Assembly (NCBI GenBank): GCA_032768795.1
Contig: CP136494.1
Span: 558,001-622,000, forward strand
DNA: 64,000 bases
Direction of reading: 5' to 3'
From: Tremella fuciformis
Taxonomy: Eukaryota; Basidiomycota; Tremellomycetes; Tremellales; Tremellaceae
Both the position numbers and the translations under genes were made by a program. Position 1 is the first letter of the stretch. Each line of letters opens with the position of its first letter. Under the pieces are notes generated by a model that was given only the letters and a program-made list of their open reading frames with translations, ran no database searches and was not told the DNA's origin. This document shows positions 1 to 64,000 of the stretch, in pieces.

Positions 1-372
1 TTCGGCATTGGTCCGACCGGTCCACTTCACAGTGGTTGACGGTCGAAGTCGAATGGTCATGTTTCAGAGAGCTGTCCTTTCGTGCATCGTAAGCGCTCTA
101 CGCGCTTACCCGGGTAACGAGCGCTTCGAGCTCACTTCAGCCCTGGGAGGGCTACCCCATACCCTACTATCTGCTTCAGGAAGGGCGGGGGTCCTACTCC
201 GTCTCTCACAATACAAAGTGGGATAGTTGGAAAATCCTTGGCATCCGAAGTGGAACAGCCGTCATTGAACCGCTTCTCCACCGGTTACTCGACCCTTGAA
301 GAGTTGGTCTGATGGAGCGATTGCAAGAGATAGCTGCCAAATCGCTTGTCGTACTCCTGCGCAGCTACCCTC
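1..372. other. no recognisable gene
   Basis: Only short open frames without family resemblance are present. This stretch is probably the 5' flank of the cyclase gene that starts at 373. Confidence 0.4.
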
Positions 373-1671
373 ATGCCGTTCAAGCTTCCACCCTTCACAG
401 CTCTCCCCTTGCAGAAGGATGGCCCCCCTTGTAACGCCTGGGGCCTCTTTGGGCCCGACGACGAACTCGGGAGGGCCAATCTGATCGATGCAGAGGCTGT
501 CCAGAGAGGTCTGAGGGCCGCCAAGGACGGCAAGGTCATCAACCTCAAGTAGGCCAACGTCTGTCCAGTACGTCGACAGAAGAGCTGATTGCAGTCTTCC
601 ACTTGACTTTCAGCCCCTCTTTCGAGGAAGACAAGCTGCTGAACACACCATGCGAGTCGCAAGAATTCGTTGACGCCGCATTTCCTCAAGTTGACAGACA
701 GCTTCGCCCATGTGGATTTCAACGATGACGCCGTCTCATTCAATACGCAGTGCGGGACTCAGTGGGACGGCTTAAGACACGATGGCTATAAGGACTGGCC
801 CGTCAAAGGTCAAGTCGGGTGAGCAGTGCTTTGATAGAGCACCAGCCCTTGGGCTTACAAGTGCAGCTTCTACAACGGTCAAACCCTCAAGGACACTGGT
901 GATCCGGCCAACAAACGCTTTGGGATAGACCGTGAGCCCCAGGATGGAACGAGCCAAGGCAGCAAAGCTTCAACTGAATCTGCAAGAATTTGCCAAACAT
1001 CCGATCACGTCGCGAGCGCATCTGCTTGACATCCCCCTCTATCTAGCCCGCCACAACCTGCCGCCTCTGAAACCCCTCGAGATCTCTGCGCCTGTAACTC
1101 TCGACATGCTCAAGGCGGCCGCCGAAGAGTTTAGTGTCGAATTTGCGCAAGGCGACATCTTGATCGTCCGAATTGGCCTTACCGAAGTGCTCGAGCCGAT
1201 GAGTACAGAAGACAGGCTCAAGCTGGGCGACTACCCGTGGACCTTCAACGGCGTCGAGCCATCCATCGAGTCGCTCCAATGGCACTGGGACAACGGGATC
1301 GCCGCAGTGGTGTCGGACGCGTAAGTACTTCGTTCCCCACTCCCTCCTTCACCACCTACCCCTTGTCTATCCTGTCGAGAGGCGAATGGCCCAACTTGTC
1401 AGCGGCGGCTTGAGTCTGCACATCACTGGGGAGTGTTGAGTTGACCTTGCCTGGCAGACTCGCTTACGAGGTGTTCCTTGGACCGGTCCCACAATTGTTT
1501 CACGCCATCGGATTAGGCGGCTGGGGCATGAGCATCGGAGAGCTTTTTGACCTTCGCGAGCTGGCAAAAGAGTGCGAGAAAGCAAAGAGGTGGACTTTTC
1601 TGTTCACGAGCATGCCTTTGAACATCCGCGGGGGTATCGCGAGCCCTGCTAACGCGCAAGCCATTCTGTGA
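373..1671 (+). CDS. cyclase-family protein (kynurenine formamidase-like fold)
   Basis: This is a metal-dependent cyclase/hydrolase of the PF04199 type; the substrate cannot be told. The N-terminus shows the family signature around NAWGLFGPDDELG, then FNTQCGTQWDGLRHDGY (metal-site region), LLDIPLY, GDILIVRIGL and, near the end, GGWGMSIGELFDL and PLNIRGGIASPANAQAI. The deduced model has exons 373-548, 595-655, 691-818, 867-931, 987-1320 and 1458-1671. All junctions restore the reading frame; the second intron would be only 35 nt, so that junction is the weakest. The start was chosen because the family similarity begins at once after it. The stop is at 1669-1671. The gene lies just outside the left flank of the large transposon and appears undamaged. 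Confidence 0.8.
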
Positions 1672-2054
1672 ATGGCTCTCCGGAGGACTCGTGATCCAGA
1701 GGCGTACATATGTGGGGGTCATTGCCAGACGATTCCGTATTCGCATGCGCGTAGTGTAGAAACTTGCCGTAGTGACTTCGAATGGCTCTGCTTGAATCGC
1801 AGCCGACGAACCAAGCGATGGTGCACGGGTCAGTGGGCCGCTGAGCGTGTGGTGGTCATTCCAAGATGGTAGCTCAGACGACACCGGCCTGCATTTCTTC
1901 CTCGCGACACAGCATTTCTCGCGGTTTCCAAAAGGCACTCTAGCAGTGATGAACAACCCATGAGGTCCCACATGCTTGGCGGCGAAGCGCCACAGCAGAT
2001 CAGGATCCCTCACTGGAGTTTCTGTCCGAGTTTCCATTTCGTCTTCAGAATAGC
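1672..2054. other. intergenic, nothing recognised
   Basis: This is the space between the cyclase stop and the convergent end of the split host gene. The open frames here are antisense or short and show no family features. Confidence 0.4.
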
Positions 2055-2384
2055 CTACTGATAGACCTGTCGAGTCTCGACTGCTGCTCCGCTATCCGAT
2101 TCTGCCTCGGATCGAGGCGTCAACTCTTGAATCTCCGCCAGCCCAGTCTTGAAAACCAACTGCGCCGTGGGGATGCCGAACCAGGCACGCTCATCCCGGG
2201 CTTCCTTCAGCTTCCACCTAATGCACCGTGAAGATGGTATTGCTCCGTAAGTGAACAGAAAGTCCGCAAGTCCCGAACGTCAAAGTCCCCTGGGCCCAAC
2301 TCAAGTATCCGCTGTTCCGCTTAGCCAGATAGTCGGTCCCGTCAGCGGCATAAGGCTCAAGACGAGGGCGAACGGCGACCTGAG
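2055..2384 (-). pseudogene. 3' fragment of a host membrane-protein gene split by the MULE
   Basis: The minus strand from 2384 encodes a short exon with RPRLEPYAADGTDYL and FGTCGLS. A plausible 46-nt intron follows, and then a last exon through WFGIPTAQLVFKTG to a stop at 2055-2057. When the transposon and one copy of its 9-bp duplication are mentally removed, the frame at 2384 continues without interruption from the frame that ends at 19984 on the other side. This is why it is assigned to the same gene as the fragment at 19975-21754. The family is not recognised, and no domain explains this C-terminal part. It is cut off from its own start by 17.6 kb, so it is probably not expressed as a functional product. 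Confidence 0.6.
2376..2384. repeat. 9-bp target-site duplication, left copy
   Basis: The 9-mer CGACCTGAG directly precedes the left terminus and recurs at 19975-19983 directly after the right terminus. Nine bases is the usual duplication length for Mutator-like elements. Confidence 0.8.
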
Positions 2385-2485
2385 GCATGGCATAAAAGTC
2401 GTACGTTAAGCTCAAAAAATCGCACCTTACTTCCGGGTTTTCTCTTTTTTCCCGCGTTAGTCCCTCAATTTTCGTACGTTAACAA
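2385..2485 (+). repeat. left terminal/subterminal motif array of the MULE
   Basis: Four degenerate copies of a 13-base motif are seen in plus orientation: AGTCGTACGTTAA, AATCGCACCTTAC, a CCCGCGTTAG version and TTTCGTACGTTAA. They are separated by short AT-rich runs. Repeated motifs at transposon ends are commonly transposase-binding sites; that role is inferred. Confidence 0.65.
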
Positions 2486-2812
2486 ACCAGGGCTCTGGGA
2501 AGCTGATTTTCGCTTCGATTAGGCAAGGTCCAGTACTTATCTTGCTGAATCGATGTCAAAGTGGTTCCACTGGTGATCGCAACGCTGGCGCTCACTATGA
2601 AGTCGGTAACATCCCAAATGTGCGAATCGTCGGTGTAGAATGATTCGGCGAATATGCTGAGAGGAAGAGGAAGGGAAACAAAAAGCCCTCCGTCCCTTTT
2701 GTTCCCAAGCCACGCGTCTCCTCACTCACTCACTTGATGGCCCGAGCGCTATGCCCATGATGGAGCTCATCGTCACCGCAATCATCCTCTAACTGACCGC
2801 GATCTGACTATC

Positions 2813-5013
2813 ATGGCACCCACTCAGCGTCAAGCAACGACACCTCGCAGACGCACCCCTAGTCGGGCCGCTAAAGGTGCTAGCACGCCACCACGACGGT
2901 CAACCTCTGGATCGTTGTCGCCTCCCCCGCCGTTACCTCGTCCGGCAATCCCTATCATGCCTCTCGATCCCGTCAAAGACTGGCTAGAGAAGGAGCAACC
3001 CACCGATCCCGTCTTCGCCTCAAAGAATCAGATCAATACGGTAAATCAAGTCATCGGTGGGCATGGCATTCAGCCATATGAGCACACTGCCCCTTTTCTC
3101 TTCCCGAATGTCGCTCGAATGTTTGGTCTGCGTCGTTGGAAGCACCGGCGGATCCCTCCGAACAAGAGTCGTGGTCCAAGCTGCGTTGTGGCCGGTCATA
3201 CGAAGGTCTTAAAATGTCATATCACGAGCATACCTGCATTCTTGTACAAGTAAGCACCTCCCCGATCGTTTGTTGAACGAGAAGCGAGACTTATGTCAGA
3301 TTGCCGGGAAAAGAGTGTCAGCAAGCGCGCAAGAGGCATTTTCCCACTCTTATCTTCAACTGGCATATCACCAAAGAGGGCATTCTGGTTGCAAACTCCT
3401 GTTGGTCTTGTTTCACGAGCGGCGATAGCGACTGTCCGGTGAAAGATACGAGGCTTTCAGCTTCCAGCGCGCCGCAAGACGGTGAGGACAACGACCTAGT
3501 GGCATCTTCAGTCCATGGTCAATCCCCTGACAATCGAACGAGTAGTCCTGCAGCTCTGCCGACCGACGGCAAAGTGGACGACCTTCCGCCCGACCCGGCC
3601 AGCGAAAGTAACGCCCTTTTCGCACCAAAGAAACCCTCCCTCGCTCGTTCGGCGTCTCAAGCTGAGCTCGATCCGGTGCCGTTTCGCAGATTTCTTCTTA
3701 ACACATCCACCAATTCACAAGAGGATCGCGCACTCAAACCTCTCCAACTCGGTGAGAGCCTCGGGCAGCGCGAATCGGGGGATGGCAAGAGAATTCTGTC
3801 CGATTCCCATCTTCAACCCTCGCCTACCATCTTTCCGAATAAACGTCGCGCGGTATCCGAAGGTGCTCAGCAGGATTGGCGGACAGTTCTGGCGAATGAG
3901 CAACAACGACCTCCAAGCGTATCGCCGGATGCGCGAGGTATTCACACTCCTGGTCATGACAAGCCTCATCGTGCCCCCAACATCGTCCTTCACGCCCCTC
4001 TGTCGCATGGTCGTTCCCCTATCGCTCCGCTTGTCCCGCAAACCCCGTCTCCGCAACCTCGCCCAACTTCAAAGCCTCCTCCCCTCCCGCTGCATCTGGT
4101 CGCCATCGACGACATTGGTAGCAACCTGAGGGCACTCCGAGAGCAGTTCTCCTCCACCGTTCGTGTAGCCCGAGAGGCTTACGAAGCTGCCGATCGTGCC
4201 AAAAAGACGGCGATATCTGCCCTCGAGAGGACTCAATCAGCGTGTCAATCCTTGAAGGCGGCAGCCGAGAGCGAAATGCAATCCATCGATGCTATGCGAT
4301 TGGACCGGGACAGGAATGCTTCTCAAGTCGACGTCCTGAAAGTCCGCGTCGCAGACAACACGAAGGAGATCAAGCAGAAGTCGGCCAAAATAGACGAATT
4401 GAATAAGCAGCTTGAATTCTTGCAGACCACCTTAAATGCTGAAAAGGTTCGACAGGCTTCTTTCGATTCTGTCATTGCCGATGCGGTCAACGAGGCACAG
4501 AAGGCAAAGGAGGAGTCGCGGCAGCTGTCGGCAGAAGTCGATCGCTTGCAGGAGGCCAATCGACAGAGCCAATCCCGTCTCCGCGAAGTGGCCGCTCGCC
4601 AACTCACCCTCTCACGCGCCCTCAGCGATGCCGGAAAAGAGAACGACAATCTGTTAACACAGATCGGTACACTGCGTTCAGCTCTTGAAGGCTTCGCCGG
4701 CGATAAAATCGACGACCTCCTCGCGTCATCCTCTCGTCCGATCGATTCAGAGCCGCAGGTGCCCGTAGCACAGGACGAATCGAGACCCCTCCAGCAACAG
4801 CAGCGGGCAGAAGAGGTCCCGGTGCGAGACTCGCTGACTCCCATTCAATCCATGGCCGAGCCTCAAGTTGTACCTCCGGCGAGCTCTTTGGCTGAGCAAG
4901 CAGCATCTAAGCGTGACATGCCTACTGTCACAAACGACCTGTCTCAACAAGCTCAATTCTTGCCTGGAGCTCTGCCCAGTCCTGATATGTCCAAGGATCA
5001 ATCGGACCGATAA
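2813..5013 (+). CDS. coiled-coil accessory protein of the MULE
   Basis: The function is unknown. Exon 1 (2813-3249) opens with a basic, Ser/Pro/Thr-rich stretch. An intron 3250-3299 (GTAAGC...CAG) joins in frame to exon 2 (3300-5013), giving about 716 residues. The central-N region contains NSCWSCFTSGDSDC, a C-x2-C-x7-C cluster that could bind zinc. The middle is low-complexity, and residues about 430-600 form a long heptad-rich coiled coil with many Ala, Glu, Arg and Gln. The tail is Pro/Gln-rich. The gene starts about 330 bp inside the left terminus and ends 124 bp from the convergent end of the giant gene, so it is cargo or a second transposition protein. No DNA-binding domain was recognised. 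Confidence 0.6.
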
Positions 5014-5137
5014 AGTGCAATTCTGGCTGCTCACACGAAGCCAAGCTTGCCTCAGCCTTCGTCGGTGCATCACACATAGTCTCTTCATTTCATAGTATTT
5101 GTTCTCGATACGATGCTGGGTATGTATACGATGCTGT

Positions 5138-8100
5138 CTATGAAAGGTTCATGCTCTCTTTCCATTCCCGAATCCAGCTCCAACTCCAGGTGTCGTTTGG
5201 AACTACGCCCTTTTTGCGCGTGGACGAGAAGGCGAGTTGTTTAGCCTCCTCGAGAAGAAGAATAAGTATCGCGTCACGAAGCAGGTGCGGGGCAACAACA
5301 CTGTTCGCATGAGGCGGCACTTCCAACCCCAAGGCCTCCACGCATGGCCGGAGATGTTGCAACATGAGTATTACCGCTGTGGCCGCCAAAGGCCCACACG
5401 AGCTGTGGTCTGGCTGCGACACCCAATGAAGCTTGTCTCGCAAATCCTGGGCTTCAGCGAGATGGATGGCCGCGCCGGCAAGCTTACCGGCGTATTAGGC
5501 GCAAAGATCCAATCGTCATTCTGGTCCGGTCGGACCCAACCCCTATGAGCTTCATAGTCTAGCCGATCGTGAAGAAGCCTAGTCCATCGCTTCCAATCAG
5601 TCATCACCCCATTTCCACATGTCAAACTCACCGCCTTCAGCTGAGGGTAGTCATACTGGCCCCCGTCACCATCAAAGGGTATGACTAAACGCGCCGGACC
5701 GAAGATCGCCAGGCAGATGAAATGAGCGTTGAACGCTACACTGATCACTCCAACGGTAATTCTGCGACGCCAAGATGAATCGGGCCCGAGGGCTGGCCAA
5801 GGTACTGACGTGTATTGCGATGGATCCTGCAAAATTTCCTGTAGAAGGGGAACAGCCACAGAGTATCGGTAACCCCAGGGTAGAAGATTCCTCACATAGC
5901 GTACTGCCATTGGAGGCCCTCTCAACTTTGTGTCGTCCGCCGCCAAACGTTCCAGTCGATATTGCGCTGTAATGCATACGGCGTCCAAGAGCGATGAGCT
6001 CCACCAGCTTTGCGTATCCAAGAAGTGGCCGAGATCGTCTCGATCGACAGTCGAGTATGGTACACCGCAGTGCAGTCCGCGAGAGAATATGTCGGTTGGT
6101 GGAAGGCCCCTGAGAGCGCGGAACACCGATGCCAGAAGCTGAGTCCGACCTTTATCCGGGGAAGGGGATAACGCCAAAGTTTTCGCAGGGTCGGGATCCA
6201 GTCGAACCATGAGTTGACCGCGGGATCGCGATTCCGGAGTCTCCCAGATGATTTGCTCACGATATCGAGTGACAGCTCGATCCACCAATGCGTCCTCCTC
6301 GCTCTGGGATAGGCGCCGATGGGGATCGAAGCTATTGAGCTGCATTCCATCCCACTTGAAGAAGACATATAGAGAGGGGCCACCTGTGGGATCGCCTTGC
6401 CCTTTTCTGAAAGCGGAATTGTAGCTGTTTGTATATCTTGAAGGAGGCTGTTTCACTTGGGCGGGCTGGGGAGTCGGACTGTCATCCGCAAGCCATATGC
6501 TTGGGCGAGCCGAGGGAACTTTATCTCTTGGCTGAGACTTCTGGTTTGACGGAGTGTACAGCGAGACCGGGCGCTGAGGTGTCTGATTGCTTGTACTGCG
6601 AGGGACGCTGGATCCAGTGTATTGCACCGAGGGTGAACGAGAGAGCCGATTGAGCCTATCGAAGAGCGGCTCAGCTCGGATCGGGGTTTGATTGGCCATG
6701 TTGAGAGGATCGAGTCGGAGCACCGCAGATGACTGTCCTGGCCATGTCATTGGACTCGACCCTGCGGCCTCAGCTCGGACAGGGGTCTGATTGGCGATGT
6801 CGAGAGGATCGAGTCGGAGCACCGCAGATGACTGTCCTGGCCATGTCATCGAACTCGACCCTGCGGCCTCAGCTCGGACAGGAGTCTGATTGGCGATGTC
6901 GAGAGGATCGAGTCTGAGCGTCCCAGACGACTCTCCTGGCCATGTCTTTGGACTCGCTTCTGCGGGAGAGGTGACCCTGGATGCAGGAAATATCAAGGGC
7001 GAGCTCCCAATCGGCTGTATCTCTGGCGTGCCATCATATCGCTGAGGCCTGGTAGAGAAACTGGTTTCCGGCTTGGGGTTGGGACGGATCGGGGTCCCAA
7101 TCGATGTCCATTCAGCAGTCGATGGGAACGTTGAAATTCGGTCGGTGGGTACGCGGATAGGTTTGCGGATACGGAGGATGGCCGTAGTAGTATCCGAAGA
7201 CGATGCTACTGCGGCAGGCCTTGAAGAGGATTGCATGTGATTTGAGTTGGCCAGGGTATCGATGTGAATCAGTGGCAGACTGGCGGAGGTCGGGCCGACG
7301 AAGCCTCCAGCAGCCGAGGCACTGAATGTCGGCTCGATCCCCACGTTGGACGCATTTGAAGCCGCAGGTGCTTCGGGTTCCACGGGAATACGGGTCGCAA
7401 GTGCCGGAGCAGTGCTAATCGGTGGCACAATGGGCTCATTCGACAGGACGGGATAAGATCCTGTATCTACAGACTGAGTTGGCACGACTGCCTCGAGATT
7501 CGAAGGAGCAGATTGGGATGCGGCCTCAGTATCCGGAGGAGGCACTATGAAATTTTCAAGCGGCCCTTTGAGATTCGAGTAATCCGTGTCAGGCGGGGGC
7601 GCTCGAAGTGCCGGCATGGCCTCTGGGACCTACACGCATCAGACACTCAAAGGTTCTGCTAGAGCCACTTACGTGCACGTAATTTGCATTTGATCGCTCG
7701 TAGAAAGCCATCACAGGATAGCGGCCAGCGTGAAAAGCCTCTCGTCCCACCCCCCTTGCCCTCCGAACGCGGTCATCGTCCATGACCCAGTATACCTCCT
7801 CGTGCAGGATGATTGCGATGTAATGACCAGCGCTGGGATCGTCCCCGATTCGGCAGATAAGGCCTTTCAACCTCCACGGTCGGAGGTCGGTGCCGTAATG
7901 AAAGCGCTCCGGTATCGCGAAGACACGATCGACGACTAACCTGGTGCAAGACGTGCTGTCGACCTCCTCCACTCGAGCAGGCCAAACGATCTGGATGGTA
8001 AAAAGATTGCAGGAGAATACTGCATTTCAAATGACCTGAGGTGTATGCCGTGGTTCGTGTAGGCAAAAAAAGGGAACACAATCAGCCTCGATCGACTGCT

Positions 8101-8352
8101 CTGCCATCTGAATCAGAGTGGCATTAGGGTTCTGTGCCGGATAGACCAGATATGCAGGTAGGTGGTGACCTTCGTGGACGTGCTCGCCGTCGGCCTCATG
8201 GCGCTGATAATGAACGAAACCGCACTTCATGGCCGTGTGAAAGATCCGTCTGTCGGGATCGAAATCGATCTGATTGTCGAGGTATTCCAAAAGATTCCCG
8301 TAGAACTCGGCGGTATCGCCCATGGCCGTTGGGGAGTCAATGAGGCCGGCAG
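5138..8352 (-). CDS. C-terminal part of the MULE giant gene: USP histidine box plus Ulp1-like C48 protease
   Basis: These exons follow the intron that holds the gypsy element. Exon 8352-8036 and exon 7990-7673 carry the second half of a C19 ubiquitin-specific protease, with the His box GHYIAIIL and VYWVMDDDRV. Phase-0 introns of 45 nt (7991-8035) and 43 nt (7630-7672) then run without a stop into a long Ser/Pro-rich linker with three 33-residue repeats. A C48 Ulp1/SENP-like domain follows: WWSSSLLDAV, the His region NAHFICLAIF, an acidic turn IPFDGDGG and, after a 41-nt intron (5447-5487), the Gln/Cys box QPDHSSCGPLAA. All catalytic positions expected for both protease families are present. 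That these exons form one transcript with the transposase is inferred from frame-consistent junctions. Confidence 0.72.
6673..6965 (-). repeat. three tandem 33-residue (99-bp) repeats in the linker
   Basis: Units begin at about 6673, 6772 and 6871. Each encodes a version of TWPGQSSAVLRLDPLDIANQ. The two units nearest the middle are almost identical in DNA, suggesting a recent tandem duplication. The unit lies in the linker between the USP and Ulp1 domains. Confidence 0.85.
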
Positions 8353-8363
8353 CTGATTTGTCA

Positions 8364-8368
8364 GCTTA
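8364..8368. repeat. gypsy target-site duplication, left copy (GCTTA)
   Basis: The same 5-mer follows the right LTR at 14766-14770. Five bases is normal for gypsy integrases. Confidence 0.85.
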
Positions 8369-8877
8369 TGTCATGACTCGTGATAAGGAAAAGGAGAAAA
8401 CATGACTCATGGAATGATGTGTTATTTGGAGAACGTTTATCAGTTGATTAGTCAGCCTCCACCTTGCTTAGTAAGCCTCCACCTCTGAGGCATGTTTCCT
8501 ATTGGCTAGTTCAAAGAGCTTAGTCAGCCTCCACCTTTGAGGCATTTTTCCTATTGGCTAGCTTGTAGTTTCCCACGGTGGTCTAAGTGAGGCATTTATC
8601 TGATTGGTCAGTAAATCCCTCACGACCCCTCTTTAATTAGTCCTACCTTTTAGATGTGAAGGGTATAAAAGGAGGCCTCATCTGGCCCTTCCCCCCTTCT
8701 TCTTCAGCAATGGATCTTGTGTCTTCTCTTCACACAAAGTCACTCAGTTGGTCTTAACCCAACACTTCAGTCACCTCAGTACCTAAGGCAGTCATCAAGC
8801 TCTACGAGCCAGAGACTAAACCCCTTCAGTACCCAAGGCAGACCTCTCGCTACCGCAGACTACCCGCAGGCGTGACA
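8369..8877 (+). repeat. gypsy 5' LTR
   Basis: 509 bp, starting TGTCATGACTCG and ending GCGTGACA. It contains internal near-duplicates: the TTAGTCAGCCTCCACC...CCTATTGGCTAG block occurs twice, and TTCAGTACC(T/C)AAGGCAG occurs twice. Confidence 0.95.
8664..8670 (+). promoter_or_regulatory. TATA box in the 5' LTR
   Basis: TATAAAA lies in the second half of the LTR, followed by a pyrimidine-rich stretch that would suit transcription initiation of the genomic RNA. The same site is at 14552-14558 in the 3' LTR. Confidence 0.6.
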
Positions 8878-9295
8878 GTATCCATTGCTCAACCCCTTTA
8901 GTCCTTGCTCGTCCCTCGTCCTCTCGTCAACAACATTTTCGCATTTTTGCCACCCAAGGCTTTCCCACGGCTACCCTCGACACCTCTGGCAAAAAGATCA
9001 TTCTGGTCACCATTGTGACTTGAACCAAGGACCTCTCGTCATCATCAATCCTACTTTCAACAGCACCTTCGATCACTTCGACATTGTCATCACCCCTCTC
9101 GTCACCATCATTTGGATGCTCATCACCACCAAAAACTCGATCCACCCTCGACTTTAGGAATTGCTTCTACATAGTAGAAGAACTTGATCTAAGGCCTTCT
9201 TACTTTCTTTCATCCATACCATCATCAATCCCTTACAATCCTCTCAGATACCCTAAAGCTCCTGCTGACACTCAGATCACTCCATCCCTGTCACC
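8878..9295 (+). other. gypsy leader between 5' LTR and gag
   Basis: This is an untranslated leader of about 418 bp. It is rich in C and T, and no TGG-starting tRNA primer-binding site is evident next to the LTR. It presumably holds packaging or self-priming signals. Confidence 0.5.
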
Positions 9296-10315
9296 ATGGA
9301 ATCTGATAACGCCCAGCTCAATGCTGAGCAAGCGTTGCAAGCTCAGCACGACATGATCCTACAGCTGCAGGCTCAGATCAATGCCCTTCAAGTCACCAAC
9401 AACACCAGGCCTGAGCATGCTAAGGAGCCGAAGATCTCTCATCCACCGCCTTTTAATGGCCGTAAGGATCAGACTTTGGAGTTCCTAGCCAAGTGCAACA
9501 TGGTCTTTGCTGTTCAACCTCGTACCTACGCCACCGACGTCACTCGTATCGCCTTTGCGACCAACCTCCTGAAGGAAGAAGCCTACCGATGGGTCTTACC
9601 TTACCTTGGCATGGATGCAGAGGATCAGCCCTCTTGGCTCCATGACTGGGAGGACTTCCAAATCGAATTTAAGAAGTACTTTGGCGACGCCAACTTGGCT
9701 GAGACATCTCGTTTCAAGCTACGCAACCTCCGACAGGCAGGATCAGCCAGCCTCTACGCCACAGAATTCCAGCGCCACGCAGCCTATGTGCACTGGAACA
9801 ACGAGACAAAGAAGCAGAACTTCTTTGATGGCCTCAAGGACGATGTCAAGGATCGACTCCTTGCCCCTGGCAAATTCAAGGACTACGAGGCTCTGGTCAC
9901 CGCCGCCATTGAGTATGACGACCTTCTCTATCAAAGGCGACACACAAACAACAACCCTCGACCTCAAATCAACACTCAGCGCCCCATCAACAGCATCAAC
10001 TACCCACGCTCTGGCGCTACAACTACAAGGGTCAACACCTTTGTCCCGCGTACAACGACTACGACATTCTCTCCTACTCCCATGGAGATTGATGCTGCTC
10101 AGACACGCCAGGCCTATGGACCAATCTCTCAGGCTGAGCGTGAGCGACGCATGAAGGAGAACCTCTGCAACTATTGTGGCAAGCCTGGTCACAAGGCCTT
10201 TGAGTGCCGTGCTGCTCAGCGACGCCGTGAGCAGAGGGCTCAAATCAATGCTGCCGCCAAGGTCACCACTATTACCTCCGACAACAAGGCAAAAAACACG
10301 CAGCCCCAGGCCTAA
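9296..10315 (+). CDS. gag: gypsy Gag
   Basis: A 339-residue structural protein. It begins with a short coiled coil (ENAEQALQAQHDMILQLQAQ-like region), then a retrotransposon Gag capsid domain with PPPFNGRKDQTLEFL and a run of aromatic/acidic motifs (W..D...F). It ends with one CCHC zinc knuckle, CNYCGKPGHKAFEC, at about residues 285-300 and a basic tail. The start is the ATG at 9296. The last codons contain a slippery heptamer that would allow shifting into pol. Confidence 0.92.
   Translation: MESDNAQLNAEQALQAQHDMILQLQAQINALQVTNNTRPEHAKEPKISHPPPFNGRKDQTLEFLAKCNMVFAVQPRTYATDVTRIAFATNLLKEEAYRWVLPYLGMDAEDQPSWLHDWEDFQIEFKKYFGDANLAETSRFKLRNLRQAGSASLYATEFQRHAAYVHWNNETKKQNFFDGLKDDVKDRLLAPGKFKDYEALVTAAIEYDDLLYQRRHTNNNPRPQINTQRPINSINYPRSGATTTRVNTFVPRTTTTTFSPTPMEIDAAQTRQAYGPISQAERERRMKENLCNYCGKPGHKAFECRAAQRRREQRAQINAAAKVTTITSDNKAKNTQPQA
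10291..10297 (+). promoter_or_regulatory. -1 ribosomal frameshift heptamer A AAA AAC
   Basis: In the gag frame the sequence reads GCA AAA AAC ACG, a perfect X XXY YYZ slippery site 15 nt before the gag stop. Slipping back one base moves translation exactly into the pol frame, which is open from here onward. Pol has no ATG near its start, which supports use of the shift. Confidence 0.75.
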
Positions 10316-13300
10316 GCGTGCCCCCACCTCTGGGGCTCTCAAAGGGGCACAAAACGGTACATCACACACAACATTGGATAACGGCAACATCGCTTCAGTC
10401 AACAATACTTCCCGCTTCACCCAAGGATCACCTATGCCTTCCCATCACGCTCAAGTATGGGAAAACCAACTACGACACACTTGCTATGATTGATTCTGGT
10501 GCCACAGCCAGCTTCATCAACGCAAACTTCCTCAACACTACGGACATACCAAGGATACTCAAGGATGAGCCTTTAGAGGTCTCAGTCATTGATGGACGTC
10601 CAATTTCTTCTGGCGCCATCACACACCACACCGAACCCATCACCTTGTGCCTTCCAGGTCATGAAGAGACGCTCTCTCTTGACATCACATCACTTGGCAC
10701 ATACCCCATCATCCTCGGCCTACCATGGCTCTCTCGGCACAACCCAAGCATTGATTGGTCCCGTCAGACCATCAAGTTCTCCTCTTTGCCCTGCCTGGAG
10801 CAGTGCAGCAGGTCAGACACACCTGTAGAGGCAGATTCTGCTCCTCAGTCACCAAGGAATCCTCGAAACTCAAGGAACTCAAGGACCCCAAGGACACCAA
10901 GGAAAACGAGCTCAGGTAACCTGCCCAGCACCAATGCTGCAGGTACGCCATCACCCAAGGACACAAACAACAACACCCACGGAACAACAACCTCGACCCC
11001 AAGGATATCACTCATCAGTGCCTCTGCCTTCCGGACAGCTATGAAAACGGCAGAGATCTATGGCATTACCACTACGGCTCAAGTCTCAGGTCTCATCGAC
11101 CCTCAACCTGCTCAGGAAGACGATGACGACACTATGGAACCCGACCTTCAGCAACTCAAGGAAATCATCCCCGCAGACTTCCATGACCATTTGGAAGTAT
11201 TCAGAAAGTCCAACTCCGATAAGCTCCCAGAGCACAGTGCCTATGATCATGCCATAACACTTGAAGGCAATGCGCAGCCCAAGTTTGGTCCGATCTACAG
11301 CCTCTCTGAAGTAGAGCTCAAGGCTTTGGACGAGTACCTCAAGGAAAACCTCAAGAAAGGATTCATACAACCAAGTTCAAGCCCGGCTGGCTCTCCCATC
11401 CTCTTTGTCAAGAAGCCAGATGGATCCCTCCGACTATGCGTTGACTACCGACAGCTCAACAGCATCACCAGGAAAAATCGCTACCCACTTCCATTGATAC
11501 AGGAATCTTTGGACAGGCTCAAAGGAGCTTCATGGTTCAGCAAAATCGACCTACGTGCCGCCTACAACCTTGTCCGCATTGCCAAAGGCGATGAATGGAA
11601 AACGGCATTCCGCACACGCTATGGACACTACGAGTACCTTGTAATGCCTTTTGGGCTTACAAATGCGCCCGCGTCATTCCAGAATCTCATCAATGATGTC
11701 CTCAGAGACTTCTTGGATGTCTTTGTCATCGTATACCTGGACGACATCCTCATCTTCAGCAAATCAAAGGACGAACATATCGACCACGTCAAGCAAGTCT
11801 TGCAACGACTGCAAGAGCATCATCTTTGGGCTAAGGCAGAAAAGTGCACCTTCTTCAAGCATGAGGTTGACTTCCTAGGCTACCTTGTCTCTGACAAAGG
11901 AGTCAGAATGGACCCTCACAAAGTTGAAGCTGTCACCAACTGGCCACCGCCAAAATCAGTTCATGATGTTCAAGTCTTTCTTGGCTTTGCCAACTTCTAC
12001 CGACGTTTCATCAAGGCATATTCCAAGGTCACGGCACCCCTCACACAGCTCCTACGCAAAGGAGTCGACTTTGAATGGGGCAATACAGCACAAAACGCCT
12101 TCGACACATTGAAAGCTGCTTTCACCAGCGCTCCCATCCTCCAGCACTTTCAACCAGGGAAACCCATCGTCATGGAGACAGACGCATCCGACTTTGCTAT
12201 TGCAGGCGTCCTGTCACACACCTCAGAAAATTCCAAGGAGCTTCACCCTATTGCATATTACTCCCGGAAGCTTCAACCAGCGGAACTCAACTACGAAATC
12301 TACGACAAGGAAATGCTTGCCATAGTGGAAGCATTCAAACACTGGCGACCATACCTCGAAGGAGCAAAGGAAATTACAGTCTACACCGACCACAAGAACC
12401 TGGAATACTTCACGACATCAAAGGTGCTCAACAGACGACAAGCACGTTGGGCAGAACTCTTAGCAAACTTTGACTTCAAAATCCACTACCGACCTGGAGA
12501 AAAGATGGGCAAACCCGACGCCCTGACCAGGAGGTCAGACCTTCAAGGGGGGAGTAGAGCTGCAGACGCACCTCCACATACACTCCTCAAACCAGGACAA
12601 TTCATCATTGGCGCCCTCACACCTACCGATACTTCCGACACCCCAGTGAAATCCGATTTGATGGCCAGAATAGAGCAACTTCAGCCTGAGGACCCTGTCC
12701 TTAAAGAGCTTTTGCCTTATCTGCATCATCCAGATCGACCTGTTCCCAGCACACTCCAAGGAAAATTCAAGGACTTCAGCCTCGACAACAACATCATCCG
12801 ATACAACAAGAAGATCTACATCCCGGATAACTACGATCTCAAGATTGACCTGCTTCATCAGAGTCATAATGCACCTACCGCAGGACACTATGGTCAACTC
12901 AAGACCTATCAGCTCCTCTCACGACACTATTACTTCCCAGGAATACGACAATTCACCAACACCTATGTGGACGGTTGTCACACTTGCGCACGGAACAAGG
13001 TACCTCGACACAAACCCTATGGCCCATTACAACCACTCCCAATACCGACAAAACCTTGGCAATCAATATCTATGGATGCCATTGTTAAACTACCCACTTC
13101 CAACGGCTACGACTGCATTATGGTCTTTGTTGATCGCTTCACAAAACAAGCCCACTTCATACCTTTCAAGGAAGAAGGCTTTGATGCGCCCAACCTGGCC
13201 ACAATGTTCAGACAACACATTTGGCGACTCCATGGACTTCCTAAGGACATTGTTTCCGACCGCGGCCCAATCTTCAACTCTCAATTCTGGCGAGCCTTTG

Positions 13301-14244
13301 TCAAAGGACTAGGCATCACACCAAACTTCTCTACGGCCTTCCATCCGCAATCAGATGGACAGACAGAGAGAGTCAATCAAGTCTTGGAACACTACCTTCG
13401 ATCCTTCTGCAACTATGATCAAGCAAATTGGTCCTCACTCTTGGACTTAGCAGAGTACAGTTACAACAACTCTGTTCACACATCGACAAAGTTCACACCC
13501 TTTGAAGCCAACTATGGCTATCACCCCAACGACACACTCTCGCCATGGCCATCCTCAGAAACCCAGACAGTCCCAGCAGTGGACTCACACCTTGTCACTC
13601 TGCGCTCCCTACACCAAACGCTTGCCAACAACATCAAATCAGCACAGGAGCACTACACCAAATTCTACAACCGGAAAATCAAGGAAATCACCAACAAGGA
13701 CAAGCCTCTGTTCAAAGTAGGCGATCAGGTCTTCCTCAATCGCAGGAACATACAGACCTTGCGACCGTCTCTCAAACTGGATCAAAGGATGCTAGGGCCC
13801 TTCAAAATCATTGAAGCAACATCATCTCCTCTGGCATTCAAACTCGACCTCCCACCATCAATGGCAATACATCCAGTCTTTCACGTCAACCTCTTGGAGC
13901 CAATGCGCAAGGGTCATCCTCAGCAACCACAGGACCCTCCACCGCGCATTGAAATCAATGGTCAAGAAGAATACATTGTCGACCGCATCCTGGATTCACG
14001 CATCAGCTCAGACAATGGTTATGACTACCTTGTCAGCTGGAAGGACTACTCCAGTGCCCACAATTCATGGGAACCCTGGGAGAATGTTCATCACACCACG
14101 GCCTACAACAAATTCCATCGACAACACCTAAAGGATCCTCAACAACATTTCCCTCCAACCAGAGCACACCGCCAAGCTCCAACTCAAACAAACACCAAAA
14201 GATCTGAACGCAGATCACCAAGGCTCAGAGGACTTCGCCCTTAG
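10298..14244 (+). CDS. pol: gypsy Pol (PR-RT-RH-INT-chromodomain)
   Basis: An open frame of about 1,310 residues in the -1 frame relative to gag. Its domains in order are: aspartic protease (MIDSGATASF), reverse transcriptase (FVKKPDGSLRLCVDYRQLN, MPFGLTNAP, catalytic YLDDIL), RNase H (METDASDFAIAGVL), integrase with an HHCC zinc region (HQSHN...HYG...CHTC), the DDE core beginning SMDAIV and DRG, and a C-terminal chromodomain (EYIVDRILD, YLVSWKDY, WEPWENV). No internal stop is present. The chromodomain places it in the chromovirus branch, whose members often target heterochromatin. Confidence 0.95.
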
Positions 14245-14256
14245 AGGGGGAGCTCC

Positions 14257-14765
14257 TGTCATGACTCGTGATAAGGAAAAGGAGAAAACATGACTCATGG
14301 AATGATGTGTTATTTGGAGAACGTTTATCAGTTGATTAGTCAGCCTCCACCTTGCTTAGTAAGCCTCCACCTCTGAGGCATGTTTCCTATTGGCTAGTTC
14401 AAAGAGCTTAGTCAGCCTCCACCTTTGAGGCATTTTTCCTATTGGCTAGCTTGTAGTTTCCCACGGTGGTCTAAGTGAGGCATTTATCTGATTGGTCAGT
14501 AAATCCCTCACGACCCCTCTTTAATTAGTCCTACCTTTTAGATGTGAAGGGTATAAAAGGAGGCCTCATCTGGCCCTTCCCCCCTTCTTCTTCAGCAATG
14601 GATCTTGTGTCTTCTCTTCACACAAAGTCACTCAGTTGGTCTTAACCCAACACTTCAGTCACCTCAGTACCTAAGGCAGTCATCAAGCTCTACGAGCCAG
14701 AGACTAAACCCCTTCAGTACCCAAGGCAGACCTCTCGCTACCGCAGACTACCCGCAGGCGTGACA
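14257..14765 (+). repeat. gypsy 3' LTR
   Basis: Same length (509 bp) and, by visual comparison, the same sequence as the 5' LTR. Confidence 0.95.
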
Positions 14766-14770
14766 GCTTA
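14766..14770. repeat. gypsy target-site duplication, right copy (GCTTA)
   Basis: Matches 8364-8368 and joins intron sequence of the minus-strand MULE gene. Confidence 0.85.
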
Positions 14771-14796
14771 GGCGAGCACGGTAACACCCGGCTCAC

Positions 14797-17640
14797 AGTG
14801 CATGATGGATCTTAGATCCGGGTAGGCTCGGACTTCTCCGCCGGCAAGAGCAATTTGAATCTCGTCGAGTAGAGTGTACACGTCATTCGGAGGATGAATG
14901 CCGCCCCACCATCCCTGCCCGCCAACTAAACCGATCTCTTCCTTTACGCTGTCGCAAGTGCCGCGCCACGTATCTAAATGAGCTAGAACTTGTATCATTG
15001 CGCTTATGTAGCAATCGTTTCCGGTATTTCTTATACCGGCAGGTTTGAGGAAGGAATCGATATGATCTTTGACCAAATCGGGGAGATGGATCTTGCTGCG
15101 CCGAGCGGTCGGAACCGGGGCGTTGGCCGCACTGACAGGTGGAGGAACGGCTCTGGGCTCGGGGTCCACCCGATTGGGCTTCTTCTTCGCCCGAGCGGGA
15201 TTGAGCGGCCGGATCTTGGACGGCGCTCCAGGAGCCGACTGAGTGTTCGAATCGACATCAAAAACATCTGGAGGCCCTGCTGCCACAGTTGGCGTCTTCG
15301 GTGGCTGGTAACGCCTGGAAATCGGGGATGACATTTGCGGCGCATCAACAATGCAGCCTTCCTCTTCTCCCTCTGAGGCCGAGCTCTCGTATGCGATACT
15401 ATCAACATCATCTGCAGCTGCAGATTTCGCCGGGAAGAACCGAGGATCGGGGTCGTTCAGGTCTTCTGCGTTCTCCACGCGCTTTCCCCAGTATTCCTCA
15501 AAGTCGTCGCGGTCGTCCACGCTTTTGTCAGAATCGTTGCTCAAGGCATCACCGGCATCGTCATCGGCATCGGTAGGATCGCCGATTTTTAGCTTCCTCA
15601 AGCGCGTTTCGATGACGGCCATATTCTCTTCAAAATCCAGAACTGGCCCAAGCAGCTCGAAAGAAACCATCGCCCACAGATGCAGGCATCGCTTGCCAGT
15701 ACCATGAAAGTAGGGGCAAGTGCAGGTCTCTCGTCCTCGCGGCGACCGACCACAATGAGAGACTGAGCTCGCCCCCGTGCGGCGTCTGGGGGGAAATACA
15801 GCGAAGACATCTGCTCCGAACAGATGTTGGTGGCGGGCATCAACCTTCTCGATGGGACACGGGCGGATGCAGTCAGTTTCCCAGCGATGTAAGCCCAAGA
15901 AGAGTTGTTGCTGTAAATGCGGATCGGGTCTAGCGGCCTCTGGACTGAGATCTTCGTAGAAGGGGAAATAGGCGTCGATCAAGATGATCAAGAGTCGATC
16001 TAGACTACATCGAGTCAGTCGAGATAGCCAGTGACATTGCTTCACTCACCGACGATTAACTCGACAGCTGAGGAAGACCCTATCGAACGTGCGGAAGCAA
16101 GCTTCGCTATAATTATTCGTCGACCAGGGGCCATCTCGAGTGACGCCGGCTGGCATTCCATAGTCGACGGTGCTTGGTCTCCATGATGTTGAGAACCAGG
16201 TCGCATTCAGATATCTGGACAGTCGTCCCCAAACTTCGGTGGAGGTGCAGGCTTCGACAGTCTCACCCAAAGTCGCGAAATAGGTGTCCCATTCGTCTTC
16301 TTCTGGGCAGCGTTGGACGGTTCGGATGGCATCTAGAATTTCCTGTATCTTCGCATCGCGGGTCTGGACGCCGTATGAGGACAAAAATTTGCGCAACTGC
16401 GATTGACAGGCTTGCATCATGTGGAACTGACAAGCACGGATGGGTGTCGATGGCAGGACCTCCTGTATAGCGTTGCGTTCAGCTTCGGAGGCATCGATCA
16501 TCATGAATCGCGGGCTCAGGCCGTCTTGAAGGAAAATGTCGCACCTCGTACGTAGCTCTTGCTGAGAGATGCCCGGGATGATGGGAGTGTATGCACCGTT
16601 GACGATCTGCTGAGCGGTCTCTTTACAAGCCCGCGCGAATTCGGACAACAGGAAAGCGTAGGCGGTCTGATCGGAATGGGCTGACACCATAGCAGCAACT
16701 GCGATGGATGAGGCCGGAATCCAATGAGCGAATGAGAACTCACGAGGAATCATGTGATGCTGCTCGTTCAAGGTGACCAACATCGTCAACGGGCATTTGA
16801 ACGCGTTTTTGTTCCTGTACGAGGAGTCCATGTACATGCCCATGCGAAACACTTGAAGAATGGCAGTCACACGGGCCAGCGGTGGCGCGACCACACATTC
16901 CATCCGTTGTTCGGTGTGCGTCTGTTCTGCAGCACCTGCACCTCTCTTCTTCTTTTTCTTTTTGCGATCAGGCAGTTCATTGAGTAGGAATTTCGGACCC
17001 CGCTCTCTACACCATTAGCTTCACGGAATGATGAGTGGGAGGAATGATGAGTGGGACACTGACGCGATGATACTATCAGGGCGATTTCGGGTTATGATTT
17101 CAAGGGCAGCTAATGGATTTGAATGAATCTTGTAGACGTTACCCGCCGTTACCATGGCCGTGTTGTACTCGTTGTTGCCCGGTAATCGATGAGGACAGTG
17201 GGTTTTTACCCACTGAGCATGCGGATCTCTAGTCATAACAGTCTTTTTAAACCCTACGGTCAGCTAGCTACATCAAAAGCAAGGTCCCGATGCTCACACA
17301 GCTTCAACCGGGACTTTGTCATGGAAAAGCCAGACGCGAGCTCGTGAAGGATGTGGCGCAGATATGGCGACACCTTCAGCCTTGATTTGTTCTGTACTTG
17401 TCGATGAATGTCGTTACTGAGCATAGTGATGGTGCAAGCTTGCCGCGCGCACTGCTCTCTGGTCATTTCCACCTTGCGTTCAGCTGAGCCATTGACAATG
17501 TCTGACCTCACGGTAAGATACGCGCCACAACCGATATGTGTCCGGCTTCCGGTCATCCTGCCTTCATCATCCCACTCATCCTCGATGAACTCATCGTCGG
17601 GGTCATGGTCTAGACTACCGTCCTGATCGTCTATGTCCAT
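14797..17640 (-). CDS. central part of the MULE giant gene: DDE transposase, SWIM finger, USP cysteine box
   Basis: Mutator-like transposase. The first exon (17640-17298) has an acidic start and GCGAYLTV, the second half of a WRKY/GCM1-like zinc cluster. Introns 17254-17297 (44 nt) and 17003-17059 (57 nt) lead to the catalytic core: MGMYMDSSYRNK (first Asp), MMIDASEAERNAI (second Asp), then CQFHMMQACQ, the C-x2-H of MULE transposases, and a TNNYSEACFRTFDR tail. After intron 16005-16049 comes a SWIM zinc finger (CTCPYFHGTGKRCLHLWAM). A Ser/Asp-rich linker follows, then the C19 cysteine box GNDCYISAMIQVLAHL. The exon ends at 14797 with a GTGAGC donor. The intron that follows contains the gypsy element, and the protein continues at 8352 with the USP His box. 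Confidence 0.82.
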
Positions 17641-17715
17641 GTCTTCGGAGAGATCCGCCTCCCTCGGCCAGCCACCATCACCAGCCTCTTCGTCGTTTAG
17701 TTCACCCCCAGTATC

Positions 17716-19200
17716 TCATCGAGACGATCCGGCCCTATCCGAAGAGCCGATCTTGCGGAGAGTCGATGCGGGCGAAGGGGCGAGTACACGCTCAGCATCA
17801 TCAATCTGCTTGCCTTTCCCTTTCGAAAAAGAGTGCGAAGCCGCTCTGGCGGACAGGGCCGCCAGGTTGCGCTTTATAGACGGGTCACTCCGGCGCGTCG
17901 GCGCAAGGCTTTTGGGCTGTTGCCTGGCCAGATTGAAGCCTTTGGCGTACTGGAAGAGTTCTTGCCCAATGGTGTCGCTAGTCGCCACCACCTGGGGTAT
18001 ATGGTCTTCGGGGCGCTTTTGGGCTCTGCACATACCGTTGCATTCGTATGTGACACGCCATATAAGGCTCTGGCCATCCAGATCTTCTGAATCTTCAGCA
18101 CCGTGGAGAGGATCCGATCTGAGGTGCATGCGGAGTCGGCGAGCTCGAATGTCGTTCGGATACACGCCAGGACCATCGAGCCACTCTATCGACGCTGAAG
18201 ACGACAGGACGTGCCTCTTTAGAACGTAGTCGTGATCCTGAAAAGTGAGCCTCTCTGATTGGCTTCGCCCAAAAAAAGACCTTACAAGTGCATCAAAGAA
18301 GCGAATGAGATCAGGTAGTTGTCTTTCATGACTGACATAACCCTGCTCTGAACTGATGTCGAGTCTACCCGGTCTCATCTTTGTACGAACAACCGTTATG
18401 CCGGGTGTTTGGCATGGCTTGTTGTAGTCATGATGGTGGACCGGCACGCCAGAGGGAGGATTATGACTAGACAAGTCTCCCGCGATGCGTATATCTGGAT
18501 TGGCGAAAAACTGCTGAGCCCATGTATCATAGCCGACCTGTTTGCTAGAAGACGGTGTGGTGGTTGACGGTGAACTGTCGACCGGTCGCAATGGGGTTGC
18601 CTGGCTGCTGACCGGGGCTTTTGAAACCACCTTGGGAGGTTTGGAGGGAGTGAAAGATGCGTCCGATGCAGACGTTTCTTGCGTTGTAGATTCGTAGGAG
18701 GATGTCGAGGCATCACCCAATGGGATATTCCCTTGGGAAGATGAGGTTGGAGGGGAAGTCAAGGGCTCATCTGACACGATGTGGTCATCGCGGGTCCGAT
18801 TCGCGAATGGCGTAGGTCGATGCTCGACAAGAGATGGACTTTCGACCGGAGGAGACAGGGTCCCAGGCAGGACGCTGGGCGGGGTGGCATGATGCGTGAC
18901 AATGGGGACTTGTCCGCTGATGGGGTCCGGCTGATGGTCCTGATGGTCCTGCGAAGAAGAAGCGGAAAGGCCGGCGGACCGCTCGATGCGAATCTGGGGC
19001 GGTGCTGGCTCTTCGGGACGCACCTGGGAATGGCCCGCACTCCCAGGCTGCAACGTCGAGGCGGACTTGGAAGGCTTGGACTTGCTGTTGGGCAGGATTG
19101 ATGGACGACCTCGTTTCCGCGGGCGGGTGCCAGATGTGATGAGGCCAGCCGGAATCTGACCAACAGGGGGCTCTTTTGGGCGAAACCTTTTAGCGGTCAT
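17716..19200 (-). CDS. N-terminal part of the MULE giant gene: AT-hook and first half of zinc cluster
   Basis: An open frame of 494 residues from the ATG at 19200 (another in-frame ATG lies at 19287). It has an AT-hook core (RKRGRPS) near residue 30, then a long Ser/Pro/Thr-rich low-complexity region. The last 200 residues are more ordered, ending with YVLKRHVL and WRVTYECNGMC. YECNG...C looks like the first half of the zinc cluster whose second half (GCGAYL) lies in the next exon. The frame ends in TGA at 17716-17718, but the same frame reopens at once and reaches the ATG at 17640 25 codons later. It is therefore probably one gene with either a spliced 63-nt intron (GTCTCG...CCGAG) or a nonsense mutation. 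Confidence 0.65.
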   Translation of the reverse strand: MTAKRFRPKEPPVGQIPAGLITSGTRPRKRGRPSILPNSKSKPSKSASTLQPGSAGHSQVRPEEPAPPQIRIERSAGLSASSSQDHQDHQPDPISGQVPIVTHHATPPSVLPGTLSPPVESPSLVEHRPTPFANRTRDDHIVSDEPLTSPPTSSSQGNIPLGDASTSSYESTTQETSASDASFTPSKPPKVVSKAPVSSQATPLRPVDSSPSTTTPSSSKQVGYDTWAQQFFANPDIRIAGDLSSHNPPSGVPVHHHDYNKPCQTPGITVVRTKMRPGRLDISSEQGYVSHERQLPDLIRFFDALVRSFFGRSQSERLTFQDHDYVLKRHVLSSSASIEWLDGPGVYPNDIRARRLRMHLRSDPLHGAEDSEDLDGQSLIWRVTYECNGMCRAQKRPEDHIPQVVATSDTIGQELFQYAKGFNLARQQPKSLAPTRRSDPSIKRNLAALSARAASHSFSKGKGKQIDDAERVLAPSPASTLRKIGSSDRAGSSR

Positions 19201-19745
19201 GGTCGAGCTCAATTCACTGCAAGGCTTGAGATGCGAGATGGCGAAGACGATTGACAGTTGGGGGTTAGGATATCTTGTCAAGGTCAAATAAAGACAAGTG
19301 ATGGAGCGAAGTCACGGAGGGGCATCGCAACTCTCGCACTCGCATGGGCACTGCCCCCTCCTTGTTCCCAAGTCCTCGCCTTGCCGTGGAAGACATAGCT
19401 GGCAGAGGCCAAGGCCTTCCGCCTGTCTGATTGCTAAGCGCCGTATCCATAGCTTCAGGACTGCGTTGGGTCCAAGCGCGTGTGCAGGGGGCCGTGAACA
19501 ACAAGCCTTTCTATGTACCGGGGAAAATGTGAAACGAAAGCGAATGATGAATTGATGGTCATCAGCAATGGCAAGTGCCTGGTGATGCAAATGATAAAAA
19601 TCGGCGTTATAGAGTGGCATTCGCTGTGATTATGGACATGCGACGACCTGCCCCACTGGTCTCTCGATTCAATCTTTGAGCCCCGATTCACCCCACAGAC
19701 TCATCGTAGTGGCCGCGCCTTGCGTCCGATTGAGGTTCGGTGCGC
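19201..19745 (-). promoter_or_regulatory. 5' region of the MULE giant gene
   Basis: This non-coding stretch lies between the right-terminal motif array and the start of the transposase gene. No long minus-strand frame belongs here. It presumably holds the promoter; no TATA box was recognised with confidence. Confidence 0.35.
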
Positions 19746-19974
19746 GAAAAATCACTAACGAGAGATTTTCATTGCTAAACGTGCGATTTTCACGTCTAAC
19801 ATGGGATTTTCACGTCTAGCTTACGATTATTCCTTCTAAGCGTACGATTATTCCTCCCTAATGCGGGGTTTCTATCCGTAACATCCGACTTTTTCTTCTT
19901 AGCTTCCGGAATAATGCTCGGCTCTGAAGTAGCGAGCGGATAAATATTGTTAACGTCCGATTATTTGATACCGC
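19746..19974 (-). repeat. right terminal/subterminal motif array of the MULE
   Basis: Read on the minus strand, at least seven degenerate copies of the left-end motif are seen: AATCGGACGTTAA (outermost), AGTCGGATGTTAC, AATCGTACGCTTAG, AATCGTAAGCTAG, AATCCCATGTTAG, AATCGCACGTTTAG and AATCTCTCGTTAG. They are spaced roughly 18-25 bp apart through the inner part. The orientation is inverted relative to the left end. This is a larger array than on the left. Confidence 0.7.
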
Positions 19975-21754
19975 CGACCTGAGTCGTACTATACCACCCG
20001 GACTCCCGACCACGGTGACTAGTGACTCTTGACTGCTGGGAAGTCCGTTCCGAGACCCTGTGCTTCGATACCCGCTCGGAAGTGCAAGCATGTCCTGTCT
20101 CGTGAGCGCTCGGACCCTGAATAACGAATAACCAGACCGTGCCGGATTGTGTGGCGCGTGCGAGTTTGGTGAACCAATCCAGGACTGCGCTGTCTTGACC
20201 TGCAGGCGTGGTCATCCTACCGTTCTTCATTTCGCCTGTTTCAGTACCACTTGACAGCGCGAGAAACGCTAGACAACCGAGGGATAGGCTGAAGAGGACG
20301 CAGAGGTAGGGGAAGCCAGAGCGGTTTGTCCGCATTCCGAAAGCTTGGCGTTGCAGCGTAGAGTGTTCGACTGGCAGCGAATGCCATACTCCTCTGTAGG
20401 AGAAGTGAACCTGCAGTCAAGATGGATGGGAGGATGCTAATGTTCTGCCCGATCGTGTTGAAGATGTACTGCGAGTCAGCCATGCTTGCAGCCCTTCGAC
20501 AGTTCGGCTGGCCAGTGGTTTGGCCGCGCCAGAACCGTGCACGCCAAACAGACCTGAGTGACCGGGTCATCGGTTGCCCCGGCAAAGAATGCGCCGCCGA
20601 TGTAGGGAGTAAGGATAAGAAACGGTATCGAGAGCAACGCTTTTGGCAAGACACGGTGAGGATGGCGTGATACTCCAGCAATGCGCGAGATCCAGTTGAA
20701 GCCAAGCTGCCCGTCTCAGCTCAACGTCCTCGACACATGCGCACCACTGACTACTGCTTATGCGGACCCCTGAAGGGCCGCCCAGATGCAGCTGTGCATG
20801 TCCGAAAAGGCTCGTGACGGATAATGTCCCCGATGTCATTCAAACTCTGGCCTCAGCGCCACTTCTTGGGTCTCCTCGACTACTCACCGGAAGCGATACT
20901 TGTCGTGAATGGGATTGCCGCCATTCTGGTAGATGAATGTTGGGACGAAGGGCGCCGAGGACCATGAAAATCTCAATGCTACTGCTCCAAGACTCTGTTC
21001 TCAGCTCGCCATCTCACGATTGAAACATACCACCCACCGCTTTCTCCGTACACGCGTTCCTTCAGCGCCTTGACAACTTGTAGCGCGCGAGTCCAATCGA
21101 GACGCGCACGGCGTCATTCAGTTCGGTGTCCCAGCAAGCCACGAGGACAGCCATCACTGACGTCAGAACCGTTTGGGATCCGTGCTGTCCGGGCTCACGC
21201 CGAAGGCTTCATTGCAGAGCAGCAAGACCAGGCAGATGGAGTAGTGCCTGTCACGTCAATTACCTATGATCCTACTTGGTGAGAGGGCAACGACCGACAT
21301 CGCAAAGAGTAGCTCACAGCTGGACGAAGGAACTGCGTCGCGTAGCGGATGAAACCGCATTGTGATGGGAAAGCAGTGTGCAGTTCGATCATACAATTGA
21401 TGATGCACTACGTACTGTATCAGTCAGCTCGATTGGCAGGACTATGGCGGAAAAGCACATCCATACAGCAGAAGACCACAGCATTACACCCAGAAGCTGA
21501 GCGAGCGGGGCGCGGGTTAAAGTTGGCCGATGGAGACGAACACGTACGAGGAAATTGCCCTACTCTAGATAGGCGACCAGCTGCAAATGGCGCATACGAA
21601 GACCGCTGGATGCCGGTCAATGAATGGTGGACTGGGGAACAGGACGGACCTCAAGCTGAGCGTGATGATGCAACGCGTCGATCTGGCGTGTCTGCGATGT
21701 ATCGTCCGAGGGGGGTCGCGCCTGGACATCGACGTCGGTAGAATCCTTGCTCAT
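19975..21754 (-). pseudogene. 5' part of a host membrane-protein gene split by the MULE
   Basis: Likely start ATG at 21754 (MSKDSTDVDVQ...), followed by several short exons on the minus strand. Recognisable hydrophobic segments are RYATQFLRP, YSICLVLLLCNEAFG, LPKALLSIPFLILTPYIGGAFFAG-type, QYIFNTIGQNISILPSIL and SGFPYLCVLFSLSLGCLAFL. This suggests a multi-pass membrane protein; exact exon borders are uncertain and the family is not recognised (an RTA1-like exporter was considered). The frame reaches the 9-bp duplication at 19983 and continues in frame at 2384, so the transposon interrupts an exon. Positions 19975-19983 are the right copy of the target duplication. Confidence 0.5.
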
Positions 21755-22555
21755 ATGTAATTTTTTGACGTTTTCCATACCTGGTCAGCCCCAGGAAGCT
21801 GCGCTCAACAGGCGTTAATGAGGATGTGCCCTCTTGCTGCGTGACGGTCACTGCCTGCGCGACGCAGTTGACTTTCTTATCCCATGCCAAGAGCTCGAGT
21901 TGTCAAGCGCCGTTCATGCCCCGAGCAAGCGAGAGAACGAGTGGAGATGATCAGGAAAAATCGCTCGCAAAATCGTTATTGCAAACCAATGCCGTTGCCG
22001 CAGTCGTTGCTGCTACATTTCGTGCCTCGCTTAGTTCCACTCTTCGCCATTTGCCAGCATCGTGTTGCTGTGTGCAGCATTGTGAACTGCTTGTTTCCCA
22101 CAGCACTCACTTCTGCGCATGTAAGCGCCCGCAACGCAAGAGGCCGAACGAGCTCCGCCTTTCGCCCCTTGATAACGACGGGCTAGACAGGGTTTACCCA
22201 CTTGGACTTGCCGAGCAACCTTGACTTGCTGGTCCACCTCGCCGCGGTCAGGCTCCGGTCTCGTATCGCGAGTGAGAATGACCAGTTGCTGAGGATGTTT
22301 CTCGGAGACGTCCGTGACGGTTGATGAGCTTCGACTTTCTTCAGCAGAGTCAGGAAGACCGCTCTGAGACGGGTTTCTCACGCACGCTCTCGACGATGGG
22401 TTTTGCGCAGGTAATATTGCCTATGCTGAAATTGATACTGTTTCGACTTGCATTTTATTCGACACGGCATGTACTGCTGTACCACTCTTTGATGTTTCCT
22501 TTTGATGTCCGATCCCGTTGTACAACCTGCCCCTTTTGACCGACTGGCTAGCTCT
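21755..22555. other. intergenic, nothing recognised
   Basis: About 800 bp between the start of the split gene and the end of the acidic-protein gene. Open frames are short, overlap on several strands and show no domain. Confidence 0.35.
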
Positions 22556-23379
22556 CTATTCGGCTTTGGCCTTCTTCGCCTCCGCCTCGCCGTCCGGATT
22601 CTTGGCCTCTTCCCCGCCAAGAGCGGGTTCCTCGACGGCTTTGCGCTTACCGCCCGTCTCGGCCTCGGCCTCGGCAGGCGGAGCGTACGCCTCGTCTTCA
22701 TCGCCTTCCTCTTCGTCCTCCTCCCCATCACCCTGAGCGTCAGTAAGTGACTCAGCGAACCAATGATTTGGTGCCGGGCCCACCTCGTAGAACTCCTGGA
22801 GCACCTGACGGTGGCTCTTCCCTCCCGCATCGCGCGCATCGTCGCCGTCCTCGTCATCCTCCCCATCGTCCTCATCAGCATCCTCCTCGCCGTACTCCTC
22901 GTCATCTTCGTCGTCGTAATCGTCCTCCTCGTCCTCTTCGTCCCCTACCACACCACCATCCTGCCTTTCAGCCTTCCCGCATGCTCACCCTTCCCACGTG
23001 CGCAGTCGTTCGCGTCTGATCAGGTACCAGCATCCAGAGCTGTCGAGCGATAGCACATGTACTCACGTCCCCGTCGTCGTCTCCGCTCTGATCGTATTCT
23101 TCATCATCGTCCTCCTCTTCCTGATCAGAGGCTGATCGTCAGCCAGTCTCCGGGATCGGCCAATCGGTCGCAAGCCCAAGGTGGACCGTTTTCCAGGGGA
23201 CCCTATGGGCACATCACAGGCTCTCAGGATCTAACGAGGCGTGATCCGGCTTTCTTCGTGCTCGGTATCCCCATTGTCTCGTTCAGGACACGAACCCGTA
23301 AGGCCAAGGTTTTAGGGGGCTCTACGAAGGCGGCCTGACCAACGAGTGACTCACGCTCGTCGTCCTTGGCGGGAGGCAT
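22556..23379 (-). CDS. acidic hypothetical protein
   Basis: Probable start ATG at 23379 (MPPAKDDE...). An N-terminal exon contains KTLALRVRVLNETMGIPS. A middle part contains WACDRLADPGDWL, then an Asp/Glu run. A convincing intron of about 110 nt (GTGAGT...GGCAG, ending at about 22960) precedes a very acidic block of some 45 Asp/Glu residues with GGKSHRQVLQEFYEVGPAPNHW and a Lys/Ala-rich tail. One internal junction near 23120 could not be placed exactly. Such acidic tails occur in histone chaperones and nucleolar proteins, but no such family was recognised. Its start lies 134 bp from the pogo element. Confidence 0.5.
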
Positions 23380-23512
23380 TGGTGATGGATCGAGGAGAGC
23401 GTAAGGAAGCCTGGAGACCGAAGCACTGAAGGTCCGGTGGGAGAAGGGAAGGGATACGATATATAAGCCCCTCCTAGATATGTACTCGTACAGTCCATCC
23501 AGTGGGGGAATA

Positions 23513-23553
23513 CTCGCTGCCACGTGGTTTTCGGACCAGTCAAATTCTCGGAC
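23513..23553 (+). repeat. pogo left terminal inverted repeat
   Basis: Begins CTCGCTGCCACGTGG, preceded by TA. It contains a palindromic CACGTG and pairs with 25292-25332 with two mismatches. Confidence 0.9.
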
Positions 23554-23601
23554 GATACCTCTGAGAGTAGATCATAGTCTTCAGCTCGTCATTGCTCGGC
23601 C

Positions 23602-25217
23602 ATGCATTCAGCTATCGAGTCCGCCGTTCAGGAGCTGCGAGAGCATCCCGAGAAGAGTGTGCGACAAGTTGCCCGAGAGCGAAACGTTGCGAAATCGACG
23701 CTGCATGACCGCTGGACCAACAACCACGTCTCTCATGCTGATGGCGCCGAGCGGCACCTCTCATGCGTTCAGGAGGAGGCCCTGGTGGACAAGATCAACG
23801 AGTATGCGTCCCGAGGCACCCTCCTGACACCTCGCCATGTCCACGATCTTGCGGAGGCGGTCTGTGGGGAGCAGATTGGGGAGAATTGGGTCGGGCGCTT
23901 TGTTGACCGCCACTCGGACAAGATCTCATCGCGGTTCCACACCTACAGAGAGCTTGCGCGCTTGCAAGCGGACTGTCAGGAGGTCCGCAGAGCCTGGTTT
24001 AAACTGGTAAGCACTCTCAACCTACCACCGCGTTGCGCGGACGATCTCTGACAGGACTTTAGGTCTCTGAGCTCTATGACAGCAGGCTATATGACCCTGC
24101 GGGCATCTATAACGTCGATGAGTCCTTCTTCTCGCTCTCCTATGGCCGCACGACACGCCGCATAGCCCCCCGGAACCATCCTCGCAACGCTCAGGCTGTC
24201 TCTGGCACGACTGAGCATATCACTGTCGTCGCGTGTATCGGCCTCGACACAGCACCCGTCCCCCCTCTCGTTATCTACCCAGGACAACATCTGTACGATA
24301 CATGGTTCACGGACAACGTACGAGGCGTACCGCAGCGGGCTGCCGTCTCTAATTCGGGGTGGATCAACAGCTATCTCATGCAGAAGTGGCTAGAAGACGA
24401 CTTTGACCCGTTCACCCGCGATCGCGTTGCTCGAGGCCGCCGGCGGCTGTTGTTCCTCGACGGGCACGAGTCTCACGTCAAGGTGGAGTTCCTGGAAGCC
24501 TGCTGGGCGCGCAACATCGTTGTCGTCGTCATTCCAGCCAATGCGAGCAGCTTCCTGCAGCCTTTAGATGTGGGCTTCTTCAACCCGCTCAAGACACGGT
24601 TCTTTGGGCTGCTCGACGATCATCGTAAAGCTCTCGGCAATGAGAACGCCCCAGCCAAGGGCGTCTTCTGGAGCTTCCATCAGCAGGCCTGGAAGGAGAC
24701 GGCTACAGCTCGTCAGATCAGGTCTGCATGGAAGAAGTCGGGACTTTGGCCTTTGGATGCGGCGGCAATGGGCCTGCAGGACGTCTCGACGCCACCACGG
24801 GAGCTGCAGCCGGCCGGTGAGGCCATTGTCACGCCTCGCACGCCCCGAACACTCAAGCGTCACCAACGGAGCTGTCGGCGAGGCGACATTGACGAGCACA
24901 CCTACCTTATGAAGGTCGAAAAGGCGCTTGAATCGACAATGTCTGAGCTTGCGCTCGTCCGAGCCCAAATGGAGCGCGAGCATGCGGCCAAACAGCTGGA
25001 GAAAGCAGCCCGTGGCAAGCGCAAGCGTGTCAGCTATCCTCATGGCCAGTTGTTTGATCCTGAACATCGAGAGCAACACGCAGATGAGCTCGCTGAGCGG
25101 AAGGCAAGGGAGGTAGAAGCCCGGCGAAGGAGATTGGACAAGGAGAGACAACCAGGGCATCGGCAGCCTCAAGAACCACGCCAGGCATGCACACCGGGGC
25201 CCTCTACAGCTGTGTGA
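23602..25217 (+). CDS. pogo-like DDE_1 transposase
   Basis: Cut-and-paste transposase. Exon 1 runs 23602-24005 and exon 2 starts at about 24063 after a 57-nt intron (GTAAGC...TTTAG), in frame. The N-terminus has a psq-type helix-turn-helix (VRQVARERNVAKSTLHDRW) and a CENP-B-like HTH region (LTPRHVHDLAEAV, NWVGRFVDRH). The catalytic DDE_1 core has YNVDESFFSL (first Asp), LFLDGHESH (second Asp) and NASSFLQPLDVGFFNPLK, with the acidic third position further on. A basic coiled tail ends at 25217. There is no stop or frameshift, so it may be active. Confidence 0.9.
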
Positions 25218-25291
25218 AGCTATGTAGCCATATCGTCCATGTAGCCCATGTACTCGCCATCATCGTCGTCGTCGTCGCTACCTAGATGGCC

Positions 25292-25332
25292 GTCCGAAAA
25301 TTTGACAGGTCCGAAAACCACGTGGCAGCGAG
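25292..25332 (-). repeat. pogo right terminal inverted repeat
   Basis: Reverse complement of 23513-23553 with two mismatches, followed by TA at 25333-25334. Confidence 0.9.
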
Positions 25333-25469
25333 TACCGGTACGCGCGTCATAGGGCACCTTGTTATGTGGGGGGATGACACTGAAGACCTCAGGGTTATGA
25401 CACGTGGCTGCACGGACTAGGCACCTCCACTTCGTCGGACATCCGAAATCAACTTGATCCCTCACCGAT

Positions 25470-27418
25470 ATGAGCGAGGGCAGCGATGCGGCTTTCAATA
25501 GCCTCGTACAGGTAGTCATCCCTCCCAATATCTGTACCATCGCAGGTCTGTCTCTCGCATTGGCCTCTCGCTTCCAGGGTGCAACTGACCGGCAGGGAGC
25601 GACGCATCGGGCGGCGCAGGCATCCAAGCGGACCTGAAGACTATCGCTGCGCATCAATGCTATGGCTCGTCGGTTATCACGGCTCTGACAGCTCAGAACA
25701 CGCTCGGCGTGCAAGGCGTGCACTTGGTACCTGCCGACTTCGTCCTGCAGCAGCTTCGCTCGGTCTTTGACGATGTCGCCCCTGCGTTTATCAAAATGGG
25801 CATGCTCCCCACGGCTGAGATCATAAAGGTTGTCGGCAGCCTTCTGAAGTCCCTGGGCAAGGACAAGCCGGGAGTCGTACTGGATCCCGTGATGATTTCC
25901 ACCAGTGGTCATCAGCTCATCGGTTCCGAGGCTGTAGAAGCCCTCAAAGAGCTCTTCCCGCTCGTCGATTGGCTCACCCCGAATATCCCAGAAGCCCAGA
26001 GGTTGACGGGGACGGAGAAGGCTCTGGGAGGACTGAAGGGGATGCTGGAGCTGGCCGAGAAGATGAGCCGGTGTGGGGCGCGCCGCGTATTGATCAAAGG
26101 GGGTCATATGCCTTTCTCCAGGGAAGAAGTCCGACAGGCGGCCGCAGACGGATTGAAGGTGGTATGGGCCGAAGGCGATGACGAGAAGGAGACCATCGAA
26201 GTCTTGAGTCAGTATCGCAAGCTGGTCGGCTCGGGGGACTCTGACAAGCTCGTGGTCGATGTTCTTATGGAGCAAGGGGGAAAGCCTGTCTTGTTCGTTG
26301 GGCAAGAAATCCGCAGCGAGAGTACGCACGGGACGGGATGTACTTTAAGTAGTGCGATTGCCTGCGAAGCTGGCCTGGCTTTGCAGCGGGAGAAAGGTAA
26401 GTCTCTGGCAGCCTATACTATGTGCTGCTATGCGTTCTTGCCCTAACGGAATAGGCGGTCCCAATTGGGTTCACAATGTGACCCGAAAAGCCATAGCATA
26501 TACACAAGGTGCTATCGCTGCCGCTTACCCCATTGGCAAAGGCCATGGACCTCTTCACCACGCCTACATGACTGTCTCGCGAGGGGTGTCTCCGTCAGTG
26601 TAGCTTGGTGAGACTTCCTCAACGAGTGCTGACGCCCAGACCCACCCATGCGGACCCCCACCCCTTCACCACATACCTCATCAACTCGTGTCTAGACATG
26701 TGGAAATCATATGTTCGCCATCCGTGGGTGGTGCAGCTCGGGAAAGGTACTCTACCGCGGAAGAGCTTTGAGCACTATATCATTCAGGATTGGCACTACT
26801 TGCGACACTGTTAGCATGAACGGATCCCCATTGCCGAGATGTGCGCTTACGTCCAGACGCTCGTGCACACGCTATGGGAGCCTATAAAGCGACGACTTTT
26901 GCCGACATCAAAGCGTTTACGGATATTGCTGCGCACATCACTCGCGAATCCGAGATGCACGTCCAGGTGAGCGGCATGCGGCTGACGATAAACTCACATG
27001 GCAGTACTGCGAACAGTTCGGTGTCAGTAGAGCCCAACTGGAGGCGGCGACCGAGTCTTCAGCATGTGCAGCCTACGCACGATACATCCTAGATATCGGT
27101 GTACAGGGCGACATCCTCGAGTTGTACGTCGCGGTCGCCTCGTGTCTCATTGGCTATGGCGAGGTTGGGTTATGGCTTGGCAAACAAGTCGAGAAGGGCC
27201 AAGCCAAGATTGAGGGCAACGTCTATGGCAGCTGGATGCAAGCGTACGCCAGTGAGGACTTTATGCGGGCTGTGAATGTCGGTATCGACAATCTCGAGAG
27301 GCGGATCAGAGACGACCCGCCCACACCGCAGAGGCTCGAGAGGTTGACGGAGATTTGGCGGAATGTGGTGAGGTTGGAGCGAGACTTTTGGGACATGGGA
27401 ATGGCGGCACTAGCATAG
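25470..27418 (+). CDS. THI20: hydroxymethylpyrimidine phosphate kinase / TenA-type thiaminase II (Thi20)
   Basis: Bifunctional thiamine-pathway enzyme: an N-terminal ThiD kinase phosphorylates HMP and HMP-P, and a C-terminal TenA domain hydrolyses pyrimidine-thiamine breakdown products. ATG at 25470; intron 25545-25594 reconstitutes the ThiD signature GSDASGGAGIQADLK. Later come VLDPVMISTSGH, NIPEAQRLTG, KGGHMP and the anion-hole motif HGTGCTLSSAIA. A second intron (about 26396-26455) joins AIAYTQGAIAAAYPIGKGHGPL. The TenA part shows HPWVVQLGKGTLP, FEHYIIQDWHYL, YCEQFG and LIGYGEVG (catalytic Glu region). Two further junctions, near 26590-26640 and 26812-26850, could not be fixed exactly. The stop at 27418 is 50 bp from the convergent oxidoreductase. 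Confidence 0.9.
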
Positions 27419-27468
27419 AATGTACAAGACATGATACCATGCATAGCGACATCCACCTTCTGTCAGGC

Positions 27469-28725
27469 TCATGAGAGGTCAAACGGCAGTGTCACCCCCT
27501 TCTTAGCGCTCTCCCTGGCCAGCTCGATGATCCGTATCCCATCCCGCGCAGTCTCGGGCTTACACACCACGTTGATTTCACCACGTATGGCACGGGCGAC
27601 ATCGCGGTAGTACTCCTGATACGACCCGTCCAGTCCCCTGATCCTCCCCTCCCAGTACTTGCCCCTTTGCACCTGCGCCACATCCACCTGCGTCCTCGTC
27701 GTGAGGTATCCCCACGCGTCCTTCTCCTGCACTCCAAACGTCTCATCGTTACTCGTCAGCCCTTCGAAGATCTGGTCCTCCTGCACGTCGTTGCCGAATT
27801 TCACCCAGGTCCCCTCGCTGCCCCGCACAAAGTTTTTGAGCGGCAATCGCATCGTCGAACGCACATTGCACTTGACGCTCACGATGAGCGGCGACGCCGG
27901 CTCGTACCCCAAAATCATTGTGAACGAGTCCTCCGACTCGGACACGACCCCGCGCAGCGTCCGGTAAAATGCAGTGACAGTGGTGGGGCGCCCGAAGATC
28001 ACGAGCACCTGGTCGAGCATGTGACAGCCGATCCCAAAGTTCATCCCCTCTCCGGGCTTCCACCCCGGGCCGGTCGACTTGCTCATCCAGTCCGGCATGT
28101 CGAGGTCGAAGTGGAATTCGGCCTCACTGATGTCGCCAAAGACCTCGCGCTGCACGAGTGACAGCAGCGTGCGCGAGTCAGCGTCGTAGCGCCGGTCTAT
28201 CGTCAGCCTCCTTCAAGTCATGTCAGACCGTTGGGGAGACCCTTACTGTGATACATGATCAGCTTCTTGCCCGACCTGTCCCGTGCCGCAATCGCCCGCT
28301 CGCACCATTCGGTACTGACACCCAGTGGCTTCTCCACCACCACTGCCGCTCAGCCCCATGCGTGCCCTCTCGCCTCAAAGTCAGCACCGCTCACCGTCCT
28401 TGCCCGCAAGCAAAGCCTTCTCGGCAAACTGGCAGTGCGTGTCGGCCCTCGTGTTGATAACCACCAGCTCGACCTCTTGGTCGGCCAGGAACTCGTCCAC
28501 AACCCGATAATGCCTGGCCTCAGGAAAGTCGACCGTGCAGTGCTCCCCGTGCCCCGCGCGCCCTTTGAGCGGCAGGGGCTGGTCCGCGGGGGGTGCAGCG
28601 GCGCGCTGCAGGATGGCCACGATTCGGAACTCGGGCTCGCGGGTGATGAACGGCGTGTGAAAGATGGGGGCGGCGCGGCCATATCCCAGCAATCCGACTT
28701 TGATTGCTTTGACTGCACCGGACAT
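27469..28725 (-). CDS. Gfo/Idh/MocA-family NAD(P)-dependent oxidoreductase
   Basis: Oxidoreductase of sugar or inositol-type substrates; the substrate cannot be told. ATG at 28725. The N-terminal Rossmann motif GLLGYGRAA is followed by VVINTRADTHCQFAEKALLAGKD. An intron (GTGAGC...CTGAG) joins VVVEKPLGV, the conserved EKP motif. A second intron (GTAAGG...GATAG) recreates YHNRRYDAD. The C-terminal substrate domain contains GIGCHMLDQVLVIFGRP (the G..H.lD motif) and ends in LPFDLS. Length about 365 residues, normal for the family. It is divergent from the flavin monooxygenase across a 380-bp spacer. Confidence 0.9.
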
Positions 28726-29106
28726 CTTGACCGAGTGATCTTGCTCAGTACAGAAATCAGTGGAAGAGGGGGACGGCGAGCCGAGTGTTGTGACTAGTGA
28801 TCTCTCCTGTTATATCCTGTTATATGATCGGCCAGAGCTATGCGCCGTCGCTTGAACGCTTCAACCGTTCGTCATCCTCGGTTCAACAGGTGTGATTTGC
28901 ACATCTCCTCCTTGAGTTGGCCATAGATGCCAGCACCCAGGCCGGCATGGTGCATGGTGTATCATGTATATGACGACAACGTATAGCAGTTGGCCAGTTG
29001 GGGTCAGCTACGGAAGAGAGAGCCCTCACGTGAATGAGATGACCTCCACTACTCCTGTATCGGGAGGCCATCATTCTTCTACTGTATGCATTTGAGCAGC
29101 GCAGGC
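28726..29106. promoter_or_regulatory. divergent promoter region (oxidoreductase / monooxygenase)
   Basis: A 381-bp spacer between two divergent starts. No coding frame or clear operator was recognised. Confidence 0.35.
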
Positions 29107-30996
29107 ATGACAATCGCCGAGCCAGGGAGGACGTCAACCCTGATCATTGGGGGCGGGCCAGCAGGGATTGTGTCCCTCAAGTACCTGCTGGAATACGGTC
29201 CAGCATGGGCGCCTGGAGAAGCCCCAGTGCTCGTCGAGATGGAGAGCGAGATCGGCGGGACATTCAGGCAAGTCTGGTAGCATCGCATCAGCCACCAAGG
29301 CTGAACCACTAGGTGGCGCAGCTACGACACGGCCGAGCTGGTTAGCTCTAAACAGCTCACCTGCTTCTCCGACTTCAGGCAGGTCGAGCGCGAATCACGA
29401 GGAACGAGAGGCTGAGCCCCCAGATACCCCTTGGACGCGCCGGACCACCCGTCTCTCCCAAACTATGTCGAGTATCTGCGGTCCTACGCCCGGCACTTCA
29501 AGCTCACGCCTCACATCCGCACCTCTAACAAGGTCGTGTCCCTCAGCAAGACGGGCCCCTCCTCTCATCCGCACCGCGCCGTCCTGCGCAGCCTTACGCG
29601 CGGTTCCGACGAGGGTGCCGAGCGAGAGATCATAGCAACTCGCGTGATCATCACTACCGGCCTGCACGTCACGCCCAACATCCCCTCCATCCCCGGTCTG
29701 ACCGCCCGTCCGCCAGAAGGGGGCACCGCCGGGAGGACATCACCGCCCCACTGGCTGCACTCGTCCGACTACAAGTCGCCCTCTCAGCTCGAAGGCAAGC
29801 GCGTCATGGTTCTCGGGGCCGGCGAGACTGGTATGGATGTCGCGTACGACGCCGTCCTCGCCCCTGCCAGCCAAGTATGGATGGCCGTGCGCACCGGCTT
29901 CCTCTCCTTCCCCAAGGTGCTCAACCACTTCCGCGTCCTCGGCACCACCTTCGACGGCAACTTGCCAATCGATGGTCTCATCACCAATCTCTTCGAAACG
30001 GCCTACGTGCACCCGTGGGTCGCACAGACCCATCTGCGGTGGTTCGTCTCCGACTTTGTGATTCGCCGACTCATGTGGGTCCTCACGGGTACCATGGCAG
30101 GGTGCAACCAGTGGGCGGGCGAGCTCGAACCCGGCCGGCAAGGCCGCGCCTACGTTTTTCTGAACAAGTCCGCCAAGGCGATGCGGTTCATCAACAAGCC
30201 CTTCTATCGTCTGTCATGGCTTCACCGCCTGTTCGCGCACTACCAAGATCCGCCTCTCCCGCCGGGCAAAGAGCACCTTCACGATAGCAAAATCGACATG
30301 ATCCCTTTCCCCCGAGCTTTCGATGCCAACGGCAAGGCGGTCTTTGACCAACCTCCCCCGCATAGGCGGAAAGAGCTCGCTTGGACAGCAGATATCCGGC
30401 CCGAGGTCGTCATCTTGTGCACTGGGTATCGACAGGATTGGGAGTGGCTTGGGCAAGCTTATCCAAGGGGCCCCGACGAGTGCGACGTGCGCACCGTATG
30501 TTCTTCCAGTGATCCGTCTGTCGGATTCATTGGCTTCTTACGGCCAGGTGTCGGTGAGTCCGTCCCAATCCCATTCATCAGCTCTCATGGCGCAGGTGCG
30601 ACCCCGCCCATGGCGGAAATGCAAATACAGCTGTTCCTCCTCGTGACTCAAGGGAAGATACCCGTGCCCACTTCGCCCGAAACGTATCATCTCCTCCACA
30701 AGCCCGAAGGGAGGATTCAGTACGGCGTGGACTACTCGACATACATGTCCACGCTTGCGAAAGATATGGGCAGCGCCCCTGGTCTTTGTCAGCTGTGGAA
30801 GGAGCACGGCTGGTTTGTGCTCTTTGTGTACTGTTTCGGCGCCGCTTTTCCTACTTTCTATCGCCTGACAGGACCGTACAAATCCTCGGCCGCCCCTGAG
30901 ATCGCCCGCACCGAGCTGTGGGACACGATTCGGCGTAGAGGGTGGATCGGCAACCTTGTCATGGGCGTCGTTCCGATGGTGAAATCATCTCCGTAA
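29107..30996 (+). CDS. flavin-containing monooxygenase
   Basis: NADPH/FAD monooxygenase oxidising a soft nucleophile (N or S) of an unknown substrate. The first in-frame ATG that fits is 29107, with STLIIGGGPAGIVSLKYLL as the FAD Rossmann motif and an acidic strand end (VEMESEIGGTFR). A second Rossmann motif MVLGAGETGMDVAYDA binds NADPH. Further on are FDGN, ILCTGYRQDW (the conserved C/ATGY motif) and FIGFLRPGVG. The second and third exons join only if both introns use GC donors: CAG|GCAAGT at about 29270 and CAG|GCAGGT at about 29379. Exon 4 then runs open to 30996. About 590 residues. Confidence 0.88.
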
Positions 30997-31343
30997 CCTG
31001 GTGGTGGTGGCGCTGATGACCAGGCTTTCTACGCTTGTATCAACCTACTTGCGTACTTGGCCGAGGGCCTGTGGGACATGCTTCCGAGCACAATGCGAGC
31101 AAAGGCCGCCTCGACCGCACAAGCTGAGTTGTCGGGCTCAGTCAAACCCATCAAAAGGTCATGAGATTATGACTCATCAACGTGAGTTGATTTGTACAAC
31201 CACGACCGATCAACTTGATTCACTACCACCCTGTGTGTATGGATACCCAGACATGATGCATCTGACCGGACCCCGCGTCGCCAAGCGACAGATTCTTTTG
31301 GTTTGGGCTCGATGGCCCAATGTAGTGTGACCGCATTGACTGA
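30997..31343. other. intergenic between convergent genes
   Basis: 347 bp of shared 3' flank. No gene recognised. Confidence 0.4.
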
Positions 31344-33112
31344 TCAAGCAAAGTGGCGGAACAGAGGGTTCTTGGCGCCCTCGGCGAGGGCAGCTGTCGG
31401 CACGTCCTTAGACTCCCAGTTGACACCCTGCTCCCTGTTACGGCGCCTGTTGTCCGCACCCATATACAGCCTCAGGGCCAAGATCAAAATCAATCCCAAC
31501 CCCTCAATGCCCGCACTGATGGCGAGCGGGATCTTGTACTGCGGCGCCCACTTGTCAAGGAAGATGTTGGCGGAAACGAAACCGCCCGTGTTGGCCAAGA
31601 AAGTGAAGGTGCCCACGCGGAACGCCCGTCCATCCTCTGTCGGCTCGTTGCACTGGTGCCATGTGTGGAACAGGACCGGCGGCGTGAACGCGCCGGCCGT
31701 GATGAGGAACGTTGCAAAATATCCCACGCCGATGCTGGTCACGGGGATCGAGACCAGTATGATGCAACCGACGAGCACAAAGACGAGCGCGCTGGCGAGG
31801 TGGAAACCTCGCTCGCGGTGCTTGTCCGACGACCACGCCGTGATGAGCAAGATGATCGTCCCGAGCGTGTAAGGCGCCACGGTGTACAGGTTGGTCTTGA
31901 CCGTACTGTAGTGGAATCTGCCAATGATCTGAGTAAGGAAGTTGCCCGCCATCGACGAGGCGTTGCCGTAGCACAGCGCTGCACCGTCAGCACAAGCGCA
32001 CGTTGCAGGCCACCGCCATTGCCACTGCCACTGCCATGAATGAGCCTCACCGATCGCGCCGTAGGCATAGAACTTGGGGTCTTTGAGCGGCTTGAAAAAC
32101 GCTCGCCGGTCGTATTTCGTCTTGGTGCTCGACGAGCCGTCTTTCAGCAGCCGCAGGCGCGCAATCTCCTTTTGCCGCTCGGTGAGGAACGTCGCGGTGG
32201 ACGGGTGCCACGGCATTGCCCATGACACGAGGACCGCGAAACCAACAGTCGCCAACCCTTCGATAAGGAGCAGGATCTGCCAGCCGTACAGTGGCGACTT
32301 GGCCTGGAACACCCCGTACGCGATGAGTCTGCCATCAGCTTTGTCGGCGTCGGTCGCGGTGCTTGCTGCAGATCTCACCCTGAGAACGCTCCTGCTAGGG
32401 CGTTGCAGGAGTAGAAAGCGGCGATTCGTTTGCCCAGCTCGCCTCGCGTATAGAAGGTCGTGAGGTAGTAGATCAGCGATGCGGCAAAACCGGCTTCAAA
32501 CGCTCCGAGGACTAGCATCAGCCTCGTCTCCTGACATGAAGCTCGAAGTTCACTTACTGATGCGCAGTATCAAGACTCCCGCAAAGGTCTTGGCACCAGC
32601 TGTGGCGGCGCCCATGACGCCCCATCCGAACATGTAACCAGGGATCGTGAACCTCGGCCCGATCTTTCGGGTGAGCATGACGCTGGGAACGACGAGCACG
32701 CAGAAGGGCACGAGGAAGACCGAGAGCATAATGGCGTAGCCTTCTTTGGGAAAGTTGAGATCGGCTGGGGATGGGTCAGCCAAGCACTATGGGTGTGTTT
32801 GTACTCTGTGTAGCGGGCGGAGGCACTCACTCAACATGCCATCGCTTTTGGCGTTGGATATGTTGGACCGGTCGAGCGAGTTGAAGATGTAGCCGCCCCA
32901 GATCAAAGGTATGATCTCCACGGTCAGCTTGCGTTGGGGAGACACGGGCCATGACCTACATGCCAATCAAATTTGCGCACAATGGCTCGCTCTTCTTCCT
33001 GGGTGTACTCGAGCGCGGCGAGCTGGGCCCTGGCCTGATCGAGCTCGACAGCAGTGTCGGCGAGCACGGCTTCGTCGCCTTTCGACTCGATGTCGGACGA
33101 GTGGTGTGACAT
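31344..33112 (-). CDS. Dal5-type (ACS family) MFS permease
   Basis: Plasma-membrane anion:cation symporter related to allantoate, nicotinate and sulfonate permeases. ATG at 33112 opens a hydrophilic N-terminus (ESKGDEAVLADTAVELDQ), then RAIVRKFDWH, the usual K.D/D.. lead into TM1. Further exons give LNFPKEGYAIMLSVFLVPFCVLVVPS, MFGWGVMGAATAGAKTF and YGWQILLLIEGLATVGFAVLVSW; the central loop has LTERQKEIARLRLLKD. The C-terminal half has TAWSSDKHRERGFHLA (loop 8-9 motif) and TFTFLANTGGFVSANIFL. Several short introns are needed, for example one with GTGAGG...GTGCAG near 31975-32048. Ends at 31344. Confidence 0.87.
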
Positions 33113-33644
33113 TGCGGCAAGCCGCAGCTCTGATGCGAATGGAAGGGAGAAATGTTGATGGCTTCTCTTCTCCTCGAGTCGTGCCAGAGCTATATATCTT
33201 GGAGGGGCCGAGTGCAGATGGCGACTTTAGCAATGCAAATCGTCGCACATCTCGCCATCCGTAGTTCAGAGGTATTTGGTTCAGTTCGAGTGTCGCCAAC
33301 GACCCCTCGCTCGCAAGTCCATTGTCCCGGATGTCGCTCTCATAACGCTTGATCGCTGGCGGCATGACGAGAACTTGGCCGGATAACGCCGTGGATCTGC
33401 AATTGCATCTGTTGATCAATGGACATATCGCCATCGTGTCACGGCCATCTGCGATTGAACAAGGCACATGGGCGAGCCGATAGATTTTGTCGCTCTGAAG
33501 ACTTGAATTTGTTACTGGGATTGACGCCATCGATGGCGGCATCGCGACTCATCTCGGACGTGTAGTGACGGCTACCAATGTGGGCATCTCCGATGAGTTG
33601 AAGTAACTTATGGTTGAGAGTACGTAAGCATGACAACACAAACC
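33113..33644. other. 5' flank of the permease gene up to the copia element
   Basis: 532 bp without a recognisable gene. It contains TATATA near 33191, upstream of the minus-strand permease start. The last five bases (AAACC, 33640-33644) are the left target duplication of the copia element. Confidence 0.4.
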
Positions 33645-33767
33645 TGTTGAATCGCGGACGAGCTGAAGAGAGAATTCATCGTACTATCTCTATGAGTGGT
33701 GGCTATATGTAGTTTCGTCTTTCTACGGTAATTCCTATAACCCCGCAGTGGCGGCTAACCTTCAACA
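33645..33767 (-). repeat. copia 3' LTR
   Basis: 123 bp, unusually short, identical to 38642-38764 by visual comparison. Confidence 0.95.
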
Positions 33768-33776
33768 CTCCCCTTT

Positions 33777-34285
33777 AGACGTCACTGCTCACCCAAGCAT
33801 GCGTGCACGCCATCAGAGTAGCCTTGCTCACTGTGCCACATTTGCCACCCGTCTCATAACTCCTCATAACTCCAGTCCCTGACTGCCAGCCTCCGCCGGC
33901 GTCAACAACACGCCCGCACGACTCGTCGTCGCCGCTCTCTCTTTTACCTCTATACCGGTAGTCGGCAGGGCGCCACGTCTAGTGATTCCCCGGATGAACC
34001 CCTGCCGATTTGCCTGGTCTCAAGCCCGATGAGCCCAGGATGCCGCCAGCGAATCCTCGGTGCTCCTGGGGGAGGGGACACCTCTGCCCTGACCCGGTAC
34101 GTGTCTACGCTCACCCACAGGCAGGATCCTATTGGTCGGGACCTTGGTTGCGAGCGGGTTAGCACCCGGGGCGAACGCGGCGGTCGAGTCTTCAACAGAT
34201 TCCCGCTTAGCGAAGAAGTACACGCTTAACGCAACCGGGGATCTCTCGACTCGATGCTTCCTGCCGCCTTGTTCCGGAGTATGGT
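33777..34285 (-). other. copia 3' untranslated region
   Basis: About 510 bp between the Gag-Pol stop and the polypurine tract. It has open frames on minus but no recognised domain. Confidence 0.5.
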
Positions 34286-37200
34286 TCATGCGTGAGTCCT
34301 CGCTCCGCCTTCCACTACTCCCAGCCCCTCTCGGTGTCGCTGATGCGCCGGTCCCGCCAAACCCTTTGTGAAGATGTCGGCCAGTTGATCGTCTGTTCTG
34401 ACGTATTCCAGATCATATCTGCCGCTCTTCTTGACGTCTCGGATCTGATGCCAGTATATGTCGATGTGCTTGGTCGAACGATGGTGAGCCGGATTCTCTA
34501 CCAGGGCTATGGCCGACTGGTTGTCGCACCATATCATCACCCTTTCCGTGCTCTCCACTCCGTACTCCATCAACGCCTTCTTCACCCATTCCACGTCCTT
34601 CCAGGTCTCCGTGAGGGCGTAATACTCGGCTTCGGCTGTTGATAACGCTCGACTCTTCTGCTTCTGTGTCGCCCAGCTGACAGTAGATCCTCGGAACTTG
34701 ACAATAAAGCCACTCGTTGACTTTCTGTCGGACAAGTCCCCAGCGTGGTCGGCATCGCTCCATGCTTCCAGCACGGGCGTTCTCCTTTTGCCGCCAAGCT
34801 TCAATCCTAAGGTGCGTGTACCCTTCAAGTACTTCAACGCCCTTTTCCCCATCTCCCAGTGCTCTTGTGTCGGAGCTGAGCAATGTCTTGCCAGTGCGCT
34901 GACCGCGAAGGTTATGTCCGGTCGCGTCGCCATTGCTGCCCACATCAAGCTTCCGACAAGCTGCTGGTATCTTGCCACGCCCTCGTGACACGGCTCTCCG
35001 TCTGGTTGGAGGTGGACACCCGCTACCCACGGGGTAGTGACAGGCTTGGCGGCTGTCATATTGAATCGGTCAAGGATGGTGTCGATGTAAGCCGTTTGAC
35101 TGAGATGGATGGTGCGCTCCTCCGTGTCTCGGCTGACCTTCAGTCCGAGCATGAACGTCACCTCTCCGGCATCTGTCATCTCCCACCGCCTCGCTAATTC
35201 CCTCTTGATCTCATCAACCGTCGCCTTGTCCTTTGCTGCGACCAGCATGTCGTCCACGTACACCACCAGGTACGCCGTCTTGCTCTCTTTTCTCACGTAC
35301 ACTCCCCAGTCCTGTGCACACCGCTCGAACCCAAGCTTTGCCAGTTGCTTATCCAAAGCCTCCCACCAGGTTCGACCTGCTTGCTTCAATCCGTAAAGGG
35401 CCTTGAGCAGCTTCACGCAGTTTGCCTTCCTGTTGGTCGCTTGATAGCCAAGGGGTATCTCCATGTAGATTGGTATCGTGAGTTCTCCGTTGAGAAATGC
35501 TGAAATGACATCGACCTGACCTGTTGCTAGGCCATCTGTTGCCACAATGGTGAAGAATATTCGAAGTGATGTGAGGCGTGCAACGGGTGAGTAGGTCTCC
35601 TCGAAGTCTTGTCCGGGGACCTGCGAGTATCCTTTGGCAACAATCCGAGCCTTGTGCTTGATAATTGCTCCGTCCTGATCTCGCTTTGTCTTGAATACCC
35701 ACTTGCACCCCACTATCCTTCTGCCCTCGGGTAACACTGCTTCTTCCCATGTCCCAGCTTTCTCAATCACACGCAGCTCTGCACTCACCGCCTCTTCCCA
35801 TTGTTTCTTGAGGGGTGACACCATGGCCTGCTCATATGTCTTTGGGTCATCGTCCAATGCTGCCGTTGCTGACAGCATCCAGCCAAATATTTCGTCATTG
35901 CTCGCAATGTTGACCTCGCCATCGGCAATCATTACTCGTGGCGCCCGGACTCTTTCACTGCGTCGAGGTTGGAATGGTACTGGCTCCGCAGGTACTGGTG
36001 CAGGTTGGTCTGCGTGAGCTTCTTCTGGCTCCGCTCCCTCTTCTTCTGCTGCCGCCTCGGGCTCTGCCCTCTCTTCCACCTCCTCTGTGACTTGCTCCCC
36101 TGAGCTTGGCTGATCGTCCAAAGATTCTATCGGTACCGGCACTTGCTCAACTTGCTCGGTTACCTCTTCTCTTGCAGGTGGATTGACGTCGGCTTGACTT
36201 GTTGTCCTGAAAGTAACGTCCCGGCTGAAGATCACCTTTTGCGTGAGTGGAAGCCATATTGCCCATCCACTTGTGCCCGCTGGCAATCCCACCAGTCGTC
36301 CCTTCTCCGCTCTTGCCTGTGTCATATCCCCTTTCTCTCTGTTGGCCTCTGGGATCCTTACCCATGCCTCGCACCCAAAAGGATGTACGTCCTCCATGCT
36401 TGGTTTGCGCTTCCACAGCACTTCCCAGGGCGTCTTCCCGTCCGAGCCTACTCTTGTCCTCATGAGCATGGCTTCCGTCCACTTCATTGCAAACACCCAA
36501 TGTTCTCCTCCCATCTTTGCCCCGATGAGATTTGCAGCTATCATCTCCTTCACCGTCCTGTTCATCCTCTCTGCTACTCCGTTGAGCTGAGGCGTGTATG
36601 CCGGGGTAATCTGGTGTACCAGACCTTTCTCCTGCGTCCACCTATCCCACCTCTCTCCCGAGTACTCCCCTCCGCCATCAGTCCTGATGACTTTGATTGT
36701 CGTGCTGAGAGCGTTCTCGAGGAGGGCGATGCACTTCTGCAAGTGCCCAAGTACCTCGCTCTTCTTCTCCATTGCTCGGAGCAGAGTGATCTGGGTGAAG
36801 TCGTCTATGATCGTAACATAGTACCGCATGCCGCTTGTGCTTGGCCTCACTGGGCCAGCCATGTCGGAGTGAACAATCTCCAGTGGTGTTTTGCCTCTGA
36901 TGGACACATCGTTGAATGTGAGTCGGGTCGCTTTACTGATTTGGCAGCTCTCGCAGTCGCTTGTCTTGAACTCGAGGCCTCCCGTGATGGTGAGTCCAAT
37001 TACTCTCTCATCCCGTGCCAAATCCTTGATGGTGGTCACTCCCAAGTGCCCCAGCGCCTCATGCCACTCCTTCAACGTTCTTCCTCTCGTTGCCGCCATC
37101 ACCAGTCCTCTCGTACTTTCTCCTTGCTGACTCCCTTTAGCTCCCCTGCCCCGCGGTAGCTCTATCGTCCACAAGCCTCCCCTATGGGTGAACTCGACAG

Positions 37201-38587
37201 TGACACCATGCTCGATGTGTGTCATCCCGGCTCGACTTGCTTCAATGTTGAACTTCCAGCCCCGCTTAGCCAAAGTTGGCATTGAGAGTAGGTTGAGTCG
37301 TCCATTTGGTAGATAGTACACCTCTTTGAGAGTGAATGGTACCCTTTTGTTGATGGTCGTGACGAAGGAACCTGACTGATCTGCAGTCATCACAGTATCT
37401 TTGTTGGCTGCCCCAAACCGACGTGGGGTTGTGAGGTTGGTCATGTCGGAGAGTAGGCTTTGGTCGTGAGTGAGGTGATGAGTAGCGCCAGAGTCGAGGA
37501 TCCAGAGTGCATGGCCGTTCTCGGTAGCAGCTCCTACAGCGGGTTGCCCCACATGCAGCGCTGGTGCTACTCCAGCCAATCCCTCGTACTCCCTGCTCAC
37601 TCCCACCATCTGCTCCGCCGCATTTGCTTCTCCTTTCTTCTCTCCGTCCTTCCTTGACCAACAGTCCTCAGCCTTGTGCCCTTGCTTCCCGCAAGTAAAG
37701 CACTTTCCAGGGAACTTTCCTTTAGTTCTCTCGCCATCTCCTCTAGAGTTGGGTTGACGTCTGCCGCCACCCTGAGGGCCTCCTTGTTGGCCTCTCCCAA
37801 AGCGTCGACCTCGTTCCCTGCCATTGCCTCTGTAGGGCTGGCCCCCAACAGCCAGTGCCATTGCCTCTGCTGTTGCTGAACGGGTGTCGGATATTGCTTT
37901 TCTCTTTTCTTCGATGAGGTAGATGCGTCGCAGGGATGTAAACCGTTGCTGATTCTCCGGGAGACTGAAAAACTGTGAGCGAATTGGGTGTAGGTGATAG
38001 GGAAGGGTCTCGATGAATGCCGCACACCGGGACTTGTCGTCCTTGAGTTCTGGTATGCCGGCTGCTGCCCCTCGCTCTGCTATCCCTCCAAACTTCTCCA
38101 AATGCTCCTTCATGTCTCCTTCCTCAGTCAGGAAGAGCGTCCCAAGCTCTCTCCTAATCTCCTGCTTGTTTTCTGCCGACTCCAGTGGGTGAATCTCAAT
38201 TAAGAGCTCCCACATCTCGAACGCTGTCGTGCAGTCGAGGAGATCCAGTCGATAAGTCGTACTGACAAACCGTCGGATCTGCCCCATGGCGCGCTGATTC
38301 TTGGATCGCCAATCCAGGAGTTCTCTCCTCTTCTGGTCTGCCCCTATCCCCAAGGCTGGCTTCAATTCTGTGCCGCTCGTAGTCGTAGTTCCCATACTAC
38401 TGACGTCAGGGGTGGGTTCTTGTGCTTCGTCCACTGGCTCTGGCAGGTAGCCCAATGCTACGTCGTAACAACCGACCAAGTTGAACCAGTCGATCATGGC
38501 ATTGCGCCACTCGAAGTAGTTGCCTAATCCCTTCAAGATAGGGATGCTCATGGCAGTGCTGTTGACGGTGGTCTCGGTGGTCGACAT
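34286..38587 (-). CDS. copia Gag-Pol polyprotein
   Basis: A single frame of about 1,430 residues; the ATG at 38587 is the first methionine (upstream in-frame codons reach almost to the LTR). Order: Gag domain with YFEWRNAMIDWF, CCHC knuckle CFTCGKQGHKAEDC, protease LDSGATHHLT, integrase zinc region (HEALGHLG...CESCQ), catalytic core from HSDMAGPV, a long acidic Pro/Glu-rich linker, reverse transcriptase (KWVFKTKRDQDG, YVDDMLVAA) and RNase H (WSDADHAGDLSDRKSTSGF, then YWHQIRD). Integrase before reverse transcriptase defines the copia type. No stop or frameshift. Confidence 0.95.
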   Translation of the reverse strand: MSTTETTVNSTAMSIPILKGLGNYFEWRNAMIDWFNLVGCYDVALGYLPEPVDEAQEPTPDVSSMGTTTTSGTELKPALGIGADQKRRELLDWRSKNQRAMGQIRRFVSTTYRLDLLDCTTAFEMWELLIEIHPLESAENKQEIRRELGTLFLTEEGDMKEHLEKFGGIAERGAAAGIPELKDDKSRCAAFIETLPYHLHPIRSQFFSLPENQQRFTSLRRIYLIEEKRKAISDTRSATAEAMALAVGGQPYRGNGRERGRRFGRGQQGGPQGGGRRQPNSRGDGERTKGKFPGKCFTCGKQGHKAEDCWSRKDGEKKGEANAAEQMVGVSREYEGLAGVAPALHVGQPAVGAATENGHALWILDSGATHHLTHDQSLLSDMTNLTTPRRFGAANKDTVMTADQSGSFVTTINKRVPFTLKEVYYLPNGRLNLLSMPTLAKRGWKFNIEASRAGMTHIEHGVTVEFTHRGGLWTIELPRGRGAKGSQQGESTRGLVMAATRGRTLKEWHEALGHLGVTTIKDLARDERVIGLTITGGLEFKTSDCESCQISKATRLTFNDVSIRGKTPLEIVHSDMAGPVRPSTSGMRYYVTIIDDFTQITLLRAMEKKSEVLGHLQKCIALLENALSTTIKVIRTDGGGEYSGERWDRWTQEKGLVHQITPAYTPQLNGVAERMNRTVKEMIAANLIGAKMGGEHWVFAMKWTEAMLMRTRVGSDGKTPWEVLWKRKPSMEDVHPFGCEAWVRIPEANREKGDMTQARAEKGRLVGLPAGTSGWAIWLPLTQKVIFSRDVTFRTTSQADVNPPAREEVTEQVEQVPVPIESLDDQPSSGEQVTEEVEERAEPEAAAEEEGAEPEEAHADQPAPVPAEPVPFQPRRSERVRAPRVMIADGEVNIASNDEIFGWMLSATAALDDDPKTYEQAMVSPLKKQWEEAVSAELRVIEKAGTWEEAVLPEGRRIVGCKWVFKTKRDQDGAIIKHKARIVAKGYSQVPGQDFEETYSPVARLTSLRIFFTIVATDGLATGQVDVISAFLNGELTIPIYMEIPLGYQATNRKANCVKLLKALYGLKQAGRTWWEALDKQLAKLGFERCAQDWGVYVRKESKTAYLVVYVDDMLVAAKDKATVDEIKRELARRWEMTDAGEVTFMLGLKVSRDTEERTIHLSQTAYIDTILDRFNMTAAKPVTTPWVAGVHLQPDGEPCHEGVARYQQLVGSLMWAAMATRPDITFAVSALARHCSAPTQEHWEMGKRALKYLKGTRTLGLKLGGKRRTPVLEAWSDADHAGDLSDRKSTSGFIVKFRGSTVSWATQKQKSRALSTAEAEYYALTETWKDVEWVKKALMEYGVESTERVMIWCDNQSAIALVENPAHHRSTKHIDIYWHQIRDVKKSGRYDLEYVRTDDQLADIFTKGLAGPAHQRHREGLGVVEGGARTHA

Positions 38588-38641
38588 GATGGTGGTTGTT
38601 GTGCTCAGAGTTGCCTCTTTAGATATATCTGATTCCAAATC

Positions 38642-38764
38642 TGTTGAATCGCGGACGAGCTGAAGAGAGAATTCATCGTACTATCTCTATGAGTGGTGGC
38701 TATATGTAGTTTCGTCTTTCTACGGTAATTCCTATAACCCCGCAGTGGCGGCTAACCTTCAACA
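38642..38764 (-). repeat. copia 5' LTR
   Basis: 123 bp, identical to the other LTR. Its outer end is 107 bp upstream of the ATG of the next plus-strand gene, whose promoter it therefore occupies. Confidence 0.95.
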
Positions 38765-38871
38765 AAACCAAGGAGAGGATGGCGGTGCCTTGTTGACAGG
38801 ACACCGATCACCCGATCAGACCCGCCCAACCTCTTCTTCATCTGGTGGCATCTGCAGCAGCGCTTGACGCA

Positions 38872-39495
38872 ATGCCCGACAAGGTGTGGCAGCTTCGACC
38901 TCGGTCCTAGCGTCTCCATCTGACGCCGCAGTTTCAACCCACGCGCACACAAAAGGTGCTGCTCGGGGGGACCTTCCTCTCCTCTTTGGCGCTCTCATTC
39001 GTCATCCCCACCCGCTCGTTGACGGGCGCGGCACTGGCTGGATCAGCAGGTCTCTTGTTATGGTGCTACGACGAGTACTTTTCCTTGGCCGCCTTTCGAC
39101 CGGCCGAACCTCCTCTTGCAGAAACTCGGGCGCAGATCAACGCTTCTGTGGCCAGATGGTACTCGGCTTGGATGTCATCGCTTGGCCCCACACCGTCCAT
39201 CATCTTCCTGTCGGTCGCGGTGGCCTCAGCTTCGAGGTGGCTATATATCGCCCGGTCCACGTCAAGCACCACGGTCATCGCACTGCATGCCGCGGGACTC
39301 GCTCTGACTATCGCCCACATGCCCTTTGGAAGCGGGGCATTCGCCTTGTTGCCCTATATCAGAGGGGACAAGTTGGACAACGGCATGGACCCCCTCAAGG
39401 CGCTCGAGCGATGGCTGCAGATGCACGTCAGGCGATGTCTGCTCGTCGACCTTCCGGCGACTTTGTGCTTCACAGCGGCTCTCTTCTACGCGTAA
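38872..39495 (+). CDS. small multi-pass membrane protein (DUF1772-like)
   Basis: ATG at 38872 (MPDK) followed by a 47-nt intron (GTGTGG...CGCAG) and one long exon. The result is about 192 residues with four hydrophobic segments: VLLGGTFLSSLALSFVI, TGAALAGSAGLLLW, PSIIFLSVAVASASRWL and VIALHAAGLALTIAHM, plus a C-terminal LPATLCFTAALFYA. The layout and the W...R...ARWYSAW region recall DUF1772/anthrone-oxygenase-like proteins; that call is tentative. The copia element lies directly upstream. Confidence 0.6.
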
Positions 39496-39537
39496 TGCAT
39501 GCGCTCTGCTACCTGAGATCGATGCTTCGTCGTCTGC

Positions 39538-40549
39538 TCACATCGCGTCCCGCACGTAGTCCTCAAGCGTACGTTCGTGCCAGCCTGGGAAGTCCTGTAT
39601 CTTCTCCCCTGGCCAAGTACAGCCAATAGCCAACCCTTTGTTACGGCCGGCGCGCATCGCGTCGAAGAACCCTCGGTCATGGAGATCCCTTTGGTAGTCC
39701 TCCTCGGTGTACGCGGTAACAGAAGGCGGCGTGCCGTTGACTTTAGTGAACACGTCGATCAAGTCCTGAGCCGACCAATCGATCTCGACGATGGAGAAGG
39801 TGTGGTTTGGGAGATCGTGCAGGCGATTCAGGAGAAGATGGACGACGGCCTGACCGCTGAAAGCTGGGGACCTAGATATCAGCCGAGATGCACAACACTT
39901 GACTGGCTCACGTCATGCCGCGCGTGCCTCTACCGAGAGGACTGTATAGCTCGAGGTTGTTCTCCTTGATCTTGTACACGGTGAAGCCTCTGACGAATAT
40001 CAGTCCGTCCATGCGCGGCCGAAGGGGCGACATACGGAAGGCTAAACATGATATGCGGCGTAGTGGCGTTCTTGACCACCGTCACTGGCACTCCCAGCTC
40101 CTTTGCCTTGGCGACGACCGCCTCCTTCTGCTCGTCTCCGCCCCGAAGGAAAGGGCTCTCGAGGTCTTCTGCGCGGTAGGGCGTGGCCCATTCGGTCGGG
40201 AAGAACGTGACGAGGTCTGTCGACCCCCGCAGGGCCTCGAGAAGTATGTACTGGGACGGTATGGCCCGCCACGATATGGCCGAGCTGCTGGCTCAGCACA
40301 GCGAGGACAGGGGACCTTCCAGGCTCACATGATGACTTGCAGGCCCGCGAGGGCTGGCCTGACTCCGTCCACGCCGCCGTCAAAGTCAACGGGTCTCTTC
40401 TTGGCCTCTGCTGGGAGCTTTGACACGTTGGAAGTCGGTCGATGAAGGATTGTCAAGTCCAGCTGCCCCTTCTTGGCCGCGTTCAAAAGCGCTGCGCAGA
40501 GCGGCGCTCCCATGTACCCCGTTGCCCCCAGCAGACCAACAGTCAGCAT
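39538..40549 (-). CDS. NmrA-like / isoflavone-reductase-type NAD(P)-binding protein
   Basis: ATG at 40549 gives MLTVGLLGATGYMGAPL, the GxxGxxG motif of atypical short-chain dehydrogenases, and later ILHRPTSNVSKL in place of the usual arginine-rich second strand. Middle exons contain FFPTEWATPYRAEDLESPFLRG and VVKNATTPHIMFSLPYVGID. The C-terminal exon encodes DLIDVFTKVNGTP and ends DYVRDAM. Several short introns interrupt it. About 300 residues. It could be a redox sensor or an aromatic-ring reductase. It is divergent from the SDR gene. Confidence 0.82.
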
Positions 40550-40851
40550 GGCGAGTAGAGTGATGATGGGACAACGGGGACGCTGCAGCTCGCTTGACCT
40601 CGCTCGGCCGCGGCTGTGCGTCGGGCATCCGGGCTGCTGCTGTTGCAAGGAGGGGGGAAGACGATCAACTTGAGGGAAGAGAGGGGGACGGTGGAGGTCA
40701 ATGTGGAGGTAGGTCGTGATGAGTTGTAATGACGGTCCGAAGATGGATGACACACACCTCATCATGCTTGAAGGAGATATACACACATAGGCCGGCTCTG
40801 GGGACACTGAACGACCGGCCTGCTCGCAGTTGAATATCAACTCTTGGCACC
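40550..40851. promoter_or_regulatory. divergent promoter region (NmrA-like / SDR)
   Basis: 302 bp between two divergent starts, so the two NAD(P)-dependent enzymes may be co-regulated. No specific operator recognised. Confidence 0.4.
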
Positions 40852-41700
40852 ATGGCACCGGCAGATACCCTATCTTTCAAGAAAGCTCTGGTGACGGGTG
40901 GGGCGGGTGGTCTGGTGAGAGAGCGGACCTCCCCGTAGTCTCTCACTGAGAAGCTGACTCTCGAGGGTAAAGCCATGGCCGCAGATCTCGTTCGGCGCGG
41001 GAAACAGGTCCTCCTTGTTGGTCGCACCGAGTCCAGCCTGGCCAAGACCGCCAAAGAGATAGGTGCCGCTGGGCACTACGTGCTCGACGTCGGAGACATC
41101 GCCGGCGTCGACGCGTTCATCGACAGAGTCATCGCCGAGCACCCGGATCTTGACTGCGTGATCAACAATGCCGGCGTGCAGAGGCCGTTCCAGATTCTCG
41201 GCCCGACGTACGACTTTGACCTCGCCAAGGCGGACGAGGAGATCGACATTGATATCCGCGCCCCGCTGCATCTCTGCGTCGGCCTCACGCAGAAACACTT
41301 CCAGCACCTGCATGGGGGCGCTGTCATCATGAACGTCTCGTCCGTGCTGGGCTTTGTGCCCTTCTCCGTGATCAATCCCAACTACAACGCCAGCAAGAGC
41401 TGGCTCCACTTCTTCACCGTCAACCTCCGCACACAGCTCGCCCAGGCCGGCAGCAAGATCAAGGTGGTTGAGATCGTTCCGCCGCAAGTCGAGACGGATC
41501 TGCATCGAGATCGCGAGAACCCAAACGACAACAAGAGAAGCCATGGTGCTACCTCCGCCATGACCGTTGACGAGTACATGGCGGACGTCGGTAATGGGTG
41601 GGAGGGCAACGACGATATCATCGCCCCTGGACCGGCCGCTGGACATGTGGATGTATGGCAGGAGGCAATAGGAAGCAAGTACGAGAAAATGGTGAAATGA
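40852..41700 (+). CDS. short-chain dehydrogenase/reductase
   Basis: Classical SDR of about 265 residues. ATG at 40852; KKALVTGGAGGL joins GKAMAADLVRRG across an intron of about 51 nt (GTGAGA...CTCGAG), giving the TGxxxGxG cofactor motif. Then VLDVGD, CVINNAGVQ (NNAG), MNVSSVLGF (catalytic Ser) and YNASKS (Tyr-x3-Lys) follow in order, and PPQVETDL after the active site. The C-terminus resembles the bacterial DltE/YciK-like subgroup. The substrate is unknown. Confidence 0.92.
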
Positions 41701-42565
41701 ACACGTTTTGCTTCTTGCTGGCGAAGGGCCCAGGCTCGCTGTGTGATCATGTAACCAATGATAGCAACATGTTCTGTAGAGAATCAGCCAGGCAGCCCAT
41801 GAGAGTACTTCAAGCAGCTGCGGACCCTCGGTGCAAAGATACATCCCTTCAACCCTCATCCCTAACGCTGTCCTGACCACTCATCCTTTCGAGCGGTCCT
41901 GCACTGTCCCCGGCCTTTCCCTGCTGACTCTGACAAGTAGTCAGGTCCGCCTTGACGCGTCGGGCTCGTGGTTTATGCAAATTCCTGCCGTGATGGCGCG
42001 CATGTCTCGGTGCCAATTGCTAGTACCTTAGAGGCCTCCCGGCGCTCTCCCCCGTCCGCCCATGCGATCCGACCAGGAGATACAGTGCGTTGCTCGTGCT
42101 CAGTTCCTGCCCGAGCTGGGTGTGCTGATGAAGCACATCCCCTCCCATGGTATGGCTTTCTACGACACCACCTTGGGAGACCGCTGGAGACATTAGCTTT
42201 CAAGACTGCTATGGCGACTGCAAGGTGCTGCGGCATCTGTGCCCGCCCTATGAGCTGACGGTCTTAAACTTGGGAGTATACGCAGAAGGAACTGACACAT
42301 GCGATATTATCGATGCCGTGGACGGGTGCGGCGCATGTGCAAAGCATAACAGCTACTCGTACCACATGTTCAGCCTCTGAAACGGCGGTAGGATAGTGGG
42401 ATTGCGAGCGACGGTCTCTGGCTGCGTGTGTCTGTCGCAAAGGTTTTATTATGCGCGACCAATAAGCAGTGGGTAACGGACATCATTGATAAGACCGATG
42501 TATGAGTACAGTACATGCACCCGCCCTAGCTCGTGGTACAACAGACGTGATCTACTGTAGATCCT
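41701..42565. other. intergenic with a small cysteine-rich frame
   Basis: 865 bp. The one frame that stands out is 42147-42380 on plus, 77 residues, with six cysteines after residue 15 (DCYGDC, LCPPY, DTCDIIDAVDGCGAC) and no signal peptide at its own start. It could be the last exon of a small secreted protein or chance. Confidence 0.3.
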
Positions 42566-44030
42566 TCAAGCCCCGTTCCGGATTTTGAGCCATGGGATCT
42601 CCTCTGGCGCATACTTGTAGGCCCGGAACAGCGCGTTGGACTCAGCGGGGAAGAATTCGCGCGCGTCCTTCTCGGGGTACTGTGCGAACCATGGGCACAC
42701 GTATTCCCAGCACTGCGTGCCGTCGGCGGTGACCTCGAGCAAGCGACCAAAAGCCGACTCGCAGAGGAGCGTGTTTCCGTTCGGCAAGCGCTGCGCCGAG
42801 CCCATGAAAGGCGTGTAGAATGATTCCTACTTCTCAGGTTGAGTCCTTGCCACTGGTCGCTCGTCTCGCGGCGACGCTCACCTTGTTATTCGGGGCTGAC
42901 CACTGCCAAACAATCTTTTTGGAGTACCGGTCTACCTCTATACCTCGAGAGTACTGGTAGCTCTCGCCATGACGGAATGCGCCGTTGTCGAATACCTAGG
43001 ATCAGCTCTGTTGGGGTTGAATGTTACGTCAGGGCATGTTGGACCCACGAGAATGTTGCCATTCGGTAGCTCGTTCGCGCAGTGCTGCTGAGCTACGGTC
43101 TCGGAGTCGAGGTGCCAGATGATGTTGCCCGTCGACTTCTCGATGATGATGACCGCTGACACGCTTCGCAGAGACGCAAGGATGTTTCCGTCCTTGAGTG
43201 GGCTTGACTGTCAGCACAAGGAGGCAGCTCGGGGGTCTCTACGCACAAGACGGCGTTGATCAAGGGCCAGTGCTCGCGCGGGTAGGCGGTCTGTAGAGGG
43301 AACACCTTCGGGTCGAGTTTCTCGGCGACCTTCCATTCCCAGATGAGTTTGCCGTTCTTGACTTCACGGATGGTGTCCGAGTACACTTTGCCATCAGGGG
43401 CTTCCTTCCGATCAGCAAGAAAACTCCGATCACTGGATGCACGGAGCATCAAGCCTGACTCACGGTACCTTTGACACCACCCGGAAGGCTGGCAGCCTGT
43501 TCTGGCGTGAGAGCCTGCAGGCCAGCGTAGAGGTAGTGGCCCCCGCCGAAGAAGTAGCAGCTGAGGCATCAGCTCGTGCACAACCGTTCCGAGATGCAGA
43601 CCCACTCGTGGTGCCCAAGGGGGTCGCGGTGCTCGTGCACCACTTTTCCTGCAGGCGAGAGCTCCTGGTAGACGCCGCCGCCGTACTTGTTAAACTCGCA
43701 CGTCAGTGACACCCCACACGGGAGAGTAGCACCACGCACAAACTGGAAAGGTGCAGGGGCCTCGGGGTCCTTCATGCCGACAGCCAAATTTCCATTGGGA
43801 AGAAGCTTGGCGTAGCGCCCGACTCTATAAGGCAGATCCCACTGGTGCGCGACCTCGCCCTCGTTGTCCACCAGGTACACCTGCATTCAGCGGAGGGAGG
43901 TGGGATATAGAAGAGACCAGCTCACATTCTTGCTGGTGAGGGGTGCGATGAGCGTGTAGCCGCGTAGAGCAAGAGCGGGATCCAAGCCCCGTGTCCCGAC
44001 TCCTCGACGGCGGATGATGTTCTGGTCCAT
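42566..44030 (-). CDS. arylsulfotransferase (ASST)-like protein
   Basis: ATG at 44030 (MDQNIIRRRG). Exons contain LRGYTLIAPLTSKN, VYLVDNEGEVAHQWDL, YAKLLPNGNLAVGMKDPEAP and GGGVYQELSPAGKVVHEH. Then come LIWEWKVAEKLDPKVFP, IIIEKSTGNIIWHLDSE, NELPNGNILVGP and QRLPNGNTLLCESAFGRLLEV. The recurring LPNGN and W.W/HLD motifs are the blades of the ASST-type beta-propeller, and HH/H residues near HEHRDPLGHHEW are candidates for the active site. At least four introns. There is no clear signal peptide. The reaction is assumed from family; fungal members are poorly characterised. Confidence 0.78.
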
Positions 44031-44634
44031 GATGGTGATTGACACAGTGAGTCTCTCAGTCGTCGTTCTCGACTCGAGGCGTTGCCGGAATTTCCTAACG
44101 ACGCGCAGGGGTCATATATGTCCACGATGGTGCTAGATGGCGCATTCGTGAGATCATTCCTCCCTATCACGTCGGACCTTGCTTGCTCAGTTCACGCACC
44201 GAACGACGACTCGCAGGAAAAGTCTCTCTTCTGCGGCTCGTTGGCGTCACTTTCGGTAGTCCGAACCTTTCAGGGTGTGCCATCTCGCTGCTCCGGACCA
44301 CGCGATTCAAAGAGGAAGACGATTTACTGGAAGCAGCAAGTCTGGGTGGAAACCGAACGGTCTTCCGGACGGGCATTGCGATTAAACCAGAAATATGAGC
44401 ATCGATATCGCCACTGCTATCGGTCCTGGGTCGACGACGCATGCAATCACCGTTTGACATTGTCCATTTGCATCGGGCAGCGAGGAGGGGGAGATAGCGA
44501 TGATGTCGGGCGACCGTGGCTGCCCAGCTCTATAAGAAGGGGGCACGGTCTGACCCAAAGAAGCCAGTCCTTCGAGCTTCCCCAACTTCTTCCTTCGCGC
44601 GAAAGACAAAAAAGAGGGGGATAAACTCGTCAAC
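44031..44634. promoter_or_regulatory. divergent promoter region (ASST-like / permease)
   Basis: 604 bp between divergent starts. Frames here are short. The shared spacer fits coordinated expression of the pair. Confidence 0.35.
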
Positions 44635-46440
44635 ATGTCTGAAGCTGTACCGTACGCGACCGACGCCGTCTCGCACGACTCAACAGAAACCGATTATGAC
44701 ACGGCCGAGGCGAAGCGGGCCGTGCGCAAGGTTGACTTTTGCCTTTTGCCCTTTATCGTCCTGTGCTTCTCCATGCTGCAATTCGTGCGTCCTTTTCCTT
44801 CTATGAAGGGTGGGCTGACGCGCAGGATCGCACCAACATCGGCAATGCACAGACCGACACAATCCTCAAGAATCTCAACATCACCACGGCCAACATCAAC
44901 ACGGGTCAGACGCTCTTCACGCTCGGTATCGTCCTTCTCGAGCTCCCAAGCAATATGATGGCCAAGGCCGTGGGTCCGCACCGCTGGATTCCTTGCATCA
45001 TGTTCGTCTGGGGCCTCATCACGCTCTGCCAGGCTTTCCTGAAGGGCAAATCGGGCTTCTATGCCACGCGCTTCCTGCTCGCGGCTGGTGAGGTGAGGCT
45101 TCTGTTTCGGCCACCGAGTCCCTGCCACATATGCTGATGGTCCAGGCCGGCTTCATCCCCGGTATGGCGTGGTACTTGACGCGCTTCTACGTGGCAGGCG
45201 AGCTGTCGCTCCGCCTCGCTATCTTCTGGTCGAGCAACAGCATCGCCGGTATGGTCTCTGGCCCGCTCGCTCTCGGCATTCTCAAAGGCCTCACCGGCAA
45301 AAACGGGTGGCACGGTTGGCAGTATCTCTTTGCGATCGGTCAGTCTCTCCCTCGACTAGACAAAAGTCCACAGGGCAGCGCTGACATGGCAGAAGGCGCA
45401 ATGACAATGTTTGTCGCCATCCTCGCGTTTCTCTACCTGCCCGCGCCGCCCACCGAAGGCGGTCGATCCATCCTGGGTCACATCGTCATGTCCCGGCGTG
45501 ACGCCGTTGTCCTCTCCGCCCGCGTCCTCGCCGACGACCCCAAGAAAGCGTTCGACAAGAACGCCCGGGTGGGCGTGGCCGATATCAGAGACACCATCAC
45601 CGACTGGCGCCTGTACGGCCACTGCGCCTCTGCCATTCTCTCCTCGTACGTCTTCGTCTTCCTTGTACTCAAGCTGACCCGGATGCAGCGTCATCATCAC
45701 CGCCATCAATACGTACGGGCCATCCATCGTCAAACAGCTCGGCTACACAGGCTACACCGCCGTACGTCCAATCTCGCACCTCATCCCGCCCCTCCTGACG
45801 TGTCGTAGAACGGCATGCAAGCCCCAGCTTCGGCCATTGGTCTCTTCGTGTCCATCACCCTCGCCTACTCGAGTGACAGATTCCGCGAGCGGGGGTTTCA
45901 CATTGCCACGGCCATGCTGCTCTCCTTTGTCGGCGCCATGTGGCTCGCCCTTGCTCCAGACTCGGCCGGCAAGCGGGTGCTGTATGGCGGATACCTCATG
46001 ACGGCTGGCACGATGGCCACCGGCCAAGCCATCAACGCCGTCAGTCGTTGCCCACAATTTCTTGTCGTTGTCGCAGCTCACCCTCAGTCGTGGCTCAGCA
46101 GCAAATTCGACGAACGACGCCGGCCCGTAGCCCTTGCGTGCTAGTGCGTTCTTCCCTCCCTGTCTAACGGGAGCAGCGACTGATGGACAGCGTCGCATCG
46201 ATCCAGATCGCCGGCTTCGCAGGCGCCAACGTGTTCAAGTCCAAGGACGCGCCGCGCTACAAGCACGGGTTGGTCATTTGCGGCGCGTGCGCTGCTGCCG
46301 GCGCAGTAGTCGTTCTCATATGGAAAGCGCTCTATGCGCTCGAGGACCGTAGAGTCGAACAGGCGACCGAGTACGTTGGCCCAAACCACCAGGATCGCCA
46401 CACGGAGGGGGACCGCGCGTCCGAGAAGGAAGGGTTGTAA
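44635..46440 (+). CDS. Dal5-type (ACS family) MFS permease, second copy
   Basis: ATG at 44635 (MSEAVPYATD). VRKVDFCLLPFIVLCFSMLQF is TM1, joined across an intron to DRTNIGNAQTD, the family's DR.NIGNA signature. Then LFTLGIVLLELPSNMMAK, FYATRFLLAAGE and AGFIPGMAWYLTRFY follow, and WQYLFAI before the long loop. The second half has VIITAINTYGPSI, AYSSDRFRERGFHIA and YGGYLMTAGTMATGQAI. Six or more short introns. It is a paralogue of the permease at 31344-33112. Convergent with the regulator gene. Confidence 0.88.
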
Positions 46441-46532
46441 GTTTGTGGAACACCCTATGCGCTAGATTGGCAAACAGGAGTAGAGCTTGTCTGAAGGCAT
46501 GTACGATTTGAGACGCGGTGTACTTCGAGGGC

Positions 46533-49047
46533 CTAGGCACTGATGTTGTTCGAAGGCATGAAGCTCTCCGAGTATCCGGCAGGGAAGAGCGATTCCAGAA
46601 ATGCCAATGTGGTCTCCACTGTCCAGTCCTGACCCATCACGTCGTTGGGCGCCAAAGGGAGCTGCGCGGCGCCGCCAGACACCGCGGGTCCGATGCGACC
46701 ATCAGACGCAGCAGCTGTCATCAGTATCGGTCACAAGCTGTAGCCCGACCTTACGGAATAGCTCTGGCGGCGCTACAGTCGTCGTGTTGCCATCCACTCC
46801 TCGCATGTCCAGAATGTCCCGCAAAACCCTGATGCCCCGGCTCGCCACGGGGCTGGTCAGTGCTGCGGGCCTGTCAATCAGCACACCAGTTTCGACCTAG
46901 CGAGGGGAACGACCCACTGCATCAGGGCTATGGCCAGCTCGATCCCCCTCCTACACGTTGCCCTCTTCTCCTGGTCGTGCTCCACCCGGACCATGTCGAC
47001 CGCGATGACCAAGCCGCTCGTCCATACGTGCACTAACACCACCCACCACTTGCAGAGCACGGCCCGGCTCTGCGACACTAGTTCAAGCAGCTGGTAGGCC
47101 GAGTCATGGCAGGTACGCGTCGAGTAAGCGTATGTCGAATCGGTATAACCCCGCGTCATGTACGCCCGATGTAATCGCAATAATCTGTTGTGCAGCGTGA
47201 TGCCCATGAAAACTCGCTGCTGCAGCAAGTAGCGCTTCGTGGTGGTGAGGGACGGATCAAAGGGCTGGGGCAGGTCCGGCCGTAGATGCAGCGGAAGAGC
47301 CTGGTATACCTGCCTGAATCGAGCGTCGAGCGCGAGAATGTCCGAGTACGCGGCGTTGGGAAAGCTGGCATTGATCGCGTCGATGAAGTCGCGTACGACT
47401 GCCGGTGAGGAGCAAGCTCTGTCAGTGAATGGGGCGCACCTAAGGCGAAACCGATCTTTAAAATCTGGGAGGTGGAGACGGTCGCTTCGGTCATCTCTCT
47501 GCCCATGGGTCTGAGTTGCCCCTCTCGAAGATCCTCGTCGTCGAGATTGGCGAACACAGACGTGGTAGCGTGAGACAAGTTGATCGAGTACGTCACCCCG
47601 CCATTCGAGGCAGTGTATGCGTCCTGGCAAACCAACGACCACCAGAGTCGACGGCTGATCTGACAACGCCTCAGCTCGCGCCTGGTCATGAGAGGATTGG
47701 AGAATTACCTCTCGGTCGACGACCCCGCGACCTTCGCTCTGTGGTGTCTCATCGGGAATCCTCTGACGCATCAGCCGGGCAAAGTCGCGCAACATGCCAG
47801 GACCCACCGCCATGCCCATGGCTTGTGCCAGTCGTATGGCCATGGCGAGCAATGCCCTCGCCGCCGATACCTGATTCCGATTGTTCAGATAGAGGTTCAG
47901 GCAGATGACAGTCTGTATCGTCTCCAGTGTAGGCTGGTTCAGAAAATCGGATGCGGACAGGGATCCCTCGGCGCCCTGTACAGGCAGCGAGTGCCCAAGT
48001 ACTCAGTCAGCAGCTCACCTCGAAGAGCCTCTCTTCCAGCTCGACCCGGTCCTCGTCTCCGAAATGCGCCCCGAGGCACAGGACCACATACAGCAGCGCC
48101 AGCCAGCCGCAGTGGACCTTTCTGCACCTTTCGGGGCCGGGCATGTCATAGAATCTATTGTACTGCGCGACAAAGGTGGGCACATGCAGAGGATGATGGA
48201 TCTGCCTCTCAACTCCGTTCTCAAAACTAAAACTGGGGCTCTTCGACTGACCCATTCTACCCGCTCGAGCTGCATCATCAGCTCGGCACCTCGACTCTCT
48301 ACGCGCTACGGCTCACGTATAATCTCAGCAGCATGTCCGCTTCGCCTGCCACGTCAGACAAGCTGAAACTCTTGGAGCATTCAAAAGACATACTCCGACC
48401 GGGCAGTCCCCGCATCAGTTCCTCGTCCACAAGCCCCTCCTCGTCCTTGTCCAGCGAAAACAGGGACCGACGCCTCCGATCCTCCTTTGGGTGTGATCCG
48501 TGCCCACTCCTCCTGGGCGCGCGCAGATAGTTGGCCTCGTTGTTCAAAATCGAATGATCAAATTGTTCGGCCATCGCTACGCTCTCTGGGGGCAAGACTA
48601 CTGTCGGCCCTCCCCCCTTGCCCGTCGACGGAGATGTCACATACGTCGTGGAGATGTGCGGCACAGAGGGTCTCTTGAATGGTATCGAAGGCCGTCGAGG
48701 CTGGCTTGAGTCATACGCTGTCGCAGTTGAGGGAAAAGTAGCGCTGGTGTGTGTCTCGAAGGGGCGGCCGCCCAGGGATGAAGAGGCCGAGTCGAGAATC
48801 GGCTCGCTCTTCGGCGGCCAGGCGCACTCGATCCTCTTGCGCCGGCAGTGGTTGCATGGCAGGCGCCGGTCGCACTAGCCCTCAGTACAGCACGCACATG
48901 GCGAGCGTGGCAAGAGGCTCACTTTGATCTTTTTCGTCCGGCATGGAATGCCTGCGCGGGAGTCAGCCCTTGCCTTCTCGATACATGTAGCGGAAGCTAC
49001 TCACATGAGTATGAAGTCCGCGACGACCCGGGGTTCGGGACGCTCAT
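46533..49047 (-). CDS. Zn2Cys6 transcription factor with fungal-specific regulatory domain
   Basis: ATG at 49047 (MSVPNPGSS). The first two introns lie inside the zinc cluster: S-Y-S|C-IPCRTKKIK|CDRRLPCNHCRRKRIEC, giving all six cysteines in the canonical spacing only after splicing. A Ser/Pro linker (FKRPSVPHIS) follows. Further on, the fungal_trans domain contains LLAMAIRLAQAMGM and, after further introns, RRLWWSLVCQDAY. The C-terminus ends at 46533 with DWTVETTLAFLESLFPAG. It is the only specific regulator in the window and lies beside the second permease and the ASST-like gene. Confidence 0.85.
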
Positions 49048-49375
49048 GCTTCTTCTCGCTTGCGTCGAACAAACCGCCCCAGAACTGGATGGACAACCGG
49101 CAAGACAAACACCAAGATCGATGCTCCGAGTAGCGGGTGATAAGATACACCCTTCCACCTGACCTGGGTGTTTTGCTTCGGAACCCCGACTATCTCTCTT
49201 CCGAGTGCATGACTTCACTTGCAGCAGATGCATTAACCCAGACACACGAAAGGGACAATCACTATAAAGCACAAACACCTTTATAAGCATGCAGCGCATT
49301 CGCACCATCATCCCAACAACAAGCGGTAGGGGCGGGCGGTCTGTCAAGTAAAGCATGATTGCACACAGTTGCCAC
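49048..49375. other. intergenic, nothing recognised
   Basis: 328 bp upstream of the regulator gene. Confidence 0.4.
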
Positions 49376-49718
49376 TCACTGGGCAGTCGCGGCTTGAGCT
49401 GGCTCGGCAGCAGGGGTAAAGCCTGCTGCCATCACTGGACTCGTGGCTGTGACTGCAATGGCAAGGGGCCCAGGGCGGCGATATGCCATAGGGTAATGCC
49501 CGGGTGTATGAAGGCACTGAACCTCAGCACCTCGTGCCGCCATTGCGAGGAAACTTGACACTCACCTCGGCGCAAAGGTAAACGTCTGTCAGTCCCAGCT
49601 CAACAAAGATGTACGGCCCCCCGACTCTCCCTACGCAATGCTTCTGGTGCTCACCGGCCGGGAGACGGTCGGCCGCGTGATGCGGGCACGCGCAGGTCAG
49701 CCGCGCCCGACGAGACAT
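49376..49718 (-). CDS. small cysteine/histidine-containing hypothetical protein
   Basis: ATG at 49718. Two exons joined by a 46-nt intron (GTGAGT...GCTGAG) keep one frame and give about 98 residues. Notable are CACPHH, EHQKHC, YLCAEVQCLHTPGH and an Ala/Pro-rich end. The Cys/His spacing could bind a metal, but no family is recognised. The good splice sites are the main support. Confidence 0.42.
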
Positions 49719-50088
49719 GCTGCTTTGCAGTAAGATTGCGCAGAGTATATATGGGTCAGTGACAGCTCAACTGGGTGTGGTTGCTAGGCGCATAGTGCGG
49801 GATCTGTCTTTGGGGGGCGCGACGGTTTTATATGCCCAGCAGCAGCAAACGCGTGTTCGCTCCTTGGTCTTGTTCTGCTTGGCCGTTTTGGCCTTCTGCA
49901 CCGCCACGGAGAACTCATGAAGGGATTCACCTCTGCGTCACGTACAACACTCGTCATGGGCATCTGTGGCGGGTTTCCGCAGGTGCACCGCCATGAGGTG
50001 GGTGAAAGGAAACACTGATTAGACGGCCGAAGAGGGTGCAATGGCCAGTGACCTTCGCTTGATATGCCAGATGCATACCCGTCCTGTC
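49719..50088. other. intergenic, nothing recognised
   Basis: 370 bp between the small gene and the end of the WD40 gene. Confidence 0.4.
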
Positions 50089-51527
50089 TCATGAATAATC
50101 TTGAGCATCCAGCTCACCGAGGAGCAGGTTGGTGTCTTTGGAGCCGGTCAGTATAATGGGTTCTCTAGGACCATCAGCCAAAGCTCAGCATTTGGCTCTC
50201 CATGTGATACGCACCTCGGGTGCAAGTCTACCGCTGTCACTGTCCCTTTGTGCCCGGGCAACTTATACAGCACCTGCCCAGTCTCTACTTCCCATACAGT
50301 CACACTCCGATCACCACCTCCAACTGCTATCCGTGAACCGCCATCATGATGACTCCATGCACACCTGACCAAGCTCGATTCGAATCCGGCAGGGGCGCCG
50401 GTGAGACTGCGGTATACCCGCATTGGGTCAGAAGAAAAGGCTCGCACGTCGTAAATGATCAATGTGGAGTCGAGGGAGTAGGATGCAAGGTAGTGACCAT
50501 TGGGAGAAAGGGAGAGGGATGTAATCTTCAGATCTGAGCAATATCCTCGAGGTCCTAAGCGGATGAGACCTACTGTGTCGGTATGTCCATGCAGGGTATA
50601 TAGTATTTTGTTTGTTCTCAAGTCCCAGACCTGCAGTGAGTATGGCACTTGTACGCGCCTCGCCTCTTTCCCACCTTCACTTCGTTATCCACCCCGCCCA
50701 CGAAGCACTGGTTGCCGTCCAGACTCCACTCCACGGCTGTGACAGGGCAATCCCGCTCGTCATCGAACTCGGCCACCGGGTCCTTGCCCTCCAAGCTCAA
50801 ATCCCATACTCTGGCAATCCCGTCATCACCTGCAGTGACGACAAGCTCCCGCCCGCCCGAGATCGTCACCGCGATCGAGTTGAGAGGCCCGTAGTGTGCG
50901 GAATACTTGGCGATCCGCTCGCCTGTCTGTAGATCTGTGGCAATAAGAAGTCCGTCTGCTCCGCCCTGACAGTCAACTAGCGCGACTGACTCGGTTGAAC
51001 GGAGGTCTTACCGAGTAGATGACCTCGGAGTCTAACGAGTACGCCAGATCCAAGATGGCCTGCTTGTGCACATTGGGTAGTATTCCGTAGTTTTCATGGG
51101 GTGGATATGTCCGCCACAATGCTGCTCGCTCAGCATTTGCCCCGCCTCGACTCTGTGCCGACTTACATATACTTCGATCTACCGAGCATGCTGCGAGGGT
51201 CTTTCCCGACGGATCAAACCTGCAGGCGGTGATCTCGCCCTGACCGTTAGCCACGGGCCAAGCAATGTAGGCCCATTGCATGTGGCGTCAAAGGCTAAAC
51301 GCGGGAAAGAGACATACTGCGTGCGCGCCGCTCAAGCTGACTATCGGTGCCTCCAACCCGCTCGTCCGCTTGATACTTCGCACCAAGACGTTCTTCCGCT
51401 GCCCCTCTCCGGATGACGCCACTGTCATCACCATGCTGGAGCCGTCTGCATCCTCGTCGTCCACTCTCGCCCGTTTGGTCAAAGCCGTGCCGGATCCTGG
51501 CGGCGGAGGTGATTTGCGGACGGACAT
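50089..51527 (-). CDS. SNRNP40: U5 snRNP 40-kDa WD40 protein
   Basis: Spliceosome component that binds Prp8 in the U5 snRNP. ATG at 51527 (MSVRKSPPPPG), a short charged lead, then TSGLEAPIVSLSGAH. Seven WD40 blades follow: FDPSGKTLAACSVDRSI, VHKQAILDLAYSLDSEVIYS, ELVVTAGDDGIARVWDL, VTAVEWSLDGNQCFVGGVDNEVKVWDL, a Leu/Gly-rich TLHGHTDTV with ITSLSLSPNGHYLASYSLDSTL, RIAVGGGDRSVTVWEV and, after the last intron, PIILTGSKDTNLLLGEL. The blade order and the long fifth blade match the WDR57/Cwf17/Spf38 family. Stop at 50089-50091. It is divergent from the acetyltransferase. Confidence 0.9.
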
Positions 51528-51885
51528 GTCTCTAGGTCGGCCAGCAGTAGCTGTTGCTTCGAGACAGCCAGACTTGAATATCGCGAGGCCAGATCTGCGA
51601 CTGCTGTACCCTCCGGAGTTTTCTCTACGCCAGCCAGTCGGCCGAGCCCAACAATGCTTTTGAGAACGTGAACGAGAGAGGATTGAGAAGACGACCTCAA
51701 AGTTGTCTCTTGATACCATTGCGCGGGGGGATAGAAGGGATGACGTGGCATATTGCTCCCTTATCACTTCCTCTGAACCCCGCGTCCCGCCAGCCCCGCC
51801 TGTGTTGCTCGTCATCGCCGGCAAAGCAATAGTCTCCTATGCATTCGCACCTGGTCGAGGGCTCTCTATCCTGCTTGAATCGAGC
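51528..51885. promoter_or_regulatory. divergent promoter region (U5 40K / KAT6-like)
   Basis: 358 bp between two divergent housekeeping starts. No element singled out. Confidence 0.35.
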
Positions 51886-55556
<3,671 letters not shown>

Positions 55557-55707
55557 AGTGACTTGGATGTGATGCGTCACGTCGACGGTCCCATGCATAC
55601 ATGTCTCGTCGCTGTCATCCTGTCATCCCGTGACCAAGTCGGGTAATAAAAGTGTTTTTCATAACCGGCCATTCGTTCTCTTTCTCTCCTTTTCACCCAG
55701 ACACGTA

Positions 55708-55730
55708 TCTCTCTCTCTCTCTCTCTCTCT
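55708..55730 (+). repeat. (TC)n microsatellite
   Basis: A 23-base TC run, 36 bp before the acyl-CoA oxidase start. Pyrimidine tracts are common near fungal transcription starts. Confidence 0.9.
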
Positions 55731-55766
55731 GTGCAGCACAAGAGCACAGTGGTGGAGACAATCAAC

Positions 55767-58700
55767 ATGGCGTTCCCGAGACCCAAGCCCACCACGGTCA
55801 GTCTCATCACGAGCTCGCGCGCATCGAGGCTCGCTGACCCGCTAGATGGAGACGCTGGCGATGGTGAGTAACCCCGTTGCTCTCGTCCATGTGAGAGGCG
55901 AGATGATGGAGGAGCGGGAGTTATATCCCCTTCTCGAGTCTCGGATTGCGAATGTCTGTATTGGACGGGCTTTAGAGGCCCTGCAGACCAGTCCGGGACG
56001 ATCGACCGATCGCCGCTCGATGTCTGCGCCGACTCCCCGGGGGCTTTGCTCACGCGCAGGAACGCGCCAACCCGCCTTTCAGCGTGCGCAAACTGTCGAT
56101 ACTTATGCATGGGAGCGAGAAAGCCTTGATACTCAAGGAGAAGTTTATGAAGGAGGCGAGTCCCCATTTCATCACGGATGGGTCTGTCGCCCCACTACGA
56201 GCAAAGGCTGATGTGCAGATCGCCCGCCACCCGGCGTTCAAGCTGTCTGACATTCATGATCTGTCCAAGGATGAGCTTCGAGAAAGGACGATGGAGAAGG
56301 TGTGGCCTCCCAGGCGATCGGATGCGAGTCAGGCTGACTCCAGTTCGCGAGCATGGTCTACTTTGTCACAACCGAAAGCCTCGAGACCTTTAGCCTGCGC
56401 ATGCAGCTCATCGGGATCGCCGATCCCAGCTTCTGGACACGGTTTGGCGTCAGCTACGGCCTCTTCCTCGGTGCTCTCCGAAGCGGTGCCACCCCGAATC
56501 AGCTCAGCAAGTCCCAGCTCGCTATCCCTTTTGCTATATCGCTGACCCGTGTGCAGGCTACTGGATCGACCGCGGTGTGCTCGGTCTCAACGGTGTCATC
56601 GGCTGCTTTGCCATGACCGAGCTCGCGCACGGCTCCAACGTCGCTGGGTTGGAGACCACCGCGACCTTCGACCGCTCGTCCGACGAATTTGTCATCCACA
56701 CTCCCCATCTCGGGGCGACCAAGTGGTGGATCGGTGGGGCGGCCAGTACGGCCACTCACGCGGCCGTCTTTGCGCAGATGATCATTGATGGCAAGCGGCA
56801 CGGCGTCAAGACTTTTGTCACGCAGCTCAGAGATCCAAAGTGTGCCTCTCGCAGGACTGACGGCTGCGCTGATGTGAGCAGGACTTTTGAGCTCATGCCC
56901 GGTGTGACGATCGGCGATATTGGGAAGAAGATGGGACGCGATGGCATCGATAATGGCTACATACAGGTCGGCCACCAACCACCGTACATTGATAAGCTGA
57001 CTGGCAGTTCACCTACGTTCGCGTGCCTCGTGCGCACATGCTCATGAAGCATACCCAAGTCTCCCGGGAGGGCGTGGTCACGGAACCGGTCAGCCGGACG
57101 CTATATCACGAACGGATTTGGCTGACACACCAGCCTCTTGCTCAACTCACCTACGGTGCCCTCCTCAGTGGGCGGACGTCAATGGTCGCCGACTCGAGCA
57201 ATTCGGCGAAGAAGGTCAGCTTCTCGGGCCTCGTCTATATGTTGCTAATGTCCAGGCCTTGACCGTGGCCGTGAGGTATGCGGCGGCACGTCGGCAGTTT
57301 AGCTCGGGAAAGAATCACGTACATGATACGAGAGCATGCGAGTGATTATAGGCTGACTGGTCAGCTTGAGACGCAGATCCTGGATTACCCTATACACCAG
57401 CGCCGTCTGATGGTGAGTTGAACGCCGTTGTCCGACTCAAGCTCAATCGTCAGCCCCTCGTGGCGCAGGCCATCGCTATGGGCTTCACCGGTCTCAAACT
57501 CCAGACAATGTACGAGGTCGGTACTGGCGCTGAATTCTTGAGCATGGTTGAGCTGATGCCGTAGGACATGACTCAGTCGCTCGACTCAATGAGCCCAAAT
57601 GATGTCAGCGCTTGAGAATCGATAAAATAGTCAACTGACTCGCAGCCCAATCTAGACGAAATCCTGGACAAGCTCAAAGAGACGCACGCGACCTCGGCGG
57701 GACTAAAGGCGTTTTGCACCTGGGCGTGTCTGGATACGATTGACAAGTGTCGCCAGTCTTGCGGCGGGCATGGATATTCTGCCTACTCGAACTTCCCGCT
57801 CATGTATGCGGACTTTGCGGTGCAAGTGAGTCGGCCTTTATGTGCTATACGGATATAGCTGATTTTCAGTGGTCAGCCTACCCGATACCCGTCTAGTGTG
57901 CGCAAGCTAACGAGCAGCACCTGGGAAGGCGACAACACCATCTTGTCTCTGCAAGCTGGTCGGTCTCTCGTCGGTGCTTGGGGAGCCGCCATCAAAGGCA
58001 AGCGCTTGGCGCCTGGGGTTGCATACCTCGGAATATCAGGTATCCTCACATCCAAATCTGACTCGTCGCTCTCGCTTGCCGACATCCAAAAGGCCTGGTC
58101 ATGTGTCGCTGCCAACGTGGTCAAGAAGGCCGCCGAGGAGTACGTCACGAATCTCAAGAGTGGCAAGACAAAGGATGAGGCGATGGAGCGATGCAGTCAA
58201 AGCCGCTTTGTCGCTGCCAAGATCCACACATATGGCTACATCTTCAGCATGTTCAAGGAGGCTATCGAGGAGATGGAACAGGGACCGGAGACTGAGACTC
58301 TCGCCAAGGTCTGCCAGCTGTACGGACTGTGGCTCATCGAGGAGCAGCAGGGCCACTTTTTGAAGTGTAAGCAATCTGTCTCGTCTGAGTCATGGACGGG
58401 CTGACCGATAGACGGCTACTTTACACCCAAACAGATTGACGCGGTCCAAGAGACCGTCGATGCGTTGTGTCTCGAGGTGCGCCAGGTAGCGATCCCCCTC
58501 ACCGACGCCTTCGCGCTTTCGGACCACATTCTCAATTCGCCTCTTGGCAAATACGATGGCTCAGTGTACGAGTCGTACTTTGCCCAGGTACAAGCCAGCA
58601 ATCCGCTCCCCAAGGTCCACCCGTACTTTGAGCGATTGATCCGTCCTCTGCTTGAGAGGAAGAACGACGAGTATGAAGATGCGGGCGAGTCAATGAGCTT

Positions 58701-58839
58701 GGAACAGGAGCTCGAGGAGATGCGCGAAGAGCGGGCTCAAGCTCAGGCTCATGCCCCAGCTACGGATAAAAAGGTCAAAGGGGAAGGCAAGGTTGGGGGA
58801 AAGGAGGACAAGGTACGCCGCGAGGATAGCTGGCATTGA
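55767..58839 (+). CDS. POX1: peroxisomal acyl-CoA oxidase
   Basis: First step of peroxisomal beta-oxidation (acyl-CoA to trans-2-enoyl-CoA with H2O2). ATG at 55767; a short intron (GTCAGT...GCTAG) and a 190-nt intron lead in frame to [18 protein letters not shown]. Then [59 protein letters not shown] (flavin-binding region), [20 protein letters not shown] and [11 protein letters not shown] follow. [17 protein letters not shown] contains the region of the catalytic Glu/Gly. C-terminal ACOX domain: [11 protein letters not shown] and [15 protein letters not shown]. About a dozen introns. The tail is Lys/Glu-rich and shows no obvious SKL-type signal, so import may be PTS1-independent or the last exon differs. 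Confidence 0.9.
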
Positions 58840-59030
58840 CTCTGCAAGCCAACAAGGAGAGTTTGTATAGATGCCTAGAGTAAACGGCACTCTGCATGGT
58901 GTATGTATTCGTGTTTGCGAGAGCCAAAGGATCATCACCCAACTCGTCTTGGACAGCCGAGGGGTAAGTCTATCTATGTCTTGTCAACACGCCCAGGATT
59001 GTACCAGTCTGTCAATGCCACACTTCACTC

Positions 59031-59804
59031 ATGCCGTTCATATGGGAAGAATGTAGAGAGGGGCACGTCTTGCTGGGTCTGGCACTCATGACGGCCGCCG
59101 TCGTCCTCTTGTAGGCCGTCGTCTTCTTCGACTGTACGAGCACCAACGAAGGTTGGCTGATACGCAGCGTAGAGCCCTGACGACCTTTTCGACGCCGTAC
59201 GTTCGCTCGCTCTACTTTCTCCAGACGGCAAGCGGGACGCGCTTCGGCGCCCTCGGCTTCTGCTTGCACGGCACGGCGCAGTGTGTGCGCCGCTTGGGGT
59301 ACGCGGTGGACGGGGGCGAGGTCGAGTCCACGCTGGAGGGAGCGTTGGTCTGTTTCCCCATCGGTGCGTCCCGTCTCGTCCCGTCTCGTCTCGTGTCCCG
59401 TCTGCCTCCCTCACGACCCAGCGCTCGGCTCTGCCGCTCTCGCCCTCCTCGCCCTCGCTCTCCCGCTCTGCCGCGCCGTCCCCTGCGCCGACGCCCGACC
59501 CTTCCGCACCGCCGCGCTCGCCGCCTTGCTCTTCGCAACTCTCGCCGAAACGTTCGCGCTCATCGTGTGGGTCAAGGCAAAGGCGCGGTACGCGCGCGCG
59601 GAGGAGGGCGCGCGTTACGGCGCGGCGCTGTGGCTCGGGTTGGCGGCCCCGCCCGTCATCTTGCTCGCGTAAGCTTCTCTCGCCCTCGCCCGTTGTCCCG
59701 TCAGCTGAGGGTGTCGCTGACTCGACAGCCTCGTCATGGGCGGCCCGGCGTGGGAGGGGACCCGGATGTATCGCGCCCACCGCGGTGTCGCGTACAACGT
59801 CTGA
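59031..59804 (+). CDS. SUR7/PalI-family membrane protein
   Basis: A four-TM plasma-membrane protein of the SUR7/Rim9/PalI type, which act in eisosomes or pH signalling. The family core is clear: TTFSTPYVRSLYFLQTASGTRFGALGFCLHGTAQCVRRLGYAVD, with CFPIG opening TM2. An intron (GTGCGT...CCCAG) of GTCTCGTCCC repeats precedes LALLALALPLC (TM2-3), ETFALIVWVKAKARY and LWLGLAAPPVILLA (TM4). A last intron leads to the end at 59804. The first exon is uncertain: the proposed ATG at 59031 leads into a hydrophobic run that meets TAG unless a 37-nt intron is removed, and the junction before the core is not settled. Confidence 0.68.
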
Positions 59805-59935
59805 ACGATCAGTGATCCGTGGTGGTCAGTGTTTGTAGTTTCATTCGGATATGTTGCCGGGAACAGCGCACACCGATGCATGCACCATGTCCCCGCTCCA
59901 CGCGCCACGGCCCGACGGCTCGGCTCCCGTGGCGT

Positions 59936-61054
59936 CTAGTCGAACAGACCAAAGCCCATGTCGTCGTCCGACTCCTCCTTCTCCTCCTCGGCGGCGGCGG
60001 CAGGGGCAGCCTCGGCCGCGGGGGCGTCGGCAGCGGCCACAGGGGCGGCAGCGGCGGCGAACGCCTCGGGGTTGGCGAGATACTCCTTGAGCTGCAGGTC
60101 AGCGCTCATCTTCCACCGCGACGCGACACGACTGCGGGACAAATGCGGTCAGAGTGTGAATACCGAGTATCGGCATGCTCTGCGAACAGAGTAGGAAATC
60201 TCCAGTGGATGAGAAGTTGTTGCATCGTGCAAGTGAGGAGGACAGGGAGACCGGGACTGGACACTCACCTTGGCGGAGCCCTCGAACTCGTACTCGGTAG
60301 CGAGAGAAACGGCCAGCAGGTTCTTGTACGAGTTGACGAGCGAGTGGGTGACCGAGGCGATGGTCGGGATGCCGGTCGCGAGCGAGATGGCGGCGATCGT
60401 CTTGATACCGCTCATGAAGCGCTCCACGAGCGTCTTCTCCTCGACGTCAAGGACGGACGGGGGGAAGACGGCGCCGTTGTCGTAGACCTGAACGACCGAC
60501 ATGCCGTACGTGAACGGCGAGATGTTGAGCATGTTGAGCAGGGTCGCCTCGGACGATCCGACCTTGGCGCCGGCGGAAAGCACCTGCACATCGGACACAA
60601 TCTCGATGGTACCACGCGCGATCTTGGTCGGGATACCGAGAGCCTGGAAGAAAGAGGTCTTTCCGGGCTCCATGCCGGTGTTGCCGCCGGGCACGAACAC
60701 GTCGTTTGGCGCAATGGCACCGGCACGGGCGGGAGCGGCCACCTTGTTCGACACGATGATCTCGCGCACGTCCTTGAGGTCGCCCGAGGTGAACACGAAA
60801 CCAATGTTGCCCTTGACGTGGGGCAGGAGCTTCTCGAACTGGGGGAACTCGGGGAGGATGACACGCAGGGCGCGGCGGACCATGGTGTTCTTGCCCATGA
60901 GCACGACACCCTTGCCGCGGAGCGACTGTCGGATCATGTGCAGCTGCTGCGACGAGACGTTGTCGATGTTGACGAGGAAGATGGACGGGTAGGTCTCGAT
61001 CAACGCCTTGAGCTTGGTGAAGTACACCTCTTTCTCGGAACGGGAGGCGCCCAT
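59936..61054 (-). CDS. RPP0: 60S acidic ribosomal protein P0 (uL10)
   Basis: Base of the ribosomal stalk, binding 28S rRNA and P1/P2 and recruiting elongation factors. ATG at 61054 ([16 protein letters not shown]). It has the rRNA-binding part [35 protein letters not shown], and [16 protein letters not shown]. An intron of about 170 nt (about 60100-60268) joins FEGSAK to [11 protein letters not shown]; acceptor choice follows the family sequence. The Ala-rich hinge leads to the classic stalk tail [13 protein letters not shown]. Ends at 59936. About 310 residues, as usual. Confidence 0.97.
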
Positions 61055-61417
61055 GGTGGTGAGGCGGTCGGCTGTGCCGGTGTGCCGTTGACGATACGAT
61101 AGCGTGAGAAGGGTAGTCGAGGGACAAGTCTCCCAATTGAACTCCTTGATGAGCTCAGAAGGATTTTTCAAGACTTGTCAAACAGGTGAAGATAGCAAAC
61201 CCACTCTGTTCGCCATCAGAGGTCTTTTCGTCGCCGGGGCAGGGGGAGCGGAGTTTCCCGGCGTTTATTCCACGTGCTTCATCGGCTGATTGTGGCACTT
61301 TATTGACCTATCGTCTCGTTTGCGTAAGACTGTCAACTTCACGTCTTTCTCAGTCTGAGAACATGAGTCAAAGCATGACACGCCCACAAAGATAAAGCAT
61401 GTTGTTGCCTCGACGAC
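61055..61417. promoter_or_regulatory. divergent promoter region (RPP0 / PPR-like)
   Basis: 363 bp between two divergent starts, serving a ribosomal protein gene on one side. It has T-rich runs but no motif was assigned. Confidence 0.35.
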
Positions 61418-62947
61418 ATGCCGCTCGACCGTCCCGCCATCCTGAGGCTCGTCATCCTCCCTCGTCTCGCCTCGACACAGGTGAGGGTATTTGCGACCTC
61501 TTCGACTCGGGCACGCCCCCCGGTAGCCGAAACGAGCAGCACACCATCCACTTGGGAGCCAACGGTGTGGCCTGGCAGGCTGTCAACTCACAGCGAGCCC
61601 GCACGGCCGTCATCAAGCCAAAAACGTTTGTCACGAGCCGATGACATGCCTAGTCCCGGTATTCCCGGTCTGAGCCTTGGGTTGGAAGATGGGTACGGCG
61701 ACGGGGGTTCACCAGAGCGCGGCGAGCAGAGGCTCTCGGGTCAGACCAAGACGACGCTCTGGGCTCTACAGCGGATCATTACGGCTCTTCAGCCTCCAGG
61801 ACAACTCGACATCGCCTCGTCATCCCTACCAACCCGACCAACGACACCTCGGCGAGCCACGACGGATCCGTCACTACCTCCAGCCCCTACTCCCATTAGC
61901 CCTGGCGAAACTTTGCCCACACTGTCATCGCAATCTCAGATTCAAGCCGACATCCATACGTCTCAGTCTACGGAGTCTTCCGTGCCCTCGGCCCTAGGCT
62001 CGCCCCCGGCAATACCGCCGACCGTCCATCGTCTTCTACAGGCCCGCCTGCACAAGCTGGCTGTCTCGCACATGCTGTCTCACCCCTCGTATGCCCTCTC
62101 TCGACCGCTCGTGTCTCGTGTGGCCTTTCAGCTCGAGAAACAAGGCGCGGGGAAGCTCGCACGTTCCCTGCGATCCGCGATTCAGTCAATCGAAGTCCCT
62201 CCCTTGACGGCAACATCACGTCTCCCGCCCAACCACTGGCAGTATCGCCCCATTCCTCTTCCTCCTTCTCAAGTCCAGCGCAAACATCCCCTATCCTCTG
62301 CTGTCGTTGTCGACCCCCGCCTGACCGCATACTGGAACACCCACCTGTCCGCGTCTCTCCGCCAACCAGCCTCATCGGCAGGACAAGCAGGCGGCATGTC
62401 CGCCGGACCGAGAAAGGTGCCGCGTCCTGGACCCGGCTTGCATCAACTACGAGACCTTCTTAACAAGATCTGCAAGTTGGAAAAGCACAACGGGTTCGTC
62501 CCTGACGCCGTCACTGCGAATATCATACTCGGCTGCTGGCTCAGATGCATCGCGGGCGGGGAGAACGGTCGCACGCACGGTCTTTCACCGCATAGGGGAT
62601 GGGGATGGAGGCTTGTTCGTACGGTCGACGGCTGGCGAGTCGGTTGGAAAGTCCGCAGCAGATCGATCATGGGAGAAGCGGAGCTGAGGGGGATGTTCGA
62701 CATTGTCGCAAAAGTCATGGACACATCGACTACCGCCAGCTCGCCTGCGCGCCCGGCGGTCGAGTATGAGAGACACGTCCGGCCTTTCTGCCAAATGATG
62801 GTGCGTGCTTTGCGCCAGCAAGGCGACCATGCCGGTGTTCACCGTGTACTGGAGTGGAAAGTCGACATCAAGGCGAGGTTGGAGGACGTGACACGGATGC
62901 GGGGCGATCCCGATCGTATGGATTCCTCAGCAGCAGAGTTGTTGTAG
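61418..62947 (+). CDS. mitochondrial-looking hypothetical protein (PPR-like helix pair)
   Basis: An intronless frame of 509 residues from ATG 61418. The first 35 residues are Arg/Ser/Leu-rich without acids (ILRLVILPRLASTQVRVFATSS), a good mitochondrial presequence. A long Ser/Pro/Thr region follows. The last 200 residues are helical, with LRDLLNKICKLEKHNGFVPDAVTANIILGCWLR, which resembles a pentatricopeptide repeat (PDAVTANIIL), and later QMMVRALRQQGDHAGVHRVLEW. A role in mitochondrial RNA metabolism is possible but not shown. The lack of introns is unusual beside its neighbours. Confidence 0.68.
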   Translation: MPLDRPAILRLVILPRLASTQVRVFATSSTRARPPVAETSSTPSTWEPTVWPGRLSTHSEPARPSSSQKRLSRADDMPSPGIPGLSLGLEDGYGDGGSPERGEQRLSGQTKTTLWALQRIITALQPPGQLDIASSSLPTRPTTPRRATTDPSLPPAPTPISPGETLPTLSSQSQIQADIHTSQSTESSVPSALGSPPAIPPTVHRLLQARLHKLAVSHMLSHPSYALSRPLVSRVAFQLEKQGAGKLARSLRSAIQSIEVPPLTATSRLPPNHWQYRPIPLPPSQVQRKHPLSSAVVVDPRLTAYWNTHLSASLRQPASSAGQAGGMSAGPRKVPRPGPGLHQLRDLLNKICKLEKHNGFVPDAVTANIILGCWLRCIAGGENGRTHGLSPHRGWGWRLVRTVDGWRVGWKVRSRSIMGEAELRGMFDIVAKVMDTSTTASSPARPAVEYERHVRPFCQMMVRALRQQGDHAGVHRVLEWKVDIKARLEDVTRMRGDPDRMDSSAAELL

Positions 62948-62985
62948 CATGCCGTAGCATGGCAGGATAGTGCACTGCATATGCT

Positions 62986-64000
62986 TTACAGTACACCCAC
63001 TTGGCCCTCGATCCACCAATTGTCGGCTTCCCACCCTTCGGCGACGACCTGTAAATACTTTCCCGCTGCGTTGGGCGAGTCGCCGGAGAGTATGTGGAAG
63101 CCTTCCTCTGCTGCTGCGTCGAGGACGAGTTGCCTCAGCTCCCCTTGGACAAATAGGTGGTAGTATCGATGAAGCACTTGGGGCTCGAGTTGCTCCCCGG
63201 GCTGTAATCCGGCTTCCGAACCGGCCTCTGTTGCTCTCTGTAGACGTTTCGCATTCGGCTGATCACGCTGCAGGACCCACGGCACAAGCACGTCCTGCTC
63301 CTTCTTCCCTCGTCCACCGTCGACGGCCGTCGTCCCCGCGTCTCCGTCCAGCTCGTCTGGCGGCCGTGGCGCGAGCACTCCCATACGGCGTTTGCTACCT
63401 GCGCCTTGCTCGTACGCCCAAACGTAAATCAGAAACCGTCCACCTCCACCTCCTCTTCGTGACCCCTCTGCTTCTGCTGCCAATTGGCTGCCGGCCGGAT
63501 CTGGCGGGTCTAGCCTCAAGACCGACAGGAGAGTGCGGACGGCCGCCCGTCGCCGCTGCGTCGTCGACAAATGGTGGATGGCCGCTATGCTCATTGCAAA
63601 GTCCTGTCTCTCAGCCATACTCGTCTCGCTTCCCTGCAAGGGATAGGACCGACGAATACACCCGGGCGCCAGCACCGGTCGCACAGATCAGCACGCACCA
63701 CCGGCGGTCTCCCCCCTTGCGCTTGGGCTATGCTCAGCAAGCCGGCCGAGCGATCCAGGGCGACCACGTGCAGCCCGGCAGCGATCGCGGTGGGGATATA
63801 CTTGCCGTTCCCTGCGCCCGAGTCGAGGCCGATCGACCCGGGGGGCAACGAGCATAGAAAGGTCTCGACGATGGGCCATGGCTGGCGGAGAGACTTCAGC
63901 GACGTGGGACGCACGGGGCGGACTCACCTTGTACCGCGTCTGCGCAAAGTGTGGGGCGATGGCCTCGTACACGTCGTGCACCGATTCTTGCTCGGCTTGG
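62986..64000 (-). CDS. TRM9: tRNA (carboxymethyluridine-34-5-O)-methyltransferase, N-terminus beyond window
   Basis: Adds the terminal methyl group of mcm5U/mcm5s2U at the tRNA wobble position, with Trm112 as partner. The window edge cuts the first residues; the frame is open at 64000. Visible are ESVHDVYEAIAPHFAQTRYK, joined across an intron (about 63884-63926) to PWPIVETFLCSLPPGSIGLDSGAGNGKYI, the SAM motif (DxGxGNGKY). Then VVALDRSAGLLSIA and VRADLCD follow. A second intron joins WRPGVF to DFAMSIAAIHHLST. The C-terminal half has VYVWAYEQ-type FLIYVWAYEQ, VLVPWVL and HRYYHLFVQGELRQL. A Gly-rich insert lies before FLIYVW. Confidence 0.92.

Follow-up and report, generated by a model that had tools for sequence, protein, structure and literature searches.

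Does the minus strand of this locus encode a single protein in which a Mutator-like (MULE) transposase is joined to both a USP-type (C19) and an Ulp1-type (C48) protease and, if so, what would a mobile element do with both? We addressed this in the window, a 64,000-nucleotide stretch of the Tremella fuciformis genome, for which an earlier note had proposed such a fusion. The gene spans 5138..19200 (minus strand, gypsy insertion included), from an ATG at 19200 to a stop at 5138, and its domain order is AT-hook, zinc-ligand region, MULE, SWIM, USP, linker and C48-like. All pieces named in the earlier note were present, in the order and on the strand it had given, and its limits coincided with the start and stop codons that we set. 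The spliced models predicted a chain of about 2,370 residues (1,359 aa for the first half and 1,017-1,038 aa for the second, the latter including a tail past the true stop), so that the anticipated length of roughly 2,400 residues was right within intron uncertainty; the N-terminal intron positions are approximate. The combination of a MULE transposase, a complete USP and an Ulp1-like domain in one chain is real, and it belongs to a MULE fusion family that encodes one chain, exists in multiple copies, has recently moved as a unit and has kept its catalytic positions.

The transposase half carries near its N-terminus the motif RKRGRPS (19099..19119, minus strand), found by motif search, which we take to be AT-hook-like; RGRP or PGRP was present in eight of nine distinct copies searched, c5b being the exception with the pattern used. 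The MULE transposase exon (16050..17006, minus strand), which may hold one further short intron, was identified by motifs, the gene model and Pfam PF10551 (cut-off 27.6 bits), scoring 34.4 bits for the window exon, 35.5 bits for the spliced copy c3a and 22.8 bits for the open frame of c1b, which lacks D1. The motifs presumed to hold the DDE triad are MDSSYRN (D1, about 16837), MMIDASEAE (D2, about 16504) and STNNYSEA (E, about 16123). They occurred in all nine distinct copies with a stretch covering them, D1 of c1b being assigned by eye and c10, incomplete over these motifs, falling outside the count. The following exon (14788..16004, minus strand) combines a putative SWIM finger with the USP Cys box. 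The finger, CTCPYF..GKRCLHLWA, starts at 15724 (minus strand), and its Pfam scores of 19.5 bits for the window and 16.8 bits for c1b compare with a cut-off of 19.6; the pattern CxC...GKxCxHxWA was found in seven of nine distinct copies, with c3a and c4a lacking the His. These two copies belong to the mobile pairs described below.

The USP domain is distributed over two exon blocks. Its Cys box, NTGNDCY, lies inside exon 14788..16004, with the catalytic-position Cys codon at 15013-15011 (minus strand), and its middle part (MGDTAEFYGNLLEYLD) and His box, GHYIAI...YWVMDD, lie at 7673..8352 (minus strand), a block with one short intron of uncertain ends and the catalytic-position His codon at 7825-7823. 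Scored apart in the window, the Cys-box and His-box halves reached 18.3 and 21.9 bits with Pfam UCH (cut-off 23.9). Across the family, PF00443 matched all eight USP domains at E <=0.001 (best 6e-17); the c3a domain covered profile positions 2-238 of 254 and scored 38.4 bits (same cut-off), and comparison of a USP profile with the PDB returned USP12, USP46 and USP7 at E of about 1e-16. Cys and His were invariant in the eight aligned domains, which are 21-44% identical to the first row. The third position held Asp in seven domains and Ser in c1b, next to the invariant second Asp of the DD pair, the first Asp being the presumed catalytic one, as in USP7. Single copies have drifted around the His, GHY reading AHN in c4b and NHY in c4a. 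Judged from these comparisons, the predicted USP (C19) identity is solid.

Between the USP halves lies a phase-1 intron (8353..14787, minus strand; placed by donor, acceptor and phase), enlarged in the window by a 6.4 kb Ty3/gypsy LTR element (8369..14764, plus strand) that had previously been missed. This young insertion has 508 bp LTRs of the form TG...CA (8369-8876 and 14257-14764, which differ at 2 positions of a 516-base match), a long open frame (10231-14244) and the target duplication GCTTA at 8364-8368 and 14765-14769. We considered and rejected a break of the coding sequence by this element: it sits within a conserved intron, and the coding frame is therefore not broken as such. A phase-1 intron was present at the USP junction in all three copies checked, namely c1b (42 nt), c3a (50 nt) and the window copy. 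In c1b, a 662-aa frame containing MULE D2 and E, SWIM and the USP Cys box is followed by a 672-aa frame that encodes the USP His box together with the entire C48-like H/D/Q/C set, and the 42-nt GTGAGT..CAG intron joins the two into 1,322 residues with zero stops; c3a and c4a have the same two-block layout. Because MULE, SWIM and USP Cys box share one frame, and USP His box and C48 the next, the USP fold straddles the junction.

The last part of the chain, a linker followed by the C48-like domain, begins in exon 5488..7629 (minus strand; placed by the gene model and by comparison of the family profile A4 with Ulp1/SENP). Three 99-nt tandem repeats in the USP-C48 linker (6670..6966, minus strand) code for a 33-residue repeat. 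Of the residues at catalytic positions, His (codon 5724-5722) and Asp (5673-5671) are encoded in this exon and Gln (5416-5414) and Cys (5398-5396), within QPDHSSCGP, in the last exon (5138..5446, minus strand), which runs to the stop. In between is a 41-nt phase-0 intron (5447..5487, minus strand; GTAAGC...CAG), whose removal gives the spacing seen in intronless copies. A one-base frameshift in the 95 nt between WIFAP and Gln was rejected, as this intron restores an 18-codon spacing; all eight copies compared allow this spacing, c1b and c4a directly and the remaining six once a GT-AG intron is removed. The acceptor of this intron is weak in c1.

His, Asp, Gln and Cys were invariant in the seven aligned C48-like domains and all four are present in the window copy. 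Checked codon by codon along the chain, the claim that all visible catalytic positions are kept holds for the window copy. Alignment A1 comprises seven C48-like rows and A4 six of these, with c4b left out; the window copy, c2a, c5a and c10 (each nearly identical to an aligned row) and the loci C4:1809k, C8 and C5:54k (covered in part) stand outside A1, A2 and A4, and c1, which has an insertion, outside A1 and A4. In A1 and A4 the rows of c3a, c11 and c5b include some phase-0 intron residues, those of c4b and c6 perhaps a few, and row 1 of A1 has three erroneous leading letters; the catalytic columns are unaffected by these flaws.

Pfam Peptidase_C48 matched two of seven family domains at E <=1 (best 4.5e-4, 20.5 bits; cut-off 20.7), one of the six A4 domains at E <=0.05 and none of the seven scanned above the cut-off, and a whole-genome search with PF02902 matched only a separate Ulp1-like gene. 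When Pfam profiles were run on the window exons, MULE exceeded its cut-off, SWIM and each UCH half fell below theirs, and Peptidase_C48 gave no match. Searching the PDB with the C48-like profile returned an Ulp1-like SUMO protease as the sole row at E <=1 (E 0.27). Alignment of A4 with Ulp1/SENP by hhalign gave E 1.2e-4 and a probability of 55.5%, with the four catalytic positions aligned; the probabilities for two controls were 0.5% and 0.4%. A model predicted from the single sequence of the window C48 exon was uninformative (mean pLDDT 34). The putative C48 identity is weaker than the USP identity, and we infer that the domain may be specific for SUMO.

The USP His-box part matched 15 loci in the genome, the C48-like part matched the same 15, and the SWIM-USP Cys exon was matched at 14 of them. 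Two near-identical pairs, c3a/c5a (99.8% over 10.3 kb) and c4a/c2a (98.8% over 8.9 kb), have terminal inverted repeats (TIRs), 61-64 bp and about 100 bp long (90.6-91.8%), and direct repeats of 9-10 bp, that is target duplications, flank four of four recent copies; the whole fusion therefore moves. A TIR search found none in the window copy, and in six other copies the best scores stayed at the level of shuffles, apart from weak excesses in c5b (38 versus 33) and c4b (33 versus 32). The C48 region of c1 is interrupted by about 11 kb of other sequence, and in C8 about 9 kb separates the USP part from the C48 part. Related copies showed the same domain order, in support of the one-gene claim, and the refuting case set in the earlier note, USP and Ulp1 as distinct genes, was found in none of the available copies. 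Two proteins from public contigs likewise have SWIM-like sequence followed by that of a USP Cys box; protein searches with c3a and the 672-aa frame of c1b revealed no relative among about 8,000 candidates sharing most words, and an NCBIfam search yielded nothing useful. Convergent to the transposase, a second gene that the earlier note had missed (3277..5013, plus strand; 11 matches) encodes a product with a cysteine-containing N-terminus (SCWSCF), a coiled-coil-like C-terminus and no Pfam match over the cut-off, and its relatives adjoin six other copies.

Comparing the window copy with c1, at a pS near saturation (0.67-0.86), we obtained pN/pS values of 0.28 for MULE, 0.16 for SWIM, 0.38/0.35/0.23 for the USP parts, 0.50/0.17/0.29/0.39 for the C48 parts, and 0.46 and 0.64 for the SWIM-USP and USP-C48 linkers. 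Constraint is tighter on most of the protease parts than on the linkers, which supports the proposed constraint on both proteases; the C48 part at 0.50 shows no more of it than a linker does. In some comparisons of recent pairs, nonsynonymous changes outnumbered synonymous ones (5 versus 4 in the first block of c4a/c2a and 8 versus 5 in the second block of c3a/c10).

What would the two proteases do? Our preferred reading, to which we assign a probability of about 0.6, is that the window holds an old copy of an autonomous MULE family whose proteases would both be active in cis on the transposase and on nearby host proteins. At DNA ends held by the transposase, the USP and Ulp1-like domains would remove ubiquitin and SUMO, or a similar modifier, both from the transposase and from neighboring host repair or silencing proteins. 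Following tag removal, the transposase would escape extraction and degradation, and excision and insertion could run to completion. The fusion architecture suggests that the element strips host protein tags while moving. A more specific proposal, which we consider unlikely, is a paired eraser that counters SUMO-targeted ubiquitylation. Mixed SUMO-ubiquitin chains, attached to the DNA-bound transposase by host SUMO E3s and SUMO-targeted ubiquitin ligases, would lead to its extraction and destruction; with the Ulp1-like domain taking the SUMO base and the USP the ubiquitin, only a chain with both domains would stay on DNA. If true, this would explain why both domains are joined at all 15 loci where either was detected.

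Alternatively, the proteases might mainly relieve host silencing of the element's own copies, by lifting chromatin marks that depend on ubiquitin or SUMO, and have little role in cut-and-paste, a doubtful reading that retains a real chance. It is modelled on the VANC/KIU proteins of Arabidopsis Vandal MULEs, of which the KIU proteins, in the available part of the source, contain Ulp1 and promote the loss of methylation from the DNA of related elements (PMC13317346). The N-terminal AT-hook and zinc-ligand region could recognize the element's own DNA, as this reading would need; however, the proteases here are on the transposase chain itself and not in a separate gene. Quite unlikely is self-processing, in which the C48-like domain would cut the chain in its low-complexity linkers and free transposase and USP as separate proteins. 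The long, faster-evolving linkers on either side of the USP (0.46 and 0.64) would suit it, and adenain-type members of the C48 clan (CE) do cut viral polyproteins, but the USP domain would be left unexplained and the one PDB row at E <=1 is a SUMO protease. That the protease parts are functionless pieces of captured host genes (transduplication, as in Pack-MULEs) is very improbable and was already disfavored by the constraint on most protease parts relative to the linkers. Capture of gene fragments is frequent in MULEs, as far as the available parts of the sources describe (PMC2528002, PMC13317346), and the excess of nonsynonymous changes in c3a/c10 fits this idea; yet the same architecture recurs at 15 loci, with the USP Cys/His and C48 H/D/Q/C kept in 8/8 and 7/7 domains despite USP identities of 21-44%. 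Finally, a gene-model artefact, with transposase, USP and Ulp1 as neighboring separate genes, is as good as refuted on the copies read, even though several introns had to be inferred, because the same 15 loci match the USP His-box and C48-like parts, the USP fold is split between the transposase and C48 exons, and the phase-1 junction intron occurs in the window copy as well as in c1b and c3a.

The claim of novelty is partly supported: the literature searched described no MULE with C19 and C48 in one chain. It does contain close precedents that the earlier note had not named, namely C19 joined to another transposase, Ginger1 with Ulp1 or OTU and Helitrons with a pair of deubiquitinases (VTD plus OTU), and MULEs with Ulp1 are in print as well. 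In MuDR, mudrA and mudrB are transcribed towards each other inside the TIRs, and the T. fuciformis family likewise pairs its transposase with a convergent second gene inside TIRs, which differs in its cysteine-containing, coiled-coil-like product without a Pfam match over the cut-off. Plant MULEs with ULP1, such as KI-MULE/Kaonashi of Arabidopsis and elements of melon, rice and grapevine, are also Mutator-superfamily elements with an Ulp1-type cysteine protease; the ULP of KI-MULE lies in its own gene, reversed relative to mudrA, and that of the melon and rice elements occurs in either orientation, whereas here it shares chain and strand with the transposase, and the available parts of these sources describe no USP (PMC2528002, PMC13317346). 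Ginger1 resembles our family in having a transposase with a C-terminal protease, Ulp1 or OTU, for which its authors propose a repair role during transposition, but, in the part of the source available, this transposase is gypsy-integrase-like rather than MULE and carries one protease or the other, not USP plus Ulp1 (PMC2836005). The Trichomonas vaginalis protein XP_001314237.1, compared through the citing description as far as available, likewise unites C19 (USP-type) with a transposase, in this case transposase_11, with no Ulp1 part mentioned (PMC2836005). Helitrons, too, can hold two deubiquitinase-type domains per transposon protein: 121 VTD-containing Helitrons also hold OTU, and cleavage of ubiquitin chains by VTD domains has been demonstrated, but these are rolling-circle RepHel elements with other protease families, and the available portion of the source mentions no SUMO-type protease (PMC9741609). 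Ubiquitin and SUMO proteases have been noted on several unrelated transposons; the present family suggests that the host uses ubiquitin/SUMO-type modifiers as a barrier to DNA transposition, here probably in fungi, and, being mobile, multi-copy and equipped with both proteases on its transposase, it makes the role of such proteases testable through each catalytic Cys, singly or together.

On the minus strand of the window, the open frames of the transposase gene run from 19200 to 5138 and encode, in this order, an AT-hook-like region, a MULE domain, a SWIM finger and the Cys and His boxes of a UCH domain. Pfam searches of the window exons returned a MULE match of 34.4 bits (cut-off 27.6), a SWIM match of 19.5 bits (cut-off 19.6), UCH matches of 18.3 bits for the Cys box and 21.9 bits for the His box (cut-off 23.9), and no match for the C48 part. 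The final exon, which follows a 41-nt intron (5487-5447, minus strand), supplies the Gln and Cys of the C48 part, and reading back from the sequence confirmed the codons of the gene's catalytic positions.

The earlier note had placed the transposase and both proteases in a single gene. Searching the 28.1-Mb assembly of 11 contigs, in which the window is G000:C5:558001-622000, yielded 22 matches for the C48 exon, 15 for the USP His exon and 17 for the exon spanning SWIM and the USP Cys box. Matches were grouped into loci by eye and by place; the C8 parts, separated by 9 kb, and the c1 parts, separated by 11 kb, were each counted as one locus. The USP His and C48 parts were held by the identical 15 loci, 14 of which also carried the SWIM-USP Cys part, with no match to this exon at C5:54-57k; two further loci (C4:127612 and C11:263442) matched the SWIM-USP Cys exon only. 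In the copy at C8:1525-1537k, a gap of about 9 kb separates the USP and C48 parts.

Three copies were read directly, namely c1b (L053), c3a (C3:207k, L040+L041) and c4a (C4:1825k, L036+L037). In each, the SWIM region shares one open frame with transposase residues and the USP Cys box, and the following frame has the USP His box and the His and Asp of the C48 part; in c1b, this second frame comprises 672 codons and includes all four C48 positions. As the Cys box sits in the first block and the His box in the second, the USP fold extends across both. A phase 1 intron forms the block junction in the window as well as in c1b and c3a, where it measures 42 and 50 nt, respectively; after splicing, c1b reads through 1,322 residues with 0 stops. 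The transposase, USP and C48 parts are one gene, not three, as proposed.

We placed the element ends where similarity stops in two copy pairs, C3:207k and C5:719k (99.8% over 10.3 kb) and C4:1825k and C2:15k (98.8% over 8.9 kb). Inverted repeats close each of the four copies, 61-64 bp long in the C3/C5 pair and about 100 bp in the C4/C2 pair, and match each other at 90.6-91.8%. Direct repeats of 9-10 bp lie on either side, their limits known to within a few bases. Within the transposase gene, four out of four blocks tested were identical between c3a and its near-copy at C5:719k. Overall, the two-protease transposase belongs to a genuine MULE family that is both mobile and multi-copy.

The mobile unit of both pairs also holds a convergent second gene, found at 3277-5013 (plus strand) in the window, at L041:614-2614 (minus strand) and at about 9051-10685 of the joined stretch L036+L037 (minus strand), in each case combining a coiled-coil-like tail with a short Cys motif, C-x2/3-[CA] ... 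C..C[WF]. Searching the genome with the window's second gene gave 11 matches, its own included, with relatives next to six other family loci (C1, C5:56k, C6, C4:2251k, C11 and C5:2135k). Neither of the two second genes scanned matched a Pfam family over cut-off; a counterpart of mudrB is possible. An ORF adjoining one family copy is presumably Fzo1-like; with the short GT-AG introns and a gypsy-type LTR element, it points to a fungal host, probably a basidiomycete. Just upstream of the window's transposase gene, at 19757-19890, lie about seven degenerate 20-nt units with a TAA start and GATT-like cores. This array may represent a subterminal element repeat, but of eight other copies searched on both strands, six lack its pattern and two have it once.

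Eight USP domains, none of them the window's, were aligned, and all keep the Cys and His. In the Asp pair after the His, the second residue never varies and the first, which we take to be the catalytic one in USP7, is Asp in seven of eight and Ser in c1b. The His box GHY reads AHN in c4b (L032+L033) and NHY in c4a. All eight domains match UCH at E <= 0.001 (best 6e-17) and three match UCH_1. Their profile retrieved 109 PDB sequences at E <= 1, with USP12 on top (1.1e-16), and the best 60 of 109 are ubiquitin or Ubl carboxyl-terminal hydrolases. At the level of sequence, assignment of this domain to C19 is settled. Genome-wide, 5 of 29 UCH places fall within family loci (c5b, c1b, C4:1810k, C8:1534k and c4b), and a whole-genome comparison by eye found no UCH place within 10 kb of the 36 MULE places outside the family.

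The last domain is likely C48-like, judging from its residues and profile comparisons. All seven aligned domains keep the His, Asp, Gln and Cys. Two of the seven match Peptidase_C48 at E <= 1, the better at 4.5e-4 and 20.5 bits (cut-off 20.7); without c4b, one of the remaining six matches at E <= 0.05. Across the whole genome, PF02902 matched no family locus and only a separate, two-exon Ulp1/SENP-like gene (L054, C1:8288601-8289700), which hits SENP1 in the PDB at 1.6e-39 and served as our comparison. The sole PDB match of the C48-like profile at E <= 1 was an Ulp1-like SUMO protease (0.27). Comparing the profile of six copies with that of the host Ulp1-like gene, SENP1 and SENP2 gave a probability of 55.5% (E 1.2e-4), with the four catalytic positions aligned; two control profile comparisons gave 0.5% and 0.4%.

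Constraint was assessed by comparing the window with c1, the copy closest to it in exon searches of its own genome. Synonymous changes between them are near saturation, so that only the ranking counts for the pN/pS values of MULE (0.28), SWIM (0.16), three USP parts (0.38, 0.35, 0.23), four C48 parts (0.50, 0.17, 0.29, 0.39) and two linkers (0.46, 0.64). This ranking puts the active-site blocks roughly level with the transposase in constraint and the linkers below them, with one C48 part (0.50) no better constrained than a linker. Changes were too few to judge in c4a and its near-copy c2a (18 synonymous, 14 nonsynonymous; three blocks) and in c3a and its near-copy c10 (6 and 8; two blocks). 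The SWIM pattern is complete in seven of nine distinct copies; its His is missing in c4a and c3a, the copies of the mobile pairs, where these recently mobile subfamilies read CSC...QCCAL and CTC...QCRAL, respectively.

In the linker between USP and C48, a 33-residue repeat is encoded three times by 99-nt tandem units that are 83-93% similar (window 6670-6966). By eye, about five GATA-like CxxC...C zinc-finger repeats lie between USP and the C48-like domain in c4b (C4:2248001-2266000, reverse strand; frames at about 7667-12529), and c5b has at least one similar motif.

The intron splitting the window's USP domain harbours a 6.4-kb Ty3/gypsy LTR element (8369-14764) in opposite orientation to the transposase gene and outside its coding sequence. 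Its 508-bp LTRs (TG...CA) differ by 2 mismatches over 516 matched bases, and it is flanked by a 5-bp target duplication, GCTTA, which marks it as young. Nested insertions seem to accumulate in older family copies. The c1 copy (C1:8403297-8414543, L025-L027) contains about 11 kb of other DNA in its C48-like domain, with 48-bp inverted repeats within that DNA.

Used as a protein query, the window's SWIM-USP Cys exon retrieved two public-contig proteins, one 48% identical over 43% of the query and the other 41% identical over 42%. By eye, both show a SWIM-like stretch followed by a USP Cys box and stop shortly past it, near the family's phase-1 intron site; Pfam SWIM is weak in one (14.3 bits) and gave no match in the other. 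Two other family protein queries found no relatives in the protein collection, where absence says little.

The mechanism is an inference. In its boldest version, a paired eraser, the Ulp1-like domain would strip SUMO and the USP ubiquitin, the two acting together on transposase marked by SUMO-targeted ubiquitin ligases; we consider this version unlikely, at a probability of roughly one in five.

Fungal KDZ elements with Ulp1 exist. In the open-licence literature, we found neither a MULE with C19 and C48 nor a MULE transposase together with a ubiquitin carboxyl-terminal hydrolase. The Ginger paper describes Ginger1 transposases bearing Ulp1 or OTU, hydra, lancelet and plant Mutator elements with Ulp1, and a C19 domain together with transposase_11 in Trichomonas, and suggests that these proteases serve repair after transposition (PMC2836005). 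Further reports cover plant MULEs with Ulp1 (PMC2528002, PMC13317346), anti-silencing VANC/KIU proteins (PMC13317346), active deubiquitinases with relatives in Helitrons, 121 such Helitrons also having OTU (PMC9741609), and giant transposons, one bearing ubiquitin-related domains (PMC6431247). Set beside these systems, the two-protease MULE transposase is a variation on already known combinations of transposon and protease.
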